Shown: one piece after another, positions 1 to 64,000 of the stretch
Layout of the letters: each line of letters opens with the position of its first letter
Position numbering within the stretch: position 1 is the first letter of the stretch
Assembly (NCBI RefSeq): GCF_006540305.1
Contig: NZ_BJOR01000001.1
Span: forward strand, 744,001 to 808,000
Reading direction: 5' to 3'
Length of the DNA: 64,000 nt
From: Streptomyces sp. 6-11-2
Lineage (GTDB): Bacteria; Actinomycetota; Actinomycetes; Streptomycetales; Streptomycetaceae
The notes under the pieces: generated by a model
What the model was told of the DNA's origin: nothing
Seen by the model: the letters and a program-made list of their open reading frames with translations, nothing else
The model's database searches: none
Position numbers and translations under genes: made by a program

Positions 1-69
1 CATACCGTCCGCCGGCCCGCCCGCGAGCACCGCGGCCTCCCGCCCCATCACGCCACCACCAGATTCCAT
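1..69 (-). CDS. Possible N-terminus of a gene running off the left edge
   Basis: Read on the minus strand from the ATG at 69, 23 codons stay open to the window edge (begins MESGGGVMGREAAVLAGGPA). A second in-frame ATG lies seven codons in. Too short to recognise. Support is limited to the open frame, high third-position GC and the position opposite the gene at 208, which would make 70-207 a divergent promoter region. Confidence 0.35.
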   Translation of the reverse strand, partial: MESGGGVMGREAAVLAGGPADGM

Positions 70-78
70 GGGGACAGT

Positions 79-96
79 TTAAGGGTTGCGCAATTG
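79..96. promoter_or_regulatory. TTAA / TTGCGCAA motif, copy 1
   Basis: TTAAGGG followed by the perfect 8-bp palindrome TTGCGCAA (86-93). The same arrangement (TTAACGGA-TTGCGCAA on the other strand) occurs at 3476-3491, ahead of the RodA-like gene. Both copies lie roughly 110-140 bp upstream of the gene they face and point the same way relative to it. The binding factor is unknown. Confidence 0.3.
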
Positions 97-207
97 TTGA
101 CCCGAGGGGAATTCCCGCCCACCGGGGCTTCGGGGCGGGGAGCCGTCGGACCCATGATCCGCCATCCCCCTTGCCCCGCTGGCGAATTGGGGACCTGACC
201 GGGGAAG

Positions 208-603
208 ATGGGCGGCGTGAGTCATCCTGCCGACATCGTCATGGTCTTCGACCGGGACGAGGAACTTGCCGTCTTCCCCTCTCTCCGGGCCGCGGAGGAC
301 GGGCTGGAGGCCATGGACGTGGTGGACGGGGAGTACACGGCCTTCACCGCCGAGGGGCGCCTCGTCGACCTGCGCGCCCCGGACGGCGAGGAAGGCCTGG
401 TCCTGGCCGCGCTCACCGACGAGGACGGCCGGAAGGACCTGGAGCGCCACCTGGCCCGCTTCTGGGCCCGCCGTCCCGGCCGAGCCCCGCTGGGCCCCGA
501 GGACACCGCCCGCCTCCTGCTGGTCGGCGGGCCACGGGCCACGGGCCGCGGACCACGCCGGCTCCGGAACCCGTTCCGGCGCGGTCGCGCGCCGCACTCC
601 TGA
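208..603 (+). CDS. Hypothetical protein, 131 aa
   Basis: A small acidic protein with no family I recognise. The first ~90 residues are rich in Asp/Glu and look folded (short alternating hydrophobic segments, an FDRDEELAVFPSLRAAEDGLEA stretch split by acidic turns). The last 25 residues are Arg/Gly/Pro-rich and probably disordered. No signal peptide or membrane segment. The ATG at 208 is preceded by GGGGAAG; an in-frame ATG at 241 is the alternative. It lies 146 bp upstream of the FtsW-like gene on the same strand, so cotranscription is possible. Third-position GC supports real coding. Confidence 0.6.
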   Translation: MGGVSHPADIVMVFDRDEELAVFPSLRAAEDGLEAMDVVDGEYTAFTAEGRLVDLRAPDGEEGLVLAALTDEDGRKDLERHLARFWARRPGRAPLGPEDTARLLLVGGPRATGRGPRRLRNPFRRGRAPHS

Positions 604-749
604 CGGGACGGCGGACGACCACGATGACAGCACGTTCCGCGCGGCCGGGGCCGCGGGCCCACTCACGCGTGCCGCGGAACGGCGATTCGCCGCCGGCACC
701 GGAGCGCCGCGCCCCGATGGACCGCTCCCGCAGCTCTACGGTTGCACAC

Positions 750-2120
750 ATGCGCAATTCACAGAGTGTCCGTGCGGAGAAGCGCGTGCCGGGCGCCCAG
801 GCCGCCCCGTCGGCGCGTGGACGCCGGCAGGCCCCTCCGCCGGCCCCGGATCCGGCGGGCCGGCCGCGCGGCGGGCGTGCGGGGCGGGTGCCCGGCCCCT
901 CCACGCTCCCGCGCCGCGCCCTCGCGCGGCTGCGGCGGGCCTGGGACCGGCCGCTCACCGGCTACTACCTGGTGGCGGGCAGTGCGGCGCTGATCGCCGG
1001 CCTGGGGCTGGTGATGGTGTTCTCCTCCTCGCAGATCCAGGCGCTGCGCTCCGGTCTGCCGCCGACCTACTATCTGCGTCGGCAGATCATGGCCGCGGTG
1101 ATCGGCGCGGTGCTGGCGGTGCCGGCCGCCCGTATGTCGGTGAAGACGCACCGGTGGCTGGCCTATCCGCTGCTGGCCGGGTCCGTACTGCTGCTGGCGC
1201 TGGTGCAGGTGCCGGGGCTGGGGCGGACCGTCAACGGCAACACCAACTGGCTCGACCTGGGCGGACCGTTCGTGCTCCAACCCAGCGAGTTCGCGAAGGT
1301 CGCGTTCGTCGTATGGGGCGCGGACCTGCTGGCCCGCAAACAGCAGCACAAGCTGCTGGGCCAGTGGAAGCACCTGCTCGTGCCGCTGGTGCCCGGTGCC
1401 TTGCTGCTGCTGGGGCTGATGATGCTCGGCGGGGACATGGGGACCGCGGTCATCCTGTGCGCCGTGCTGTTCGGTCTGCTGTGGCTGGCCGGTGCGCCGC
1501 TGCGGCTCTTCGGGGCCGCCCTGACGGGCACGGCGCTCCTGGCCACCGTACTGATCATGACCGCCCCGCACCGGGTGTCGCGGTTCGCCTGCCTTGGCGC
1601 GAGCGACCCGGGCCCGAGCGACCAGTGCTGGCAGGTGGTGCACGGCCTGTACGCGCTGTCGACGGGCGGCCTGTTCGGCAACGGAATCGGCGCCAGCGTG
1701 GAGAAGTGGGGCCAACTGCCCGAGCCGCACACCGACTTCATCTTCGCCGTCACCGGGGAGGAACTGGGTCTGTTCGGCACCCTGTCCGTACTGGCCCTGT
1801 TCGCCGCGCTGTTCGCGGGCGGGCTGCGCATCGCCACCCGCCGCAACGACCCATTCGTCCGCCTGGCGACCGGCGGCATCGTCACCTGGCTCGCGGCGCA
1901 GACCTTCATCAACCTCGGCGGCGTCCTGGGGCTGGTGCCCGTCGCGGGCGTGCCCCTGCCCCTGTTCTCCTACGGCGGCAGCTCGCTGATCGCCACCCTG
2001 TACGCCGTGGGGCTCCTGCTCGCCGCCGCCCGCGGCGAACCCGCTGTGCGTAAGGCGCTGGAGGGTCGATGGCGCCGGGTTCGCTCGACCCTGCCGCGCC
2101 TCCCCGGGCGCCGCCGCTGA
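750..2120 (+). CDS. ftsW: SEDS-family peptidoglycan polymerase, FtsW-like
   Basis: A polytopic membrane protein of about 456 residues that polymerises lipid II during septal or polar wall synthesis. It has about ten membrane helices after a ~65-residue Arg/Pro-rich cytoplasmic N-terminus. SEDS signatures are clear: LQPSEFAKVAF after the first helices, HTDFIFAVTGEELG (holding the conserved Asp) near residue 330, and GVPLPLFSYGGSS near the C-terminus. The ATG at 750 was chosen because a TACGGT -10-like box lies just upstream, suggesting a leaderless transcript; ATG 717 in frame is possible. It converges with a RodA-like gene, with only 10 bp between the two stop codons. No class B penicillin-binding protein partner is encoded nearby. 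Streptomyces carry several SEDS paralogues, so this may not be the main divisional FtsW. Confidence 0.88.
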   Translation: MRNSQSVRAEKRVPGAQAAPSARGRRQAPPPAPDPAGRPRGGRAGRVPGPSTLPRRALARLRRAWDRPLTGYYLVAGSAALIAGLGLVMVFSSSQIQALRSGLPPTYYLRRQIMAAVIGAVLAVPAARMSVKTHRWLAYPLLAGSVLLLALVQVPGLGRTVNGNTNWLDLGGPFVLQPSEFAKVAFVVWGADLLARKQQHKLLGQWKHLLVPLVPGALLLLGLMMLGGDMGTAVILCAVLFGLLWLAGAPLRLFGAALTGTALLATVLIMTAPHRVSRFACLGASDPGPSDQCWQVVHGLYALSTGGLFGNGIGASVEKWGQLPEPHTDFIFAVTGEELGLFGTLSVLALFAALFAGGLRIATRRNDPFVRLATGGIVTWLAAQTFINLGGVLGLVPVAGVPLPLFSYGGSSLIATLYAVGLLLAAARGEPAVRKALEGRWRRVRSTLPRLPGRRR

Positions 2121-2130
2121 GACTCTGCGG

Positions 2131-3336
2131 TCAGGCGGACAGCGGGCGTTGCAGACGGAGGCCCTGGAGTATGCCCACGGCGATCCAGCCGGCGAACATC
2201 GACGAGCCGCCGTAGCTGACGAACGGCAGCGGCAGTCCGGTGACCGGCATGATGCCGAGGTTCATGCCGATGTTCTCGAACGCCTGGAAGGCCAGCCAGG
2301 CCACGATGCCGGTCGCGACCACCGTTCCGTACAGGTCGGGGCAGGCGCGGGCGATGCGCAGCGCACGCCACAGCACCACGCCGAGCAGGGCGATCAGCGC
2401 CCCGGCGCCCAGGAAGCCCAGCTCCTCCCCCGCCACGCTGAAGACGAAGTCGGTCTGCTGCTCGGGCACGAACTGCCCGGTGGTCTGCGCTCCGTGGAAC
2501 AGCCCCTGGCCCAGCAGGCCGCCGGCCCCGATGGCGATCCGGGCCTGGCTGGTGTTGTAGCCGACCCCGGACGGGTCGAGGGCGGGATCGGCGAACGCGG
2601 CGAACCGGTTGATCTGGTACTGGTCCAGCAGGTGCAGTTGCCACACCGCCACCGCACCCAGGACTCCGGCCGCGAGCAGCCCGGTGACCCAGCGCGCGGA
2701 GGCACCGGAGGCGAGCAGCACCCCGAGCACGATCACGCCGATGCCCATGAACTGCCCGAGGTCCGGCGTGAGCAGGACCAGCAGGGCGGGCACGCCGGCC
2801 ACCGCCAGGGACTCCAGGACGCTGCGGCTGTCCGGGCTCGGCCGGTCACCCGTGTCCACCTTGGTGGCCAGCAGCACGGCCATGGCCAGCACGATGGCGA
2901 CCTTGACGAACTCCGCCGGCTGGATGGACATCCCGCCGATCATGATCCAGCGGCGCGACCCGTTGATCGTGGCGCCCAGCGGCGTCAGCACCGCGAGGAC
3001 CAGCAGGAGCGTGACGCCGTACAGGAGGGGGACGAGGTCCCGGAGCCTGCGCGGGCCCAGCCACATGGTGCCGACGGCCAGGGCGATCCCGATGGCGGTG
3101 TTGATCAGATGGCGCGTCAGGAAGGCGTACGGGTCACCCTCGGTCAGCTGGGTGCGGCCGCGGGTCGCGGAGTACACCAGGAGCGCGCCGAGCACCGACA
3201 GCGCCAGCGCGGCGCCCAGCAGCGGCCAGTCCAGCCGCCGCAGGACCGAACCGAAGGCCGTGGGCGGCCGCGGTCCCGCGCGCCGGAACGTCCCCCGGAC
3301 GGCTCCCGGCCCCATGAGCCCGCTCCCGACCTCCAT
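2131..3336 (-). CDS. rodA: SEDS-family peptidoglycan polymerase, RodA-like
   Basis: About 401 residues with ten predicted membrane helices. SEDS landmarks are SIQPAEFVKVAIVL, QTDFVFSVAGEELGF and NLGIMPVTGLPLPFVSYGGSSM, the last being RodA-like. The predicted role is glycan polymerisation with a class B PBP. The ATG at 3336 is preceded by a good Shine-Dalgarno (GAAGGAGAGC). The frame stays open upstream to a TTG at 3483, but that stretch is made of 10-bp tandem repeats and translates to low-complexity Arg/Glu/Asn text, so I read it as leader. The two SEDS genes here are only distantly alike and are not a recent tandem copy. Confidence 0.88.
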   Translation of the reverse strand: MEVGSGLMGPGAVRGTFRRAGPRPPTAFGSVLRRLDWPLLGAALALSVLGALLVYSATRGRTQLTEGDPYAFLTRHLINTAIGIALAVGTMWLGPRRLRDLVPLLYGVTLLLVLAVLTPLGATINGSRRWIMIGGMSIQPAEFVKVAIVLAMAVLLATKVDTGDRPSPDSRSVLESLAVAGVPALLVLLTPDLGQFMGIGVIVLGVLLASGASARWVTGLLAAGVLGAVAVWQLHLLDQYQINRFAAFADPALDPSGVGYNTSQARIAIGAGGLLGQGLFHGAQTTGQFVPEQQTDFVFSVAGEELGFLGAGALIALLGVVLWRALRIARACPDLYGTVVATGIVAWLAFQAFENIGMNLGIMPVTGLPLPFVSYGGSSMFAGWIAVGILQGLRLQRPLSA

Positions 3337-3340
3337 CGCG

Positions 3341-3420
3341 GCTCTCCTTCGCTCTGGTTCGCTCTGGTTCGCTCTGGTTCGATCCGGCGCACTCCGGTTC
3401 GCTCCGGTTCGCTCCGGCCG
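3341..3420 (-). repeat. 10-bp tandem repeat array in the rodA-like leader
   Basis: Eight consecutive decamers with an exact 10-bp period. On the plus strand: GCTCTCCTTC, three perfect GCTCTGGTTC (3351-3380), then GATCCGGCGC, ACTCCGGTTC, GCTCCGGTTC, GCTCCGGCCG. On the gene's strand the repeat reads GAACCAGAGC, and the unit nearest the start (GAAGGAGAGC) supplies the Shine-Dalgarno. The period matches one helical turn. Confidence 0.85.
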
Positions 3421-3475
3421 CGCCCCGGCAGGCTGTCCCGGATCCCGCACGACGCGGAACGCCATCATCGCCCAG

Positions 3476-3491
3476 TTGCGCAATCCGTTAA
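3476..3491. promoter_or_regulatory. TTGCGCAA / TTAA motif, copy 2
   Basis: TTGCGCAA (3476-3483) followed by TCCGTTAA on the plus strand, the inverted equivalent of the element at 79-96. It lies between the divergent RodA-like and lysyl-transferase genes, 140 bp from the former and 80 bp from the latter. A partial copy (GGGTTGCGCG) follows about 20 bp on. Confidence 0.3.
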
Positions 3492-3572
3492 GTGAAGCAC
3501 GCCGAAGGGTTGCGCGCTCACCGGCCCCCGCCCGTGGTCACGCCTGCTCAGCAGGCCCTACGCTGGCCTCTC

Positions 3573-5402
3573 GTGAAGGACTCCGTGACCACCGACGAAG
3601 GCTCCTCGCGGAATCGTCTTCGCGCCGTCTCGTACCGCCGTGTGCCCGCCGTGGCCGGTTACCTGTGCCTGCTCGTGGGCGTACTCGACGTCGCGGGGGC
3701 GATCTTCCCGCGTATGCGGCACGGGCGGGTGCACACCCTGGCCGTGGCCCTGCCCGGGGCCGTGTCCACCCTGGCCACCGCCGCCTCGCTGATCGTGGGC
3801 GTGCTGATGGTGATGCTGGCGCACGCCCTGCGGCGCCGCAAACGGCGGGCCTGGCGGGCGGTGATGATCCTGCTGCCCACGGGCGCGGCACTGCAACTGC
3901 TGCGCTGGCACCAGCATGTGCCCGGCGTCGTCACGGTGCTGCTGTTCGTGCTGCTGCTCGTCGCCCGCCGGGAGTTCTACGCGCTGTCCGACCCGCGCAC
4001 CCGGTGGCGGGCGGTGTGGAACTTCCTCCTGCTGAGCGCCTTCAGCCTCGGCGCGGGACTGCTGATCGTCGGCGCCCACCCCAGGAAGGTCGTCGCGGCC
4101 TCACTGTCCGACCGTATCCAGCACGTCGCCTACGGTCTGATCGGCATCGAGGGACCGGTGCACTACTCCAGCGAGCGCACCAGCGACCTCGTCTACTTCT
4201 CGCTCGCCGGGCTCGGCCTGCTGACCGCGGCCACCACCCTCTACCTCGCGCTGCGCCCCTCCACACCCGTACCCGTCCTCGGCGACGACGAGGAGCGGCG
4301 GCTGCGCGCCCTGCTGGAACGGCACGGCGAGCGGGACTCGCTGGGATACTTCGCGCTGCGCCGCGACAAGAACGTGCTCTTCTCCCCCACCGGAAAGGCG
4401 GCGATCGCCTACCGGGTGGTGTCCGGCGTGATGCTCGCGGGCGGCGACCCGATCGGCGACGTGGAGGCCTGGCCGGGCGCCATCAAGGAGTTCATGGACA
4501 CCGCCGCCCGGCACGCCTGGGTCCCCGCGGTGATGGGGTGCAGCGAGACCGGCGGCGAGGTGTGGACCCGCGAAGCCGGACTGAACGCCCTGGAGATCGG
4601 CGACGAGGCCGTCGTCGACACCGGCGCCTTCACCCTGTCCGGACGGCCGATGCGCAATGTCCGGCAGATGGTCAACCGCATCGAACGGGGCGGCTACAGC
4701 TGCCGCATCCGCCGCGTGCGCGACCTGTCCGAGCAGGAGACCGAGCAGATCCGCGCGGCGGCGGCCGCCTGGCGCGGCACCGAGGTGGAACGCGGCTTCT
4801 CCATGGCCCTCGGGCGCTTCGGCGAGGCCGGTGACGGCGACTGCGTGGTCGTCACGGCCCACAAGGAGCCGGACGCCGGCGCCCCCGCGCCCGGCGGGGA
4901 CATCCGCGCGGTCCTGCACTTCGTGCCCTGGGGCCGGGACGGGATCTCCCTGGACCTGATGCGCCGCGACCGCACCGCCGACCCCGGTCTGAACGAACTC
5001 CTCATCGTCAAGGCCCTCCAGCAGGCCCCCGGTCTCGGTGTCGGCCGGGTCTCGCTGAACTTCGCGATGTTCCGCGCCGCCCTCGCCCGCGGTGAACGCC
5101 TGGGCGCCGGACCGGCCCTGCGCGCCTGGCGCGGCCTGCTGCTCTTCCTCTCCCGCTGGTTCCAGATCGAGTCGCTGTACAAGTTCAACGCCAAGTTCCA
5201 GCCCCGGTGGGAGCCGAGGTTCCTGGTCTATCCCACGGCCCGGGACCTGCTCCGCATCAGCCTGGCCGCGCTCCAGGCCGAGGCGTTCCTCAATCTGTCC
5301 TGGCCCGCACCGTGGCGGCGGAAGCCGCGGCGGCCGGAGCCCGCGCCTGCCGAGGCGGAGCCCGCCGCGTTCGAACCGCCCGGGGGACCGCCGGTACCCT
5401 AG
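3573..5402 (+). CDS. Lysyl-phosphatidylglycerol synthase-like protein (DUF2156)
   Basis: About 609 residues. The N-terminal ~220 residues hold five to six membrane helices. The C-terminal ~330 residues match the soluble DUF2156/LPG-synthase catalytic domain (DSLGYFALRRDKNVLFSP, AYRVVSGVMLAGGDPIG, LMRRDRTADPGLNELLIVKAL, RWFQIESLYKFNAKFQPRW). Such enzymes move an amino acid, usually Lys, from aminoacyl-tRNA to phosphatidylglycerol, reducing membrane negative charge and resistance to cationic peptides. No lysyl-tRNA synthetase domain is fused, unlike mycobacterial LysX. The GTG at 3573 was chosen because TACGCT lies 7-12 bp upstream, a typical leaderless layout; the frame opens earlier, at 3492. 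The C-terminal 25 residues are Pro/Ala/Glu-rich. It ends four bases before the ArsR gene. Confidence 0.85.
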   Translation: MKDSVTTDEGSSRNRLRAVSYRRVPAVAGYLCLLVGVLDVAGAIFPRMRHGRVHTLAVALPGAVSTLATAASLIVGVLMVMLAHALRRRKRRAWRAVMILLPTGAALQLLRWHQHVPGVVTVLLFVLLLVARREFYALSDPRTRWRAVWNFLLLSAFSLGAGLLIVGAHPRKVVAASLSDRIQHVAYGLIGIEGPVHYSSERTSDLVYFSLAGLGLLTAATTLYLALRPSTPVPVLGDDEERRLRALLERHGERDSLGYFALRRDKNVLFSPTGKAAIAYRVVSGVMLAGGDPIGDVEAWPGAIKEFMDTAARHAWVPAVMGCSETGGEVWTREAGLNALEIGDEAVVDTGAFTLSGRPMRNVRQMVNRIERGGYSCRIRRVRDLSEQETEQIRAAAAAWRGTEVERGFSMALGRFGEAGDGDCVVVTAHKEPDAGAPAPGGDIRAVLHFVPWGRDGISLDLMRRDRTADPGLNELLIVKALQQAPGLGVGRVSLNFAMFRAALARGERLGAGPALRAWRGLLLFLSRWFQIESLYKFNAKFQPRWEPRFLVYPTARDLLRISLAALQAEAFLNLSWPAPWRRKPRRPEPAPAEAEPAAFEPPGGPPVP

Positions 5403-5418
5403 TTGCATGGATGTGCAA
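5403..5418. promoter_or_regulatory. Inverted-repeat operator overlapping the arsR-type start codon
   Basis: TTGCA-TGGATG-TGCAA: 5-bp arms with a 6-bp spacer, covering the ATG at 5407. The promoter of the ABC operon at 9385-9400 carries TTGCG-TCGATG-CGCAA, identical at 13 of 16 positions with the same arm and spacer lengths. ArsR/SmtB repressors bind imperfect inverted repeats of this general form, so this is the likely autoregulatory site. Confidence 0.65.
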
Positions 5419-5817
5419 GGAAAGGTGTGGGACGCCGAGGCGGCGGACCGGGCGGTGGCGGTGCTCAAGGCGGTGGCGGACCCCTCCCGCTACCGGCTGC
5501 TGTGGGCCCTCAGCCACGGTGAACAGCCGGTGAGCGAGCTGGCCCGGATGCTGGACGCCCACGTGGCCGCGACGTCCCAGCACCTGGCCAGACTCCGGGC
5601 GGCCGGTCTGGTGACCACGCGCCGGGAGGGCACACGTATCTTCTACCGGGCCGCGGGAGTGCGGCCCCTGCTGGAGGCCGCGCACCTCACGGGCACCGAG
5701 GGCGGCGGCCCCGGAACCGGCGGCTCCGGTGGCGAGGAGAGCGCGCTCGCACCCCGGCGGGCCGCCGCCGCCAACCCGGTGCTCTCACGCCGCCCGGCCC
5801 TGGGCGGCACCCCATGA
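5407..5817 (+). CDS. ArsR/SmtB-family winged-helix regulator
   Basis: 136 residues. Residues ~15-95 form the ArsR winged helix (AVLKAVADPSRYRLLWALS, then PVSELARMLDAHVAATSQHLARLRAAGLV as recognition helix and TTRREGTRIFYR as wing). The protein has no Cys, and the DxH...HxxE alpha-5 metal site of SmtB-type sensors is not evident, so the ligand cannot be predicted. The last ~40 residues are Gly/Ala/Pro-rich. It converges with the ABC transporter genes, 19 bp away at the 3' end. An operator over its own start matches one at the far end of that operon, which suggests it represses both itself and the transporter. Confidence 0.88.
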   Translation: MDVQGKVWDAEAADRAVAVLKAVADPSRYRLLWALSHGEQPVSELARMLDAHVAATSQHLARLRAAGLVTTRREGTRIFYRAAGVRPLLEAAHLTGTEGGGPGTGGSGGEESALAPRRAAAANPVLSRRPALGGTP

Positions 5818-5836
5818 GGCGGCGGCCCCGCGGTGC

Positions 5837-7219
5837 TCAGGCGGGGCACTGGGTGTCCGTGGGTCCGGAGGCGTCGCCGGTGTCGTCGCGGCGGTACTCC
5901 TCGGGGCCGGCGTCGTAGGCGTACAACTCGGCGTAGCGGCCCCAGTCGGTGGCCGTCTCCAACTGCTGGTCGACCTGCTCGCTGGTGTAGTGATGGGCCA
6001 GCAGATCGCGGAAGAATCCGGCCCGCGCGGTCCCGTCGGCCTTGCCGCGCACGCTGCTGGTGATCACCTTGACCAGCGGCAGCTGGATCGCGGCCCGGGC
6101 GAAGATGGTCTTCGACTCCTGGACGTCGGCCCCGGCGAACGCGGTGCCGGTGTCGGTGAGCAGCAGGTCGTCGCCGCTGAACCCGGCGAAACCGAGCAGG
6201 TCCAGGGCGTCGACCTGGGGCATGACGTCGTCGACCTCGAGACCGAGGTCGTCGGCGAGACCGGCGAGATCGCAGCGCCCGCCGCGGTGCAGCACCAGCT
6301 CCGCCAGGCCCGACAGCCCGTCCACGCTCGCCTGCGGCAGCGGGGTGTTGGCCACCGTCCGCCTCTCCAGGTCGGCCGGTTCCTGGCGGCCGGGGGTGCG
6401 GCCCTCCTTCTGCCGGCCGGTCATGGTGCGGTAGACACGGTCGATCATGTCCTCGAAGGCGGCGGAGTTGCGGTCGCGGGGCCGGTCCAGACCGACCTCG
6501 AAGACCTCCCGGATGGTGCCGTAGGGGCGGGAGCCGAGCACCACGATCCGGTCGGCCATCAGGACCGCCTCCTCGATGTTGTGGGTGACCAGCACGATGG
6601 CCCTGGTGGGGAACTGGCCGGACTCCCACAGCTCCATCAGCTCGCCGCGCAGGTTCTCCGCCGTGAGCACGTCCAGGGCGGAGAAGGGCTCGTCCATCAT
6701 CAGCACGTCCGGCTCGACGACCAGCGCGCGGGCGAAGCCGACGCGCTGGCGCATGCCACCCGACAGTTCCTTGGGATAGGCGGACTCGAAGCCGTCCAGG
6801 CCGATCAGGTCGATGGCCAGGCGGGCGGCCTCGGCGCGCTCCACGGGGTGCACACCCTTGGCCTCCAGGCCGAGTTCGACGTTCTGCTGCACGGTCAGCC
6901 AGGGCAGCAGCGCGAAGGTCTGGAACACCATCGCCGTACCGGGGTTGGCGCCGGTCAGCGCGGCGCCCTTGTAGCTGACGGTGCCGGAGCTGGCCGGGAC
7001 GAGTCCGGCCATACAGCGCAGCAGCGTCGACTTGCCCGAGCCGGACTTGCCCAGCAGCGCGACGACCTCACCGGCGCGGATCTCGAGGTCGATGCCGGAG
7101 AGCACGGGCAGTTCGCCGTCGGCGCCCGCGTACGACTTCGTCAGGCCGACGGTCTCCAGCAGCGGTTCGCCGTCGGCCGGGCGGGTGTTCTCGGTGGCCG
7201 GAAGGGTGTTCATCGCCAT
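5837..7219 (-). CDS. ABC transporter ATPase with AAA-associated C-terminal domain
   Basis: 460 residues. Residues ~20-250 are an ABC ATPase of the nitrate/sulfonate/taurine import class: Walker A GKSGSGKST, signature LSGGMRQRVGFARAL, Walker B VLMMDEPFSALD, and the switch His in LVTHNIEEAV. A further ~150 residues follow, holding a winged-helix-like 'AAA-associated' domain (SVDGLSGLAELVLHRGG through EQVDQQLETATDWGRYAELY). This two-domain form usually goes with the duplicated permease encoded next to it. ATG 7219 and ATG 7213 are both possible starts. No substrate-binding protein is encoded nearby, which is unusual for an importer. Confidence 0.88.
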   Translation of the reverse strand: MAMNTLPATENTRPADGEPLLETVGLTKSYAGADGELPVLSGIDLEIRAGEVVALLGKSGSGKSTLLRCMAGLVPASSGTVSYKGAALTGANPGTAMVFQTFALLPWLTVQQNVELGLEAKGVHPVERAEAARLAIDLIGLDGFESAYPKELSGGMRQRVGFARALVVEPDVLMMDEPFSALDVLTAENLRGELMELWESGQFPTRAIVLVTHNIEEAVLMADRIVVLGSRPYGTIREVFEVGLDRPRDRNSAAFEDMIDRVYRTMTGRQKEGRTPGRQEPADLERRTVANTPLPQASVDGLSGLAELVLHRGGRCDLAGLADDLGLEVDDVMPQVDALDLLGFAGFSGDDLLLTDTGTAFAGADVQESKTIFARAAIQLPLVKVITSSVRGKADGTARAGFFRDLLAHHYTSEQVDQQLETATDWGRYAELYAYDAGPEEYRRDDTGDASGPTDTQCPA

Positions 7220-7280
7220 GGCAGGTCCAAGCTGTGGGGTGCGGAGTACGGATGGGGCCCGGTGTGCGGACGGGAGGGGA

Positions 7281-9041
7281 TCACAGGGAGTACCGGGTCT
7301 CGGCCAGCCGGTACAGCGGCCGCCAGAGGAAGCGGTTGAGGCAGACCACGTAGACGCTCATCACGACCACGCCGGCGATCAGTCGGGGATGGTCGCCCTG
7401 CTCCGTGGCGCGGGCGATGTAGGCGCCCAGGCCGGTGGCGGTGAGCGTGGTGCCGCCGAAGGTGACGACCTCGGCGACGATGGAGGCGTTCCAGGCGCCG
7501 CCGGAGGCGGTGATGCCGCCGGTGACGTAGGAGGGGAAGATGCCGGGGATGATCAGCCGCCGCCAGCGCTGCCGGCCTCTCACCCCGAGGTCGTCCATGG
7601 CCTCGCGCAGGTCGGTGGGGATCGCCATGGCGCCGGCGATGGTGTTGAAGAGGATGTACCACTGGGCGCCGAGCGCCATCAGGAAGATGCCGCCGATGTC
7701 GATGCTCAGGCCGGTCCTGATGAAGAACCACACCGCCAGCGGGAAGAGGAAGTTCGCCGGGAACGAGGCCAGCACCTGCACCACCGGCTGGGCGATCCTC
7801 GTCAGCCTGGGCGAGAAACCGATCTTCACGCCGATCGGCACCCACACCACCGTGGCCACGGCGACCAGGACGGCGACGCGGGCCAGGGTGGCGAGCCCGA
7901 GCAGCAGCGGTTCGCCGAACACGCCCAGGCCTGTGTGGTCGTACAGGTAGAGGCAGAGGTCGACCAGGCCCCAGACGATCAGCCCGCCCGCCACCAGGGC
8001 GAAGGCGACGTCCCCGGCGCGCTGCCTGCCCCGCTGCACCACGAGGGGCCGGTCGTCGGTGCCGAAGACGCGCCCGGCCCTGCTCAGCGCCCGGCCGGCC
8101 GGGCGCAGCAGGCGGCCGGCGAGCCGGGGCCAGTCGGAGCGGCGCAGGAAGTCCAGGACGACCGACCGCTGGACCTCGCCGGCCTCGGACTGCTCGATCT
8201 TGAACTTCTCCGCCCAGGCGGTCAGCGGCCGCCAGAACAAGAAGTTCACCCCGATCACCATGACCGCCATGGTGAGGATGGCGCAGCCGACCTTGGTCAG
8301 GTCGCCGTCGGCGATCGCGGCCCCGGCGTAGGAGCCGACCCCGGGCAGGGCGTAGTCGGTGTGGCCGAGGGTGACCGCCTCGGAGGCGACGAGGAAGAAC
8401 CAGCCGCCGCCGAAGCTCATCATGCCGTTCCAGACCAGGCCGATCATCCCGGCGGGCAGCTCCACCTTCCAGAACCGCATCCACCGGGTGAAGCCGAACG
8501 ACCGTGACAGCTCGTCCAGTTCGCGCGGCAGCGAGGTGAGGGAGTGGTAGAAGCCGAACGTCATGTTCCACGCCTGGGAGGTGAAGATGGCGAAGATCGC
8601 CGCACACTCCAGGCCGAGCATCGAGCCCGGGAACAGGGCGACGAACCCGGTCACCGCCACCGTCAGGAACGCCAGCACCGGCACGGACTGAAGGATGTCC
8701 AGCGCCGGGATCAGGATCCGTTCCAGACGGCGGCTCTTGGCGGCGGCGTAGGCGTAGCCGAAAGTGAAGGCCGTGGACAGGGCCAGGGCGACGAACATGC
8801 GCAGCAGCGAGCGGGCGGCGTCGTAGGGCAGCTGGCCGACACCGGTGTCCACCTGCGCGGACTGGCTGGTGGAGAACGAGAGCGTGATCCCTTTCCCCAC
8901 CCGCAGGGTGACGTACAGCAGTACCACCACCGCGGCGGCGACGACCAGGTCCACCCAGGTCATCCGGGTAAGACCGCCGGCGAACCGAGCGGGGAACGAG
9001 GCCCGCGACCGCGTGGCGGGCGCACTCGTCCGGAACGACAT
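7281..9041 (-). CDS. ABC transporter permease, duplicated BPD-type
   Basis: 586 residues with two fused permease halves, each with about six helices and an EAA-type loop (LPRELDELSRSFGFTRWMRFW in the first, PTDLREAMDDLGVRGRQRWR in the second). This is the duplicated anion-type permease found with ATPases carrying the AAA-associated domain. The ATG at 9041 follows GGAGGTGCCTGTG; upstream open frame translates the polypyrimidine leader and is rejected. Transcribed toward the ATPase with a 61-bp gap. Likely controlled from the operator about 345 bp upstream. The substrate is not deducible from sequence; regulation by an ArsR-type protein hints at a metal or metal complex, which is inference. Confidence 0.87.
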   Translation of the reverse strand: MSFRTSAPATRSRASFPARFAGGLTRMTWVDLVVAAAVVVLLYVTLRVGKGITLSFSTSQSAQVDTGVGQLPYDAARSLLRMFVALALSTAFTFGYAYAAAKSRRLERILIPALDILQSVPVLAFLTVAVTGFVALFPGSMLGLECAAIFAIFTSQAWNMTFGFYHSLTSLPRELDELSRSFGFTRWMRFWKVELPAGMIGLVWNGMMSFGGGWFFLVASEAVTLGHTDYALPGVGSYAGAAIADGDLTKVGCAILTMAVMVIGVNFLFWRPLTAWAEKFKIEQSEAGEVQRSVVLDFLRRSDWPRLAGRLLRPAGRALSRAGRVFGTDDRPLVVQRGRQRAGDVAFALVAGGLIVWGLVDLCLYLYDHTGLGVFGEPLLLGLATLARVAVLVAVATVVWVPIGVKIGFSPRLTRIAQPVVQVLASFPANFLFPLAVWFFIRTGLSIDIGGIFLMALGAQWYILFNTIAGAMAIPTDLREAMDDLGVRGRQRWRRLIIPGIFPSYVTGGITASGGAWNASIVAEVVTFGGTTLTATGLGAYIARATEQGDHPRLIAGVVVMSVYVVCLNRFLWRPLYRLAETRYSL

Positions 9042-9163
9042 CACAGGCACCTCCAACCGCGCTCCGCCCGGACTGCGGCACATGGACGCCCTGGTGGGAG
9101 CGCACCGCGAGGCGGCGGCACTCGCACCAGGGCAGGCATGACAGGGTACGGCGAGAAAGCGGC

Positions 9164-9225
9164 GAAAAGAGAAGAAGGAGAGAAGAGGGGAAGAAGAAGG
9201 AAGAAAGAGAAGAGGAAGAAGAAAG
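9164..9225 (+). other. 62-nt uninterrupted polypurine tract in a transcribed leader
   Basis: Every base from 9164 to 9225 on the plus strand is A or G, mostly GAA and GAAG units. On the strand of the permease operon it is an uninterrupted pyrimidine run in the ~340-nt leader between the operator and the start codon. It is striking in a genome with this composition and could form triplex DNA or an unstructured leader. Confidence 0.9.
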
Positions 9226-9384
9226 CGGACGACCGGGGCGGCGGTCAGAGACTGCCGGAGAGGCCGCTCGGACTGGGTGGGTCGATGTCCACGAGTGCCT
9301 CCGTTCAGCCATGCGGTTCCGTCGGGGAGCACGGGCCTCGCGCACGGCGCGACAGGCGGGTGCCGACAGGTAGTGTGCCGCTTA

Positions 9385-9400
9385 TTGCGTCGATGCGCAA
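9385..9400. promoter_or_regulatory. Operator/promoter of the ABC transporter operon
   Basis: TTGCG-TCGATG-CGCAA, a perfect 5-6-5 inverted repeat, nearly identical to the one over the ArsR start (5403-5418). On the minus strand the TTGCGC arm could serve as a -35 element with CACACT about 17 bp on, so bound repressor would block the polymerase. Confidence 0.65.
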
Positions 9401-9618
9401 ATAGTGCGGTCCTGGCGGATGTCCTCGCCGCACACCCTCGCCGGGCCGGCCATGTCCCCCAGCCGCGAGATCGGCACGGACACCCTGCGCGCTACCGGCT
9501 GGTCGCCAGGATCCTGATCGTCACCAGGATCGTCGAGCGGGCGCTCGGCCACGGGCCCCGTCAACGGCGCCCCCACGGCTCGACCTCGCGCCGCCTCTCG
9601 CTGTCGCATCGGGCCGGT
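9401..9618. other. Gene-free stretch
   Basis: About 220 bp between the ABC promoter region and the 3' end of the next minus-strand gene. No convincing coding, RNA or repeat feature was seen. Confidence 0.5.
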
Positions 9619-10320
9619 TCAGGTGCCGGGCCGCCCCGCGGATGCCCAGGCGGCGTACTCCTGGCGGACGTAGTGGCGGCGACCGGGTCCGAGCGTGATC
9701 GCGTCGGGCTGATGCGGCCCGGCCACCAGGTCGGGTCGGCGGCGATCGTGCCGCAGGAGCTGTTCGGCGGTTTGCGCGGCGGCGCCGACCGGGCCGGGGT
9801 CGGGGCTCTCCAGGGCCATACGGTCCATGAGGGCAGCCCGGCGCAGCAGCCGGGCGCGTTCGGCGACCGCGGCGTCGACCGGCGGGCCGTTGACGGTCCT
9901 GGCCTGGCGGCCGTCGCGCTCGGCCCCGAGGGCAAGCACCTGGTGCATTTCGCGGCGCAGGTCGGGCGCGTTCGCGTACGCCTCGTGCGGGCGCGGGGCG
10001 TCGATGCCCTCGCCGGTGTTCGGGGCGACGCCCTCCCCCGATACACCGCGGCGGGCGCCGCAGCGTGCACACGGCACCGTGTCGTGGTCCAGGTCACCCT
10101 GGTCGAGGGCCGGTGGGTTCGCCGGGGACCGTACGGGCCCCCGGGCCGGCGCCGGACAGTCGTCGACGGGGCACGGCTCGTGGGTCGCGAAGGCCCACTC
10201 GCGGAGGCCCTCGGGTGACCCTGCGCCGCGGCGGCCCCCGGTGACCGGCAGGCGACGCATCGCCTCGGCGCCCGGCCCGGCGAAGGGCGGCGGCTCGCAC
10301 GGGAACTCGGGACCGGTCAT
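9619..10320 (-). CDS. Hypothetical protein with Cys pairs, cotranscribed with an RsbW-like ATPase
   Basis: About 233 residues, no family recognised. The N-terminal half contains HEPCPVDDCP and VPCARCGARRG, spaced like a possible zinc-binding unit. The C-terminal half (RREMHQVLAL through QTAEQLLRHDRR) is predicted helical. The ATG at 10320 overlaps the stop of the upstream ATPase gene (ATGA), so the two are probably translationally coupled. In Streptomyces, RsbW-like ATPases often sit with small orphan genes of unknown role; a partner or regulator function here is inference. Confidence 0.6.
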   Translation of the reverse strand: MTGPEFPCEPPPFAGPGAEAMRRLPVTGGRRGAGSPEGLREWAFATHEPCPVDDCPAPARGPVRSPANPPALDQGDLDHDTVPCARCGARRGVSGEGVAPNTGEGIDAPRPHEAYANAPDLRREMHQVLALGAERDGRQARTVNGPPVDAAVAERARLLRRAALMDRMALESPDPGPVGAAAQTAEQLLRHDRRRPDLVAGPHQPDAITLGPGRRHYVRQEYAAWASAGRPGT

Positions 10321-10745
10321 GCCGAGCACCTCAGGCAGGCGCGGACTTCGCGTCCGCCGCGCGTCTGGTGGACCTCGGTCGACTGGGCGAGGTACTGGAC
10401 GATGCCGGTGCCGCGGCCGTGCTCGTCCGGGGCGATGTCGGGGCGACGGCGCTCCACGGCCGTTCCGGAGTCACTGACCACGATGTGCAGGGCGCCGTGG
10501 TCGAGGACGAGCCGCAGGGTCATGCGCTCGCGGCCGTACCGGGCGGCGTTGGCGGCGAGTTCGTCGACGATGAGAACGGCGGAGTCCCGCTCGCTCTCCG
10601 GGACGCACCAGGTCTCCAGCAGATCGGCCGCGAAGTGACGGGCGGCGGAGACGTGTGCCTCCTGCGCGGGCAGGGCGAGCAGCGCCTCGTGGCGGCAACG
10701 CCGGGAGACCGGTGGGCTCAGGCGGGGGGAATCGGTTACGAACAT
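10317..10745 (-). CDS. RsbW/SpoIIAB-like ATP-binding protein
   Basis: 142 residues with the GHKL ATPase fold of anti-sigma factor kinases. The N box is VDELAANAARYG, followed by HIVVSDSGTAVERRRP (G1 box) and DEHGRGTGIVQYLAQ (G2 box). In RsbW-type proteins this domain binds a sigma factor or phosphorylates an anti-sigma antagonist. Streptomyces encode dozens of orphan copies, and no sigma factor or antagonist lies nearby. The ATG at 10745 is supported by AGAAG upstream; the frame stays open to 10847. Overlaps the downstream gene by four bases. Confidence 0.85.
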   Translation of the reverse strand: MFVTDSPRLSPPVSRRCRHEALLALPAQEAHVSAARHFAADLLETWCVPESERDSAVLIVDELAANAARYGRERMTLRLVLDHGALHIVVSDSGTAVERRRPDIAPDEHGRGTGIVQYLAQSTEVHQTRGGREVRACLRCSA

Positions 10746-11499
10746 GGTCTTCTGACTCTTCTGTGCATGTGCGGAGACCGGAATCCGGAGACCGTCGACG
10801 CGTTCGAGGGGCGGTCGGTGTGCCGGATCCTGCATCGGGGCGTTCACTCAGTTCCACGGCCGGCGCCCGCCGAACGGTTCGAGCGATTCGCGCCTTTCGC
10901 TCCCTGGCCGTTGGGCGACCGGCGACCGGGAGCGTGCACACCCCGACTGCGCACTCACGTGTCAAGTCGACCAAGCACCGGCATCCTTCGCGGGAACTGA
11001 CGGCGAGGGCGACGAAGCGGTGACGCCGGTGGCGGGATCGCGCCCGGAGAAGGTGCGCGACGGAGCCGGCATGGCCGGTCCGGGCCCCGTGGCCTTTCCG
11101 CGGAGCGATCCGGATCGGTCCTTGGGCCACGCTTTCGGGAGCTCCAGGGCATAGAACGATCACTGCTCATATGCATCGCCTCGCCTTGTGACGCACCGCA
11201 CAGAGTGGCGACCCTCCGTAAGCGCCGCCAGGGCCGCGCGCGCCGGAACGCCGGAGGGACGGTCGATCTGCGGCGACCCAAAGAAAGTGTCGCGAAAAGT
11301 GCGTATCGACCGAACCGCACGCCCCCGCCGCCCGTGGAGTCAGACAAAGGCCGACATACGCGACACCTGTCGTCCACACCCCAAGCCGTTCTCGGCTCGG
11401 GGACGGGGAACTGCCCTTTGCCACCCGCGACTTCGCTTCGCTTGCGCGCACTCGGCAGACGCAGTCCCCATCTCAACCTGATCGTGAGGAACGAACAGC
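10746..11499. other. 750-bp region without a gene
   Basis: No convincing gene: frames here show no consistent third-position GC bias. It holds the promoter of the RsbW-like operon (minus) and the leader of the cupredoxin operon (plus). The only clear structure is a hairpin at 11379-11402. Confidence 0.5.
11379..11402 (+). other. Hairpin in the leader of the cupredoxin operon
   Basis: CCCCaAGCCG-TTCT-CGGCTcGGGG: 10-bp arms with one A-C mismatch and a four-base loop. No U-run follows. It lies 97 bp upstream of the lipoprotein start and could act as an attenuator or a 5' stabiliser. Confidence 0.5.
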
Positions 11500-12054
11500 A
11501 TGTACCCGCACCTTCGTACACCAGGCCGGCGATCACGCGCTGCGGCTGGGCTCGCCGTCGCCACCGTCGCCACCGTCGGCGCGCTGGGGCTCCTGAGCGC
11601 ATGCGGCCAGTCGTCGCACTCCTCGTCCCCCCATGCCGGTGCCATCACACCGGGACAGGGTCAGCACCAGACGGCCGGCATGCCCGGCGCCTCCGGACCG
11701 GGACACGCGGCGGGCTCCGCTCCCGGCGCCTCCCCCATGCCCAGCATGACCATGCCCATGAGCCCTCCGAGCACCAGTAAGCCGACCGCGCCGGTGGCCG
11801 GGAACGCCGTGGCGATAAAGAACTTCGCATTCGCCCCGGCCACGCTGAAGGTCAAAGCGGGCACCACGGTGACCTGGACCAACCAGGACACCGACGCCCA
11901 CACCGTCACCAGCACCGGATCGGGCGGCCCGCTGCATTCGGCCGCCCTGGCCACTCACGCCACGTACAGCCACCGGTTCACACAGCCCGGCACCTACCAC
12001 TACCTCTGCACCATCCATCCGTTCATGACCGCCACCGTGGAGGTGACCCGATGA
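11500..12054 (+). CDS. Cupredoxin-domain lipoprotein
   Basis: 184 residues. A lipoprotein signal ends at LLSAC (Cys35). A His/Met/Pro/Gly-rich linker (~36-100, with MPSMTMPM) leads to a plastocyanin-like domain of ~85 residues. The type 1 copper ligands are present: His134 (DAHTV), Cys170, His173 and Met176 (YLCTIHPFM). Predicted role: electron transfer or copper handling at the outer face of the membrane; the Met/His-rich linker may bind extra copper. It opens a three-gene set joined by ATGA overlaps with a phosphoesterase and a membrane protein, suggesting one function. Confidence 0.87.
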   Translation: MYPHLRTPGRRSRAAAGLAVATVATVGALGLLSACGQSSHSSSPHAGAITPGQGQHQTAGMPGASGPGHAAGSAPGASPMPSMTMPMSPPSTSKPTAPVAGNAVAIKNFAFAPATLKVKAGTTVTWTNQDTDAHTVTSTGSGGPLHSAALATHATYSHRFTQPGTYHYLCTIHPFMTATVEVTR

Positions 12055-13064
12055 CCGAGTACCACGACCCTCACCAGGGATCACCGCTCGGTGGCAACGA
12101 ACCGCCCGTACCCGAACACGGCATGTCCCGGCGCCAACTCCTCCGGCACGCGGGGTGGTTCGGCGGGGCCGTGGTGCTGACCGTGGCCGGCGGAGAAGTG
12201 ATCAGTCACATCGCCGACAGCCGCGGCACCGCCGGGACCACCGCCGGAACCGCGGCTGCGGGAGCCGGCACGACGACGAGCGGCGCACTGCGGTTCGTGC
12301 AGGTCTCCGACAGCCACATCGGCTTCCAGGGGCCGGCGAACATGGACGTGGCCGGCTCCTTCTCCGAAGCGATCCGCCAGGTCAACTCACTGGGTTTCCG
12401 GCCCGACTTCGTCATGCACAGCGGCGATCTGACCCACCTGTCCACGTCTTCGCAGTTCGACCAGGTCAGGCAGATGATGACGGGGATGCGGACCGACCGC
12501 GTCTTCACCGTGCCCGGCGAGCACGACTCCATAGGCGACGCAGGACGCGCCTACCGGCGGACCTTCGGCAAGGGCACGCTGGGCGACGGCTGGTACAGCT
12601 TCGACACCCACGGCGTGCACTTCATCGCGCTGGTCAACACCCTGAGCCTGGAGAAGCTCGGTCATCTCGGCAACGAGCAGATCGAGTTCGTCCGCAGGGA
12701 CCTCGCGGGACTGCCGCCGGACACGCCCATCGTGGTCTTCAGCCACATCCCCCTGTTCGCCATGTACCCGCAGTGGGGCTGGAGCACGGACGACGCCTTG
12801 CGCGTCATCGCCCTCCTGCGCCGCTTCTCCTCCGTGACCTGTCTCAACGGGCATGTCCACCAGCTGTTCACCAAGACGGACGGCAACATCACCTTCCACT
12901 CCGCCACCACCACGGCCTATCCGCTGCCCAAGCCCGGCCGGGCCCCCGCCCCGACTCCGCAGGTCGTACCCGCCCGGCAGCTCAAGGACGCACTCGGCAT
13001 CCGCACCGTGGGCTACCGGCAGGGCGACCGGAACCTGGCGATCAAGGACGAGAGGCTGGCATGA
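12051..13064 (+). CDS. Exported metallophosphoesterase
   Basis: 337 residues. A twin-arginine-type signal (SRRQLLRHAGWFGG near residue 26, then a hydrophobic stretch) points to export folded with its metals. The calcineurin-like motifs appear in order: QVSDSHIGF, HSGDLTH, PGEHDS (normally GNHD), VVFSHIPLF and LNGHVHQL, which provide the binuclear metal site. GEHDS replaces the usual Asn with Glu. The substrate is unknown. Its ATG overlaps the cupredoxin stop and its own stop overlaps the next start, so the three proteins are coupled. Confidence 0.85.
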   Translation: MTEYHDPHQGSPLGGNEPPVPEHGMSRRQLLRHAGWFGGAVVLTVAGGEVISHIADSRGTAGTTAGTAAAGAGTTTSGALRFVQVSDSHIGFQGPANMDVAGSFSEAIRQVNSLGFRPDFVMHSGDLTHLSTSSQFDQVRQMMTGMRTDRVFTVPGEHDSIGDAGRAYRRTFGKGTLGDGWYSFDTHGVHFIALVNTLSLEKLGHLGNEQIEFVRRDLAGLPPDTPIVVFSHIPLFAMYPQWGWSTDDALRVIALLRRFSSVTCLNGHVHQLFTKTDGNITFHSATTTAYPLPKPGRAPAPTPQVVPARQLKDALGIRTVGYRQGDRNLAIKDERLA

Positions 13065-13513
13065 CCCTCGGAAGGCTCCTCGCCCCTGCCCTGCGTGTCG
13101 CGATCGCCGCCACGCTCGCCGGGAGCGGATACATCCACGCCCGCCTCTACATCGACGAGTACCGCTTCATCCACGTCGTGGGCCCCCTGTTCCTGCTCCA
13201 GGCGAGCGTCTCCTTCGCGGTCGCCGCGCTGCTGCTGATCGGGATGCCACCGCTGCTCAGGCTCGCCGCCGCGGGTGTGGCGCTGGGCGCCCTCGGCGGC
13301 TTCGCCGCCTCCCGCACCGTGGGCGTCTTCGGATTCACCGAACACGGCCTGCAGCCCGCTCCACAGGCCCTGCTCAGCATCCTGGCCGAAACCGCCACGC
13401 TGCTGCTCCTCGCCATCCGGCAGGCAACCGTGACCAGGCAACACCGCGCTGCCCGGCCTCCGCTCGGGGCACCCGCCTGGGACTGGGGCACTACCCGCAC
13501 ACCGCCCAGGTGA
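13061..13513 (+). CDS. Small membrane protein of the cupredoxin cassette
   Basis: 150 residues with four predicted membrane helices (ALRVAIAATLAGSGYIHARL; GPLFLLQASVSFAVAALLLI; LLRLAAAGVALGALGGFA; LLSILAETATLLLLA). No enzyme motif was seen. Starts in the ATGA shared with the phosphoesterase stop. Likely a membrane partner of the two exported proteins. Confidence 0.75.
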   Translation: MTLGRLLAPALRVAIAATLAGSGYIHARLYIDEYRFIHVVGPLFLLQASVSFAVAALLLIGMPPLLRLAAAGVALGALGGFAASRTVGVFGFTEHGLQPAPQALLSILAETATLLLLAIRQATVTRQHRAARPPLGAPAWDWGTTRTPPR

Positions 13514-13578
13514 CCACCGCGAAGCCGCCCGGAATGCCGAACCCCTGGACGTTCCCGGAACCAAGGAGTATCCACCCC

Positions 13579-13881
13579 ATGCCACCGCAACCGCGCCCCG
13601 CAACCGCCGGGCCGAGTCCACGCCTGCGTGAACTGAGGGATACCGTGCGCGCCGTGCTCGGCCTGGACGACGACACCGCCGTCATCATCCGCCAATTCAC
13701 GTACACCGAACCCGGCCACCCACCGCTGGAAACCGTCGTCAGCGTGCTGCCCATGGACGGCGAGGCCCACCGCTGGACACTCCACCGCCCCGCCGACCGC
13801 ATCACCGAGCGCGACCTTCGGGCCGCCCTGCTCCACCACCGGCCGAACCGACCGGAACCGTGCTGCCGCCCCGCGGTGTGA
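13579..13881 (+). CDS. Conserved-looking hypothetical protein, 100 aa
   Basis: A small soluble protein starting at an ATG preceded by AAGGAGTATCCACCCC. The core (LRELRDTVRAVLGLDDDTAVIIRQ, then VVSVLPMDGEAHRWTLHRP and ITERDLRAALL) looks folded. No family recognised. It follows the cupredoxin cassette after 65 bp and may be the last gene of that unit. A strong terminator follows at 14049. Confidence 0.65.
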   Translation: MPPQPRPATAGPSPRLRELRDTVRAVLGLDDDTAVIIRQFTYTEPGHPPLETVVSVLPMDGEAHRWTLHRPADRITERDLRAALLHHRPNRPEPCCRPAV

Positions 13882-14048
13882 GGTCGGGCGGTGTCACGGC
13901 GGGCAGGAAGGCGGTCGCGGCGAAGTGGCGGCGCTGGACATCCCAGCGGTGGCTGACCGGCCCCAACGCCGTGCCCGGCTTCGCGAACCCGCGCAGACGG
14001 CGGCTCCTCCGCAAGCTCGGGTGCTCCACCGCCCGCGTCACGAGCCTC

Positions 14049-14087
14049 GTCCGAGCCGCCCTCTGCCTGTGTCTGGGCGGCTCGGAC
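14049..14087. terminator. Bidirectional terminator between convergent units
   Basis: Perfect 13-bp inverted repeat GTCCGAGCCGCCC / GGGCGGCTCGGAC with a 13-nt loop, between the plus-strand gene ending at 13881 and the minus-strand ABC genes ending at 14131. No U-tract, as is common for actinobacterial hairpin terminators. Confidence 0.75.
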
Positions 14088-14130
14088 CCAGGTGGGGAAA
14101 GGCTGCGGTCGGGGGCCCCGGGCCCGGGTG

Positions 14131-14865
14131 TCACGCGTCGCGCCGGCGCACCGCCCACCAGCCGGCCAGCAGCGCGGCCGCCGCCCACAGCGCCGTCACC
14201 GCGAGCCCCGTCCAGGGGCCGAGGCCGCCCGCCGCCTCTTGGTGCAGGACCTGCTGTCCGGCCCGGTCCGGCAGATAGCGGGACGCGCCCTCGGCGATGT
14301 CCCCGATCACGAAGGACACGATCAGGATGAACGGGATGAGCAGGCTGAGCACAGCGACGGCGCTGCGCAGCAGCAAGGTGAGTCCCGCCGCGAACAGGGC
14401 CATCAGGGCGAGGTAGATCCCGGCGCCGACGCAGGCCCGCAGCGCCCCCGGCGTGCCGAGGCCGATGGCGTACTCCCCCAGGAACGCCTGGCCCACGAAG
14501 AAGGTGGTGAATCCGGTCGCGAGCCCCACGGCGAGGGCGGCGGCACCCACGACCGCCGTCTTGGCCGCGCAGAGCAGGCCCCGGCGCGGCACGGCCGACA
14601 GGGAGATCCGCAGGGCCCCGCTCGCGTACTCGGACGAGACGGCGGTGGCCCCGAACGCGATGGCGGCGATCTGCGCGAAGTTGATCGCGTAGAAGGCTCC
14701 GAAGAGCAGGTCCTCGCCGCCCATGGCCTCCGCTTGGCCCACGGTGGAGTAGACGAGCAGGGTGATGGCCAGGGTGGCGGCGAAGACCGCGACGAGCGAG
14801 CCGAAGCTCGCCCGGACCGACCGGATCTTGATCCACTCGGAGTGGAGAACGGCGGTGACGGACAT
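14131..14865 (-). CDS. ABC-2 type transporter permease
   Basis: 244 residues with about six membrane helices, beginning MSVTAVLHSEWIKIRSVR, the usual start of ABC-2 exporter permeases that partner a CcmA-type ATPase. The conserved SSEYASGALRISLSAVPRR segment follows the second helix. It lies two bases downstream of the ATPase gene and has its own GGAGGTGTGACC ribosome site. Substrate unknown; such pairs in Streptomyces often export antibiotics or lipids. Confidence 0.85.
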   Translation of the reverse strand: MSVTAVLHSEWIKIRSVRASFGSLVAVFAATLAITLLVYSTVGQAEAMGGEDLLFGAFYAINFAQIAAIAFGATAVSSEYASGALRISLSAVPRRGLLCAAKTAVVGAAALAVGLATGFTTFFVGQAFLGEYAIGLGTPGALRACVGAGIYLALMALFAAGLTLLLRSAVAVLSLLIPFILIVSFVIGDIAEGASRYLPDRAGQQVLHQEAAGGLGPWTGLAVTALWAAAALLAGWWAVRRRDA

Positions 14866-14867
14866 GG

Positions 14868-15809
14868 TCACACCTCCTGCGGGGTGGTCGGGGACGCGGC
14901 GGCCGCGGCGGCGAACTCGGCCTCGCCGGTCGTGAGGGCGAGATAGGCCTGCTCCAGGGAGGCCCGTTCGTCGCTGAGTTCGAGAACCGGGATGCCTTCG
15001 CGGGCGGCGACGGCTCCGACCTGCTCGGCTCTGGCGCCGTCGACCACCAGCGGGCCGCCGTCGCCGTCCGCCACCGTGTATCCCTCGGCCAGCAGCACGG
15101 CCCGCAGCCGGGCGGGCGCGCCGGCACGCACCCGGACGCGCGGGTGGCTGTGCTGTGAGATGAAGTCCTCCATGGGGGTGTCGGCGAGGAGCCGGCCCCG
15201 GCCGAGCACGACGAGATGGTCGGCGAAGGCCGCGGTCTCGTTCATCAGGTGGCTGGAGACCAGGACCGTGCGGCCTTCCCCAGCCAGCCGGCGCAGCAAC
15301 TCGCGGATCCAGACGATCCCTTCCGGGTCGAGGCCGTTGGCGGGTTCGTCCAGCATGAGGACGGGCGGGTCCCCGAGGAGCGCGGCGGCGACGCCGAGGC
15401 GCTGGCGCATGCCGAGGGAGAAGGTGCGGATGCGGCGGCCGGCCACGGAGGCGAGACCGGTCTCCTGGAGCACCTCGTCCACGCGGCGGGCCGGGATGCG
15501 GTTGCTGACGGCGAGGAAGCGCAGCTGGTCGCGGGCGGTACGGGAACCGTGGGCCGCCTGCGCGTCCAGCAGCGCGCCGACGGTGCGCAGGGGCTCGCCC
15601 AGGGCCGCGTACGGGCGGCCGCCCACGGTGGCGGAGCCGGCGGTGGGGCGGTCGAGGCCGAGGACGAGCCGCATGGTGGTGGACTTCCCGGCGCCGTTGG
15701 GGCCGAGGAACCCGGTGACCCGGCCCGGTTCGACGGTGCACGTCAGACGGTCGAGGGCCCGGGTGCCGCCGTACTCCTTGATGAGGCCTCGCACGTGGAT
15801 GCTGTTCAT
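14868..15809 (-). CDS. ABC-2 type transporter ATPase
   Basis: 313 residues. Walker A GPNGAGKST, signature FSLGMRQRLGVAAALLG, Walker B VLMLDEPANGLDPEG and switch VSSHLMNET are intact. A C-terminal ~90-residue domain follows, as in CcmA-type drug exporters. First gene of the exporter operon. It is divergent from a sensor kinase gene across 108 bp with two inverted repeats, so the two-component system next door probably controls it. Confidence 0.88.
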   Translation of the reverse strand: MNSIHVRGLIKEYGGTRALDRLTCTVEPGRVTGFLGPNGAGKSTTMRLVLGLDRPTAGSATVGGRPYAALGEPLRTVGALLDAQAAHGSRTARDQLRFLAVSNRIPARRVDEVLQETGLASVAGRRIRTFSLGMRQRLGVAAALLGDPPVLMLDEPANGLDPEGIVWIRELLRRLAGEGRTVLVSSHLMNETAAFADHLVVLGRGRLLADTPMEDFISQHSHPRVRVRAGAPARLRAVLLAEGYTVADGDGGPLVVDGARAEQVGAVAAREGIPVLELSDERASLEQAYLALTTGEAEFAAAAAASPTTPQEV

Positions 15810-15842
15810 GACCTCAGCGTGGCCGCGCGGGCGGGTGCCTGG

Positions 15843-15883
15843 CCTCCCCCGCGGGAGGAGACCGCCTCCCCCGTGCGGGGGAG
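15843..15883. promoter_or_regulatory. Two inverted repeats in the ABC / two-component divergent promoter
   Basis: CCTCCC-CCGC-GGGAGG (15843-15858) and the perfect 8-2-8 palindrome CTCCCCCG-TG-CGGGGGAG (15866-15883). They lie between the ATPase start (15809, minus) and the kinase start (15918, plus). The adjacent NarL-type response regulator is the natural candidate ligand. Confidence 0.6.
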
Positions 15884-15917
15884 CCGACGGTCCCGCCCGC
15901 ACTGCCAGGATGGCGGC

Positions 15918-17132
15918 ATGCCAGGCCTGCTGTCGCCGCTGACGCGTGCGGTCACCTACACCCGTTGGCTCCACCTGCTGGTGGGGGCGATCGTGCCGTT
16001 CGTCTGCGCCATGGTCTACCCGGGCCTGGTCGCCCCGACGCCCGGCGACTGGGCACTGATCGCGGTCCTTCCCGTCCCGCTGGTCCTGGCCGCGGCCATG
16101 GTGCCCTCGATGCGCCGCGCGGAGGGTCTCCAGGCACGGCTGATGCTGTTCCCCGGACCGCACGCGCGGGTGCGGAGCGACGAGGATCCGGAGGTTTCCG
16201 CAGCGCCGTCCACCTCATGGACCGACCGGGTCAGAACGGGTGCCTGGATGGTGCTGCGCATGGAGGCGGGGCTCGCGGTCGCCCTGGTGTCGGGCCAGTT
16301 GATGGCGCTCTCGCTGTCGCTCGTCGGCGGAGCCTTCGGGGATCCCAGCGTCGCCGACCCGCTCCTGCAGGTTCCCGGGCACGGCTGGTGGTGCGCCCTC
16401 CTCGTACCGGTGCCCGTGCTGGTACTGCTCGCGGTGGCCGCCGGAGCGGGTGCTCTCATGGCCCAGGCCGCCCGCCGCCTGCTCGGGCCGTCGGTCAGGG
16501 AGCGTCTGTCGGAGCTGGAGGAACGCACCGAGCGGCTGCTGGAACGCAACCGGATCGCGCAGGAGCTGCACGACTCCCTCGGCCACGCGCTGACGCTGGC
16601 CGTGGTCCAGGCGGGTGCCGCACGGGCGGCCGCCGACCCGGAGTTCACCGACCGGGCGCTGGAGGCCATCGAGGAGACCGGCCGGGCCGCGCTGGAGGAC
16701 CTGGAGCAGGTCCTGCTCATGCTGCGGGACACGGGACGGCCGGCCGGCCCCCGTCCCGCGCTCGGTGAGGCGGACCGGTTGCTGGAATCCGCGCGGTCCT
16801 CGGGCGCGCGGGTCGACGCCGAAGTGACCGGGCCGCTGGAGGACGTGCCCGGGCCCGTCTCCCGCGAGGGCTACCGGATGCTCCAGGAGGCGCTCACCAA
16901 CGTGCTGCGGCACGCGGGGCCCGTCCACGTGCGCGTGCGCATCGCCGTGGAACAGGCACGACTGCGGCTGGAGGTGCGCAATCCGCTGACCGGGACGACC
17001 TCGGCGGCCGGCGCGGGTGGCGGCCGCGGGCTGCGCGGGATCCGTGAGCGGGCGGCGCTGCTCGGCGGCGAGGCCAAGGCGGGGCAGGACGACGGCTGGT
17101 GGCTGGTGCGCGTCGACCTGCCGCTGCGGTGA
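15918..17132 (+). CDS. Two-component sensor histidine kinase, NarL-partner (HisKA_3) type
   Basis: 404 residues. Four to five membrane helices in the first ~190 residues, a coiled-coil stretch ([19 protein letters not shown]), then the HisKA_3 dimerisation segment [13 protein letters not shown] with the phospho-accepting His. The C-terminal ATPase domain has the N box [13 protein letters not shown] and the G region [18 protein letters not shown]. No sizeable extracellular sensor domain is present, so it likely senses through the membrane. Followed after 14 bp by its response regulator. Confidence 0.9.
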
Positions 17133-17146
17133 TCTACGCTGACCGG

Positions 17147-17809
17147 ATGCCGATCACCGTTCTCCTCGTCGACGACGAACCGCTCGTACGGGCGGGCCTG
17201 CGCGCCGTGCTGGAGGCGCAGCCGGACATCGAGGTGGTGGGCGAGGCGGCCGACGGGGCCGCCGTGATCCCCCTGGTGCGGCAACTGCGCCCCGACGTCG
17301 TCGCGATGGACGTGCGGATGCCGCTGATGAACGGCATCGAGGCCACCCGGGCCGTGCTGCGCACCGTGCCGGACCCGCCGAAGATCGTGGTGGTGACGAC
17401 CTTCGAGAACGACGAGTACGTGTACGGGGCGCTGCGCGCGGGCGCCGACGGCTTCCTGCTGAAGCGGGCGCGGCCGGCGGAGATCGTGCACGCGGTACGG
17501 CTGGTGGCCGCGGGCGACTCGCTGCTGTTCCCGGCGGCACTGCGGGAGTTGGCCACCCGGTACGGCGAGGACCACGGCAACGCCGCGGCCCGGACGGCCA
17601 TGGAGCGCGCCGCGCTGACCGAGCGGGAGGAACAGGTGCTGCGCCTCATGGCGCGCGGCCTGTCGAACGCGGAGATCGCCGCGCGCCTGGTGGTGGGGAC
17701 GGAGACCGTCAAGTCCCATGTGAGTTCCCTGCTGGCCAAACTCGGCGCCCGCGACCGCACGCAGGCGGTCATCGCGGCGTACGAGTCCGGGTTCGTCGCG
17801 CCGGGTTGA
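17147..17809 (+). CDS. Two-component response regulator, NarL/LuxR type
   Basis: 220 residues. The receiver domain (1-~120) has acidic residues in [10 protein letters not shown], the phospho-Asp in [13 protein letters not shown], Thr in VVVTTFEND and the switch Lys in FLLKRARP. The C-terminal LuxR helix-turn-helix is [22 protein letters not shown] ... [14 protein letters not shown]. Paired with the upstream kinase. A likely target is the divergent ABC exporter operon. Confidence 0.92.
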
Positions 17810-17827
17810 GTCCGGGGCGGGTGGGCG

Positions 17828-17880
17828 GTCCCGGGCTTCGCCGCCTCACGGAACCTGCTCCTGGCGGCGAAGTCCGGGAC
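17828..17880. terminator. Bidirectional terminator
   Basis: 18-bp arms GTCCCGGGCTTCGCCGCC / GGCGGCGAAGTCCGGGAC with a single G-T wobble and a 17-nt loop. Placed exactly between the 3' ends of the response regulator (plus) and the GH87-like gene (minus). Confidence 0.8.
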
Positions 17881-17888
17881 GCCAGCGG

Positions 17889-20072
17889 TCACGGGGTGAG
17901 GTAGGCCTCCACTTCACTGAACTGGCCCGCCGGCCAGCCGGTGTTGGCGCTGACCGTCAGGCGCAGCCAGCGGAGGTTGGTGTTGCCCGGCAAGGACACG
18001 GTGGCCGTGTTGCCGCTCGCCGGGTCGAAGCGGTAGCCCTGGGAGCCGACGACGGTCGAGTAGGACGAGCCGTCGGTGCTGCCCTGCACGGTGATCGTCT
18101 GGGTGCGGGCGCCCCAGGCCGACGACGGCGGCAGCTTCAGCACGAGTCGGCGTACGGCCTGGTTCGAGCCCAGGTCGACCGTCAGGGACTGCGGGAAGGC
18201 GTTGTTGGTGGACTCCCAGTAGGTGTTGGCGTTCCCGTCCACCCCGTTGCCCGGGGTGTAGACGTCCTGGGAGCCGGTGGCGGTGGCCGGGCGGCCCTTG
18301 GCGAGGTTGCGGCTCGGGTCGGGATCGGGGTTGCCCTGGCCGGGCTTGGGCCAGGTCGAGCAGTCCGACCAGGTGGATGTCCAGCCGGAGTTGCCGCCGC
18401 CGTCGGTCAGCGCGAAGCTGCCCGAGTTGGCCGGATAGGGGCAGTTGTAGATGCCCGCCGCGCCCACGCCGGTAGCGGTCACGCCCCGGAAGGTGGCCGC
18501 GCCCTGCGCCTCGGCCTGGACGACGACCGTGCCGGTGTTCTTCACGGTCGCGCCGTCGACGGTGACGCCCCTGACCGGGTACCCGTAGCCTCCGCCCGAC
18601 ACGAACTCGAAGGCGCTGTACGGGCTGTCGGTGATCGTGGTGTTGGCGATGCGGACGGTGGCGTTGATGGCGCTGTCGTAGGAGTCGACGCGCAGCGCGG
18701 CCATCGGGTGGTTCCAGTTGGGGTTCATCGCGCCGGCGCGCACCAGCGTGTTGCCGTCGACGGTGATGGTGCCGGCCAGCGGCGAGAAGGGGTCGAGGAA
18801 CTTCTGGTTGGAGATCGCGATGCCGCTGCCGAGGGCGTTGGTGTCGGAGATCAGGTTGTCCTTCACCGTGATGTCCGTACCGCCGTAGATCGCGATGCCG
18901 TTGGCGAGGTTCGGCTGCGAGATGGTGTTGTTCTCGAAGCTGCTGTTGGTGTCCGGCCCGTACAGCGACCACATGGCGAGCGAGTCGTCGCCCTGGTTGC
19001 GCAGGAAGTTGTTGCGGACCTTCACGCCCTTGGCGGTGCCGTTGAGGTTGAGGCCGTCGGCGGTGGTGTCGAGGATGCGGCTGTTCTCGACGACGAGGTT
19101 GTCGTTGTTGCCGGTCAGCCACAGGCCGACCTTCAGGTGCTGGAGCCACATGCCGGAGACGGAGGAGTTCGGTCCGAGCGAGCCGTTGACGAAGTTGTCG
19201 GGGCTGGAGTCGACGCGCTCGGTGACCTCGCCGATGACCGCGAAGTCCTTGATGCGCACGTTCCCCGAGGAGCTGGACTGGTCGATGAAGCGGGAGGCGT
19301 GCACGACCGAGTACCAGCTGCCCGCGCCCTGGAGGGTGACGTTCTGGACGCCGCTCAGTGAGGACGTGAGCCGGTAGTCGCCCGGCGGGATCCACACCAC
19401 GCCGCCCTGCGCGGCGGAGAGGGCGTCCCGGAAGGCCTGGGTGGAGTCGCCCTGGCCGCTGGGGTCGGCGCCCCTGGAGGTGACGGAGACCGATCCGGCC
19501 GGCTGGGAGGCGGCCGCGGCTACCTGCTCGAAGTCGGCGACGTCCACGGTGACCTGGACGTTCGCGGCCTCCACGGCGACCTTGTCGCCGGGCTGGACGT
19601 TCTGCCCCAGCAGCAACCGGGCGTTGTCGTAGAAGTGGTGCGTCTTGGCGCCGGCGATCCAGCCGGTGTCGACGTAGGAGTACTTCGAGGTGACCGCGAG
19701 CGTCTTGCTCAGCCTCGTGCCGTTGACGTACACGTTGAGCGTGCCGGACTGGCCGTCGGGGACGCTGTAGGAGACGTTCACGGCGTTGGCGGCGCGCGGC
19801 ACGGTGAACTCCACGCGCTGCCCGGTGGCCAACCGGACGGCCTGGCGTCCGGAGGCCTCGGAGGCGAGGGTGCCCTGGGTGTAGTCGGGCCCGATCCTGG
19901 TCCCGCTCGTGGTCGCGGACTCGGCCTCGACCGAGGTGAAAGGGAGGGTGGCGCCCGCCGCGGCGTGGGCGGCGGGCGCGCCGAGGGTGACGAGCATGCC
20001 GGCGGCGAGGGCGACGCTCGCCCCGATGGCCGGCAGGCGCCGGGCTGATCTGGCCCTGCTGTTCGCGTGCAT
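17889..20072 (-). CDS. Secreted beta-helix glycoside hydrolase, GH87-like alpha-glucanase (mycodextranase)
   Basis: 727 residues. Sec signal to about residue 38 (ends AAHAAAGA), a CBM6/35-like domain (~45-185), a right-handed beta-helix of the pectate-lyase fold (~195-570), a Pro/Asp linker, and a C-terminal F5/8 (discoidin-like) domain (~595-727). The helix has the tandem DNDNLVV...TTADGLN...NQGDDSLAMWS pattern that I associate with GH87 alpha-1,3-glucanases/mycodextranases; the Asp near 338 and the Asp pair near 362 are candidate catalytic residues. It is the last gene of an operon with a GH13 alpha-glucosidase and an ABC sugar importer, which supports an alpha-glucan substrate. GH55-like or other beta-helix glycosidase is the alternative. 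Confidence 0.78.
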   Translation of the reverse strand: MHANSRARSARRLPAIGASVALAAGMLVTLGAPAAHAAAGATLPFTSVEAESATTSGTRIGPDYTQGTLASEASGRQAVRLATGQRVEFTVPRAANAVNVSYSVPDGQSGTLNVYVNGTRLSKTLAVTSKYSYVDTGWIAGAKTHHFYDNARLLLGQNVQPGDKVAVEAANVQVTVDVADFEQVAAAASQPAGSVSVTSRGADPSGQGDSTQAFRDALSAAQGGVVWIPPGDYRLTSSLSGVQNVTLQGAGSWYSVVHASRFIDQSSSSGNVRIKDFAVIGEVTERVDSSPDNFVNGSLGPNSSVSGMWLQHLKVGLWLTGNNDNLVVENSRILDTTADGLNLNGTAKGVKVRNNFLRNQGDDSLAMWSLYGPDTNSSFENNTISQPNLANGIAIYGGTDITVKDNLISDTNALGSGIAISNQKFLDPFSPLAGTITVDGNTLVRAGAMNPNWNHPMAALRVDSYDSAINATVRIANTTITDSPYSAFEFVSGGGYGYPVRGVTVDGATVKNTGTVVVQAEAQGAATFRGVTATGVGAAGIYNCPYPANSGSFALTDGGGNSGWTSTWSDCSTWPKPGQGNPDPDPSRNLAKGRPATATGSQDVYTPGNGVDGNANTYWESTNNAFPQSLTVDLGSNQAVRRLVLKLPPSSAWGARTQTITVQGSTDGSSYSTVVGSQGYRFDPASGNTATVSLPGNTNLRWLRLTVSANTGWPAGQFSEVEAYLTP

Positions 20073-20141
20073 GTGCTGATCCCTTCGTGGTGGGGGGTAC
20101 GGGGATAGCGCGGTGCGTCGCGGCGGGCGGGCTGCGCGGAC

Positions 20142-21749
20142 TCAGGCGCGCAGCCAGACCGCCGTGTCCTGCGGGAGACGGCCGGTCTCGTCCAACGGGC
20201 CGCTGCTCAGCAGGAGTTCTGTGTGTCCGGGGAGTTCGGCGGGGGTGGCGGCGAGGTTGACGACACAGGTCGTGCCGTCGGCGCGGGTGAAGGCGAGGAC
20301 GCCTTCGGGGGCGGGCAGCCAGGTCAGGGGGGCGTCGCCGAAGGCCGGGCGGAGGCGGATCGCCTCGCGGTAGAGGGTGAGCATGGAGGAGGGGTCGCTC
20401 TGCTGCCGGTCGACGGCGTACACGGGCCAGTCGGCGGGCTGCGGCAGCCACGGTTCCTCGTGGGAGCCGAAGCCGGCGTGGGGCGCGTCGGCCGCCCACG
20501 GCAGCGGGACCCGGCAGCCGTCGCGGCCCGGGTCGGTGCCGCCGGAGCGGAAGTGCATCGGGTCCTCGACGCGGTCGAGGGGGATGTCGGCCTCGGGCAG
20601 GCCGAGTTCCTCGCCCTGGTACACGTAGACCGCGCCGGGCAGGGCGAGGGACAGCAGCGCGGCCGCACGGGCCCGCCGGGTGCCGAGGGACAGGTCGGTG
20701 GGGGTGCCGAAGGCCTTGGCGGCGAAGTCGAAGCCGGTGTCGGCGCGGCCGTAGCGGGTGACCGTGCGGGTGACGTCGTGGTTGCACAGCACCCAGGTGG
20801 CGGGTGCCCCCACCGGGGCGTGCTCGGCGAGCGTCGTGTCGATCGAGTCCCGCAGCCGTCCGGCGTCCCAGGGACAGGACAGGAACGAGAAGTTGAAGGC
20901 GGTGTGGAGTTCGTCGGGGCGCAGGTAGCGGGCGAAACGCTCCGGGTCGGGCAGCCACACCTCGCCGACGAAGACGCCCTCGTAGGCGTCGGCCACGGCC
21001 CGCCAGGAGCGGTAGACGTCGTGGAGTTCGTCGCGGTCGACGAACGGGTGGGGATCGCGGCCCTCGACGAAGTCCGGCAGCGCGGGGTCCTTGGCGAGCA
21101 GGGCGGCCGAGTCGATGCGGACGCCCGCGACGCCCCGCTCGAACCAGAAGCGCAGGATGTCCTCGTGCTCCTGGCGGACCGCCCTGTGGGCCCAGTTGAG
21201 GTCCGGCTGCTCGGGCGTGAACAGGTGCAGGTACCAGTCGCCGTCGGGCAGCCGGGTCCACACCGGTTCGGTGGAGCCGACGAACTGTGACGGCCAGTCG
21301 GTGGGCGGCAGTTCGCCGTGCCGGCCGCGTCCGGGGCGGAAGTGGAACAGCTCGCGTTCCGGGCTGCCCGGCGGCGCGGCGAGCGCGGCGCGGAACCACG
21401 GGTGCTGGTCGGAGACGTGGTTCGGTACGACGTCGACGATGGTGCGGATGCCCAGTTCCCGGGCTTCCGAGATCAGCTTCTCCGCCTCGGCGAGGGTTCC
21501 GAAGGCCGGGTCGATGGCCCGGTAGTCGGCGACGTCGTAGCCGCCGTCCTTCATCGGCGACAGGTACCACGGGTTGAACCACAGGGCGTCGACGCCGAGT
21601 TCGGCGAGGTACGGGAGCTTCGCGCGGACTCCGGCGAGGTCGCCGGTGCCGTTCCCGTCGCCGTCCGCGAAGCTGCGCACGTAGATCTGGTAGATGACGG
21701 CGGAGCGCCACCAGTCGGTCCGCTTCCGGGCATGGGTGGGCTGTCCCAC
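20142..21749 (-). CDS. aglA: GH13 alpha-glucosidase, intracellular
   Basis: 535 residues, no signal peptide. GH13 motifs: DVVPNHVSDQHPWF (region I), GVRIDSA with the nucleophile Asp (region II), GEVW with the acid/base Glu (region III) and CNHDVTR (region IV). Full length for the oligo-1,6/alpha-glucosidase subfamily. It would hydrolyse imported malto-, nigero- or isomalto-oligosaccharides to glucose. Follows the importer permease by 30 bp on the same strand, so it is part of the same operon. Linkage preference cannot be read from sequence with confidence. Confidence 0.9.
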   Translation of the reverse strand: MGQPTHARKRTDWWRSAVIYQIYVRSFADGDGNGTGDLAGVRAKLPYLAELGVDALWFNPWYLSPMKDGGYDVADYRAIDPAFGTLAEAEKLISEARELGIRTIVDVVPNHVSDQHPWFRAALAAPPGSPERELFHFRPGRGRHGELPPTDWPSQFVGSTEPVWTRLPDGDWYLHLFTPEQPDLNWAHRAVRQEHEDILRFWFERGVAGVRIDSAALLAKDPALPDFVEGRDPHPFVDRDELHDVYRSWRAVADAYEGVFVGEVWLPDPERFARYLRPDELHTAFNFSFLSCPWDAGRLRDSIDTTLAEHAPVGAPATWVLCNHDVTRTVTRYGRADTGFDFAAKAFGTPTDLSLGTRRARAAALLSLALPGAVYVYQGEELGLPEADIPLDRVEDPMHFRSGGTDPGRDGCRVPLPWAADAPHAGFGSHEEPWLPQPADWPVYAVDRQQSDPSSMLTLYREAIRLRPAFGDAPLTWLPAPEGVLAFTRADGTTCVVNLAATPAELPGHTELLLSSGPLDETGRLPQDTAVWLRA

Positions 21750-21779
21750 AGTGCGTGCCTTTCTGTCGAGGGGGCCGTG

Positions 21780-22655
21780 TCAGCCCTTGGTGCTGCCGGC
21801 GCTGATCCCGGCGATGATGTGCCGCTGGAAGACGAGGAACAGGGCGACCATCGGAATGCTGGCGATCACCATCGCGGCGACCAGCACGGTCAGTTGGATG
21901 TTCTGCGACAGCTGGACGAGGGCCACGCTGATCGGCTGCTTGCCGGTGTCGGAGAAGACCATCAGCGGCCACAGGAAGTCCTGCCACACGGCGACCAGGG
22001 CGAAGATCGAGACCACGCCGAGGACCGGCCGGGACATGGGCAGCACCACGGACCACAGGATGCGCAGCCGTCCGGCGCCGTCGATCTCGGCGGCCTCCAG
22101 TACGTCCCGCGGGAGCTGGTCGAAGAACCGTTTGAGGAGGTAGAGGTTGAAGGCGTTGGCGACGGCGGGCAGCCAGATCGCGAGGGGGTCGTTGAGCAGG
22201 CTCGTGTGGATCAGCGGCAGATCGGCGACCGTCAGGTACTTCGGTACGACCAGGGCCTGGGCCGGGACCATGAGGGTGGCCAGGATGCCGCCGAGGACCA
22301 CCTTGCCGAAGGCGGGCCTCAGCTTGGACAGGGCGTAGGCGGCGGCGGTGCAGAACACCAGCTGGAACGCCCAGGCGCCGGCGGCCTGTACCACCGTGTT
22401 CCACAGGTGCTGCGGGAGCTGCATCAGGTCCCAGGCGTCGGTGAAGCCGTCGAGGTGCCAGCGCTTCGGCAGCAGGGTGGGCGGGGTCTGCGCGACCTCG
22501 TCCGGCGACTTCATCGCGCCGGTCGCCATCCAGTAGACCGGGAAGAGGAAGGCGAGCGCGAAGAGCAGGACGACACCGGTGAACACGGTCCAGTAGACGG
22601 CCTTGCCGCGCGGGCGGGCCAGGACGGCCGGGGAGATCAGGGTCCGGGTGCTCAT
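21780..22655 (-). CDS. Sugar ABC transporter permease, MalG type
   Basis: 291 residues with six helices and the EAA loop VLEAAEIDGAGRLRILWSVVLPM. Its ATG overlaps the stop of the upstream MalF-type permease (ATGA). No ATPase is encoded in the operon. In Streptomyces such importers share the distant MsiK ATPase, so this absence is expected. Imports oligosaccharides for the adjacent GH13 enzyme. Confidence 0.9.
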   Translation of the reverse strand: MSTRTLISPAVLARPRGKAVYWTVFTGVVLLFALAFLFPVYWMATGAMKSPDEVAQTPPTLLPKRWHLDGFTDAWDLMQLPQHLWNTVVQAAGAWAFQLVFCTAAAYALSKLRPAFGKVVLGGILATLMVPAQALVVPKYLTVADLPLIHTSLLNDPLAIWLPAVANAFNLYLLKRFFDQLPRDVLEAAEIDGAGRLRILWSVVLPMSRPVLGVVSIFALVAVWQDFLWPLMVFSDTGKQPISVALVQLSQNIQLTVLVAAMVIASIPMVALFLVFQRHIIAGISAGSTKG

Positions 22656-23605
22656 GCGTCCCCCTCGGAGCGGGTGAGCCGCAGATAGGCGGCGGAGAAC
22701 CCGCCGAGCAGGACCAGGAGCATCACGCTGAGCGCGCAGGCCCCGCCGAAGTCGTTGTAGAGGAAGGCGTACTTGTAGATGAGGTAGAGGACAGTGACCG
22801 TGGCGTTCTCCGGGCCGCCGCCCGTGATGACGAACGGCTCCGTGAACACCTGCATGGTGGCGATGATCTGAAGGAGCATCAGCATCAGGATGACGAACCT
22901 GGTCTGCGGGACCGTCACGTGCCGGACGCGCTGGAGGAGGTTCGCGCCGTCCAGTTCGGCGGCCTCGTACAGCTCGCCGGGGATGGACTGGAGCGCGGCC
23001 AGGTAGATCAGGACGGTGCCGCCCATGTTGGCCCAGGTCGCCACGATCACCAGGGAGACCAGGGCGGTGTCGGTGCCGTTGGTCCAGTTCGAGGTGGGCA
23101 GGTGCAGGAAGCGCAGCGCCTCGTTGGCGAGGCCGGCGCCGGGGTCGTAGAACCACTTCCACAGCAGGGCGCTCACCACCGGCGGGATCATCACCGGCAG
23201 ATAGACCACGACCCGGAAGAAGGCCTTGGCGTGGCGGAGTTCGTTGAGGACCAGGGCGAGGACGAACGGGACGGCGAAGCCGATGAGCAGGGCCAGCAGC
23301 GTGAAGGTGAGCGTGTTGCGCCAGGCCGCCGTGAACTCCGGGTCGTGCAGGACACGGGTGAAGTTCGCGGTGCCGACCCACTCGGGCTCGGAACCCGGCG
23401 TGTACTTCTGGAAGGCGATCACGACCGCGCGGATCGCCGGGTACCAGGAGAACAGGGCGAAGCAGACGAGGCCGCCGAGGAGGAATCCGTAGGCGTGGAG
23501 CTGGTCGCGCAGTCGCCGCCGCCTCCGGTCCCCTGCCGGGGGCGGCGCCGGGAGGGGGCGTACGGCGACCGCCGGGGCGGATCGCCGCGCTGCCGTCTTC
23601 GTCAT
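22652..23605 (-). CDS. Sugar ABC transporter permease, MalF type
   Basis: 317 residues. An Arg-rich cytoplasmic N-terminus is followed by six helices and the EAA loop GELYEAAELDGANLLQRVRHV. Heterodimer partner of the MalG-type protein, with which it overlaps by four bases. Starts five bases after the binding-protein gene ends. Confidence 0.9.
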   Translation of the reverse strand: MTKTAARRSAPAVAVRPLPAPPPAGDRRRRRLRDQLHAYGFLLGGLVCFALFSWYPAIRAVVIAFQKYTPGSEPEWVGTANFTRVLHDPEFTAAWRNTLTFTLLALLIGFAVPFVLALVLNELRHAKAFFRVVVYLPVMIPPVVSALLWKWFYDPGAGLANEALRFLHLPTSNWTNGTDTALVSLVIVATWANMGGTVLIYLAALQSIPGELYEAAELDGANLLQRVRHVTVPQTRFVILMLMLLQIIATMQVFTEPFVITGGGPENATVTVLYLIYKYAFLYNDFGGACALSVMLLVLLGGFSAAYLRLTRSEGDA

Positions 23606-23610
23606 CGCCG

Positions 23611-24963
23611 TCAGCTCCGGGCCAGGATGCTGTCGATCTTGCCGGAGGCGTCCTTGAGGAGCTGGTCGATATTGGCGTCCTTCTTGGTGAGGACGGCGGA
23701 GACGACGCCGTCGAGGACGGAGTAGATCTGCTGGGCGTTCGGCGGCTCGATCTTCAGCTGGAGGTTCTTGTTGCCGTCGAGGAAGGCCTGGTAGTTCTCC
23801 ACCGGGACGTTCGCGTTGGCCTTCTTGACCTCCTGGTCCTTGGCGTCGGCGGCGCCGGTGAACAGGCGCGGCTCGGGCAGGCCGACCGGGCCGTCGTTCT
23901 TCTTGGCGCGGGCGTAGTCACCGAGGAAGCCGGAGCCGGGGGTGAGGAACATGTGGTCGAGCCACTTGAGGCCGGCGCGGATCTGCTCGGGCGTGTCCTT
24001 CTTGTTGAACATGTAGCCGTCGCCGCCGATGAGCGTGCCCTTGCCGCCGGGCATCGGGGCGAGGGCCAGGTCCTTGTAGTTGCCGCCCTTCTCCTTGACC
24101 AGGATCGGGATGTTGTCGGGGGCGGAGAGGTACATCCCGAGCTTGCCCGAACCCATCATCTGCTGCACGTCGTTGATGATGAGGAGTTGCTTGCTGCCCA
24201 TGGAGTCGTCGGTCCAGCGCATGTCGTGCAGGTTCTGGAGCACGGCGTGGCCCTCGGGAGTGTCGACGGTGGCCTTCTTGCCGTCGGCGTCGACGACGTC
24301 TCCGCCCTGCGAGTACAGCTCGGCGGTGAAGTGCCAGCCGCCCTGGTTCTGGGCGCTGTAGTCGGCGTAGCCGACGGTGCCGCCGCCGAGTGCGGCGATC
24401 TTCTTGGCGGCGGCGCGGACCTCCTCCCAGGTGGCCGGGGGCTTGTCGGGGTCGAGGCCCGCCTTCTCGAAGAGCTTGCGGTTGTAGATCAGGCCCATCG
24501 AGTAGCCGGTGCGCGGGACGCCGTAGATCTTCCCGTCGACGGTGTAGATGTCGCGCAACTGCTGCTGGATGGTGTCGTAGCTCTTCAGCTCCTTGACGTA
24601 CGGGGTGAGGTCGGCGGCCTGGTTGATGTCCACGACGTGCTTGGCGTCGGTGAAGTAGGTGTAGAAGACGTCCTCCATCTGGCCGCCGGCCAGCTTGGCG
24701 TCGAACGTCTTCGGGTCCTGGCAGGGGAAGGCGTCGTGCGCGACGACGTCGATGTCCGGGTTCCGCTTCTCGAAGGAGGCGATGTCCTCCTCGAAGAACT
24801 TCCGGTCGACCTTGGCGCTCTTGGGCGGCTCGCAGTTGACGGTGATGCGGGTCTTGCCGCCGGACGACTCGTCGTCCGACGACCCGCAGGCCGTGGCGAC
24901 GAGGGCAAGGGAGGAACAGACGCCGATCGCCACAAAGGTGCGGCGGAAGCCGGTGCTTGACAT
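23611..24963 (-). CDS. Sugar ABC transporter solute-binding lipoprotein
   Basis: 450 residues. Lipoprotein signal ends LALVATACGSS. Type I extracellular solute-binding fold (MalE class): ITVNCEPP at the start of the mature domain, KIYGVPRTGYSMGLIYNRKLFEKAGLDPDKPPATWEE split around the hinge, and LIGGDGYMFNKKDTPEQIRAG later. Binds the oligosaccharide outside the membrane. First structural gene of the operon, 119 bp downstream of the LacI regulator gene on the same strand. A CTTCGCAAG half-palindrome near 25023-25031 in that gap may be a regulator site. Confidence 0.9.
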   Translation of the reverse strand: MSSTGFRRTFVAIGVCSSLALVATACGSSDDESSGGKTRITVNCEPPKSAKVDRKFFEEDIASFEKRNPDIDVVAHDAFPCQDPKTFDAKLAGGQMEDVFYTYFTDAKHVVDINQAADLTPYVKELKSYDTIQQQLRDIYTVDGKIYGVPRTGYSMGLIYNRKLFEKAGLDPDKPPATWEEVRAAAKKIAALGGGTVGYADYSAQNQGGWHFTAELYSQGGDVVDADGKKATVDTPEGHAVLQNLHDMRWTDDSMGSKQLLIINDVQQMMGSGKLGMYLSAPDNIPILVKEKGGNYKDLALAPMPGGKGTLIGGDGYMFNKKDTPEQIRAGLKWLDHMFLTPGSGFLGDYARAKKNDGPVGLPEPRLFTGAADAKDQEVKKANANVPVENYQAFLDGNKNLQLKIEPPNAQQIYSVLDGVVSAVLTKKDANIDQLLKDASGKIDSILARS

Positions 24964-25082
24964 CGGTGGACCCCTCTGGACAGGAGCTGTGGGCGCCGCA
25001 CACTCAAGCACCGGCGACACCGCTTCGCAAGATGTCGCGCATAATCTGTAATTATTTGACAGGAGAGAGGATCTGTTGGATC

Positions 25083-26081
25083 TCAGGCACGCGGCGCTTG
25101 CGCGGTGGAGCCGCGGACCACCAGTTCCGGCTCGAACAGCAGCTCGTCGGCCGGTACGGAGGTGCCGCCGATCTGCGCGTTGAGCAGCTCGACCGCCGCC
25201 TTGCCCATCGACTCGATGGGCTGGCGCACGGTGGTGAGCGGCGGTTCCGTGCAGTTCATCAGCGCGGAGTCGTCGTAGCCCACGACGGAGATCTGGGCGG
25301 GCACGTCGAGTCCCTTGCGCCGGGCGGCCCTTACGACGCCCAGTGCGAGCGGGTCGCTGGCGCAGATGATGCCGGTGACCCCGCGGTCGATCAGCTTGGC
25401 CCCGGCCGCGTGGCCACCCTCGATGGAGAAGATCGCCCGGGCCACGCACTCCTCGGGCAGCTCGCCCGCGAGAGCGCGGGCCGCCGCCAGCTTCCGCGCC
25501 GACGGCACATGGTCGCCCGGCCCGAGCACCAGCCCGATCCGCTCGTGCCCGAGGGAGGCGAGATGGCGCCAGGCCTGCTCCACGGCGACCGCGTCGTCGC
25601 AGGACACCGCGGGAAACCCGAGGTCCTCGATGGCCGCGTTGACCAGCACCACGGGGATGTTGCGGTCCGCGAGCCGCCGGTAGTGGGCGTGCGGCGCGTC
25701 CGCCTGGGCGTACAGCCCGCCGGCGAACACGACGCCGGAGACCTGCTGTTGCAGCAGCAGCTCCACGTAGTCCGCCTCGGAGACCCCGCCCTTGGTCTGG
25801 GTGCACAGCACCGGGGTGAGCCCGAGCTGCGCCAGCGCGCCGCCGATGGCCTCGGCGAAGGCCGGGAAGATCGGGTTCTGCAGCTCGGGCAGGACCAGGC
25901 CCACCAGCCGGGCCCGCTCCCCGCGCAGCTGCGTGGGCCGCTCGTACCCGAGCACGTCCAGCGCGGAGAGCACCGCCTGCCGGGTGGCGTCGGACACTCC
26001 GGGCTTCCCGTTGAGCACCCGGCTGACCGTGGCCTCACTGACCCCGACCTTCTTCGCCACTTCCGCAAGTCGTCGCGTCAT
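25083..26081 (-). CDS. LacI-family repressor of the alpha-glucan locus
   Basis: 332 residues. N-terminal LacI helix-turn-helix (LAEVAKKVGVSEATVSRVLNGKPGVS) with the hinge helix, then a periplasmic-binding-like effector domain (VGLVLPELQNPIFPAFAEAI ... GIICASDPLALGVVRAARRKG ... ISVVGYDDSALMNCTEPPLTTVRQP). It should repress the downstream SBP-permease-glycosidase genes until an oligosaccharide binds. A perfect palindrome 23 bp upstream of its own start indicates autoregulation. Confidence 0.92.
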   Translation of the reverse strand: MTRRLAEVAKKVGVSEATVSRVLNGKPGVSDATRQAVLSALDVLGYERPTQLRGERARLVGLVLPELQNPIFPAFAEAIGGALAQLGLTPVLCTQTKGGVSEADYVELLLQQQVSGVVFAGGLYAQADAPHAHYRRLADRNIPVVLVNAAIEDLGFPAVSCDDAVAVEQAWRHLASLGHERIGLVLGPGDHVPSARKLAAARALAGELPEECVARAIFSIEGGHAAGAKLIDRGVTGIICASDPLALGVVRAARRKGLDVPAQISVVGYDDSALMNCTEPPLTTVRQPIESMGKAAVELLNAQIGGTSVPADELLFEPELVVRGSTAQAPRA

Positions 26082-26103
26082 ACACGCAAGCCTAGCGCAA
26101 GAA

Positions 26104-26120
26104 ACGCAAGCTGCTTGCGT
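26104..26120. promoter_or_regulatory. LacI-type operator upstream of the regulator gene
   Basis: ACGCAAGC-T-GCTTGCGT, a perfect 17-bp palindrome with a single central base. Two further CGCAAG half-sites lie between it and the start codon (26084-26102). The location and symmetry are typical of LacI autoregulation. Confidence 0.75.
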
Positions 26121-26143
26121 AAAGGAAGGCCGGCGTCGCCCTG

Positions 26144-26959
26144 CTAGATCCTGCTCTCCGTGGCCGTGTCCGACGACAGGCGCTGGGCTATGTAGATCGG
26201 GACGACGGAAAGCAGGACCAGTACGGCCGCCACGACGTTCACCACGGGGGCCTGTTGGGGTCTGGTCATGTTGTTGAAGATCCAGATGGGCAGGGTCTCG
26301 ACGCCGGGTCCTGCGGTGAAGGTGGTGACCACGACCTCGTCGAAGGACAGGGCGAAGGCGAGCAGACCCCCGGCGAACAGGGCCGACCGGACCAGGGGGA
26401 AGGTGACGTCGGCGAAGGCGCGGAAGGTGTTCGCACCGAGGTCCATCGCCGCCTCCTCGTAGGAGCCGGAGGTACGGCGCAGCCGGGCCACGACGTTGTT
26501 GAAGACGACGACGATGCAGAAGGTGGCGTGCCCGACGACCACGGTGAACAGTCCGAGGCCGACGCCGAGCGGCCGGAGCACCGTGGAGAAGGCGGAGTTC
26601 AGGGCGATGCCGGTGACGATGCCGGGCAGCGCGATCGGCAGGACGACCACGAAGGAGAGGGTGTCGCGGCCGAAGAAGCGGTGCCGGGCCACCGCGAAGG
26701 CGATGAGCGTGCCGAGGACCAGGGCGATCGCGGTGGCGCCCAGGCCCGCCTTCACCGAGACCCAGACGGCGTCCCGCGCCCCCGAGTTGTCCCAGGCCAC
26801 CGACCACCAGTGCAGGGTCAGGCCGGACGGCGGCCAGCTGGCGCTGCGGTCCGGGTTGAGTGAGTTGACGAGGACCAGCAGGAGCGGGACGTAGATCACC
26901 GCGAACCCGAAGGCTGCGGCGGCGTGCAGCGCGATGCGCGCGCCACGGGAGAGCTGCAT
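26144..26959 (-). CDS. potC: Polyamine-type ABC transporter permease, PotC-like
   Basis: 271 residues, six helices, with the PotC-type EAA loop SYEEAAMDLGANTFRAFADVTFPL and the conserved ALSFDEVVVTTF segment. Last gene of a four-gene operon running PotA-PotD-PotB-PotC. Imports spermidine/putrescine or a related amine. The end of the gene is only ~24 bp from the LacI operator region of the next locus. Confidence 0.88.
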   Translation of the reverse strand: MQLSRGARIALHAAAAFGFAVIYVPLLLVLVNSLNPDRSASWPPSGLTLHWWSVAWDNSGARDAVWVSVKAGLGATAIALVLGTLIAFAVARHRFFGRDTLSFVVVLPIALPGIVTGIALNSAFSTVLRPLGVGLGLFTVVVGHATFCIVVVFNNVVARLRRTSGSYEEAAMDLGANTFRAFADVTFPLVRSALFAGGLLAFALSFDEVVVTTFTAGPGVETLPIWIFNNMTRPQQAPVVNVVAAVLVLLSVVPIYIAQRLSSDTATESRI

Positions 26960-26997
26960 GACGTGGTACACCCCCCTGGGAAGGCTGCCGAGGACGG

Positions 26998-27900
26998 TCA
27001 GAGGCTGCTGAGGGCGCCGGTGCGCCGCATCGCCAGCAGATAGAGCACGATGACGACGACAGGGACCGTGCCGAGCGCGGCGGCCATGGGCAGGTTGAGT
27101 TCGATGTTGGAGTAGACGAGGTTGCCGATCAGCTGGGTCTTGCCGCCGACGATCTGCACGGTGATGTAGTCGCCGAGGCTGAGCGAGAAGGTGAAGACCG
27201 ACCCGGCGGCGACCGCCGGCAGCACCATCGGCAGCACCACCGACCGGAAGGTTCGCCAGGGGCGCGCCCCGAGGTCGGCGGAGGCGTCGAGCAGATTGCC
27301 GGGCAACTGCTCCAGCGCGGTGTGGATCGGCAGGATCATGTACGGCAGCCAGAGGTAGGTCAGGGTGAGGAGGGCGGCCGGCAGGCCGAAACCGGGGCCG
27401 CTCAGCCCGAACGGCTTCAGCATCCAGTCCGCGAGCCCGCCCTGGGACAGGATCAGCCGCCAGGCGTACACCTTGACCAGGTAACTCGCCCACAGCGGCG
27501 TGAGGATGGCGACCACCAGCAGCGGGCGCCACCGGGGCCGGGCGATGCGCGCGGTGAAGAAGGCGAGCGGGAAGGCGATCACCGCGCACAGGGCGGTGAC
27601 CGCCAGGGCCACGCCGACGCTGCGCAGGATCACCTGGTGGAAGACCGAAGTCGTCAACAGGGCACGGAAGTTGTCCACCGACCAGACCTTGACGACCTCG
27701 GAGGTGAAGGAGTTCGTCGTCCAGAAGGCGGAGAGGAAGAGCACGGTCAGCGAGCCGAGGTACAGCACGGCCAGCCACAGCAGCGGGGCGGTCAGCAGCA
27801 GGGAGAGGCGCAGCCGGGGGCGGCGGTGCAGCATCCCGGCCAGCCGCCGGACGGTGGCCCTGGAGCCCTGTCGTCCGGCGGCCTGGGCGGTGACGGTCAT
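26998..27900 (-). CDS. potB: Polyamine-type ABC transporter permease, PotB-like
   Basis: 300 residues with six helices after a ~35-residue basic N-terminus. The loop LLDASADLGARPWRTFRSVVLPM and the following FTFSLSLGDYITVQIVGG are typical of PotB. Starts three bases after the binding-protein gene and precedes potC by 38 bp. Confidence 0.88.
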   Translation of the reverse strand: MTVTAQAAGRQGSRATVRRLAGMLHRRPRLRLSLLLTAPLLWLAVLYLGSLTVLFLSAFWTTNSFTSEVVKVWSVDNFRALLTTSVFHQVILRSVGVALAVTALCAVIAFPLAFFTARIARPRWRPLLVVAILTPLWASYLVKVYAWRLILSQGGLADWMLKPFGLSGPGFGLPAALLTLTYLWLPYMILPIHTALEQLPGNLLDASADLGARPWRTFRSVVLPMVLPAVAAGSVFTFSLSLGDYITVQIVGGKTQLIGNLVYSNIELNLPMAAALGTVPVVVIVLYLLAMRRTGALSSL

Positions 27901-27903
27901 GGT

Positions 27904-29115
27904 TCAGCCCTTGATCTCGGTCCAGGCCTGCACCCACTTGGCGTACGGCACGCAGGTGACGTCCGTGCGGCCGTCCAGGCACTGCGGGATCGGCGTGTTC
28001 CAGAAGGCGACCCGCTTCCAGTAGGCGGTGTCGGCCGCGTGGTAGATGGCGCAGAAGTCCTTGTCGCTGGTCTGCTCGCAGGCCTTGGCGTTGGCGGGGG
28101 CCTCGCCGAAGTATTCGGCCACCTGGGCGTTGGCCTTCGGGGAGACGATCCAGTCCAGCCACTTGTAGGCGCAGTTGGGGTGCTTGGCCTTGGCGGAGAT
28201 CATCCAGGTGTCGGACCAGCCGGTCGCGCCCTCCTTCGGCACGAACGCCTTCACCTTGGCGCCCTCGGAGGCGGCGAGGTTCACGATGACCTGCCAGGTG
28301 GTGCCGACCAGGGAGTCCCCGCTCTTGAAGGCGGAGACCTCCTTGAGGTAGTCGCCCCAGTACTCGCCGACGTCGGCGTTCTGCTTCTTCAGCAGGGCGA
28401 CGGCGGCGTCGAACTGCTTCTGGTCGAGCGCGTACGGGTCCTTGATCTTCAACTCGGGCCTGGTGGCCTTGAGATACAGGGCGGCGTCGGCGATGTAGAT
28501 GGGCGAGTCGTAGGCCGTGACGTGGCCCTTGTACTTCGCCGCGTCGTCGAAGACGGCCGACCAGGAGGTGGGCGCGGGCCGCACCTTCTCGGTGTTGTAC
28601 ATCAGCAGGTTGGCGCCGCGGCCGTGCGGGATGCCGTAGGCCTTGCCTTTGACGGAGTTCCAGGCCTGCATCTTCAGGTCGTCGAAGACGTCCTTGTAGT
28701 TGGGTACGAGGGCGGTGTTGACCGGGGCGGCGTCGCCGGAGGCGATCAGGCGCAGGGAGGCGTCGCCGGAGGCGGACACGGTGTCGTACTCCCCCGTCTT
28801 CATCAGCTTGACCATCTCGTCGGAGCTGGCGGCGACCTTGGAGTGGACCTGGCAGCCGGTCTGCTTCTCGAAGTCGCCGACCCAGTCGACCTTGGGGTCG
28901 TTGGAGCCGTCCTCGACGTAGCCGGCCCAGGCGATCACGTTGACCCGGCCCTCGGTCTTCCCGAGTTCGGACTGCGCCTTGAGGTCGGGAGGGTTGAGGC
29001 CGGTCGCGGAGGTGCCGCTCCCCGAGTCGGAGGAGCCGCACGCGGTGGCGGCGAGCAGCAGTGTGAGGGCGGCGGCCGTCTGGAGGGTTCGGGTCAGGCG
29101 CACGGCGTACTCCAT
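27904..29115 (-). CDS. potD: Polyamine-type solute-binding lipoprotein, PotD/PotF-like
   Basis: 403 residues. Lipoprotein signal ending LLLAATACGSS, then VNVIAWAGYVEDGS..., the typical mature start of PotD-family proteins. IPHGRGANLLMYNTEKV and PTSWSAVFD lie around the hinge; WLDWIVSPKANAQVAEYFGEAP near the C-terminus is characteristic. Binds the amine substrate for PotABC. Exact ligand (spermidine, putrescine or another cation) is not resolved. Confidence 0.87.
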   Translation of the reverse strand: MEYAVRLTRTLQTAAALTLLLAATACGSSDSGSGTSATGLNPPDLKAQSELGKTEGRVNVIAWAGYVEDGSNDPKVDWVGDFEKQTGCQVHSKVAASSDEMVKLMKTGEYDTVSASGDASLRLIASGDAAPVNTALVPNYKDVFDDLKMQAWNSVKGKAYGIPHGRGANLLMYNTEKVRPAPTSWSAVFDDAAKYKGHVTAYDSPIYIADAALYLKATRPELKIKDPYALDQKQFDAAVALLKKQNADVGEYWGDYLKEVSAFKSGDSLVGTTWQVIVNLAASEGAKVKAFVPKEGATGWSDTWMISAKAKHPNCAYKWLDWIVSPKANAQVAEYFGEAPANAKACEQTSDKDFCAIYHAADTAYWKRVAFWNTPIPQCLDGRTDVTCVPYAKWVQAWTEIKG

Positions 29116-29134
29116 GGGTGAGGGGGTGTGGTGC

Positions 29135-30172
29135 TCAGCGGGCGTCGGGGACCTGGACGGCGTGGCGGCGGTGCCATGCCAGCCGTACGCGGGTGCCGCG
29201 GTAGGCGGCGACGTCCTCGGCGGAGGTCTCCAGGTTCTGCTGGAGTGCGGTGAGACGGCCGCCGGTGTCGAGGTCGACCAGGAAGCGGGTGGAGTCGCCC
29301 AGGTAGACGACCTCGGCGACGGTGCCCGTGGCGGTCGCCTGCTCGGGTTCGTCGGCGACGGCGGACTCCTTCAGGACGCGGATCTTCTCCGGCCGGACGC
29401 TGTACGTTCCGGGGATGCCGAGGATCCGCTGGGCCGACTCGCCCTCGAGAAGGTTGGAGGTGCCGACGAAGGACGCGACGAACGGGGTCGCCGGGCGTTC
29501 GTAGATCTCGGCGGGGGTGCCGACCTGTTCGACGCGGCCCTGGTGGAAGACGGCGATGCGGTCGCTCATCGTCAGGGCCTCCTCCTGGTCGTGGGTGACG
29601 AACACGAAGGTGATGCCGACCTCCCGCTGGAGCGCCTTGAGTTCGACCTGCATCTGCTCGCGCAGCTTGAGGTCGAGGGCGCCGAGCGGTTCGTCGAGCA
29701 GCAGGACGCGGGGACGGCCGACCAGGGCGCGGGCGAGGGCGACGCGCTGGCGCTGGCCGCCGGAGAGTTCGGCCGGGCGGCGTCCGCCGTAGCCGTCGAG
29801 GCGCACCTCGGCGAGGGCCTTGCGGGCGCGGACGAGCCGTTCGGGCTTCGGCACCTTGCGGATCTTCAGGGCGTAGCCGACGTTCTGCTCGACGGTCATG
29901 TGCGGGAAGAGGGCGTAGTCCTGGAAGACGGTGTGGACGTCCCGTTCGAAGGGGGCGAGGCCGGTGACCTCCTGCCCGGCGAGTTCGACGCGGCCCGCGT
30001 CCGGGGCCTCGAAGCCGGCGATCAGACGCAGGACCGTGGTCTTGCCCGAGCCGGAGGGACCGAGCATCGAGAAGAACTCCCCGTCCCGGATCTCCAGGTC
30101 GACCCCGGCCACGGCGGCCGTCTCCCCGAACGTCCTGCGCAGACCCTGCAGCCGGACGGCAACTCCCTTCAT
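29135..30172 (-). CDS. potA: Polyamine-type ABC transporter ATPase, PotA-like
   Basis: 345 residues. Walker [10 protein letters not shown], signature [15 protein letters not shown], Walker [13 protein letters not shown], switch [10 protein letters not shown], plus a C-terminal TOBE domain (~250-345, [10 protein letters not shown] then [19 protein letters not shown]). First gene of the operon, divergent from a GntR regulator across about 100 bp with two small palindromes. Confidence 0.92.
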
Positions 30173-30211
30173 GGGGAACCTTTCTGACGCTCGTGATCGT
30201 TGAGCGGAAAC

Positions 30212-30266
30212 CTATGAAGTCATAGTTCAAAGCTCAAGACCGCCTCTAGGTAAAAGTTGGGTCAAC
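30212..30266. promoter_or_regulatory. Palindromes in the potA / gntR divergent promoter
   Basis: CTATGA-AG-TCATAG (30212-30225) and GTTG-GGT-CAAC (30256-30266). Both lie between the divergent starts and are candidate GntR sites controlling both directions. Confidence 0.5.
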
Positions 30267-30273
30267 TGGCAAG

Positions 30274-31065
30274 GTGGTGGCCGTGAAGCAGGGACACGTC
30301 GAGAACGGCGCCGGGAGCCCGCGCGGGACGGTGGACGCGGGTGAAGCCGGCACCCGCAGAGTCGTCTTCGCGCCGGTGGACAGCCGGGCGCGGGTGGACA
30401 CCGTGGTGCGCAGGATCGGCGACGCCATCGAACTCGGTCTGCTCGCCGAGGGGGAGCAGCTGCCCGGCGAGAGCGAACTGGCCGGGCAGCTCGGCGTCTC
30501 CACGGTGACCCTGCGGGAGGCGCTGATGGCGCTGCGGCAGCAGGGTCTGGTCACCACCCGGCGGGGGCGCGGCGGCGGCAGCTTCGTCTCCTTGCCCGAA
30601 CTTCCGGGCGAGGAACGGCTGAAGGCCCGGCTGCGCGGCTGGGGCACGGAGGAGCTGCGCGACCTCAGCGACCACTGGGCCGCCCTGTCGGGCGCGGCGG
30701 CCGGACTGGCGGCCGAGCGCACCGAGTCCGGCGATCTGGGCCCGCTTCTGCGTACCGTCGAGGAGCTGGCGGCTGCCGAGGACGCGGCGGCCCGCAGCCG
30801 GGTCTACGGCCGGTTCCATGTGGAACTGGCGGCGGCCGCGCAGTCCGCGCGGCTCACCCGGGAGCAGATCGCGCTCCAGACGGAGGTCGGCGCGCTGCTG
30901 TGTCTGGTGCTCGGCGACGACGAATATCGTGAAGAAGTCGCAGATCGTCATCGCGCCGTCGTCTCCGCCGTGCAGGATGGGGCCCGTGATCCGGCCCGCA
31001 CGCTGGCGGAGCGGTGCGTCCAGGAGTCGGCGGCGCGACTCATCGCCGTGCGGCTGGGCCTCTGA
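30274..31065 (+). CDS. GntR/FadR-family regulator
   Basis: 263 residues. Winged helix at ~45-110 (GDAIELGLLAEGEQLPGESELAGQLGVSTVTLREALMALRQQGLVTTRRGRGGGSFV, shown here only as landmarks GESELAGQLG and TLREALMALRQQGLV). The helical C-terminal FCD domain (~120-255) contains RSRVYGRFHVELAAAAQSARL and a distal DRHRAVVSAVQDG. GTG starts at 30274, 30277 or 30283 are possible. Divergent from potA, so it probably controls the polyamine operon and the downstream Cache gene. Confidence 0.87.
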   Translation: MVAVKQGHVENGAGSPRGTVDAGEAGTRRVVFAPVDSRARVDTVVRRIGDAIELGLLAEGEQLPGESELAGQLGVSTVTLREALMALRQQGLVTTRRGRGGGSFVSLPELPGEERLKARLRGWGTEELRDLSDHWAALSGAAAGLAAERTESGDLGPLLRTVEELAAAEDAAARSRVYGRFHVELAAAAQSARLTREQIALQTEVGALLCLVLGDDEYREEVADRHRAVVSAVQDGARDPARTLAERCVQESAARLIAVRLGL

Positions 31066-31101
31066 CGACGCGGCGTCCGGCCCTGCCCCCTGGAGGACGC
31101 C

Positions 31102-31884
31102 ATGAGCACGAGCCGCGTACATGCCGGGGCGGCGACCGTGACCCGCGACGCGTGCGCCGGGGAGCGCGTCGCCGCGCGGGTGGGCCGCACGCTGGAGGCG
31201 GTCTTCGGCGCGGTCGCCGAGACCCGCGCCGAGACGGCGGATCTGCTGGCGCGGGTGGTCGCCGAGGGCCGCGCGCCGGTGAGCGCCGACCTCGCCGCGC
31301 TGCGGCCGGGGCTGCATCTGCGGCTGGGCCGCGAGGAGCTCGTGTCGGGGGCCGGTTTCGTCGCCGCGCCAGGGCTGCTGACCGACGTGCCGGCCTGGCT
31401 GGAGTGGTGGCAGTGCACCGCGCGGGGGGACGTACGGCCGCTGCTGCTCGACCTGGATCCGCGGCAGTCGGCGTACTCGGACTACACGCACTGGGACTGG
31501 TTCGTCCTGCCCCGTGACACCGGGCGGCGGGCCGTGGCCGGGCCCTACGTCGACTACTTGTGCTCCGACGAGTACAGCCTGACCCTGTCCGCGCCGGTCC
31601 AGGTGGCGGGCCGGTTCGCGGGCGTGGCCGCGGCGGATGTGTATCTACGGCACTTCGAGGCTGCCGTACTGCCCCTGCTGCGCGAACTACCCGGCCCCGC
31701 CCACCTGGTGAACGCCCGCGGCCGCGTGGCAGCCTCCGCCGACCCGTCCCATCTGGCCGGCTCCCTGACCAGGGGCCCGGACTTCTCGGCGGTTCTGGAA
31801 CGGGGCCGCCCCAGAACCCACGACGGAAACCACCTGGTGCCGTGCCGGGGCGTGCCCCTCATCCTGGTGATCAGGACCTCGTGA
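31102..31884 (+). CDS. Free-standing Cache (PDC sensor) domain protein
   Basis: 260 residues, no signal peptide, membrane helix or output domain. The segments GLLTDVPAWLEWWQ, SDYTHWDWFVLPRDTGRRAVAGPYVDYLCSDEY (read around residues 130-162) and LTLSAPVQVAGRFAGVAAADVYLRHFE match the ligand-binding Cache fold usually seen in extracellular receptor domains. Here it appears to be cytoplasmic. It follows the GntR gene by 36 bp and probably shares its transcript. It may bind the polyamine or a breakdown product and influence GntR; that is inference. Confidence 0.75.
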   Translation: MSTSRVHAGAATVTRDACAGERVAARVGRTLEAVFGAVAETRAETADLLARVVAEGRAPVSADLAALRPGLHLRLGREELVSGAGFVAAPGLLTDVPAWLEWWQCTARGDVRPLLLDLDPRQSAYSDYTHWDWFVLPRDTGRRAVAGPYVDYLCSDEYSLTLSAPVQVAGRFAGVAAADVYLRHFEAAVLPLLRELPGPAHLVNARGRVAASADPSHLAGSLTRGPDFSAVLERGRPRTHDGNHLVPCRGVPLILVIRTS

Positions 31885-32192
31885 CCGAGCCGGGCCCACG
31901 GCGCCGGGGGCGGGATCCACGGCGGCCGGAACGGGATCCGTCGGCGGGAACCGTGCGGCGGCCGCCGGTGGCCGTGGCGGGTCCGGGCAGGCTTTGGTCG
32001 TCCTGTCCTGCGCCGCACGGGCACGGGACAGCAGGCCTCCCGAAGCAAGTCCACCCCGCGGAAGGCCGGAGCACCGCCCGGGTCACCACCGGACCCGAAG
32101 GTCGCCGCACGCCCTGGGGCAGGAGGTCGGTCGCCCCCGTGGAGCCGGGACGGCCCGGCGCCGTCGGCGACCTGAACGCCGACGGTGCCGGG
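31885..32192. other. 300-bp gene-free stretch with a gene-fragment-like repeat
   Basis: Between convergent genes. No intact gene. It holds one copy of a 40-bp sequence (32005-32044) also present at the 3' end of the MmyB-type gene, probably the debris of a duplication. Confidence 0.5.
32005..32044. repeat. Direct repeat copy A (intergenic)
   Basis: About 40 bp beginning GTCCTGCGCCGCACGGGC, matching 32251-32290 with only a few A/G or C/G differences. On the minus strand both encode LREA(R/C)xPxPVRRRTG, so this copy looks like a lost C-terminus of a second MmyB-type gene. Confidence 0.7.
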
Positions 32193-32864
32193 TCAGCCCT
32201 CCGGGGCCGAGACCACGCTCAGGTGGCCGGCCGGACGGCGGCCCGGACCCGTCCTGCGCCGCACGGGCGCGGGACGGCGGGCCTCGCGGAGCACCAGGGT
32301 GAGGCGGGTGTAGCCGAGGTCCTGGAGGGTCGCCGGGGTCTCCTCGATGATCCGGCACTCGGTGGCGCCCCAGCGCGGGTCGGGGTGCAGCAAGGGACGT
32401 ACCGAGCCGTCGGACACGACCGCCGTCTCGCCGACCGCGCGGAGCCAGTGCGGCAGCCCCTGCCGGTAGGCGGCCTCCATGATGGGGTCCTCGGCGATGT
32501 CCTGGAGGATGGCCTGAAGTCCGTGGTCGTGGCCACTGCGCTCCACCGTGGCCGCGAAGTGCGCCAGCATCGGCAGACACCAGCGGGACTCGTGCTCGCC
32601 GAGGACCGTGCCCGCGTCCGGGTGGAACAGGACGAACCGGAGGAAGTTGTCGCCCGGCATGGCCGTCGGATGCGGGCCGACGCCACGGAAGAGTGACGTG
32701 AAAGCGCTGTTGGTCAGGACCACGTCCCAGGTGTGGTCGACGACGAGGGACGGGAAGGGGACGGCCTCCAGGAACGTGGTGTAGTCCCGGAGGTAGGCCT
32801 GCGCCTCGGAACGAACGGGGACGGACCGCGGCGCCGGCCGCTGCCCTCCTGCCTGATGTGCCAT
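32193..32864 (-). CDS. Orphan MmyB-type ligand-binding domain without its helix-turn-helix
   Basis: 223 residues. The body (YTTFLEAVPFPSLVVDHTWDVVLTNSAF, DNFLRFVLFHPDAG, MLAHFAATVERS, DPRWGATECRIIEETPA) matches the PAS-like C-terminal domain of XRE/MmyB regulators. In the family this domain follows an N-terminal Xre helix-turn-helix; here only ~25 residues precede it, so the DNA-binding part is absent. The last ~30 residues are Arg/Pro/Gly-rich. Divergent from a true XRE gene; the two may form a split regulator, or this may be a decayed regulator. Confidence 0.75.
   Translation of the reverse strand: MAHQAGGQRPAPRSVPVRSEAQAYLRDYTTFLEAVPFPSLVVDHTWDVVLTNSAFTSLFRGVGPHPTAMPGDNFLRFVLFHPDAGTVLGEHESRWCLPMLAHFAATVERSGHDHGLQAILQDIAEDPIMEAAYRQGLPHWLRAVGETAVVSDGSVRPLLHPDPRWGATECRIIEETPATLQDLGYTRLTLVLREARRPAPVRRRTGPGRRPAGHLSVVSAPEG
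32251..32290. repeat. Direct repeat copy B (inside the MmyB-type gene)
   Basis: The partner of 32005-32044, inside the 3' part of the MmyB-domain gene. Confidence 0.7.
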
Positions 32865-32946
32865 CGGGAGGTCACCCCTCTTGCCTCTGGGCCTTCACGC
32901 GGCGCCTTGATCCTGCTTCCCCTCCATGAGGCGTGTCAACTATCGT

Positions 32947-32991
32947 GGCATTCCATGCCGATTGACGGCTGAAATTGGCCACAGTTGTGGC
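32947..32991. promoter_or_regulatory. Two palindromes in the MmyB-domain / XRE divergent promoter
   Basis: GGCAT-TCC-ATGCC (32947-32959) and GCCACA-GT-TGTGGC (32978-32991). Candidate binding sites for the XRE regulator encoded from 33090. Confidence 0.5.
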
Positions 32992-33089
32992 GAGACCTGG
33001 ATGCGAGTTCGAACGACCGGTTACTCTCCGGGAAGTTCACGGCACCCCGCCTTTGTGAGAAGCCTGTGAGAGACGTAGGAGATCTGTCG

Positions 33090-33746
33090 GTGACGGATGG
33101 CATCGAGGATCCGGGCGCCACGGCCTCGGCCGTGCTGCCGGCCGTCGTCGCACGCGTCACCGCGCTGGCCGACCGGCTCGACGTGCCCCAGGCGGAGGTC
33201 TTCGACGTCGGCCGCCTGTCCGCGGCCAGCGGCGTGCCGGAGCCCGTGGTCAGAACCCTGCTGAGCGGCCGGTCCGCGGGTGAGCCGGACGTGCAGGCCC
33301 GCTTCCTGCAACGGCTCGACCTGCTGCGCCGCACCCGGCTCAAGCCCAACGGGCGCCGCTACACCCAGCAGGAGATCGCCGACGGCGCGGGCATGTCGCG
33401 GCAGCAGGCGGGCGCCCTCATCAACGGCGACCGGCGCCCCACCATGGAGCACTGCGACGCCATCCAGCGCTTCTTCCGGGTGCACGCCGGATTCCTCACC
33501 GCCGAGGACCCCGAGGCGCTCGCGGGGGCCCTTCAGTGCACCGAGCAGGAACTCCTCCAGCGGCTCGCCGACCGTGAGCGGGAGGCGGACACGGCCGCCG
33601 ACGACCCGTTGGAGCGGCTGCTCCAGGACCACGGCGTGCGCGGGATCGCCTGGCGGGCCGCGCAGCTGCCCACCGACCAGCACCGCGACAAGGTCGCCGA
33701 GTGGCTGGACATGCTTCTGGAGAGTGTCAAGCGGCCCGAGCCGTGA
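33090..33746 (+). CDS. XRE-family regulator paired with an IrrE-like protein
   Basis: 218 residues. The helix-turn-helix is central (RRYTQQEIADGAGMSRQQAGALINGDRRPTMEHCDAIQRFFRV, landmarks EIADGAGMS and GDRRPT). This is the form used by Streptomyces XRE proteins encoded just before an IrrE/ImmA-like gene. The N-terminal 90 residues hold a second, degenerate helix-turn-helix-like segment (DVGRLSAASGVPEPVVRTLLSG). The GTG at 33090 was chosen for its strong AGGAG site 8 bp upstream. It overlaps the next gene as TGATG. Confidence 0.82.
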   Translation: MTDGIEDPGATASAVLPAVVARVTALADRLDVPQAEVFDVGRLSAASGVPEPVVRTLLSGRSAGEPDVQARFLQRLDLLRRTRLKPNGRRYTQQEIADGAGMSRQQAGALINGDRRPTMEHCDAIQRFFRVHAGFLTAEDPEALAGALQCTEQELLQRLADREREADTAADDPLERLLQDHGVRGIAWRAAQLPTDQHRDKVAEWLDMLLESVKRPEP

Positions 33747-34267
33747 TGCCGGGGAGAGGCGTGCGCCGCGGGCGGCCCGTCCGCTTCCGTACGACCGCCT
33801 TGCCTCCCGGATCCGCCGGCGGGCTGTGGCTCGACATGACCGACCAGGACCTGGCTCTCGTCCAGGAACGCACCGCCCCCGAAAACCAGTTGGCGATCCT
33901 CGGCCAGGAGCCGTGCCACATGCGGGCCGGGCACCACGGCCATCACGTGGACGCTGCAGGAGTCGCCACGCGCCTGGTCGACGACGGCGCCGATCTCCGA
34001 GTGGCCGTACCCCATGCCGCCGCGCGCAGCCGGTTCGACCTCGCCGAGGAGGAGGACAAGGAGGAGGCGGCGGAGAGCTTGCCGCTGCTACCGGCAGGCA
34101 AGTGCCGTACGTGGCCCGTGGGTTCGTCCCTGCGCGGGCCGGTGCGGCGCGACGTCCGGCCCGGCGGATCGAGGCGTCCTTCAGTCGCCTGGGGCGGCGG
34201 GTGGAGGGGGACGGCCCGCGCGGGAACCGGTCGGAGGCGCAAGGGGTCCGGGGTGCCCGGGGTTTGA
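33746..34267 (+). CDS. IrrE/ImmA-like protein with a broken HExxH motif
   Basis: 173 residues. The segment LPPGSAGGLWLDMTD...VQERTAPENQLAILGQEPCHM matches the metallopeptidase-like partner of XRE regulators, in which I expect ILGHExxHM. Here the motif is Q54-E55-P-C-H58: the first zinc His is Gln, so zinc proteolysis is unlikely. The C-terminal ~60 residues are basic and low-complexity. Coupled to the XRE gene by TGATG. In related pairs the peptidase cleaves or sequesters the repressor; here a binding role is more likely, or the gene is decaying. Confidence 0.6.
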   Translation: MPGRGVRRGRPVRFRTTALPPGSAGGLWLDMTDQDLALVQERTAPENQLAILGQEPCHMRAGHHGHHVDAAGVATRLVDDGADLRVAVPHAAARSRFDLAEEEDKEEAAESLPLLPAGKCRTWPVGSSLRGPVRRDVRPGGSRRPSVAWGGGWRGTARAGTGRRRKGSGVPGV

Positions 34268-34426
34268 TTCGCCTGAGCTGAGTGGGCGAACCGGCGCGGA
34301 GCGCGAGGGCATTGTCAGTGGTGGGCGGCAAGCTGGAGGCCGCGCCACCGCCGTGCGGAGGCGCCGTGCGCCGTCCGGGCGACCGGGCGCGCGACCGTGT
34401 GACGCCGAAACCGGGGAGAGCGATCC

Positions 34427-34654
34427 ATGCCCACCGCCGTACTGACCGACCACGAACGCACCGCCGTCCAGGCCTATCTCAGGCTCCTGCACACGGTACG
34501 CGCCGCCTTCGACGGACCTCCGGGCGGCGCCCGCCCACCGGTGGTCCCGCCCTCCGTGCTCGCCGAGGCGGAACAGGCGCTGGCCCGGGCGGGCCTGACG
34601 GGCAACGAGGAGGCGTTCTTCCGACTTCTGGAGAGCTGGTGCCCCAGGCCGTGA
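34427..34654 (+). CDS. Small hypothetical protein, 75 aa
   Basis: Starts at an ATG preceded by GGGGAGAGCGATCC. Two amphipathic helices (DHERTAVQAYLRLLHTVRAAF and LAEAEQALARAGLTGNEEAFFRLLESW) flank a Pro-rich turn. No family recognised. It converges with the phosphopantetheinyl transferase gene, four bases away. Confidence 0.6.
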   Translation: MPTAVLTDHERTAVQAYLRLLHTVRAAFDGPPGGARPPVVPPSVLAEAEQALARAGLTGNEEAFFRLLESWCPRP

Positions 34655-34658
34655 CCCG

Positions 34659-35339
34659 TCAGGCGCGCGGAACCGTCACCGCGGTGACCACCAGTCCCTG
34701 GCCCACGGTCCAGCGTCCCTCGAAATGACCGAGGCGCCGTCCGTCGACCAGGGGACCCGGGACGAGGAGCCGGGCGCGGAAGACGCCGTGCGGCGCCGGC
34801 CCCGCGGCGGTGCTCACCTCGACGTCCGCCTCCTCGAAGTCCAGCCACTTGCCGGTGAGCGGGAACCAGGCCTTGTAGACGGACTCCTTCGCGCTGAACA
34901 GCAGCCGGTCCCAGTGCACGCCGGGGTGCAGCGCGGCCAACCGCGCCAGGCGCCGCTCCTCGGCGGGCAGGGCGATGGTGGACAGCACGCCGTCGGGGAG
35001 CGGGGCGTGCGGTTCGGCGTCGATGCCGAGGGAGGCCAGGTCGGTGGCGCGGACCAGGGCGGCGGCGCGGTAGCCCTCGCAGTGGGTCATGCTGCCCGCC
35101 AGCCCCTCCGGCCAGCGCGGAGCGCCCCGCTCACCGGGCAGCACGGGCCGCGGCGGTACGCCGAGCTTCTCCATGGCCACGCGGGCGCAGGCGCGCACGC
35201 CGGCGAACTCGCGCCGGCGCTTGCCGACCGCCCGCTCCACCACCGCCTGCTCCTCGGGGTGGAGCGGGGCCAGGTCGGTCTCGTCGTCGCCGTACGCCTC
35301 CACGGCCACCACCGAGTCCGGAAGCAACTCCTCGATCAC
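34659..35339 (-). CDS. 4'-phosphopantetheinyl transferase, EntD/Sfp type
   Basis: 226 residues. It loads the phosphopantetheine arm onto acyl- or peptidyl-carrier proteins of polyketide and non-ribosomal peptide synthases. Motifs: GSMTHCEGYRAAAL, LGIDAEP (metal ligands Asp and Glu) and WDRLLFSAKESVYKAW (KES motif). Starts at the GTG at 35339, which overlaps the upstream phosphoesterase stop. No synthase lies in this window, so it probably serves carrier proteins elsewhere in the genome. Confidence 0.92.
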   Translation of the reverse strand: MIEELLPDSVVAVEAYGDDETDLAPLHPEEQAVVERAVGKRRREFAGVRACARVAMEKLGVPPRPVLPGERGAPRWPEGLAGSMTHCEGYRAAALVRATDLASLGIDAEPHAPLPDGVLSTIALPAEERRLARLAALHPGVHWDRLLFSAKESVYKAWFPLTGKWLDFEEADVEVSTAAGPAPHGVFRARLLVPGPLVDGRRLGHFEGRWTVGQGLVVTAVTVPRA

Positions 35340-36196
35340 CGGGTTCCGACCTCCAGGGGAAGAATGGGGCGCAGCCTGCCCGGAGGCTCCTTGCGCTTGC
35401 GCCACTCTCGGGGGTACCCGACCGACACCTCCTCGAAGCGGACGCCCTCGTGGTGGGTGGTCCGCGGGATGTGGAGGTGGCCGTAGACCACGGCGGCCGC
35501 GCGGAATCTGCGGTGCCAGTCGGCGGTGCGCCGGGTGCCGCACCACATGGCGAACTCCGGGTACCACAGGACGTCCGTCGGGTGCCGGTGGAGCGGGTAG
35601 TGGTTGACGAGCACGGTCGGCAGGTCGCCGGGGAGTGCGGCGAGCCTGCGTTCGGTCTCGGCGACCCGTGCCGCGCACCAGGCCTCGCGGCTCGGATACG
35701 GGTCCGGGTGCAGCAGGAACTCGTCCGAGCAGACCACGCCGGTGCCGTGCGCGTAGGCCAGTCCCTCGTCCTTGGTCGCGCAGCCGGCCGGCAGGAAGGA
35801 GTAGTCGTAGAGCAGGAACAGCGGTGCCACGGCCACCGGGCCCCCCGGCCCGTCCCAGACCGGGTAGGGGTCCTCGGGCGTCGTCACTCCCAGTTCACGG
35901 CACAGCTCGACCAGATGCTCGTAACGGTCGACGCCCCGCAGGGTGACGGTGTCACGCGGATGGGTCCACAGCTCGTGGTTGCCGGGGACCCAGACCACCT
36001 TGCGGAACCGGCCCGCCAGTGTCTTCAGGGCCCAGCGGATGTCGGCGACGGTCTCCGCGACGTCGCCGGCCACGAGCAACCAGTCGTCGTCCCGTTCCGG
36101 GGCCAGCCGCTCGACCAGGGCGCGGTTCTCGCTGTAGCCGATGTGCAGGTCGCTGATGGCGAGCAGCCGCCCGGCCCCACCGGCCTTTCCCGTCAC
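35336..36196 (-). CDS. Cytoplasmic metallophosphoesterase
   Basis: About 286 residues. Calcineurin-like motifs in order: LLAISDLHIG, LLVAGDVAET, WVPGNHELW, VLVNHYPLHR and VVYGHLHIPR, all intact. No signal peptide. The GTG at 36196 follows AGGGGGCGAGAG; an ATG at 36241 in frame is an alternative. Coupled by a GTGA overlap to the phosphopantetheinyl transferase. The pairing is a repeated arrangement in Streptomyces as far as I recall, and the substrate is unknown; a role in removing or recycling phosphopantetheine is only a guess. Confidence 0.85.
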   Translation of the reverse strand: MTGKAGGAGRLLAISDLHIGYSENRALVERLAPERDDDWLLVAGDVAETVADIRWALKTLAGRFRKVVWVPGNHELWTHPRDTVTLRGVDRYEHLVELCRELGVTTPEDPYPVWDGPGGPVAVAPLFLLYDYSFLPAGCATKDEGLAYAHGTGVVCSDEFLLHPDPYPSREAWCAARVAETERRLAALPGDLPTVLVNHYPLHRHPTDVLWYPEFAMWCGTRRTADWHRRFRAAAVVYGHLHIPRTTHHEGVRFEEVSVGYPREWRKRKEPPGRLRPILPLEVGTR

Positions 36197-36467
36197 CTCT
36201 CGCCCCCTGTCGTCCACATGATGGGCACCACAAGAGCACATCCGGCGGCACGGAGACAAGCGCGGCCCGCGCCGGTCGCGAAGGCGGAACCGCGGCGGGC
36301 CGGGCCCCGTCTCCGGGTGGCACGACCCGGTCTGCGGAAGTCGTATGATCACCCCAACACCGCCGCCTCAACTCCCTTTCATACAGGGCGGCTTGGTGTC
36401 CCTCCTTCCCCTCTGGCCGGGCTCGGCCCGCTTCGCCCTGCCCGCGACCCCCCGAAAGGCGGCCCGC

Positions 36468-37559
36468 ATGGTCTCCCGCGTACGCGTCTGGCTCAACCGC
36501 ACGTACGCGGAGAACGTCTTCTTCATGGATCAGCTCCGGAGGAATCCCGGCGACCGGACCGTCGAGATCCACGCCACGCACGGCGACGCCGACTCGCCCG
36601 TGCTGGCCGCCGCCGACACCGCCGAGCTCGAACCGGAGGGCCTGTCCCCCGCCGCCTACGTCGAGTACGCGCTGGACCAGTGCGCACGGCGCGGCATCGA
36701 CGTGTTCGTGCCGCGGCTGAACCAGGCCGCGATCGTGGCGCACCGCGCCGACTTCGCGGCCGCGGGCACCGCGCTGCTCGCGCCGACCCCGGAGGCGGTG
36801 GCCGTCTTCGCGGACAAGGCGACGGCGTACGAGGCGGCCCGGTCGATCGGTGTACCGGTGCCGCCGTGGTGGCGGGTCCGCACGGCCTGCGAACTCGTGG
36901 CTGCGGTAACGGAATTGGAGGAGTCCGGGCATCTGGCGTGCTTCAAGCCCGCGGCCGGTGCGGGCGGCATCGGCTTCCGCGTCATCACACGCGCGCCCTT
37001 CTCGCTGAGGCAGCTGAGCGGCTTCCCCGGCCCGCACGTTCCGCTGGACCTGGTCCTGCGGGCCCTGGAGCAGGCGGACGGTCCGGTGGACTGGCTGGTG
37101 ATGCCCCGGCTGGAGCAGCCGGAGGTGTCGGTCGACTGCCTGACCGGGCCGGACAACCGGATCCGGCTGGCCGTGGGGCGCACCAAGAACGGCCGCCGCC
37201 GCGGCTTCACGCTGCACGAGCAGTGGCTTGAGCCCGCCCGGCGGATCGCGGAGGGCTTCGGGCTGCACTATCTGTCCAACATCCAGTTCCGGATGTACGG
37301 CGACCGCCCGGTACTGCTGGACGTGAACCCGCGTCCGGCGGGCGGACTGCACCAGCTCGCGCAGTGCGGGATCAACGCTCCTTGGACCGCTGTGCAGTTG
37401 GCGCTGGGTGAGGATCCGGGGGTGGTGGCGCCGCCGTTCCTCGGGCAGGACTACACCGTGGTGTCGGGGCCGCGTCCGCTGCGGCCGGAGGCGATGGTCC
37501 GGCCACGGAGCGAGATGCCCGCGCAGGCGGCCGTGGCCCGTACCGGGGCCCCGGCGTAG
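36468..37559 (+). CDS. ATP-grasp domain enzyme
   Basis: 363 residues. ATP-grasp landmarks: DKATAYEAARSIGVPVPPWW, CFKPAAGAGGIGFRV (nucleotide-binding loop), and YGDRPVLLDVNPRPAGGLHQ (metal-binding Asn with acidic neighbour). These enzymes ligate a carboxylate to an amine or thiol through an acyl-phosphate. The ATG at 36468 follows CGAAAGGCGG. It stands alone, with divergent genes upstream and a chitinase-like gene downstream under its own promoter, so the substrate cannot be inferred. Confidence 0.8.
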   Translation: MVSRVRVWLNRTYAENVFFMDQLRRNPGDRTVEIHATHGDADSPVLAAADTAELEPEGLSPAAYVEYALDQCARRGIDVFVPRLNQAAIVAHRADFAAAGTALLAPTPEAVAVFADKATAYEAARSIGVPVPPWWRVRTACELVAAVTELEESGHLACFKPAAGAGGIGFRVITRAPFSLRQLSGFPGPHVPLDLVLRALEQADGPVDWLVMPRLEQPEVSVDCLTGPDNRIRLAVGRTKNGRRRGFTLHEQWLEPARRIAEGFGLHYLSNIQFRMYGDRPVLLDVNPRPAGGLHQLAQCGINAPWTAVQLALGEDPGVVAPPFLGQDYTVVSGPRPLRPEAMVRPRSEMPAQAAVARTGAPA

Positions 37560-37575
37560 CGGCCCGTCCGGGATC

Positions 37576-37626
37576 GGTATGGACCAATCACGGCGTCATG
37601 TCTTGACACCCGGATTGGTCCATACC
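37576..37626. promoter_or_regulatory. DasR-like inverted repeat in the GH18 gene promoter
   Basis: GGTATGGACCAATC (37576-37589) and GATTGGTCCATACC (37613-37626): perfect 14-bp arms 23 bp apart, flanking a TTGACA -35-like box (37603-37608). Each arm, extended by a few bases, resembles the DasR dre element (ACTGGTCTAGACCACT) at about 11 of 16 positions by eye. DasR is the GlcNAc-responsive repressor of Streptomyces chitinase genes. Confidence 0.6.
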
Positions 37627-37715
37627 AACTTGGTTGCGCACCTCCTGCACAGCCCGCCTGCACCTCTCTGCACCTTTGTGCCTCCCGAACACCCCCATAT
37701 CCTCAGGGAGATAGC

Positions 37716-39401
37716 GTGCGCGACACACTGAGACGTCCCGGACGTCGACTCCTCGCCCTGCTCGGCTCCGCGGCCCTGGCCCTCGCCGGAGCCATCGCCC
37801 TGCCGGGCACGGCCCACGCGGCCAACATCCTGAACAACCCCGGCTTCGAGTCGGGCGGCCTCTCCCCCTGGACCTGCACCGGCAACCTCGGTTCGGTGGT
37901 CTCCTCCCCCGTGCACGGCGGCTCCAAGGCCCTCGCCGGCGCGGTGACGTCGAGCGACAACGCCCAGTGCAGCCAGTCCGTCCCGGTCCAGCCGAACACG
38001 ACGTACAAGCTGAGCGGCTGGGTACGCGGTTCCTACGTCTACCTCGGCGTCGACGGCGGCCCCTCGACCTGGACGTCGTCCCCGTCGGCGTACGGCCAAC
38101 TGGCGGTCTCCTTCACCACCGGCGCCACCCAGACCAGCGCGACCGTCTACGTCCACGGCTGGTACGCGCAGGGCACCTACTACGCCGACGACATCAGCCT
38201 GGACGGCCCCGGCGGCGGTGGCGGCGGCGACACCCAGGCGCCGACCGCGCCGACGAGCCTGACCTCCACCGGCAAGACGTCCTCCAGCGTGTCGCTGAAG
38301 TGGAACGCCGCCACGGACAACGTGGGCGTCACGGCGTACGACATCTACAGCGGCTCCAGCCAGGTGCTGAGCGTCTCAGGTACCTCCGCCACGGTGAGCG
38401 GCCTGTCGCCGAGCACCTCCTACACCTTCACGGTCAAGGCGCGCGACGCCGCCGGGAACGTCTCCGGTGCCTCCAACTCCGTGACGGTCACCACCGACGC
38501 GGGCAGTGGCGGCGGTGGCGGCTTCAAGCAGGCGGCTCCGTACCTGTACGAGGGCTGGGGCAGCCCGCCGAGCCCGACCTCGGTGATGAGCGCGACCGGC
38601 ATCAAATGGTTCACGATGGCGTTCGTGCTCGACTCGGGCGGCTGCACCCCGTCCTGGGACGGCCAGCGACCGCTGACCGGCGGCGTCGACCAGACCGCCA
38701 TCAACCAGATCCGCTCGGCGGGCGGTGACATCGTCCCGTCGTTCGGCGGCTGGAGCGGCAGCAAGCTCGGGGCCAACTGCTCCTCCGCGAGCGCGCTCGC
38801 CGGGGCGATCCAGAAGGTGATCAACGCCTACGGCCTGAAGGCGATCGACATGGACGTCGAGAACTCGGACGAGTTCGAGAACGAGGCCGTGCAGGCGAAG
38901 ATCCTCACCGCGCTGAAGACCGTCAAGGCCAACAACCCCGGTCTGAAGACGATCGTGACCTTCGGCACCTCGACGACCGGCCCGACCTACTACGGCAACC
39001 GGCTCATCGAGCAGGCCAAGTCGCTGAACGCGGACATCGACGTCTTCACCATCATGCCGTTCGACTTCGGCGGCGGCGCGGACATGTACGGCAACACCGT
39101 GAACGCGGCCGAGGGCCTGAAGGCCAAACTGAAGTCGACCTTCGGCTGGGACGACGCCACCGCCTACTCCCACATCGGCATCTCCGGCATGAACGGACTG
39201 TCCGACCAGCAGGAGAACACGACCCCGGCGATCTGGACCCAGATCCGCGACTGGGCCAACGGCCACCACATCGCCCGGCTCGCCTTCTGGTCGGTCAACC
39301 GCGACCGGCCGTGCCCGGGCGGCGGCGTGGCGGAGAACTGCTCCGGCATCAGCCAGAACAACTGGCAGTTCACCTCGATCACGGCGGGCTTCACCGGCTG
39401 A
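37716..39401 (+). CDS. Secreted GH18 chitinase-like enzyme with CBM and FnIII domains
   Basis: 561 residues. Sec signal ending TAHA/AN (~36), a CBM4/16-like beta-sandwich (~37-165), a poly-Gly linker, a fibronectin III domain (~173-262), a second Gly linker and a GH18 domain (~272-561). The GH18 active strand reads IDMDVE: Asp378, Asp380 and catalytic Glu382 are present, but the first Asp of the usual DxxDxDxE is Lys375. IMPFDFGGG and the late SVNRDRPC match bacterial GH18 enzymes. Substrate is chitin or a related polymer. Starts with GTG. Preceded by a DasR-like promoter. Confidence 0.88.
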   Translation: MRDTLRRPGRRLLALLGSAALALAGAIALPGTAHAANILNNPGFESGGLSPWTCTGNLGSVVSSPVHGGSKALAGAVTSSDNAQCSQSVPVQPNTTYKLSGWVRGSYVYLGVDGGPSTWTSSPSAYGQLAVSFTTGATQTSATVYVHGWYAQGTYYADDISLDGPGGGGGGDTQAPTAPTSLTSTGKTSSSVSLKWNAATDNVGVTAYDIYSGSSQVLSVSGTSATVSGLSPSTSYTFTVKARDAAGNVSGASNSVTVTTDAGSGGGGGFKQAAPYLYEGWGSPPSPTSVMSATGIKWFTMAFVLDSGGCTPSWDGQRPLTGGVDQTAINQIRSAGGDIVPSFGGWSGSKLGANCSSASALAGAIQKVINAYGLKAIDMDVENSDEFENEAVQAKILTALKTVKANNPGLKTIVTFGTSTTGPTYYGNRLIEQAKSLNADIDVFTIMPFDFGGGADMYGNTVNAAEGLKAKLKSTFGWDDATAYSHIGISGMNGLSDQQENTTPAIWTQIRDWANGHHIARLAFWSVNRDRPCPGGGVAENCSGISQNNWQFTSITAGFTG

Positions 39402-39432
39402 GCCCGCAACCCGTCGCACACCGTTCGCCGTT

Positions 39433-39468
39433 GGCGTCCCCTCGGGTCCCCGGACCTGGGGGGACGCC
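39433..39468 (+). terminator. Terminator after the GH18 gene
   Basis: GGCGTCCCC / GGGGACGCC arms around an inner GGTCC-CC-GGACC stem. Located 31 bp after the stop codon. Confidence 0.7.
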
Positions 39469-39677
39469 CGCTTCGGGCTTGTTCCGGGACCGCTTCCGGG
39501 ACTTCGTCCGCAACTTCTTCCGGATTTTTTCCGCCGGGGGTGTATCAGGGCCCGGACCAGCGACTCTCAAGGGTGGGGGAACGGGGAAGACGGGGGACGT
39601 GGACGGGGGACCACGGGGGAAACGGGGGACGGGGCGGTCGGTCGCCGTACGGGGGAGCGACCGACCGGCCCGGCGGA

Positions 39678-41015
39678 CTACCTGAGATACGCCAGGCCGG
39701 GATGGACGGCGAGGTAGCCGTCGACGAGCCGGCGGGCGACGTTCACGGAGTCGACCAGCGGGTGCAGCGCGAAGGCCTTCACGGCCGTCGCACGGGAGCC
39801 CGACCCCGCCGCGGCGAGCACCTCGCGCTCGACCGCCTTGACCGCGCAGACCAGCCCGGTCGCGTGCCCGGGCAGCGGGTCGACCGAGACCGGGTGGGCG
39901 CCGTTCGCGTCGACCAGGCAGGGCACCTCGACCACGGCATCGTCGTCCAGCACCGAAAGGGTGCCCCGGTTGCGGACGTTGAGGATCAGCGTGGTGCGCT
40001 CGTCGCGGGCGATGGCCCGCATCAGGGCGAGGGCGACCTTCTCGTAGCCGCCGGAGAGGTCGTCGTCCTCCCGCTCCCCCGCACCCGCCGCCTCGCGGTT
40101 CTCCGCCATGTAGGTGGCCTCGCGCTCGGCGCGGGTTCGGTTCCAGGCCGGGAGGGCGGCGGCCTGCGGATCCCGCAACTCCTCGTAGAACCGGGCCTGC
40201 TGGTCGCGCAGGAAGGCGCCGCGGGTCTTCCCGGATCCCTGGTGGGCCTGTACGGCCTCGCGGTTGAAGTAGTAGTAGTGCAGGTACTCGTTGGGAATCG
40301 CGCCCAGCGACCGGAGCCATTCGGCGCCGAAGAGCCTGCCCTCCTCGAAGGAGCCGAGCAGTTCGGGGTCGGCGAGCAGGCGCGGGAGTTCGTCACGGCC
40401 GGCCACGCGCAGTCCGCGCACCCAGCCGAGGTGGTTGAGGCCGGCGTAGTCGATCCATGCCCGCCCCGGGTCCGCGCCCAGCACACGGGCGATGCGCCGG
40501 CCGAGGCCGACCGGCGAGTCGCAGATGCCGATCACGCGGTCGCCGAGGTGGCGGGACATGGCCTCGGTGACCAGTCCGGCCGGGTTGGTGAAGTTGATGA
40601 GCCAGGCGTCGGGTGCCAGCCGGGCCACCCGCCGGGCGATCTCCACGGCGACGGGTACCGTGCGCAGTCCGTAGGCGATGCCGCCCGCGCCCACCGTCTC
40701 CTGGCCGAGCACGCCCTCGGCGAGCGCCACCCGCTCGTCGTCCGCGCGCCCCTCCAGGCCGCCGACGCGGATGGCGGAGAACACGAAGTCGGCGCCGCGC
40801 AGGGCCTCGTCCAGATCGGTGGTGGCGCGCACCACCGGCGCGTCCGGTGCCCCGGCGGCCTGTTCGGTCAGCACCCTGGTGACCGCGGACAGCCGTCCGC
40901 CGTCCAGGTCGTGCAGGACGACCTCGGTGACCCGGCCCTCGGCACGGTCGGCGAGCAGTGCCCCGTACACCAGCGGCACGCGGAATCCGCCGCCGCCCAG
41001 AATCGTCAGCCTCAC
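39678..41015 (-). CDS. GH4 6-phospho-beta-glucosidase family enzyme
   Basis: 445 residues, cytoplasmic. N-terminal Rossmann NAD-binding motif LTILGGGGFRVPLV, the GH4 metal-site segments LINFTNPAG and ICDSPVGLGRRI (Cys/metal), and AGLNHLGW. GH4 enzymes need NAD and Mn and use an oxidation-elimination mechanism. Actinobacteria often lack a matching PTS, so the natural substrate may be unphosphorylated. GTG start at 41015. Divergent from the GH16 gene across 260 bp. Confidence 0.88.
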   Translation of the reverse strand: MRLTILGGGGFRVPLVYGALLADRAEGRVTEVVLHDLDGGRLSAVTRVLTEQAAGAPDAPVVRATTDLDEALRGADFVFSAIRVGGLEGRADDERVALAEGVLGQETVGAGGIAYGLRTVPVAVEIARRVARLAPDAWLINFTNPAGLVTEAMSRHLGDRVIGICDSPVGLGRRIARVLGADPGRAWIDYAGLNHLGWVRGLRVAGRDELPRLLADPELLGSFEEGRLFGAEWLRSLGAIPNEYLHYYYFNREAVQAHQGSGKTRGAFLRDQQARFYEELRDPQAAALPAWNRTRAEREATYMAENREAAGAGEREDDDLSGGYEKVALALMRAIARDERTTLILNVRNRGTLSVLDDDAVVEVPCLVDANGAHPVSVDPLPGHATGLVCAVKAVEREVLAAAGSGSRATAVKAFALHPLVDSVNVARRLVDGYLAVHPGLAYLR

Positions 41016-41149
41016 GCCTGCACCCTACGTCCACGTCCACCCCCGCGCCGGAGGCCGGTGACACGGGCCAGAGGCACGTCGGACGTCCCTTCTGTTGTGG
41101 TGAAGCCTTGAACTCCCGTTCCGCGCAAGGACTTTCTTTGTTTTAACTC

Positions 41150-41210
41150 TTGACGGTGGCGGAGCCCGGGGGCACATTGGCCGCGCACACACGATTGAGA
41201 GCGCTCTCAA
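41150..41210 (+). promoter_or_regulatory. Promoter and LacI-type operator of the GH16 gene
   Basis: TTGACG (41150-41155) and CACATT (41173-41178) with a 17-bp spacer form a candidate promoter. Downstream is the perfect 16-bp palindrome TTGAGAGCGCTCTCAA (41195-41210), close to the CebR-type box TGGGAGCGCTCCCA of Streptomyces. The core GAGAGCGCTCTC recurs at 61922-61933. Confidence 0.7.
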
Positions 41211-41276
41211 GACCTCCCCGTACGTGTTCGAGCAAGGCATCCGAGCACCCCCACTTCGTACCCGAGAGGCCCCCCC

Positions 41277-42689
41277 ATGAGTGAACCCCCCGTCGCACCC
41301 GCCGTGACGCGTCGCAGACGTTCCCTGCGGCGCGCGCTGGTCGCCGTCCTCGGCACGCTCGGCCTGGCGGCGGCCGCCGCCACCGCCGGGACCCTGCCCG
41401 CGAACGCCTCCGCCCCCACACCCCCGGCGGGCTGGACGCAGGTCTTCCTCGACGAGTTCGACGGCCCGGCCGGTGCCGGCGTCAACACGTCCAACTGGCA
41501 GTACGACACCGGCACTTCCTACCCTGGCGGCGCCGCCAACTGGGGTACCGGCGAGGTCGAGACGATGACCTCCAGCACCAGCAACGTCGCCCTGGACGGC
41601 AGCGGCAACCTGCTCATCACCCCGCGCCGGGACGCCTCCGGCAACTGGACCTCGGGCCGCATCGAGACCAAGCGCACCGACTTCCAGCCCCCGGCCGGCG
41701 GCAAGCTGCGCGTGCAGGCCCGCATCCAGATGCCCAATGTCACCGGCGCCGCCGCCAAGGGGTACTGGCCCGCCTTCTGGATGCTGGGCGCGCCCTTCCG
41801 CGGCAACTACTGGAACTGGCCCGGGGTCGGCGAGCTGGACATCATGGAGAACGTCCAGGGCCTCAACACCAACTGGGCGACCATCCACTGCGGCACCAAC
41901 CCGGGCGGTCCGTGCAACGAGACGTCGGGCATCGGCAACTCGACGTCGTGCACGGGCACCACCTGCCAGGCCGGCTTCCACACCTACGCGATGGAGTGGG
42001 ACAAGTCGACCAGCCCCGAGCAGATCCGCTTCTACCTCGACGGTGTCAACTTCCACACCGTCAAGGCCAACCAGGTGGACGCCACGACCTGGACGAACGC
42101 CACCAACCACGGTTACTTCGTCATCCTGAACGTGGCGATGGGCGGCGGCTTCCCCGGCGCGTTCGGCGGCGGCCCGGACGGCGGCACCGAGCCCGGCCAC
42201 CCGATGACCGTGGACTACGTGCAGGTGCTCCAGTCCTCTGACGGTGGGAGCGGTACCACACCGCCCCCGTCCGGCAACCGGGACGCCTACAGCCCCATCC
42301 AGGCCGAGTCGTACGACAGCCAGAGCGGCGTCGTCACCGAGTCGACCACCGACACCGGCGGCGGCCAGAACATCGGCTCCATAGCAAACGGCGACTGGGC
42401 CCTCTACAAGGGCGTGAACTTCGGCTCCACCGCGGCCGGGCAGTTCTACGCGCGGGTCGCCAGCGGCGCGGCAAGCGGGGTCAGCGGACTGGTCGAGGTA
42501 CGCCTGGACAACCGCGGCAACGCCCCCATCGGCAGCTTCGCGCTGGCCAACACGGGAGGCTGGCAGTCCTGGAGGACGGTCCCGGCGAACATCAGCCCGG
42601 TGACCGGCACCCACGACGTGTACCTCACCTTCAGCAGCGGCCAGCCGGCGGACTTCGTGAACGTCAACTGGTTCGACTTCGGTCACTGA
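41277..42689 (+). CDS. Secreted GH16 endo-beta-1,3-glucanase with CBM6
   Basis: 470 residues. Sec signal (ends PANASA, ~45), GH16 domain (~50-320) with the active-site strand GELDIMENV (Glu186 nucleophile, Asp188, Glu191 acid/base), a Pro/Thr/Gly linker, then a CBM6 domain (~345-470, IQAESYDSQSGV ... NGDWALYKGVNFG ... VNWFDFG). Cuts beta-1,3-glucans such as laminarin or fungal wall glucan. Controlled by a LacI-type palindrome; followed by a very strong terminator. Confidence 0.92.
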   Translation: MSEPPVAPAVTRRRRSLRRALVAVLGTLGLAAAAATAGTLPANASAPTPPAGWTQVFLDEFDGPAGAGVNTSNWQYDTGTSYPGGAANWGTGEVETMTSSTSNVALDGSGNLLITPRRDASGNWTSGRIETKRTDFQPPAGGKLRVQARIQMPNVTGAAAKGYWPAFWMLGAPFRGNYWNWPGVGELDIMENVQGLNTNWATIHCGTNPGGPCNETSGIGNSTSCTGTTCQAGFHTYAMEWDKSTSPEQIRFYLDGVNFHTVKANQVDATTWTNATNHGYFVILNVAMGGGFPGAFGGGPDGGTEPGHPMTVDYVQVLQSSDGGSGTTPPPSGNRDAYSPIQAESYDSQSGVVTESTTDTGGGQNIGSIANGDWALYKGVNFGSTAAGQFYARVASGAASGVSGLVEVRLDNRGNAPIGSFALANTGGWQSWRTVPANISPVTGTHDVYLTFSSGQPADFVNVNWFDFGH

Positions 42690-42709
42690 CCGGCACGCAC
42701 CTCCCTCCG

Positions 42710-42749
42710 GGCACCGGGGCCCCACGCGCGCGCGTGGGGCCCCGGTGCC
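42710..42749. terminator. Terminator after the GH16 gene
   Basis: A 40-bp perfectly self-complementary sequence: 19-bp arms from GGCACCGGGGCCCCACGCG with only CG between them. As RNA it would form an extremely stable hairpin 20 bp after the stop. Confidence 0.85.
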
Positions 42750-42867
42750 GTGCCGTGACCCGTGTCGTGGCCGCTGCCTGCCGTGCCGTGTCGTCGGCGC
42801 TGCGCGTCGCCCGCCGCCCATCGCCCATCGCGTGCATGATCCGAACGCGGCATGGAAGACGCTCACT

Positions 42868-43135
42868 GTGAGTGAAACAGCCATGACCGCGGCAGCCATG
42901 ACGGCGGCAATCCCGGGGTACCTGTCCGGCGCGGAGCGCCTCCACCCTGGCGGGTCCGCCGATCGAGGTGAAGGATCCGCCGTACGAGGACACCCTGTAT
43001 TACGAGGACACCCTGTGGACGGACGAGCCGGCCGCACCCGGCACGGTGATCAGCACACCGGAGACCACGCCGCAAGGCGGCCTGCCGGGCGCGGTGGCCA
43101 GGTCCCTCGACAGCAAGGGAGTTGACGCGGAATGA
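42868..43135 (+). pseudogene. Frameshifted small gene coupled to zwf
   Basis: Two adjoining frames both show strong third-position GC bias. The first runs from GTG 42868 (or ATG 42883/42898) to CTC 42940-42942; the second runs from ACC 42944 to TGA 43133-43135. They join if one C near 42943 is skipped. The rebuilt protein has about 88 residues ending PPIEVKDPPYEDTLYYED... and AVARSLDSKGVDAE. Its stop overlaps the zwf ATG (ATGA), so it was, or is, the first gene of that operon. No family recognised. A sequencing error, a true loss, or programmed frameshifting are all possible. Confidence 0.6.
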
Positions 43136-44988
43136 GCAAGAAGCCCACCGAGGCGGCGGCGCAGGCCTCCCCGGCGGCCGATACCGGACCACCGGCCACC
43201 GCGGCCGCCCGCGGCCGGGCGCCGACCGCGGCCACGAAGCCCACGGCCCCGAGCCCCGGTCCCGACCCCAACGCCGACCCCGGCCCCAACGCCGGACCCG
43301 GCCCCACGGACGGCCGGGCCCCGGCGGCCACCCGCGCCCAGGCGCCGGAGTCACGGTCGGCACCGCCCGACCGCAAGGCCCCCACCGGGACCGCGGCCGC
43401 CCGCACCAAGGAGAACCAGGCACCGGACGCGGGTGCCGATGTCCGGGTGCCGGTGGCGGCGGCCGCCGATTGGGTGAATCCGCTGCGTGATCCCCGGGAC
43501 CGGCGGCTGCCGCGCATCGCGGGGCCGTCCGGACTCGTGATCTTCGGCGTCACCGGGGACCTGTCCCGCAAGAAGCTGATGCCCGCCGTGTACGACCTGG
43601 CCAACCGCGGGCTGCTGCCCCCGGGCTTCTCCCTCGTCGGCTTCGCCCGGCGGGACTGGGAGGACCAGGACTTCGCGCAGGTGGTGCACGACGCGGTGCA
43701 GGACCACGCGCGTACGCCGTTCCGCGAGGAGGTCTGGCAGCAGCTCTCCGAGGGCATGCGGTTCGTCCCCGGCGACTTCGACGACGACACGGCGTTCAAG
43801 CACCTGCGGGCGGCGGTGGAGGACCTGGACTCCTCGCGCGGCACGAGCGGCAACTTCGCCTTCTACCTCTCCGTACCGCCGAGGTTCTTTCCCAAGGTCG
43901 TGCAGCAGCTGAAGAAGCACGGCCTGGCGGAGGGCCCTCGGGGCTCCTGGCGGCGAGCGGTCATCGAAAAGCCGTTCGGTCACGACCTGGCCAGCGCCCG
44001 GGAGCTGAACCGGATCGTGCACGAGGTGTTCGACCCGGAACAGGTCTTCCGTATCGACCACTACCTGGGCAAGGAGACCGTCCAGAACATCCTGGCCCTG
44101 CGTTTCGCCAACCAGATGTACGAGCCGGTCTGGAACCGCCACTACGTCGATCATGTGCAGATCACCATGGCCGAGGACATCGGCATCGGCGGCCGGGCCG
44201 GCTACTACGACGGCATCGGCGCCGCCCGCGACGTACTCCAGAACCACCTGCTGCAACTGATGGCGCTCACCGCGATGGAGGAACCCATCGCCTTCGACGC
44301 CGAGGCGCTGCTCACGGAGAAGCTGAAGGTGCTGAAGTCGGTGCGGCTGCCCGAGGACCTGGGTGCCCACACCGTGCGCGCCCAGTACGCGCCGGGCTGG
44401 CAGGGCGGCAGGCAGGTCGTCGGCTACCTCCAGGAGGAGGGCATCAACGCGCGGTCGAAGACCGACACCTACGCGGCGCTGCGCCTGGAGATCGACAACC
44501 GGCGCTGGGCCGGTGTCCCGTTCTACCTGCGCACCGGCAAGCGCCTGGGCCGCCGGGTCACCGAGATCGCGGTGGTCTTCCAGCGGGCCCCGCACTCCCC
44601 CTTCGACTCCACCGCCACCGAGGAGCTGGGCGAGAACGCGATCGTGATCCGCGTCCAGCCGGACGAGGGCATGACGGTCCGGTTCGGCTCGAAGGTGCCG
44701 GGCACCTCCATGGAGATCCGGGACGTGACGATGGACTTCGCCTACGGCGAGTCCTTCACGGAGTCCAGCCCGGAGGCGTACGAACGCCTCATCCTTGACG
44801 TACTGCTCGGCGACGCGAACCTGTTCCCCCGCCACCAGGAAGTGGAAGAGTCCTGGAAGATCCTCGACCCGGTGGAGGCGTACTGGGACGACCACGGCAG
44901 GCCGGCGCAGTACCCGGCGGGCACGTGGGGTCCGCCGGAAGCCGACGAGATGCTCGCACGAGACGGACGGAGCTGGCGCAGGCCATGA
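43132..44988 (+). CDS. zwf: Glucose-6-phosphate dehydrogenase with a long N-terminal extension
   Basis: 618 residues against ~510 for the family. The first ~112 residues are Ala/Pro/Gly/Thr-rich, apparently disordered (DPNADPGPNAGPGPTDG), before the normal start NPLRDPRDRRLPRIAGPSGLV. Enzyme motifs are intact: VIFGVTGDLSRKKL (nucleotide site), EKPFGHDL and RIDHYLGKETVQN (active-site His and Lys). Oxidises glucose-6-phosphate in the pentose phosphate pathway. ATG 43132 overlaps the small upstream gene; opcA follows with another ATGA overlap. A GTG nearer the catalytic domain could be an internal start. Confidence 0.92.
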   Translation: MSKKPTEAAAQASPAADTGPPATAAARGRAPTAATKPTAPSPGPDPNADPGPNAGPGPTDGRAPAATRAQAPESRSAPPDRKAPTGTAAARTKENQAPDAGADVRVPVAAAADWVNPLRDPRDRRLPRIAGPSGLVIFGVTGDLSRKKLMPAVYDLANRGLLPPGFSLVGFARRDWEDQDFAQVVHDAVQDHARTPFREEVWQQLSEGMRFVPGDFDDDTAFKHLRAAVEDLDSSRGTSGNFAFYLSVPPRFFPKVVQQLKKHGLAEGPRGSWRRAVIEKPFGHDLASARELNRIVHEVFDPEQVFRIDHYLGKETVQNILALRFANQMYEPVWNRHYVDHVQITMAEDIGIGGRAGYYDGIGAARDVLQNHLLQLMALTAMEEPIAFDAEALLTEKLKVLKSVRLPEDLGAHTVRAQYAPGWQGGRQVVGYLQEEGINARSKTDTYAALRLEIDNRRWAGVPFYLRTGKRLGRRVTEIAVVFQRAPHSPFDSTATEELGENAIVIRVQPDEGMTVRFGSKVPGTSMEIRDVTMDFAYGESFTESSPEAYERLILDVLLGDANLFPRHQEVEESWKILDPVEAYWDDHGRPAQYPAGTWGPPEADEMLARDGRSWRRP

Positions 44989-45911
44989 AGATCGACCTGA
45001 CCGACACCACCGCGGGAGACATCAACAAGGCGCTGGTGCGGGGCCGCCGCGCCATCGGCACTCCCGCCGTGGGCATGGTCCTGACGATGGTCATCGTCAC
45101 GGACGAGGAGAACGCCTACGACTCCCTGAAGGCCGCCGAGGAGGCCTCGCGCGAGCATCCCTCGCGCACCCTGCTCGTCATCAAGCGGCACGCCCGCACG
45201 CTGCGGGACCGCACGCACTCCCGGCTGGACGCGGAGGTGCGGGTGGGCTCCGAGGCCGGCACGGGCGAGACGGTGGTGCTGCGCACCTACGGCGACGTGT
45301 CCGACCACGCCGACTCGGTGGTGCTGCCGCTGCTGCTGCCGGACGCGCCGGTCGTCGTCTGGTGGCCGGTGGACGCGCCCGAGAACCCCTCGAAGGATCC
45401 GCTGGGCAGGCTGGCACAGCGCAGGATCACCGATCTGTACGCCTTCGAGCGCCCGCTGGAGATCCTGCAGACCCGCGCGCGCAACTACGCCCCCGGCGAC
45501 ACCGACCTCGCCTGGACCCGGCTCACGCTCTGGCGCTCGATGCTGGCCGCGGCCCTGGACCAGGCCCGAATGCGGGTGATCTCGGCGGCGGTGGAGGCCG
45601 AGGCGGACAACCCGAGCGCGGAGCTGCTGGCCCGCTGGCTGGAGGCCCGGCTGGACGTGCGCGCGGACCGCGTGGTCTCCGGCGGCCCGGTGGTCACGGC
45701 CGTACGGCTGGGCACCGAAAACGGCGAGGTCGTCATCGACCGGCCCGAGGGCCCGCTGGCCACGCTGACCCTACCGGGTCAGCCGCCGCGCACCCTCGCG
45801 CTGAAGGTCCGCCCCCTCTCCGAACTCATCGCCGAGGAGCTGCGCCGCCTCGACGCCGACGAGATGTACGCCGTCGCCCTGCGCGGCGAGAGCGCCAAGG
45901 AGACCGTCTGA
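44985..45911 (+). CDS. opcA: Glucose-6-phosphate dehydrogenase assembly protein OpcA
   Basis: 308 residues. MKIDLTDTTAGDINKALVRGRR at the start (landmark DTTAGDINKAL), PDAPVVVWWPVDAPENPSKDPLG and the central DSR/ITDLY region match actinobacterial OpcA, the partner that activates or assembles Zwf. Coupled to zwf by ATGA. Confidence 0.93.
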   Translation: MKIDLTDTTAGDINKALVRGRRAIGTPAVGMVLTMVIVTDEENAYDSLKAAEEASREHPSRTLLVIKRHARTLRDRTHSRLDAEVRVGSEAGTGETVVLRTYGDVSDHADSVVLPLLLPDAPVVVWWPVDAPENPSKDPLGRLAQRRITDLYAFERPLEILQTRARNYAPGDTDLAWTRLTLWRSMLAAALDQARMRVISAAVEAEADNPSAELLARWLEARLDVRADRVVSGGPVVTAVRLGTENGEVVIDRPEGPLATLTLPGQPPRTLALKVRPLSELIAEELRRLDADEMYAVALRGESAKETV

Positions 45912-45939
45912 ATGTCCGACATCCAGGAAGTGAGCTGAC

Positions 45940-46848
45940 ATGGCATCGATGCAGTTGGGTCTCGTCGGCCTCGGCAAGATGGGCGGCAACATGCGGGAAC
46001 GCCTCCGCAACGCCGGCCTCACCGTGGTGGGCTACGACCGCGATCCGGACCTCTCCGACGTGGACAACCTGGTCGATCTCGTGGACCGGCTCGAGGCGCC
46101 GCGCACGGTCTGGGTGATGGTGCCCGCCGGTGCCGCCACCCAGGGCGTCATCGACCAGCTGGCGACCCTGCTCAAGCCGGGCGACATCGTCGTCGACGGC
46201 GGCAACTCCCGCTGGACGGACGACGAGAAGCACGCCAAACAGCTGCGCGCGCGGGACATCGGCTTCGTCGACGCGGGCGTCTCCGGGGGCGTGTGGGGCC
46301 TGAAGAACGGCTACGCACTGATGGTCGGCGGCGACGAGGAGCACGTCCGGTGGCTGGAGCCGGTCTTCGACGCGCTCAAGCCACAGGGCCCGTACGGCTT
46401 CGTCCACGCGGGCAAGGTGGGCGCGGGCCACTTCGCGAAGATGGTCCACAACGGCATCGAGTACGCGATGATGCAGGCCTACGCCGAGGGCTGGGAGCTG
46501 CTGGAGAAGGTCGACTCGGTCACCGACGTGCGCGAGGTGTTCCGCTCCTGGACACAGGGCACCGTCATCCGCTCCTGGCTGCTGGACCTCGCCGTCGACG
46601 CCCTGGACGACGACGAGCACCTGGAGAAGCTGCGCGGCTACGCGGAGGACTCCGGCGAGGGCCGCTGGACGGTGGAGGCCGCCATCGACAACGCCGTGCC
46701 GATGCCGGCCATCACCTCCGCCCTGTTCGCGCGGTTCGCCTCCCGGCAGGAGGACTCCCCGCAGATGAAGATGGTCGCGGCGCTGCGCAACCAGTTCGGG
46801 GGCCACGCGGTGGAGGCGGCGCCGCAGGAGCAGACGAAGAAGGACTGA
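45940..46848 (+). CDS. gnd: 6-phosphogluconate dehydrogenase, short (NAD-type) form
   Basis: 302 residues, the short class. Rossmann motif LGLVGLGKMGGNM, DGGNSRWTDDEKH, substrate segment DAGVSGGVWGLKNGYALMVGG and catalytic Lys in GHFAKMVHNGIEYAMMQ. Oxidatively decarboxylates 6-phosphogluconate to ribulose-5-phosphate. Third gene of the oxidative pentose phosphate operon, 28 bp after opcA. No pgi gene lies between, unlike the S. coelicolor order as I recall it. Confidence 0.92.
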   Translation: MASMQLGLVGLGKMGGNMRERLRNAGLTVVGYDRDPDLSDVDNLVDLVDRLEAPRTVWVMVPAGAATQGVIDQLATLLKPGDIVVDGGNSRWTDDEKHAKQLRARDIGFVDAGVSGGVWGLKNGYALMVGGDEEHVRWLEPVFDALKPQGPYGFVHAGKVGAGHFAKMVHNGIEYAMMQAYAEGWELLEKVDSVTDVREVFRSWTQGTVIRSWLLDLAVDALDDDEHLEKLRGYAEDSGEGRWTVEAAIDNAVPMPAITSALFARFASRQEDSPQMKMVAALRNQFGGHAVEAAPQEQTKKD

Positions 46849-47023
46849 TCACTCCCCGGACCGCCGCCGGGCGCTCTCCGCCCCGTCCGCACGAGGGGCG
46901 AACGAGCGCGCTCGGAGGACGTGTCGACGGAGGGACGGGCAAGCGCGGGGTGCCGCGTCGCCAGGTCGCCTGGGTGGGATCGGGGGTGCCGTGTCGGCGT
47001 GTGTGCGGGTCGCCGGGAGGTGG
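46849..47023. other. Convergent intergenic region
   Basis: 175 bp between gnd (plus) and the TetR gene (minus). A weak CCCGG/CCGGG hairpin lies just after gnd. Nothing else supported. Confidence 0.4.
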
Positions 47024-47614
47024 TCAGTGGGGCGCGGCCGCGTCCAGGAGGGGGCCCAGTTCGCGGGCCACGGTTTCCAGGGACCGTACGCCTCCTTCGG
47101 CGCGGGCCATGATGATCGCCCCTTCCAGGGAGCTGATCATCAGCGTGGCCAGCGGTTCAGCGCGCTCGGCCGGTACGCCCATGCCCGTCAGGGCCTCCGC
47201 GACCGGCGCCCGCCAGGCCGTGAACGCGGCGGCGGCCGCCTCCCGGGTGGACGCGTGGGCCGAGGCGCAGTCCACCGTCGCCGCGGCGACCGGGCAGCCG
47301 GAGAAGGATCCCGCCGTCTCGTACTCGTCGGTCCACTGCCGGACCATCGCGGCGAACAGCCCGCCCGGCGTCGGCTCGGCCAGGCCCGCCATGAAGCGGG
47401 CGACACGACGGCCCGCGTACCGGCCGGCCCAGGCCACCGCCTCGTTGACCAGCTGTTCCTTGCCGCCCGGGAAGTAGTGCTGGAGGGATCCTCGGGGCGC
47501 GTCCGCGTGGGCGGCCACCTCCCGCATCCCGGTCGCGCCCACGCCGTCGCGCCGGATGAGCTGGGCCGCGCTGAAGACCATCCGCTCGCGCGGTCCCCGC
47601 TCGGTACCCGTCAT
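47024..47614 (-). CDS. TetR-family repressor (LmrA/YxaF-like)
   Basis: 196 residues. N-terminal helix-turn-helix (MVFSAAQLIRRDGVGATGMREVAAHADAPRGSLQHYFPGGKEQLV, landmarks VGATGMREVA and GSLQHYFPGG). The C-terminal domain with FSGCPVAAATVDCAS and LATLMISSLEGAIIMARAEG matches the LmrA/YxaF-type ligand domain. Divergent from a dehydrogenase gene across 111 bp with two matching palindromes, so it likely represses both. Confidence 0.9.
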   Translation of the reverse strand: MTGTERGPRERMVFSAAQLIRRDGVGATGMREVAAHADAPRGSLQHYFPGGKEQLVNEAVAWAGRYAGRRVARFMAGLAEPTPGGLFAAMVRQWTDEYETAGSFSGCPVAAATVDCASAHASTREAAAAAFTAWRAPVAEALTGMGVPAERAEPLATLMISSLEGAIIMARAEGGVRSLETVARELGPLLDAAAPH

Positions 47615-47653
47615 CGTCGGCCTCCCGGCTCCGTACGCATCTCGCGCCCCACC

Positions 47654-47698
47654 CTATGACCGCCGTCATGAACGCGGCTACTATGACCGCTGTCATAG
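47654..47698. promoter_or_regulatory. Paired TetR operators
   Basis: CTATGAC-CGCC-GTCATGA (47654-47671) and CTATGAC-CGCT-GTCATAG (47681-47698, perfect 7-4-7). The site starts are 27 bp apart. Located between the divergent TetR and dehydrogenase genes. Confidence 0.8.
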
Positions 47699-47725
47699 CA
47701 CGGTCTCGACCTCAGGGCGGTCCTC

Positions 47726-48655
47726 GTGAACGTCGGCTTCATCGGTCTCGGAGTCATGGGACAGCCCATGGCCCTCCGGCTGGCCCGCTCCGGCACTCCC
47801 CTCACCGTGTGGAACCGGACAGCCTCCCGTACGGCCCCCCTGCGCGCGGCCGGCGCCCAGGTGGCGGCGGACCCCGCCGGGGTGTTCGCCCGGTCGGACG
47901 TGGTGCTCCTGATGCTGGCGGACGACGCCGCCACCGACGCCGTCCTCGGCCGGGGCGGGCCGGACTTCGCCGCGCGTGTCGCGGGGCGGGTGGTCGTCCA
48001 CATGGGCACCACCTCGCCCGCCTGCTCACGCGCCCTGGAGGCCGACGTACGGGCTGCGGGCGGGAGCTATGTCGAGGCGCCCGTCTCCGGCTCCCGCGTC
48101 CCGGCGGAGAACGGCCACCTGGTGGCGATGCTGGCCGGTGAGGAGCGAGCGGTGCGGACCGTACGGCCGCTGCTCGCTCCCCTGTGCCGGGAGACGTTCG
48201 TGTGCGGCCCCGCACCGGGCGCGCTGCTGACGAAACTGTCGGTGAACCTCTTCCTGATCACGCTGGTGACCGGGCTCACCGAGGCGTTCCACTTCGCCGA
48301 GCGGCAGGGGCTCGACCCGCGGCTGTTCCTCGACGTCCTGGACGCGGGCCCGATGGCCAGCCCGGTCTCCCGGATGAAGGCACCCAAGCTGCTGTCCGGG
48401 GACTTCGACGTCCAGGCGGCCGTCCTCGACGTGCTGAAGAACAACCGGCTGATCGCCGGGGCGGCACGCGCGTCCGGCACTGCCTCACCGCTGCTCGACG
48501 TGTGCCACGCCCTGTTCGAGGAGACGGTGTCGCTCGGCCACGGCGGACAGGACATGGTGGCGGTCCTGCGGGCGATCGAGAACCGCACCCGCACCGGCGC
48601 CGCCCCCGGACAGGGCGCGCCTCACCCGCCGGCGGCGCCCTTGGGAATGCCGTAG
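47726..48655 (+). CDS. Beta-hydroxyacid dehydrogenase (3-hydroxyisobutyrate dehydrogenase family)
   Basis: 309 residues. Rossmann motif [14 protein letters not shown], the substrate signature [16 protein letters not shown] and catalytic Lys in [14 protein letters not shown] (Lys in LTKL, where most family members have KxxNN). Reduces or oxidises a small beta-hydroxyacid or imine with NAD(P). GTG start at 47726. The last ~25 residues are low-complexity and overlap the end of the convergent PPOX gene by 34 bp. Probably regulated by the adjacent TetR protein. Confidence 0.87.
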
Positions 48656-49083
48656 GCCCGTTCCACCCGCAGGCGGAGCACCAGGCGGCGCTCGCGGACC
48701 ATGGCGGCCCGGTAGTCGTCCCAGTCGGGGTGCTCGCCGAGGACGTCCCGGTAGAGGCGGACCAGTTCCTCGACGGTCTCGTCGTACGGGTCCGCGGCGA
48801 CCGGTGACAGGTCCGCGCTGCCCTCGGCGACCGTGTAGGCCCACCGGTCCGGGCTGGTGACGTGGTACGAGGCCCGCGGGTCCCGGCGCAGATTGCGGGT
48901 CTTGGCGCGGTCGTCGGTGATCGAGACGCGGATGACCCGCTCGTCCGGGTCGTAGGCGTGGGCGACGTTCGACAGCTGGGGCCGGCCGTCCCGCTTGAGG
49001 GTGACCAGCACCCCACCGCGGCCTTCGGAGAGCAAAGCCAGCAGGGCGTCCTGCACGGCGTCGTACGGCGTGTCCTGAGTCAT
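48622..49083 (-). CDS. PPOX-class F420-dependent protein
   Basis: 153 residues with the split-barrel flavin/F420 fold: [53 protein letters not shown] and a late [17 protein letters not shown]. Such proteins use F420 or FMN to reduce small molecules. The ATG at 49083 was chosen over upstream in-frame starts because the fold begins there. Confidence 0.85.
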
Positions 49084-49273
49084 ATCCCGGTCAACCAGTG
49101 GGGCCGAGCCGCGCATTCCCCAGTGGTCACTCTCCCGCGCGTGGGCCCCTGGCGAGGGCGCGGGGCGGGGGATCCCGGCGGTCGCCCGCCGGGTTTCCCG
49201 CTTCGTCGCCGCTGCCCGGCCGGGAGCGGCCCGGCCCGGGTCCGGCCGCCGGTGCGGCCCCGGTCCGCCCGGC

Positions 49274-49933
49274 TCAGGACAGGTGCGCCACCGCGTCCAG
49301 GTGGGGCAGGTGGTGGTCGAGCCGCTCCCGCTTGGTGCGCAGGTAGGTGATGTTGCTCTCGCACGGCGGGATCAGCAGCGGTACCTGCTCGGCGACTTGG
49401 ATGCCGTGCCGCACCAACGCATCGCGCTTGCGCGGATTGTTGGACATCAGCCGCACCGAGCGCACGCCCAGGTCGCGCAGCATCCCGGCGGCGACGCCGT
49501 AGTCGCGGGCGTCGACCGGCAGACCGAGCGCCAGGTTGGCCTCGACCGTGTCCAGGCCCTCCGCCTGAAGGGCCATCGCCCGCAGCTTGGCGAGCAGCCC
49601 GATGCCCCGGCCCTCGTGCCCGCGCAAGTAGACGACGATGCCGCTGCCTTCGGCGACGACGGCGCGCAGCGCGGCGTCGAGCTGGTCGCCGCACTCGCAG
49701 TGCTGGGAGCCGAAGGCGTCCCCGGTCAGGCACTCCGAGTGCAGCCGGACCAGGACCCGGTCGGTGCCGATGTCGCCGTGCACCAGCGCGACTTGTTCGT
49801 CACCGCGGTCGTGGTCCAGGTAGCCGACCGCCTGGAATTTCCCGTACACGGTGGGCAGCGGGGCATTCACGACGCGCTCCACGCCCGTGCGCCGGGCCGA
49901 CTTCTTGCCGAGTACGCCGAGGTCTTCTGTCAT
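49274..49933 (-). CDS. ribA: GTP cyclohydrolase II paralogue, FAPy-forming type
   Basis: 219 residues. Zinc Cys residues are intact (HSECLTGDAFGSQHCECGDQ: Cys68, Cys79, Cys81), as are RGHEGRGIGLLAKLRA and the C-terminal LRTKRERLDH. Formate-releasing enzymes have Tyr after KxRA (KIRAY in E. coli); here residue 120 is Met (KLRAM). From published work on the three S. coelicolor paralogues, the copy with Met at 120 stops at the formylated pyrimidine FAPy. So this is probably not a riboflavin enzyme but the entry step of the adjacent cluster. ATG 49933 follows TTAGGAATCAGATC. Divergent from the creatininase gene over 38 bp. Confidence 0.92.
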   Translation of the reverse strand: MTEDLGVLGKKSARRTGVERVVNAPLPTVYGKFQAVGYLDHDRGDEQVALVHGDIGTDRVLVRLHSECLTGDAFGSQHCECGDQLDAALRAVVAEGSGIVVYLRGHEGRGIGLLAKLRAMALQAEGLDTVEANLALGLPVDARDYGVAAGMLRDLGVRSVRLMSNNPRKRDALVRHGIQVAEQVPLLIPPCESNITYLRTKRERLDHHLPHLDAVAHLS

Positions 49934-49971
49934 GATCTGATTCCTAAGCAGAGACGAAAGGCCGGAAAACA

Positions 49972-50754
49972 ATGAGTGGTTCGGGAACGCGGCCGACGGC
50001 ACATGGTCTGTTGCCGGCGGACACCACGCAAGACGTACGGACGCGGGGGGCGGACCTCTCACGGCAGGTGGCGGTGCTGCCGGTGGGCAGTTTCGAACAG
50101 CACGGCCCGTTCCTCCCGTTGGCGACCGACACGCTGGTCGCCTGTGCCATCGCCCGCCGGATCGCCGACGCGTACCCGGTGCATCTCCTTCCGCCGGTGA
50201 CGATCTCCTGCTCGCACGAGCACGCCGCCTGGCCGGGAACCGTCAGCATCTCTTCCGTGACCCTTCATGCGGTGGTGCGGGACATCGCGGACTCGCTGCG
50301 CCGCTCCGGCGTCGAGGCCCTGGTGGTCGTCAACGGTCATGGCGGCAACTACGTGCTGGGCAACGTCGTTCAGGAGGCCTCCGTGCGCGGTGAGCGCCTC
50401 GCGCTGTTCCCCGCCGCGGAGGACTGGCAGACGGCCCTCGAGGCGGCCGGGGTGCGCACCTCGCCGCTCACCGACATGCACGCGGGGGAAATCGAGACCT
50501 CCATTCTTCTGCACGCTCATCCGGAAATGGTCCGGGCCGGTTACGAGTCCGCCGATTTCGTCGCGGACGACCGGCGGCATCTGCTCACCACCGGAATGTC
50601 CGCCTATACCGAATCGGGCGTCATCGGCCGCCCTTCCCTGGGTTCCGCGGAAAAGGGTGAGGAACTGCTGAACAGCCTGGCGGATTCCTTCGGTCCGTAT
50701 TTCTCGCTGCTCACGTCCGAGGGATTGGAGTTGCCGGGGAGCGGGCGCGCATAG
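49972..50754 (+). CDS. Creatininase-family amidohydrolase, predicted FAPy deformylase
   Basis: 260 residues. Metal ligands: Glu42 and His44 (GSFEQHGPFLPLATDT), Asp53, His123 (VNGHGGNY) and Glu173 (HAGEIETS). The family includes creatininase, MftE and the archaeal ArfB deformylase, which removes formate from the FAPy made by archaeal GTP cyclohydrolase III. Since the divergent neighbour is a FAPy-type cyclohydrolase, hydrolysis of the formamide to the diaminopyrimidine is the natural prediction. Its 3' end overlaps the convergent flippase-like gene by 151 bp. Confidence 0.88.
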   Translation: MSGSGTRPTAHGLLPADTTQDVRTRGADLSRQVAVLPVGSFEQHGPFLPLATDTLVACAIARRIADAYPVHLLPPVTISCSHEHAAWPGTVSISSVTLHAVVRDIADSLRRSGVEALVVVNGHGGNYVLGNVVQEASVRGERLALFPAAEDWQTALEAAGVRTSPLTDMHAGEIETSILLHAHPEMVRAGYESADFVADDRRHLLTTGMSAYTESGVIGRPSLGSAEKGEELLNSLADSFGPYFSLLTSEGLELPGSGRA

Positions 50755-51974
50755 TCCCCGCCGGAGGCGCGGCCGGGTTCCGGGGCCGGTTCGGCGGGGC
50801 GGGACCCGGCGCGCATCGCGGTGTACCAGCGGGCGACGAGGACGAGGGCGCCCGGCAGGCCGGCCACGAAGCTCAGCACCCCGTACACCACGGCCACGGC
50901 CACTCCGGTGCTCGCGCCGAGTCCGGCGGCGCCGAACGCCCAGGCGGCGACGCCCTCGCGGGGCCCGAACCCGCCCACGTTCAGCGGCAGTCCCATGGCG
51001 ACCAGCGCGAGGACGGCCAGGGGCAGCAGGACGAGCACCGGGGCGGCGAGGCCGGCGACGTGCGCGGCGACCACGAACATCCCGATGTGTCCGGCCAGGA
51101 CGACGGCCGAGGACAGCGCGACACCGGGCCCGTTGCGGCGGGACAGCAGTCCCTCGCGGGCCTCGGCGAGGGTGCGGCGCAGGGCTCGCCCCCGGTGCGA
51201 GGGCGCGCGGTTCATGCGCAGGGCGAGGACGATGGCGAACGCGCCGGCGGCGGCGAAGGCGAGCAGGGCCACGAGGTGCCGCGTCTGGTCGCGCACGGGG
51301 GACGGCAGGGTGAGGAGGACCGCCGCGCCGGTGACGGCGAGCGCGATCTGCCCGGCGACCCGTTCGAGGACAACGGCCCGCACGCCGCGTCCCAGATCGC
51401 CGGCGCTCTGCCCGTGCCGCACCGCCCGGTGCACATCGCCCAGGACGCCGCCGGGCAGCGCCGCGTTCAGGAACAGCGCACGGTAGTAGTCGGCCACCGC
51501 CGGGCCGAGCGGCAGCCGGATGCGCAGGCCACGGGCCACCAACTGCCAGCGCCAGGCGCTGAACACGGTGGTGACCACCCCGATGCCCAGCGCCACGAGG
51601 AGGGTCGGCGTGTCGATCCGTCGCAGCCCGTCCAGGAAGACGCCGGTGCCCAGCCGCCACAACAGCACGGCGAGGATGGCGACTCCGGCGACGGTACCGA
51701 AGTGGGTCCGCGCAGCACGGGTGTTGAGGCGGGAGAGCGCAGCCGCGAGCGGGGTACGGCCGCGGAGGTCGCCGCCTGATGTGCCGTGGGCACGGGGAGC
51801 GCTGGGCGCGTTGGACACGTCGGCCCCGTCAGGTGCGCCGGCCCCTCCGGGTACGCCGGCCCCGTCAGGTGCGCCGAGCGCGTCGGGGGCGGACACGTCG
51901 GCGGCACCGGGAGCGTCGTACTCCCCCGCCTTCGGGTCGCGTACGAGAGGTGCGTCCACCGCCTGCGCGCTCAT
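50604..51974 (-). CDS. Flippase-like membrane protein (LPG-synthase TM / UPF0104 fold)
   Basis: About 456 residues. An Ala/Gly/Pro/Asp-rich N-terminal ~85 residues (repeats of GAPDGAGV type) precedes seven to eight helices with the family's TVFSAWRWQLVARGLRI, ALFLNAALPGGVLGDVHRA and LPLNVGGFGPREGVAAWAFG. Relatives include the membrane half of MprF and archaeal AglD, linked to lipid flipping or glycolipid synthesis. The last ~50 residues, antisense to the creatininase gene, look non-conserved (SEKYGPKESARLFSSSSPF). Starts in the ATGA shared with the methyltransferase stop. Confidence 0.82.
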   Translation of the reverse strand: MSAQAVDAPLVRDPKAGEYDAPGAADVSAPDALGAPDGAGVPGGAGAPDGADVSNAPSAPRAHGTSGGDLRGRTPLAAALSRLNTRAARTHFGTVAGVAILAVLLWRLGTGVFLDGLRRIDTPTLLVALGIGVVTTVFSAWRWQLVARGLRIRLPLGPAVADYYRALFLNAALPGGVLGDVHRAVRHGQSAGDLGRGVRAVVLERVAGQIALAVTGAAVLLTLPSPVRDQTRHLVALLAFAAAGAFAIVLALRMNRAPSHRGRALRRTLAEAREGLLSRRNGPGVALSSAVVLAGHIGMFVVAAHVAGLAAPVLVLLPLAVLALVAMGLPLNVGGFGPREGVAAWAFGAAGLGASTGVAVAVVYGVLSFVAGLPGALVLVARWYTAMRAGSRPAEPAPEPGRASGGDYARPLPGNSNPSDVSSEKYGPKESARLFSSSSPFSAEPREGRPMTPDSV

Positions 51975-53088
51975 GCGGCACGATCCGTCGGCCGGGACAG
52001 CGCCAGCAGGTCGTTGTGGTGCACGACGACCCGCAACTCCCCCGCCGCGCAGGCCTCCAGGCGGTCGGCGAGGTAACGGTCCGCGCGCGGCTTCAGCTCG
52101 GGACGCTGTTCGACGGCCGCGCCGACCCAGCCGCGCAGCCACTGGGCGGTCAGTTCGCGCTGATCGGGGCCGAGCCGCCAGGGGCTCGGGTCCAGTCGTA
52201 CGGTGGCGCCGTGCGCGGCGAAGGCCTCGCAGGCCGCGTCGACCGCGTCGGGACCGAGCAGTCCGGTGCGCCGCTGATGGGCGTTGAACGCCTCGGTGAT
52301 CTCGGCGTCCAGCGGATCGGCCGTGGTCAGTTCGACCCGGCCGGCCACCGAGAGGGTCAGCAGCGCCGGGCAGCCCGCCCCGGCGCAGGCCGCGGCGAGG
52401 GTGTCGATCTCCTCGCGGGTCAGGACGTCCAGCAGCGCGGAGGCCGTGACCAGGGACGCGCCGGACAGGGCGTCCGGGGTGAGCCGGGCCACGTCGCCGC
52501 GCCGCGTCTCCACGGTGACCCGGCTGCCGTCGGCGGCGGCGCGCGGGGAGGCGACGGCCGCGAAGTGCAGCAGGTAGGGGTCGCGGTCGTGCAGGACCCA
52601 GTGCTGGGCGCCGTCCAGCCGGGAGGCGAGCCAGCGGCCCATCGAGCCGGTGCCGCATCCCAGGTCGTGCACCACGAGCCCGCCGTGCCGGCTCGGCAGG
52701 TTGACCAGCCGGATCCGCAGCGGATCGAGCAGTTCCGTCGCCCGCGCGGCGGCGTCCGCCGCCTCCCGGAGCTGCAACCACTCGGGTGCGTACCGGGGCG
52801 GCTCCTCCTCCGTCGCGCCCTCCCGAAGCCTTACGGTGGCCCGTTCCCCGGGCCGCTGCGCGGGCCCGGCCCCCGGAATCACCGCCGGGGGCTCGGAGTG
52901 CTGAGCCGCCTGTGGGGAGAACGCGCCGGTGTCCGCCATGGCCGAGGGGTCCTTTCCTGCGAGCCGCGCCGTCTCGGGGGCCGATCGCCCCGCCGCGCCC
53001 GGGGCGGGAGCGGGCCGCTCCCACGTGCCCGGCTCGGACGGGATGGCGCCGGTGGGCCGGGCGGCCTCCACGGACGTATCCGGCGTGG

Positions 53089-53092
<4 letters not shown>
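51971..53092 (-). CDS. SAM-dependent methyltransferase
   Basis: 373 residues. A ~95-residue Pro/Ala-rich N-terminus precedes a class I Rossmann methyltransferase: VVHDLGCGTGSMGRWLASRL (SAM-binding loop), HWVLHDRDPYLLHF (acidic end of strand 2) and LVTASALLDVLTREEIDTL. Substrate unknown; in the cluster it could methylate the pyrimidine/pterin or its sugar. ATGA overlaps at both ends tie it to the glycosyltransferase and the flippase-like gene. Confidence 0.85.
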
Positions 53093-54779
<1,687 letters not shown>

Positions 54780-54820
54780 TCAAGGTCAGGCGCTCTTGTC
54801 GTCCCGGATCGGACGATCCG

Positions 54821-55804
54821 TCATGAACGGTCGTCGTACCTGACCCGGTGGCACAGCGCCGGAATCTCGCCGGAGGCGAGCCTCGGCATCACCTCCGGCA
54901 GTTCCTCGAACGCGCTCTCCCCGGTGACGAGGGCGTCCAGGGCCGGGTCGGCGAGCAGGTCGAGCGCGAGGGCCAGCCGGTCGGCGTACGTGCGGCTGGA
55001 GCGGCGGGCCGGGGAGACGGTGCCGACCTGGCTGCCGCGGATGACCAGCCGGCGGGAGTGGAAGGCCTCGCCGAGCGGGAGGGCGACGCGCCGGTCGCCG
55101 TACCAGCTCAGTTCGAGGACGGTGCCCTCGGGGGTGAGCAGTTCCAGCGCGCGGGCGAGGCCCTGATCGGTGGCGCTGGCGTGCACGACGAGGTCGCACT
55201 CGCCGAGCGCGTCCCCGGGCAGCGCGAAGCCCACGCCGAGCGCCTCGGCGACCTCGGCGCGGGCCGGGTCCGCGTCCACCAGTTGGACGCGCACGCCGGG
55301 GAACCGGGCCAGCAGGGCCGCCACCGAGCAGCCGACCATGCCACCGCCGACGACGGCGATACGGTCGCCGACCAGGGGCGCGGCGTCCCACAGCGCGTTC
55401 ACGGCGGTCTCGACGGTGCCCGCGAGCACCGCGCGCCCGGCCGGCACGTTCTCCGGCACACGGGTCACCGCGCTCGCCGGGACGACGTAGCGGCTCTGGT
55501 GCGGATGAAGGCAGAAGACCGTACGCCCGGTCAGCTCCCGCGGGCCCTCCTCCACCACCCCGACACTGAGGTAGCCGTACTTCACCGGGCCCGGGAAGTC
55601 GCCCTCCTGGAACGGCGCCCGCATGACCTCGTACTGGCTCTCGGGCACCTGGCCGCGGAACACGAGCGTCTCCGTTCCGCGGCTGACCCCGGAGTAGAGC
55701 GCGCGGACGACCACCTCGCCCGGCCCGGGTTCCGTAAGGTCCGTCCGGCGTATCTCGCCGTGGCCCGGCGAGGTCAGCCAGAAGGCGCGGGCGGAGCGGT
55801 TCAT
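54821..55804 (-). CDS. MDR-family dehydrogenase lacking the usual zinc Cys
   Basis: 327 residues, medium-chain dehydrogenase/reductase fold. N-terminal GroES-like domain with [17 protein letters not shown], where zinc alcohol dehydrogenases have a CxxDxH or CGTD-type Cys; no catalytic Cys is present. NAD(P) site [24 protein letters not shown] and [15 protein letters not shown]. Similar to BchC/threonine-dehydrogenase-like proteins. ATG 55804 follows CAGGAGGATTCTCG. Probably acts on a hydroxyl or ketone of the cluster product. Confidence 0.87.
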
Positions 55805-55914
55805 CGAGAATCCTCCTGAACGATCGGGAAGTTGTTCACGTACCGAGAAGTGCACAGGCCGCGCACAACGTACGCGGCGTTGATCGACTCTGTCACTCGG
55901 CCGGAGGATGTTCG

Positions 55915-56709
55915 GTGGCCCTGAACAACACGTACGACGCACGGCTGGTCCAGCAGGAGACCGCGGTGGGAGCGGGCGCGCAGATCCTGTTGCTGGCCCT
56001 GCTCGGCCCGGCGATCGGCATGGGTCCCGCGGGCTGGGCGACCGGTCTGGTCTTCGCGGTCGCCACCTGGGCGGTGCTCTCCCGGGCGCTGCACCGGTCG
56101 CGGCTCCGTTCCTTCGGCCCGGCCAACCGGGTGACCCTGGGCCGGGCCGTTCTCGTCGGTGGGGTGACGGCACTGGTGGCGGACTCCTTCGAGAGCGCGC
56201 CGCCGGTGTCGCTGCTGGTCGCCCTGACGACGGTGGCCCTGATCCTGGACGGCGTCGACGGCAAAGTGGCCCGTCGTACGGGCACCTCCACGGCGCTCGG
56301 CGCCCGCTTCGACATGGAGGTGGACGCGTTCCTGATCCTGGTGCTCAGCGTGTACGTCTCGACGATGCTCGGCCCGTGGGTGCTGCTGATCGGCGGTATG
56401 CGGTACGTCTTCGTCGCCGCCGCCCGCGTGCTGCCCTGGCTGAACGTGCCCCTGCCGCCGAGCACCGCCCGCAAGACGGTCGCCGCGCTCCAGGGCGTCT
56501 GCCTGCTGCTCGCCGGCGCGGACCTGCTGCCCCTGCCGGCCACCGCCGGTGTGGTGCTGCTGGCGCTGGGACTGCTGGTGTGGTCGTTCGGCCGGGACGT
56601 GCTGTGGCTGTGGCGGACCGCGCGGGTGCGGGACATCGCCGCCGGGACCGGCGGGCTGCTGCGGGCCGCCCCGGTCGAGGAGGTGCTGGAGCCGGCGCGG
56701 GCCGCGTGA
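55915..56709 (+). CDS. CDP-alcohol phosphatidyltransferase
   Basis: 264 residues with about six helices. The full catalytic motif is present: Asp112-x2-Asp115-Gly-x2-Ala-Arg-x8-Gly129-x3-Asp133-x3-Asp137 ([10 protein letters not shown] ... GARFDMEVD). These enzymes displace CMP from a CDP-linked substrate with an alcohol, giving a phosphodiester, commonly a phospholipid. Divergent from the dehydrogenase gene over 110 bp, with GTG 55915 after GGAGGATGTTCG. It may attach the cluster product to a lipid or phosphoalcohol; alternatively it is an independent lipid gene. Confidence 0.88.
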
Positions 56710-56725
56710 CTCCGCACCATGCCGA

Positions 56726-56760
56726 CGGGCCCGGATCACGGGGGATGTGATCCGGGCCCG
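56726..56760. terminator. Bidirectional terminator
   Basis: Perfect 14-bp arms CGGGCCCGGATCAC / GTGATCCGGGCCCG with a 7-nt loop, 16 bp after the phosphatidyltransferase stop and 97 bp before the convergent GH1 gene ends. Confidence 0.88.
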
Positions 56761-56857
56761 TACCGCGTGCGAAGAGCGCGGCGCGTGCGGCCTGTGGAGC
56801 GCCGGTGGCGGGTCGCCGCTTCCCCCCGAGGGGCCGCGTCCGCCGGCCCGGCCGGGC

Positions 56858-58258
56858 TCAGGCGGCCCCGCGCCCCAGCTCCCCGTGCGCGCGCACGATG
56901 TCCGCGTACCGGTGGCCGCTGCCCTTGATGGTGCGGGCCTGGGTGGCGTAGTCGACGTGGACGAGGCCGAAACGCTTGGCGTAGCCGTACGCCCACTCGA
57001 AGTTGTCCAGCAGCGACCAGGCGAAGTAGCCGGCCAGCGGGGCGCCCTTGCGGGCGGCGGAGGCGCAGGCGGCCAGGTGTCCCACCAGATAGTCCTGGCG
57101 TTCGGGGTCGTCGACCGTGCCGTCGGGGCCCACGGTGTCGGGGAAGGCGGAGCCGTTCTCGGTGACGTAGAGCTTCCGGGCGCCGTACTCGTGGGTGAGG
57201 CGCAGCAGCAGCGTCTCGATGCCGGACGCGTCGATCTCCCAGTCCATGCCGGTGCGGGGCACGTCCGGGCGGCGTACGGAACGGGCGTGGGGCACCGGCC
57301 CGTCGGGGTCGTCGGCCACCGTCGCCGGGAAGTAGTAGTTGAGGCCGAGCCAGTCCAGCGGGGCGGCGATGATGTCGAGGTCGCCCGGGCGCTCGGGGAG
57401 GTCGACGCCGTAGACCTCGCGCATGTCGGCGGGGAAGCCGCGGCCGTGGACGGGGTCCAGCCACCAGCGGTTGACGTGGCCGTCGTGGCGGCGGGCGGCG
57501 GCCTCGTCCTCGGGACGGTCGGTGGCGGGGAAGACGGTGGAGAGGTTGTTGACGATGCCGACCTCGGCGCCGGGCGTCGCGGCGCGGATCGCCTGGGCGG
57601 CCAGGCCGTGGCCGAGGAGCAGGTGGTAGGAGGCGCGGACCGCGGCCGTCAGATCGGTCAGGCCGGGAGCCATCTTGCCCTCGAGGTGACCGATCCAGGC
57701 GGAGCACAGGGGTTCGTTGAGGGTGGTCCAGTGGGACACCCGGTCGCCGAGGCGTTCGGCGACGACCGAGGCGTAGGCGGCGAAGTGCTCGGCGGTCTCG
57801 CGCTCGGGCCAGCCGCCGCGGTCCTGGAGGGCCTGCGGCAGGTCCCAGTGGTAGAGGGTGACGGAGGGGGTGATGCCCGCCTGGAGCAGTCCGTCGATCA
57901 ACTCGTCGTAGAAGTCGAGGCCCTTGGGGTTCACGAGGCCGTCGCCCTCCGGCATCACGCGCGGCCAGGCGATCGACAACCGGTAGGCGTTCAGGCCCAG
58001 TCGGCTCATCAGCGCGACGTCCTCGCGCCAGCGGTGGTAGTGGTCGCAGGCGATGTCGCCGTGGTCGTCGTTGTCGATCTTGCCGGGAGTGTGGGAGAAG
58101 GTGTCCCAGATGGACGGCGAGCGGCCGTCCTCGGCGACGGCTCCCTCGATCTGGTACGCCGATGTGGCCGTGCCCCACCGGAAGTCGTGCGGGAGTGCGG
58201 CGAGGTCAATGGCGTCGGACACGGAAGTCCTTTCGAGACTTGGGGTGTTGGTGGTCAC
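56858..58258 (-). CDS. bglC: GH1 beta-glucosidase, intracellular
   Basis: 466 residues. GH1 motifs: [15 protein letters not shown] at the N-terminus, [14 protein letters not shown] (acid/base Glu), [11 protein letters not shown] (nucleophile Glu) and [20 protein letters not shown]. Splits imported cello- or other beta-oligosaccharides. GTG 58258 overlaps the permease stop (GTGA); an alternative GTG at 58222 has a good AAAGGA site. Last gene of a four-gene import operon, as in the Streptomyces cebEFG-bglC and related loci. Confidence 0.92.
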
Positions 58259-59124
58259 TTCACCGCTCCCGCGGTGAGCCCCGCGACGAGGTAGCGCTGA
58301 AGCAGCAGGAAGCCGGCGACCACGGGCACGCTGACGACGAGCGAGGCGGCCATGATCTGGTTCCAGTAGACGTCGTTGAGCGTGGAGTAGCCCTGGAGCC
58401 CCACGGCGAGCGTGCGGGTGGTGTCGTTGGTCATCACGGACGCGAAGAGCACCTCACCCCAGGCGGTCATGAAGGCGTAGACGGCGACCGCGACGATGCC
58501 GGGGATCGCGGCCGGCACGACGACCCGGAACAGCGCGCCGAGCGGCCCGCAGCCGTCCACCAGTGCCGCCTCGTCCAGGTCGCGCGGCACCGAGTCGAAG
58601 TACCCGATCAGCATCCAGATCGAGAACGGCAGCGAGAAGGTGAGGTACGTCAGGATGAGGCCCCCGCGCGAGCCGAACAGGGCGATGCCGGTGGCGTTGC
58701 CGATGTTGACGTAGAGCAGGAACAGCGGGAGGAGGAACAGGATGCCCGGGAACATCTGCGTCGACAGGACGGTGACCGTGAAGACGCGCTTGCCGCGGAA
58801 GCTGTAGCGGCTGACGGCGTACGCCGAGAACACCGCGATCACCACCGAGCAGACCGTCGCCGCGCCCGCCACGATCAGCGAGTTCACGAAGTACCTGGCG
58901 AGCGGGACCGTCGACCAGATGTCGATGTAGGGGCGGAAGGTCAGACCGCTCGGCAGCCAGCGGAACTTGCCCGTGACGTCCGCGAGCGGCTTCAGCGAGC
59001 TGGAGACCATCACATAGACGGGCAGCAGGACGAAGCCGGTCAGCAGGGTGAGGAAGATCCGCCGCGTCCACAGGAAGGAGCGCGGCGGCGCCGTCGGCGA
59101 ACGGTGGGCGTGTGCGTCAGACAT
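58255..59124 (-). CDS. Beta-glucoside ABC permease, MalG/CebG type
   Basis: 289 residues, six helices, EAA loop [24 protein letters not shown]. Overlaps both neighbours by four to eight bases. No ATPase in the operon, consistent with use of a shared MsiK-type ATPase. Confidence 0.9.
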
Positions 59125-60130
59125 CGGCGGTCCTCCGTCCGCGTGAGGTGAGCGCGAGGTAGACGCCGGTGACGACCAGCAGGAAGAGCAGCAGCAGGAC
59201 GGACATCGCGGAGCCGGTGCCGAAGTTCCAGGTGACGAACGAGGCTTGGTAGATGTGGACCGAGATGAGGTCCGCGGCCTCGGGAGCGGCCTTGCCGAAC
59301 AGCACGTACGGCGTGTTGAAGTCGTTGAACGTCCACAGGAACAGCACCAGGACCAGGACCTGGTTGACCGGCCGCAGGGACGGCAGGGTGATGCGGCGGA
59401 TCTGCTGCCACATGCCGGCGCCGTCCAGCGCGGCGGCCTCGTACAGCTCGCGCGGGATGTTCTGGAGTCCTGCCATGACGATGAGGAAGGCGAACGGCCA
59501 GCCCTTCCACACCGACACCGTCAGCAGCGCGATGAAGCTGTTGTCGCCGATGAGCCAGAACGAGGGCTTGTCGGTGAGGTGCAGCTGGTCGTGCAGGACG
59601 TGGTTCACCAGGCCGTTGTCGTGCTGGAACATGAACACCCAGGTGATGACGGCCGCGTAGACCGGCAGCGCGTAGGGCACCAGGAACAGGGCGCGCAGCA
59701 GGCCGCGTCCGCGGAAGGTGTCCTGCATGCAGACCGCGGCCACGGTGCCGATGAGCCAGCACAGGCCGACCGACAGCAGGGTGAAGGCGACGGTGACGAG
59801 GAAGGAGTGCAGCAGCGCCTCGCCGACGGGGGCGTTGAAGTCCACCGACATGCGGTAGTTGTCGAGGCCGGACCAGGGGGCCGTGCCCCAGTCGCGGATG
59901 TAGAACTGGGTAAGCTCCTTGAAGCTCATCACGACGCCGATCACCATCGGCACCAGGTGGACCAGGAGTTCGAGCACCAGGGCGGGCAGAAGCAGCAGGT
60001 ACGGCAGCGACACGCGTCCGAGCCACCCGGGGCGGCGCGGCCCGCGCGTCGCACCGGGTGGGTTCACGGGTGCCGTCGTCCCGCCGGTGTGCGCGGGAGC
60101 GGTGGTCGTCATGTGGGTGTCCGCGCTCAC
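59117..60130 (-). CDS. Beta-glucoside ABC permease, MalF/CebF type
   Basis: 337 residues, six helices, EAA loop [24 protein letters not shown]. Starts at GTG 60130 in a GTGA overlap with the binding-protein stop, or at ATG 60112. Partner of the CebG-type permease. Confidence 0.9.
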   Translation of the reverse strand: MSADTHMTTTAPAHTGGTTAPVNPPGATRGPRRPGWLGRVSLPYLLLLPALVLELLVHLVPMVIGVVMSFKELTQFYIRDWGTAPWSGLDNYRMSVDFNAPVGEALLHSFLVTVAFTLLSVGLCWLIGTVAAVCMQDTFRGRGLLRALFLVPYALPVYAAVITWVFMFQHDNGLVNHVLHDQLHLTDKPSFWLIGDNSFIALLTVSVWKGWPFAFLIVMAGLQNIPRELYEAAALDGAGMWQQIRRITLPSLRPVNQVLVLVLFLWTFNDFNTPYVLFGKAAPEAADLISVHIYQASFVTWNFGTGSAMSVLLLLFLLVVTGVYLALTSRGRRTADV

Positions 60131-61443
60131 TTCGCCGGCATCTGCTGCTGGGCCTTGAGCAGCTTGGCCTTCACCGAGGCCGTGGTGACCGCGCGCCCGG
60201 CGGCGGCGTCGGCGAACAGTTCCTTGACGGCCGTGCCGACGGCCGTCTCGAACTGGGACTCGTCGGCGACCTGCGGCAGCGCGGCGGCGCTCGTGGCGAG
60301 GGTTTCCTTCAGCACGGCGTTGGCCGGGGTGTTGAAGGCGGCGTCCGACTGGGCGGCCCCGACCGGCGGGATGGTGCTGTAGGCCGTGTTGAGGATCTTC
60401 TGCTCCTCGTCACTGGTCATGAACTTCACGAAGTTCGTGGCGCCGTCGAGGTTGTGGCTGTTCTTGAAGACGGCGATGTTGATGCCGGCCACCATCGAGT
60501 TCACCTGCGTGCCGGTGCCGGGGGTGCCGGACTGCACCGGGACCGGGGCGATGCCGTAGGCGTCCTCGCTCATGCCCTGGGACTTGAGGTTGGCGGAGGC
60601 GGACTGCCACAGCAGCATCGCCGTCCGGCCCTTGGCGAAGTCGCTGACCGACTGGTTCTGCGCGTACTCGGCGTTGCCCTGCGGGATGACCTTGTCCTTG
60701 GCCATCAGGTCGACGTACTGCTTGACCGCCGTGACCGCGCCGTCGCTCGTGAAGTCGGGCTTGCCGTCCGCGGTGAAGAAGTCGGCGCCGTGCTGCTTGG
60801 CGAAGACGAAGACGTGGTGGATGTTCTCCGAGACGTTGGCGCCCTCGGCGCCGATGACCTGCTTGCCCTTGGCCTGGATCTTCTTGCCGTCGGCGACGAG
60901 TTCGTCCCAGGTGGCCGGCGGCTTGGCGATGCCCGCGTCGGCGAAGATCTGCTTGTTGTAGTAGAGCGCGTACGCCATCGAGTACAGCGGTACGGCGGCC
61001 GGGTCCTGTCCCTGGGCACCAGTCGAGCCGAGCGCGGAGTCGACGAAGCGGTCCTTGCCTCCGATCTTGTCGAAGTTCTTGGCGTCCCAGGGCAGCAGCC
61101 CCCCGGTGGCCTGGAGGGAGGCGCTCCAGGTGTTGCCGATGTTGAGGACGTCGGGGCCCTGGCCGGAGGTGGTCGCGGTGAGGATCCGGTTCAGCAGGTC
61201 CGACCAGGGCACGACCTCCAGCTTCACCTTGATGCCCGTCTGCTTCTCGAACTTGTCGAGTTCGGGCTGGAGGACCTTCTTGTCGATCTCGATGCTGGCG
61301 CCCTGGTTGGAGGCCCAGTACGTGAGCGTCTTCGGCGAGTCGCTGGACCCGCCGCCCGTCGACGAACCGCCTCCGCAGGCCGAGACGGCTAGGGCGAGAG
61401 ACATGGTGACGGCGCCTACGGCCGCGGCTCGGATACTGCGCAT
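60127..61443 (-). CDS. Beta-glucoside ABC solute-binding lipoprotein
   Basis: 438 residues. Lipoprotein signal ending LALAVSACGGGSS; MalE-type fold with LTYWASNQGASIEIDKKV, VEVVPWSDLLNRILTATTSGQGPDVLNIGNTW split by the hinge, and FAKGRTAMLLWQSASANLK. ATG 61443 follows CAGGAGCC; upstream open frame is rejected. First gene of the operon. A TTAA-N13-TTAA element lies ~145 bp upstream. No regulator gene is adjacent. Confidence 0.9.
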   Translation of the reverse strand: MRSIRAAAVGAVTMSLALAVSACGGGSSTGGGSSDSPKTLTYWASNQGASIEIDKKVLQPELDKFEKQTGIKVKLEVVPWSDLLNRILTATTSGQGPDVLNIGNTWSASLQATGGLLPWDAKNFDKIGGKDRFVDSALGSTGAQGQDPAAVPLYSMAYALYYNKQIFADAGIAKPPATWDELVADGKKIQAKGKQVIGAEGANVSENIHHVFVFAKQHGADFFTADGKPDFTSDGAVTAVKQYVDLMAKDKVIPQGNAEYAQNQSVSDFAKGRTAMLLWQSASANLKSQGMSEDAYGIAPVPVQSGTPGTGTQVNSMVAGINIAVFKNSHNLDGATNFVKFMTSDEEQKILNTAYSTIPPVGAAQSDAAFNTPANAVLKETLATSAAALPQVADESQFETAVGTAVKELFADAAAGRAVTTASVKAKLLKAQQQMPAK

Positions 61444-61586
61444 GGCTCCTGGTGTCCCTTTCCGGGAGTCGAGAACCGCGAGGAGTCCTCCGGACGCCGA
61501 CACCGCTCGCGTTCCCATGTCCCGTGCTCGTTCTCGTGCGATCGGGTGGGGTTCGCTCGGTTCGACTTCCGAAGGCGCCTCAGGGC

Positions 61587-61607
61587 TTAATTTAGGACGT
61601 GAGTTAA
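61587..61607. promoter_or_regulatory. Candidate regulator site of the beta-glucoside importer operon
   Basis: TTAATTTAGGACGTGAGTTAA, an A/T-rich stretch with TTAA at both ends in otherwise GC-rich DNA. ROK-family sugar regulators use comparable A/T-rich sites; assignment is tentative. Confidence 0.3.
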
Positions 61608-61882
61608 ACCTCCGGGCGGGGCGTCGTCAAGGGATCCGGCAAGGGTGAATCGGCGGTCGGCGGCGCCGGAGACGGCACCTTCGGCCCGATACGACCGGCA
61701 CGCGCCGCCTGACCTGCGACAGGAGGGCGGGGAAGTCGCAGTACAACGGTTGGGTCTCGACGCACGGCGCGGACGGCTCAGCGGGACGTCATGGCATCTC
61801 GACTACGTGGAGAGCGACTTGACGTCGCGTCACTTCCTGCTTTCTCCTGCTGCCTCCCGCCGGCCGAACTCGGCCGCACCTC

Positions 61883-61980
61883 TTGACGCTTCATTCACTC
61901 GCGTGAAGCATTCATGGCCAAGAGAGCGCTCTCGACCCTCGCACCGTTCATTTCCTGAACAGGAGGGGCGGCCGCTCCAT
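61883..61980 (+). promoter_or_regulatory. Orphan promoter, LacI-type operator and ribosome site
   Basis: TTGACG (61883-61888), the palindrome GAGAGCGCTCTC (61922-61933), AGGAGGGG (61961-61968) and an ATG at 61979, in the order expected for a regulated secreted-enzyme gene. The frame after the ATG soon enters a 28-bp tandem repeat and shows no signal peptide or coding bias. Likely the 5' remnant of a lost glycoside hydrolase gene. Confidence 0.5.
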
Positions 61981-62053
61981 GCCCCTCCCCCGCACTCCCA
62001 TGGCCGGGCGGTGCGGTGACGGGCCGGCCGCTCGCGGTGTGCGGGGACGGGCC

Positions 62054-62137
62054 GGCCCCTGGCGAGGCACGGGGAGGGGCAGGCCCCTGGCGAGGCGCGG
62101 GAAGGGGCAGGCCCCTGGCGAGGCATGGGGAGAGACC
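62054..62137. repeat. 28-bp tandem repeat, three copies
   Basis: Units begin at 62054, 62082 and 62110; the first 15 bases GGCCCCTGGCGAGGC are identical in all three, and the rest varies at a few positions. It lies in the gene-free region upstream of ctaD. Confidence 0.85.
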
Positions 62138-62173
62138 GGCGTTGGGGTCCCGGAACGCCGCCGGGGCCAAGCA

Positions 62174-62234
62174 GGGCTTTTGGGCCCTATCCGCATCCCC
62201 GTGCAGGGACTGTTCGGCCCTATCGGCACCCCGT
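62174..62234. promoter_or_regulatory. Direct repeat resembling a DevR/OsdR-type site ahead of ctaD
   Basis: GGCCCTATC at 62183-62191 and 62216-62224, 33 bp apart (about three helical turns), each followed by a GCA-CCCCGT block. Each is preceded by GGG(A)C, giving GGGCTTTTGGGCCCTA and GGGACTGTTCGGCCCTA. The second resembles the oxygen/redox boxes bound by DevR/DosR-type regulators (GGGAC...GGCCCT). The ctaD start is ~115 bp downstream. Confidence 0.4.
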
Positions 62235-62350
62235 ACCCCTCCGGCGATCATGAGGCGGCGGCCGGGAGGGTCGGGTCCGTTCCTCAACCGGAGCACCTCC
62301 GGGCTCGTCGTTGTGTCGATGAACCAAGCAGATGCGGAGGGCACCGTCCG

Positions 62351-64000
62351 GTGGACGAGGTGCGCATACAACAGGCGGCGGCAGCGCGGCCGGAAGCCCC
62401 GGAAGACGGGGACGAGGCCACGCCGGCTCCCGGTACCACGGTGGCGGACAAGGACGCGGCCCGTGGCCCAGTGACAGGAGGGCAGGCGGCCCAGATCCCA
62501 GGGCACGGCGCCGTGCGGCCCTCGTGGGTGGAGTGGCTGACCACCACCGACCACAAGAAGATCGGGACGCTGTATCTCGTCACCGCCTTCGCGTTCTTCG
62601 TCCTCGGTGGCGTGATGGCGCTGGTGATGCGCGCCGAACTCGCCCGCCCCGGACTGCAGATCATGTCGAACGAGCAGTTCAACCAGGCGTTCACGATGCA
62701 TGGCTCGATCATGCTGCTGATGTTCGCGATGCCGCTCTTCACCGGCTTCGCGAACTGGATCATGCCGCTGCAGATCGGGGCGCCCGACGTCGCCTTCCCG
62801 CGGCTGAACATGCTCGCCTACTGGCTGTTCCTGTTCGGCTCCCTCATCGCCGCCGGCGGTTTCCTCACCCCTCAGGGCGCCGCCGACTTCGGCTGGTTCC
62901 TGTACGCGCCGCTGTCGGACGCGGTGCACTCGCCGGGCATCGGGTCCGACATGTGGATCATGGGTGTGGCGCTGTCCGGCTTCGGCAGCATCCTCGGCTC
63001 GGTCAACTTCATCACCACGATCATCTGCATGCGCGCGCCCGGCATGACCATGTTCCGCATGCCGATCTTCACCTGGAACGTGCTGCTGACCGCGCTCCTC
63101 GTGCTGCTCGTCTTCCCCGTGCTCGCGGCGGCGCTGTTCGCCCTGGAGATGGACCGCAAGTTCGGCAGCCACATCTTCGACTCGGCCAACGGCGGGGCAC
63201 TGCTGTGGCAGCACCTGTTCTGGTTCTTCGGCCATCCCGAGGTGTACATCCTGGCGTTGCCGTTCTTCGGCATCGTCAGTGAGGTCATCCCGGTCTTCGC
63301 CCGCAAGCCGATGTTCGGCTACATGGGCCTGATCGGCGCCACCATCTCCATCGCGGGCCTGTCGCTGACCGTGTGGGCACACCACATGTACGTCACCGGC
63401 GGCGTACTGCTGCCCTTCTTCTCCTTCATGACGTTCCTGATCGCGGTCCCGACCGGGGTGAAGTTCTTCAACTGGATCGGCACCATGTGGAAGGGCTCGC
63501 TGAGCTTCGAGACACCGATGCTGTGGACGGTGGGCTTCCTGATCACGTTCCTCTTCGGCGGTCTCACCGGAGTGATCCTGGCCTCCCCGCCGCTGGACTT
63601 CCATCTGTCCGACTCGTACTTCGTGGTGGCGCACTTCCACTACACGATCTTCGGCACGGTGGTGTACGCGATGTTCGCCGGATTCCACTTCTGGTGGCCG
63701 AAGTTCACGGGCAAGATGCTCGACGAACGGCTCGGCAAGATCACGTTCTGGACCCTCACGGTGGGTTTCCACCTCACGTTCCTGGTCCAGCACTGGCTGG
63801 GCGTCGAGGGCATGCCGCGCCGGTACGCCGACTACCTCGCGGCCGACGGCTTCACCACACTCAACACCCTTTCCTCGATCGGGTCGTTCGTGCTCGGCCT
63901 GTCGCTGCTGCCGTTCTTCTACAACGTCTGGAAGACCGCCAAGTACGGCAAGCGGGTCGGCGTCGACGACCCGTGGGGCTACGGCCGCTCCCTGGAGTGG
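62351..64000 (+). CDS. ctaD: Cytochrome c oxidase subunit I, 3' end outside the window
   Basis: The first 550 codons run open to the window edge. An Ala/Pro/Glu-rich N-terminal ~65 residues precede [18 protein letters not shown], then the twelve-helix oxidase core. Motifs: [17 protein letters not shown] (low-spin heme His), [13 protein letters not shown] (His295, Glu297, Tyr299: CuB ligand and cross-linked His-Tyr with the proton-channel Glu), [11 protein letters not shown] (CuB His pair) and [13 protein letters not shown] (heme a and a3 His). Terminal oxidase of the aa3 respiratory branch. GTG 62351 follows GGAGGGCACCGTCCG. Confidence 0.93.

Follow-up and report, generated by a model that had tools for sequence, protein, structure and literature searches.

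The region of the S. coelicolor chromosome that includes SCO6655 and SCO6650 has reportedly been treated in papers from the Bandarian laboratory, which to our knowledge describe single enzymes only and neither a pathway nor a product. Met120 of SCO6655 occupies the switch position that, we assume, decides whether a GTP cyclohydrolase II releases FAPy or a deformylated product. In archaea, ArfA, ArfB and ArfC form FAPy, deformylate it and then reduce it; reduction precedes deamination in archaeal riboflavin synthesis, which already yields a ribityl compound. The synthesis of tetrahydrobiopterin and of pterin glycosides employs GTP cyclohydrolase I, PTPS, sepiapterin reductase and a GT4 glycosyltransferase. 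Two further points of reference are BrbF of S. meliloti and Brucella, a creatininase-family protein assayed as a FAPy formamidase, whose cyclohydrolase partner is called undiscovered in the sections of the report we draw on (PMC9478397), and the COG0720 superfamily with its subfamilies PTPS-I to VI, in which the function of PTPS-V is called still unclear in the corresponding sections of that survey (PMC5041015).

The locus considered here occupies positions 49274-56709 of a 64,000-nucleotide stretch from Streptomyces sp. 6-11-2, which we call the window, and consists of eight genes.

49274..49933, minus strand: GTP cyclohydrolase II, predicted to form FAPy, Met120, motif RAMALQ (Pfam GTP_cyclohydro2, 223.6 bits; TIGR00505; switch residue)
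49972..50754, plus strand: creatininase-family amidohydrolase, predicted FAPy formamidase (Pfam Creatininase, 216.7 bits; motifs; tracks non-Tyr cyclohydrolases)
50604..51974, minus strand: flippase-like membrane protein (Pfam LPG_synthase_TM, 115.8 bits)
51971..53092, minus strand: class I SAM methyltransferase (Pfam Methyltransf_25, 30.0 bits, cut-off 27; predicted structure and Foldseek); ATGA overlap with the flippase gene
53089..54273, minus strand: GT4 glycosyltransferase (Pfam Glycos_transf_1, 97.3 bits); ATGA overlap with the methyltransferase gene
54270..54668, minus strand: PTPS-fold protein, SCO6650 orthologue, TTG start (Pfam PTPS, 82.6 bits; 3d7j match; motif tables); GTGA overlap with the GT4 gene
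54821..55804, minus strand: medium-chain dehydrogenase, MDR (NCBIfam bchC under cut-off; predicted structure; motif columns)
55915..56709, plus strand: CDP-alcohol phosphatidyltransferase (Pfam CDP-OH_P_transf, 49.9 bits; signature motif complete)

Sequence, open reading frames and Pfam together bear out the eight families named in the initial annotation, seven of them above the Pfam cut-off and the dehydrogenase by its predicted structure. Six genes lie on the minus strand, with the creatininase and CDP-alcohol transferase genes on the plus strand. The same annotation had four genes linked by ATGA overlaps; the linkage holds, through three 4-bp junctions among the PTPS, GT4, methyltransferase and flippase genes, but one of the three is GTGA. 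The cyclohydrolase probably starts at 49933 rather than at the end of its open frame (50062), and the flippase frame extends to 50604, sharing about 150 bp with the creatininase gene that converges on it. A composition-based gene finder sometimes picked antisense frames, and families that it alone named were excluded from the evidence. We reject an ordinary riboflavin operon because no ribB, ribH or ribE family appears among the matches of ten scanned proteins, bifunctional RibBA cyclohydrolase domains aside, and because the genome encodes a second GTP cyclohydrolase II elsewhere, with Tyr at the switch position. A mycofactocin locus is ruled out by the score of the creatininase against the MftE model TIGR03964 (136.2 bits, under the cut-off of 172).

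The S. coelicolor region is an orthologous locus whose cyclohydrolase, like that of the window, has the FAPy-type Met, and the PTPS-fold protein matches the SCO6650 structure 3d7j along its whole length (E 4.7e-79), which supports the link to this region that the initial annotation had drawn. No product of the pathway is named in the open literature searched, in agreement with that annotation. The route we propose shares with the archaeal enzymes its order of FAPy formation, deformylation and reduction, although the bacterial clusters use GTP cyclohydrolase II and would depart from riboflavin at the ribityl stage. With tetrahydrobiopterin and pterin glycoside synthesis the cluster shares the association of a PTPS fold, an oxidoreductase and a glycosyltransferase; it differs in having GTP cyclohydrolase II for GTP cyclohydrolase I, an MDR for a short-chain reductase, a PTPS protein short of one zinc histidine, and added lipid-type enzymes. 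The creatininase-family protein resembles BrbF in family and predicted function, but BrbF serves riboflavin, as far as the sections of the report cited here describe it, whereas the window protein has its predicted cyclohydrolase partner adjacent (PMC9478397). The PTPS-fold protein belongs to the superfamily that the cited sections of the COG0720 survey divide, and carries the motif GPAQRLHGA for comparison with its subfamilies (PMC5041015). We give roughly even weight to the reading that these genes together produce a pterin-like metabolite, derived from GTP, that is glycosylated and linked to the membrane.

The first two steps of this pathway seem to us very probable: the Met120 cyclohydrolase would open GTP to FAPy, and the creatininase-family protein would remove formate to leave 2,5-diamino-6-ribosylamino-4(3H)-pyrimidinone 5'-phosphate (APy), both of which a single Tyr-type cyclohydrolase would accomplish in other lineages. 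The window cyclohydrolase passes the RibA/GTP cyclohydrolase II model TIGR00505 (225.1 bits, cut-off 205.85) and is non-Tyr at the switch position. Among 55 GTP cyclohydrolase II genes from 76 actinobacterial loci, 17 are Tyr-type, and the stretch around each of these is free of creatininase genes; the other 38 (25 Met, 7 Leu, 4 His, 2 Gln) all have a creatininase gene within 14 kb, 36 within the stretch and two about 10 and 14 kb from the MDR gene. For the Tyr loci, the search past the local stretch covered four genomes; in one of these (G635) a creatininase, 62% identical, is encoded at an unlinked site. In the named loci Tyr is present in 36 of 37 cyclohydrolases, the remaining one being unreadable, and none has a creatininase. 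Four loci (L106, L117, L119 and L292) are without both cyclohydrolase and creatininase but keep the other six genes, and the genomes of the first three contain a single, Tyr-type GTP cyclohydrolase II apiece. A quick tree groups the cyclohydrolases of creatininase-type loci together, with support of 84, so the gain may have been a single event.

The creatininase itself retains the metal-site motifs SFEQHG, ATDT and HAGEIETS; its score against the ArfB model NF033501 (37.1 bits, cut-off 180) is why we do not file it as ArfB. Because its presence correlates with the switch residue, because the two genes are absent together, and because BrbF offers a published precedent, we suggest that it probably deformylates FAPy, and the pairing of a FAPy-type cyclohydrolase with a deformylase that was originally proposed from the window alone thus gains support from genome comparison and precedent. 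It is quite improbable that the enzyme instead cleaves an amide or peptide bond in some later intermediate: the nearest NCBIfam model, although under its cut-off, is that of the peptidase MftE, and creatininase relatives exist without the cyclohydrolase, but such a role would not lead one to expect that the creatininase follows the switch residue or that loci keeping the other six genes are without both it and the cyclohydrolase. In L289, L290 and G635 a creatininase adjoins a regulator-like gene with no GTP cyclohydrolase II nearby, and the family therefore has another role too. A creatininase match without the MDR occurs in 21 of 295 Streptomyces genomes, one of which (G746) reflects an assembly gap and two others of which are represented by L289 and L290.

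From APy, a RibD-type reductase would reduce C1' to give a ribityl compound, and the dehydrogenase would convert the C2' hydroxyl to a ketone that closes onto the 5-amino group, yielding a pterin of the 7,8-dihydroneopterin type. Reduction and oxidation would in this way substitute for the Amadori rearrangement of GTP cyclohydrolase I, a replacement that we put forward tentatively, as somewhat short of an even prospect. The reductase gene is present in 86 of 156 loci (34/76 and 52/80), including all 17 with a Tyr-type cyclohydrolase, and in many relatives it adjoins the dehydrogenase gene. It is absent from 31 of 36 creatininase-type loci, though the two steps need such an enzyme, which for the window genome would presumably be encoded elsewhere. 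Genome G000 has six RibD_C matches elsewhere; RibD_C genes also occur in cluster-free Streptomyces and are not specific to cluster-bearing genomes. The closest solved relatives of one cluster reductase (L049) are APy reductases (6p8c, 5.5e-38; 2azn, 2.3e-32). It passes the general ribD_Cterm domain model (187.4 against 150.15 bits), and the cluster reductases score 152.7 (L049), 128.1, 132.5 and 96.3 against the APy-reductase model TIGR01508, under its cut-off of 186.45. The MDR is weakly matched in Pfam (ADH_zinc_N 25.6, under the cut-off of 31.8; NAD_binding_8 22.0, just over 21.9). The structure predicted for it (mean pLDDT 89) resembles those of medium-chain dehydrogenases, with E down to 7.5e-21, the nearest being threonine, sorbitol, idonate, butanediol and other alcohol dehydrogenases. 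Motif columns indicate that it is without the usual zinc ligands, which makes us unsure of its reaction.

The initial annotation assigned the rearrangement to the PTPS-like protein, a role that is unsupported as stated, given a zinc motif in which HGA replaces HGH, leaving the three zinc histidines (H..HGH) incomplete, and a RibD-type reductase encoded beside the dehydrogenase in many relatives. For these two reasons we regard reduction followed by oxidation as at least as likely. If the PTPS-fold protein itself rearranged APy much as GTP cyclohydrolase I would and closed the ring, with the reductase acting on a dihydropterin and the dehydrogenase on the side chain in the manner of sepiapterin reductase, the outcome would still be a glycosylated pterin; this alternative seems to us unlikely but worth weighing. 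GTP cyclohydrolase I and PTPS have a common T-fold, the reductase is missing from most creatininase-type loci, and the dehydrogenase is weakly BchC-like (SGVSRGTE; 50.2 bits against TIGR01202, cut-off 291.25), BchC being an enzyme that oxidises a hydroxyethyl side chain. Yet one zinc histidine is missing (HHA) in 37 of 37 PTPS rows from creatininase-type loci, the window included, and the L049 reductase is nearest to APy reductases, with only a weak match to dihydrofolate reductase (E 2.5e-4). Against the QueD equivalog TIGR03367 the PTPS protein scores 36.4 bits (cut-off 89.25).

Whether reached by the reduce-then-oxidise route that we prefer or by rearrangement, the product would be a pterin. 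GTP cyclohydrolases are also used in tubercidin- and toxoflavin-type clusters, which would suit a pyrimidine, lumazine or deazapurine compound. We think such a product improbable, since general annotation lists neither lumazine synthase nor a QueE-type protein, and since FolB (dihydroneopterin aldolase), encoded in 9/76 and 14/80 loci, indicates a pterin. On the pterin reading, the PTPS-fold protein would process the side chain, the GT4 enzyme and the methyltransferase would decorate the pterin, the CDP-alcohol transferase would attach all or part of the product to a lipid phosphate, and its passage across the membrane would fall to the flippase-like protein.

Glycosylation and lipid linkage are predicted from the gene families, and we hold that outcome to be about evenly poised; recurrence of the same families across phyla supports the decorating and membrane steps. 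MshA-type enzymes are among the nearest solved relatives of the GT4 protein; the methyltransferase model has generic Foldseek matches only, with low confidence in its N-terminal 94 or so residues. The GT4, flippase and CDP-alcohol transferase genes could alternatively be envelope genes, with the cofactor operon a distinct unit that neighbours them fortuitously or through shared regulation. In keeping with that, the flippase gene is found in 0 of 13 haloarchaeal and 0 of 8 Rubrobacter named loci, and the CDP-alcohol transferase gene in 6 of 13 and 0 of 8. We nonetheless doubt it strongly, for both genes recur near the core in Actinomycetota and several classes of Proteobacteria in changed gene orders.

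Should the product be a lipid-linked pterin, it would represent a new class, either membrane cofactor or envelope lipid. We speculate, with little confidence, that an old bacterial and haloarchaeal pathway, in which reductase and dehydrogenase bypass GTP cyclohydrolase I, makes a lipid-linked, glycosylated, reduced pterin that acts as a redox carrier in the membrane and may do so, in Streptomyces, when the cells sporulate. What we propose is, in effect, a second route from GTP to the pterin skeleton. Genome comparison also offers a testable role for the creatininase and a reason why a cyclohydrolase might release FAPy without going further, and a non-Tyr GTP cyclohydrolase II is one kind of enzyme to seek as the BrbF partner that the cited part of that report leaves undiscovered (PMC9478397).

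The pathway is conserved in about half of the Streptomyces sampled, the MDR gene being found in 149 of 295 genomes, and in members of several other phyla. All eight genes are present in each of 23 other Streptomyces loci, located via PTPS or MDR. MDR and PTPS genes share a strand in all 142 loci holding both, with PTPS at most 400 bp downstream in 135; the clustering exceeds chance. Loci with MDR, PTPS and glycosyltransferase genes also occur in Rubrobacter, Chloroflexota, Proteobacteria and haloarchaea, which extends the anticipated co-occurrence far beyond Streptomyces and rules out a gene set specific to that genus. Of the 58 named bacterial loci that have PTPS, 9 are missing both GTP cyclohydrolase II and the reductase. 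Neither was found in 19 haloarchaeal loci (0/19 each), six of which have a GTP cyclohydrolase IIa, annotated as such or matching archaeal queries, so that haloarchaeal clusters without any cyclohydrolase are ruled out as the general case; one haloarchaeal locus (L304) was chosen once its annotation was already known.

Related clusters contain sulfatase-like, FolB, YceI and cytochrome b genes as well. The initial annotation had overlooked these, along with the RibD-type reductase and the occurrence of the pathway in Proteobacteria, Chloroflexota and archaea. YceI proteins bind isoprenoids; their genes appear in seven loci, and cytochrome b genes, by annotation, in clusters L296, L298, L299 and L302.

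The eight genes of the cluster (49274 to 56709 of the window) lie where the initial annotation placed them, as sequence and Pfam comparison confirmed. Seven of the eight proteins score above the Pfam cut-off; the dehydrogenase matches ADH_zinc_N below it, and its predicted structure is clearly that of a medium-chain dehydrogenase (MDR). Overlaps (one GTGA and two ATGA) join the genes for the PTPS-fold protein, the GT4 glycosyltransferase, the methyltransferase and the flippase-like protein. The PTPS protein is orthologous to SCO6650, for which a solved structure exists (3d7j). Adjoining the cluster, at 56858 to 61518, translations read by eye resemble a GH1 beta-glucosidase and an ABC sugar transporter (two permeases and a binding protein).

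The initial grouping of these genes is right, and the association extends far more widely than was proposed, with loci in several phyla. A phylum sample of 296 genomes gave a PTPS match in 65, and besides the window 20 of the other 64 places were fetched (18 top-scoring and two weak ones). Among the 393 genomes of a class sample, 64 gave MDR at E <= 1e-30, and places not already in the set were added, for 76 loci together. Named genome contigs, scanned with an MDR alignment, held at least 568 relatives, of which the best 80 were kept.

Gene counts in the 76 loci and in the best 80 of at least 568 named loci, in that order
MDR: 73; 80
PTPS: 76; 69
GT4: 74; 69
GTP cyclohydrolase II (GCHII): 55; 37
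RibD-type reductase: 34; 52
Methyltransferase: 53 (second type 10); 34 (second type 12)
CDP-alcohol transferase: 54; 24
Flippase-like: 55; 23
Creatininase: 36; 0
Sulfatase-like: 17; 8
FolB: 9; 14
PlsC-like: 15 (named loci)
YceI: 7 (named loci)

MDR was not found in three of the 76 loci: L041, on a short contig, and L051 and L052, which hold other PTPS relatives. Every one of the 23 Streptomyces loci among the 76 has all eight genes, as do 35 of the 36 creatininase loci; GCHII is present in all 36. Wherever MDR and PTPS occur together they share a strand (142 of 142 loci), with PTPS at most 400 bp downstream in 135. Titles of the best 80 named loci include Rubrobacter, Chloroflexota, Thermomicrobiales, several classes of Proteobacteria, Opitutaceae and haloarchaea. 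Two plasmid searches returned 28 and 19 records, and the annotated neighbourhoods of 15 were read; three rhizobial plasmids carry GCHII, MDR, PTPS, GT4, methyltransferase and RibD-family genes together, along with CDP-alcohol transferase, flippase-like, sulfatase and cytochrome b genes. Large proteobacterial plasmids from Methylosinus, Thiodictyon and Peteryoungia (L295, L296 and L298) bear the pathway with a PTPS of the actinomycete HGA type, which suggests transfer between phyla.

The GCHII of the window has Met120 at the position said to decide between FAPy and its deformylated product, APy; the one other GCHII in this 8.7-Mb genome has Tyr there. Spoonamore and colleagues reportedly found in 2006 that SCO6655 stops at FAPy because Met120 replaces a Tyr. 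Of the 55 GCHII genes of the 76 loci, one of which (L051) comes from a locus where MDR was not found, 17 carry Tyr and 38 another residue (25 Met, 7 Leu, 4 His and 2 Gln). Creatininase lies in the fetched stretch of 36 of the 38 non-Tyr genes and, in the remaining two (G581 and G616), at distances from MDR of about 10 and 14 kb; it is absent from the stretch of all 17 Tyr-type genes. A search beyond the stretch covered four Tyr-type genomes (G192, G436, G635 and G401), and in G635 it showed an unlinked creatininase gene with 62% identity. Outside the fetched clusters, GCHII has Tyr in all 21 readable cases (L001 and 20 other loci; two G041 fragments were unreadable), as it does in 36 of the 37 GCHII genes of the best 80 of at least 568 named loci, the other being unreadable.

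Three loci of one family (L106, L117 and L119) lack both GCHII and a close creatininase and retain MDR, PTPS, GT4, methyltransferase, flippase and CDP-alcohol transferase; each genome has a single GCHII, with Tyr. Both genes are likewise absent within 19 kb in G816, an odd Streptomyces case. In a quick tree all creatininase-type GCHII form one clade (support 84). Its neighbours are two Tyr-type cluster genes (L135 and L137), followed by housekeeping GCHII of actinobacteria; the remaining Tyr-type cluster genes of actinomycetes lie elsewhere in the tree. The gain may thus be one event, to which the joint absences perhaps add three. BrbF, of the creatininase family, is reported to release formate from FAPy (PMC9478397). 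Comparison and this precedent strongly support the proposed pair, a predicted FAPy-forming GCHII followed by a creatininase-family protein as putative deformylase.

In the genus sample, MDR occurs in 149 of 295 Streptomyces genomes, 147 of them with a creatininase match; two match lists compared by eye gave creatininase without MDR in 21 of the 295. Of the 21, G746 reflects a gap in the assembly and has a Met-type GCHII next to creatininase; two more (L289 and L290) have no GCHII nearby, as in G635, where creatininase likewise stands beside a regulator-like gene. In L231, L289 and L290 the creatininase relative is about 60% identical and adjoins a regulator-like (helix-turn-helix) gene, with no cyclohydrolase in the stretch. 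Two further odd genus cases hold MDR, PTPS and a reductase (G732) and a second MDR standing alone (G731). An MDR relative also stands alone in L176 (Micromonospora), L189 and L207, where the stretch showed neither PTPS nor GT4, and a single stop codon interrupts the MDR match in G926, G794 and G821 (Streptomyces) and in G330, reflecting a pseudogene or an assembly error.

For the middle steps, loci of different phyla share the gene order GCHII, reductase, MDR, PTPS, GT4, and the RibD-type reductase is present in all 17 Tyr-type GCHII loci. The solved structures nearest to one such reductase (L049) are 2,5-diamino-6-ribosylamino-4(3H)-pyrimidinone 5'-phosphate reductases, and it scores under the cut-off of the NCBIfam model for that enzyme. 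On the simplest reading MDR would act on the ribityl compound, oxidizing the C2'-OH; this would give the same ketone as the Amadori rearrangement of GTP cyclohydrolase I, and closure of the ring would yield a dihydroneopterin-type pterin. We offer this route as a hypothesis; FolB, in 23 of 156 loci (the 76 and the best 80 of at least 568 named), fits it. Against it, the reductase is missing from 31 of 36 creatininase-type loci and from the window, and the motif columns of MDR lack the usual zinc ligands. Five Streptomyces loci place the reductase between flippase and creatininase, genes that overlap in the window, where it has therefore probably been lost or moved.

Neither reductase nor GCHII was found in 19 haloarchaeal loci (13 from the best 80 of at least 568 named loci and six from the 19 plasmid records). 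GTP cyclohydrolase IIa is present in six of the 19, in four of them directly upstream of MDR; one locus, L304, was chosen after its annotation had been read. That enzyme makes FAPy, and in archaeal riboflavin synthesis reduction precedes deamination, so the ribityl compound would already be at hand. The L305 locus (Haloarcula marismortui pNG700) has a gene of the creatininase family 5.8 kb upstream of MDR.

The zinc positions of 144 PTPS rows read HHH in 68, HHA in 63 and show other combinations in 13, some of which may be misaligned; all 37 creatininase-type rows are HHA. Since a zinc His is replaced, the HHA branch probably catalyses an altered reaction.

In different phyla and with altered gene orders, GT4, methyltransferase, flippase-like and CDP-alcohol transferase genes accompany the core, and four proteobacterial loci combine all four with the core and a sulfatase-like gene. 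Such co-occurrence argues for a single product, glycosylated and membrane-associated; we hypothesize that it is the GTP-derived, lipid-linked metabolite first proposed. The open-access literature searched, outside which most subscription papers fall, yielded no product for the pathway. YceI genes in seven of the best 80 of at least 568 named loci and cytochrome b genes in four plasmid loci hint at a membrane redox role. A membrane sulfatase/LtaS-like gene, not found in the window's cluster, occurs in 17 actinobacterial loci, among them L039, L093 and L102, and is often close to the gene for the CDP-alcohol transferase.

If the genes are numbered from PTPS (SCO6650) to GCHII (SCO6655), the cluster methyltransferase is probably SCO6652. 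One S. coelicolor study lists SCO6652, as a hypothetical protein, at log2 0.8, 4.3 and 4.1 at 24, 48 and 72 h in second versus first mycelium (PMC3610822), suggesting that it functions during aerial growth or sporulation. Another lists SCO6655 with genes that are expressed in the opposite sense to the predicted flux (PMC2853524).
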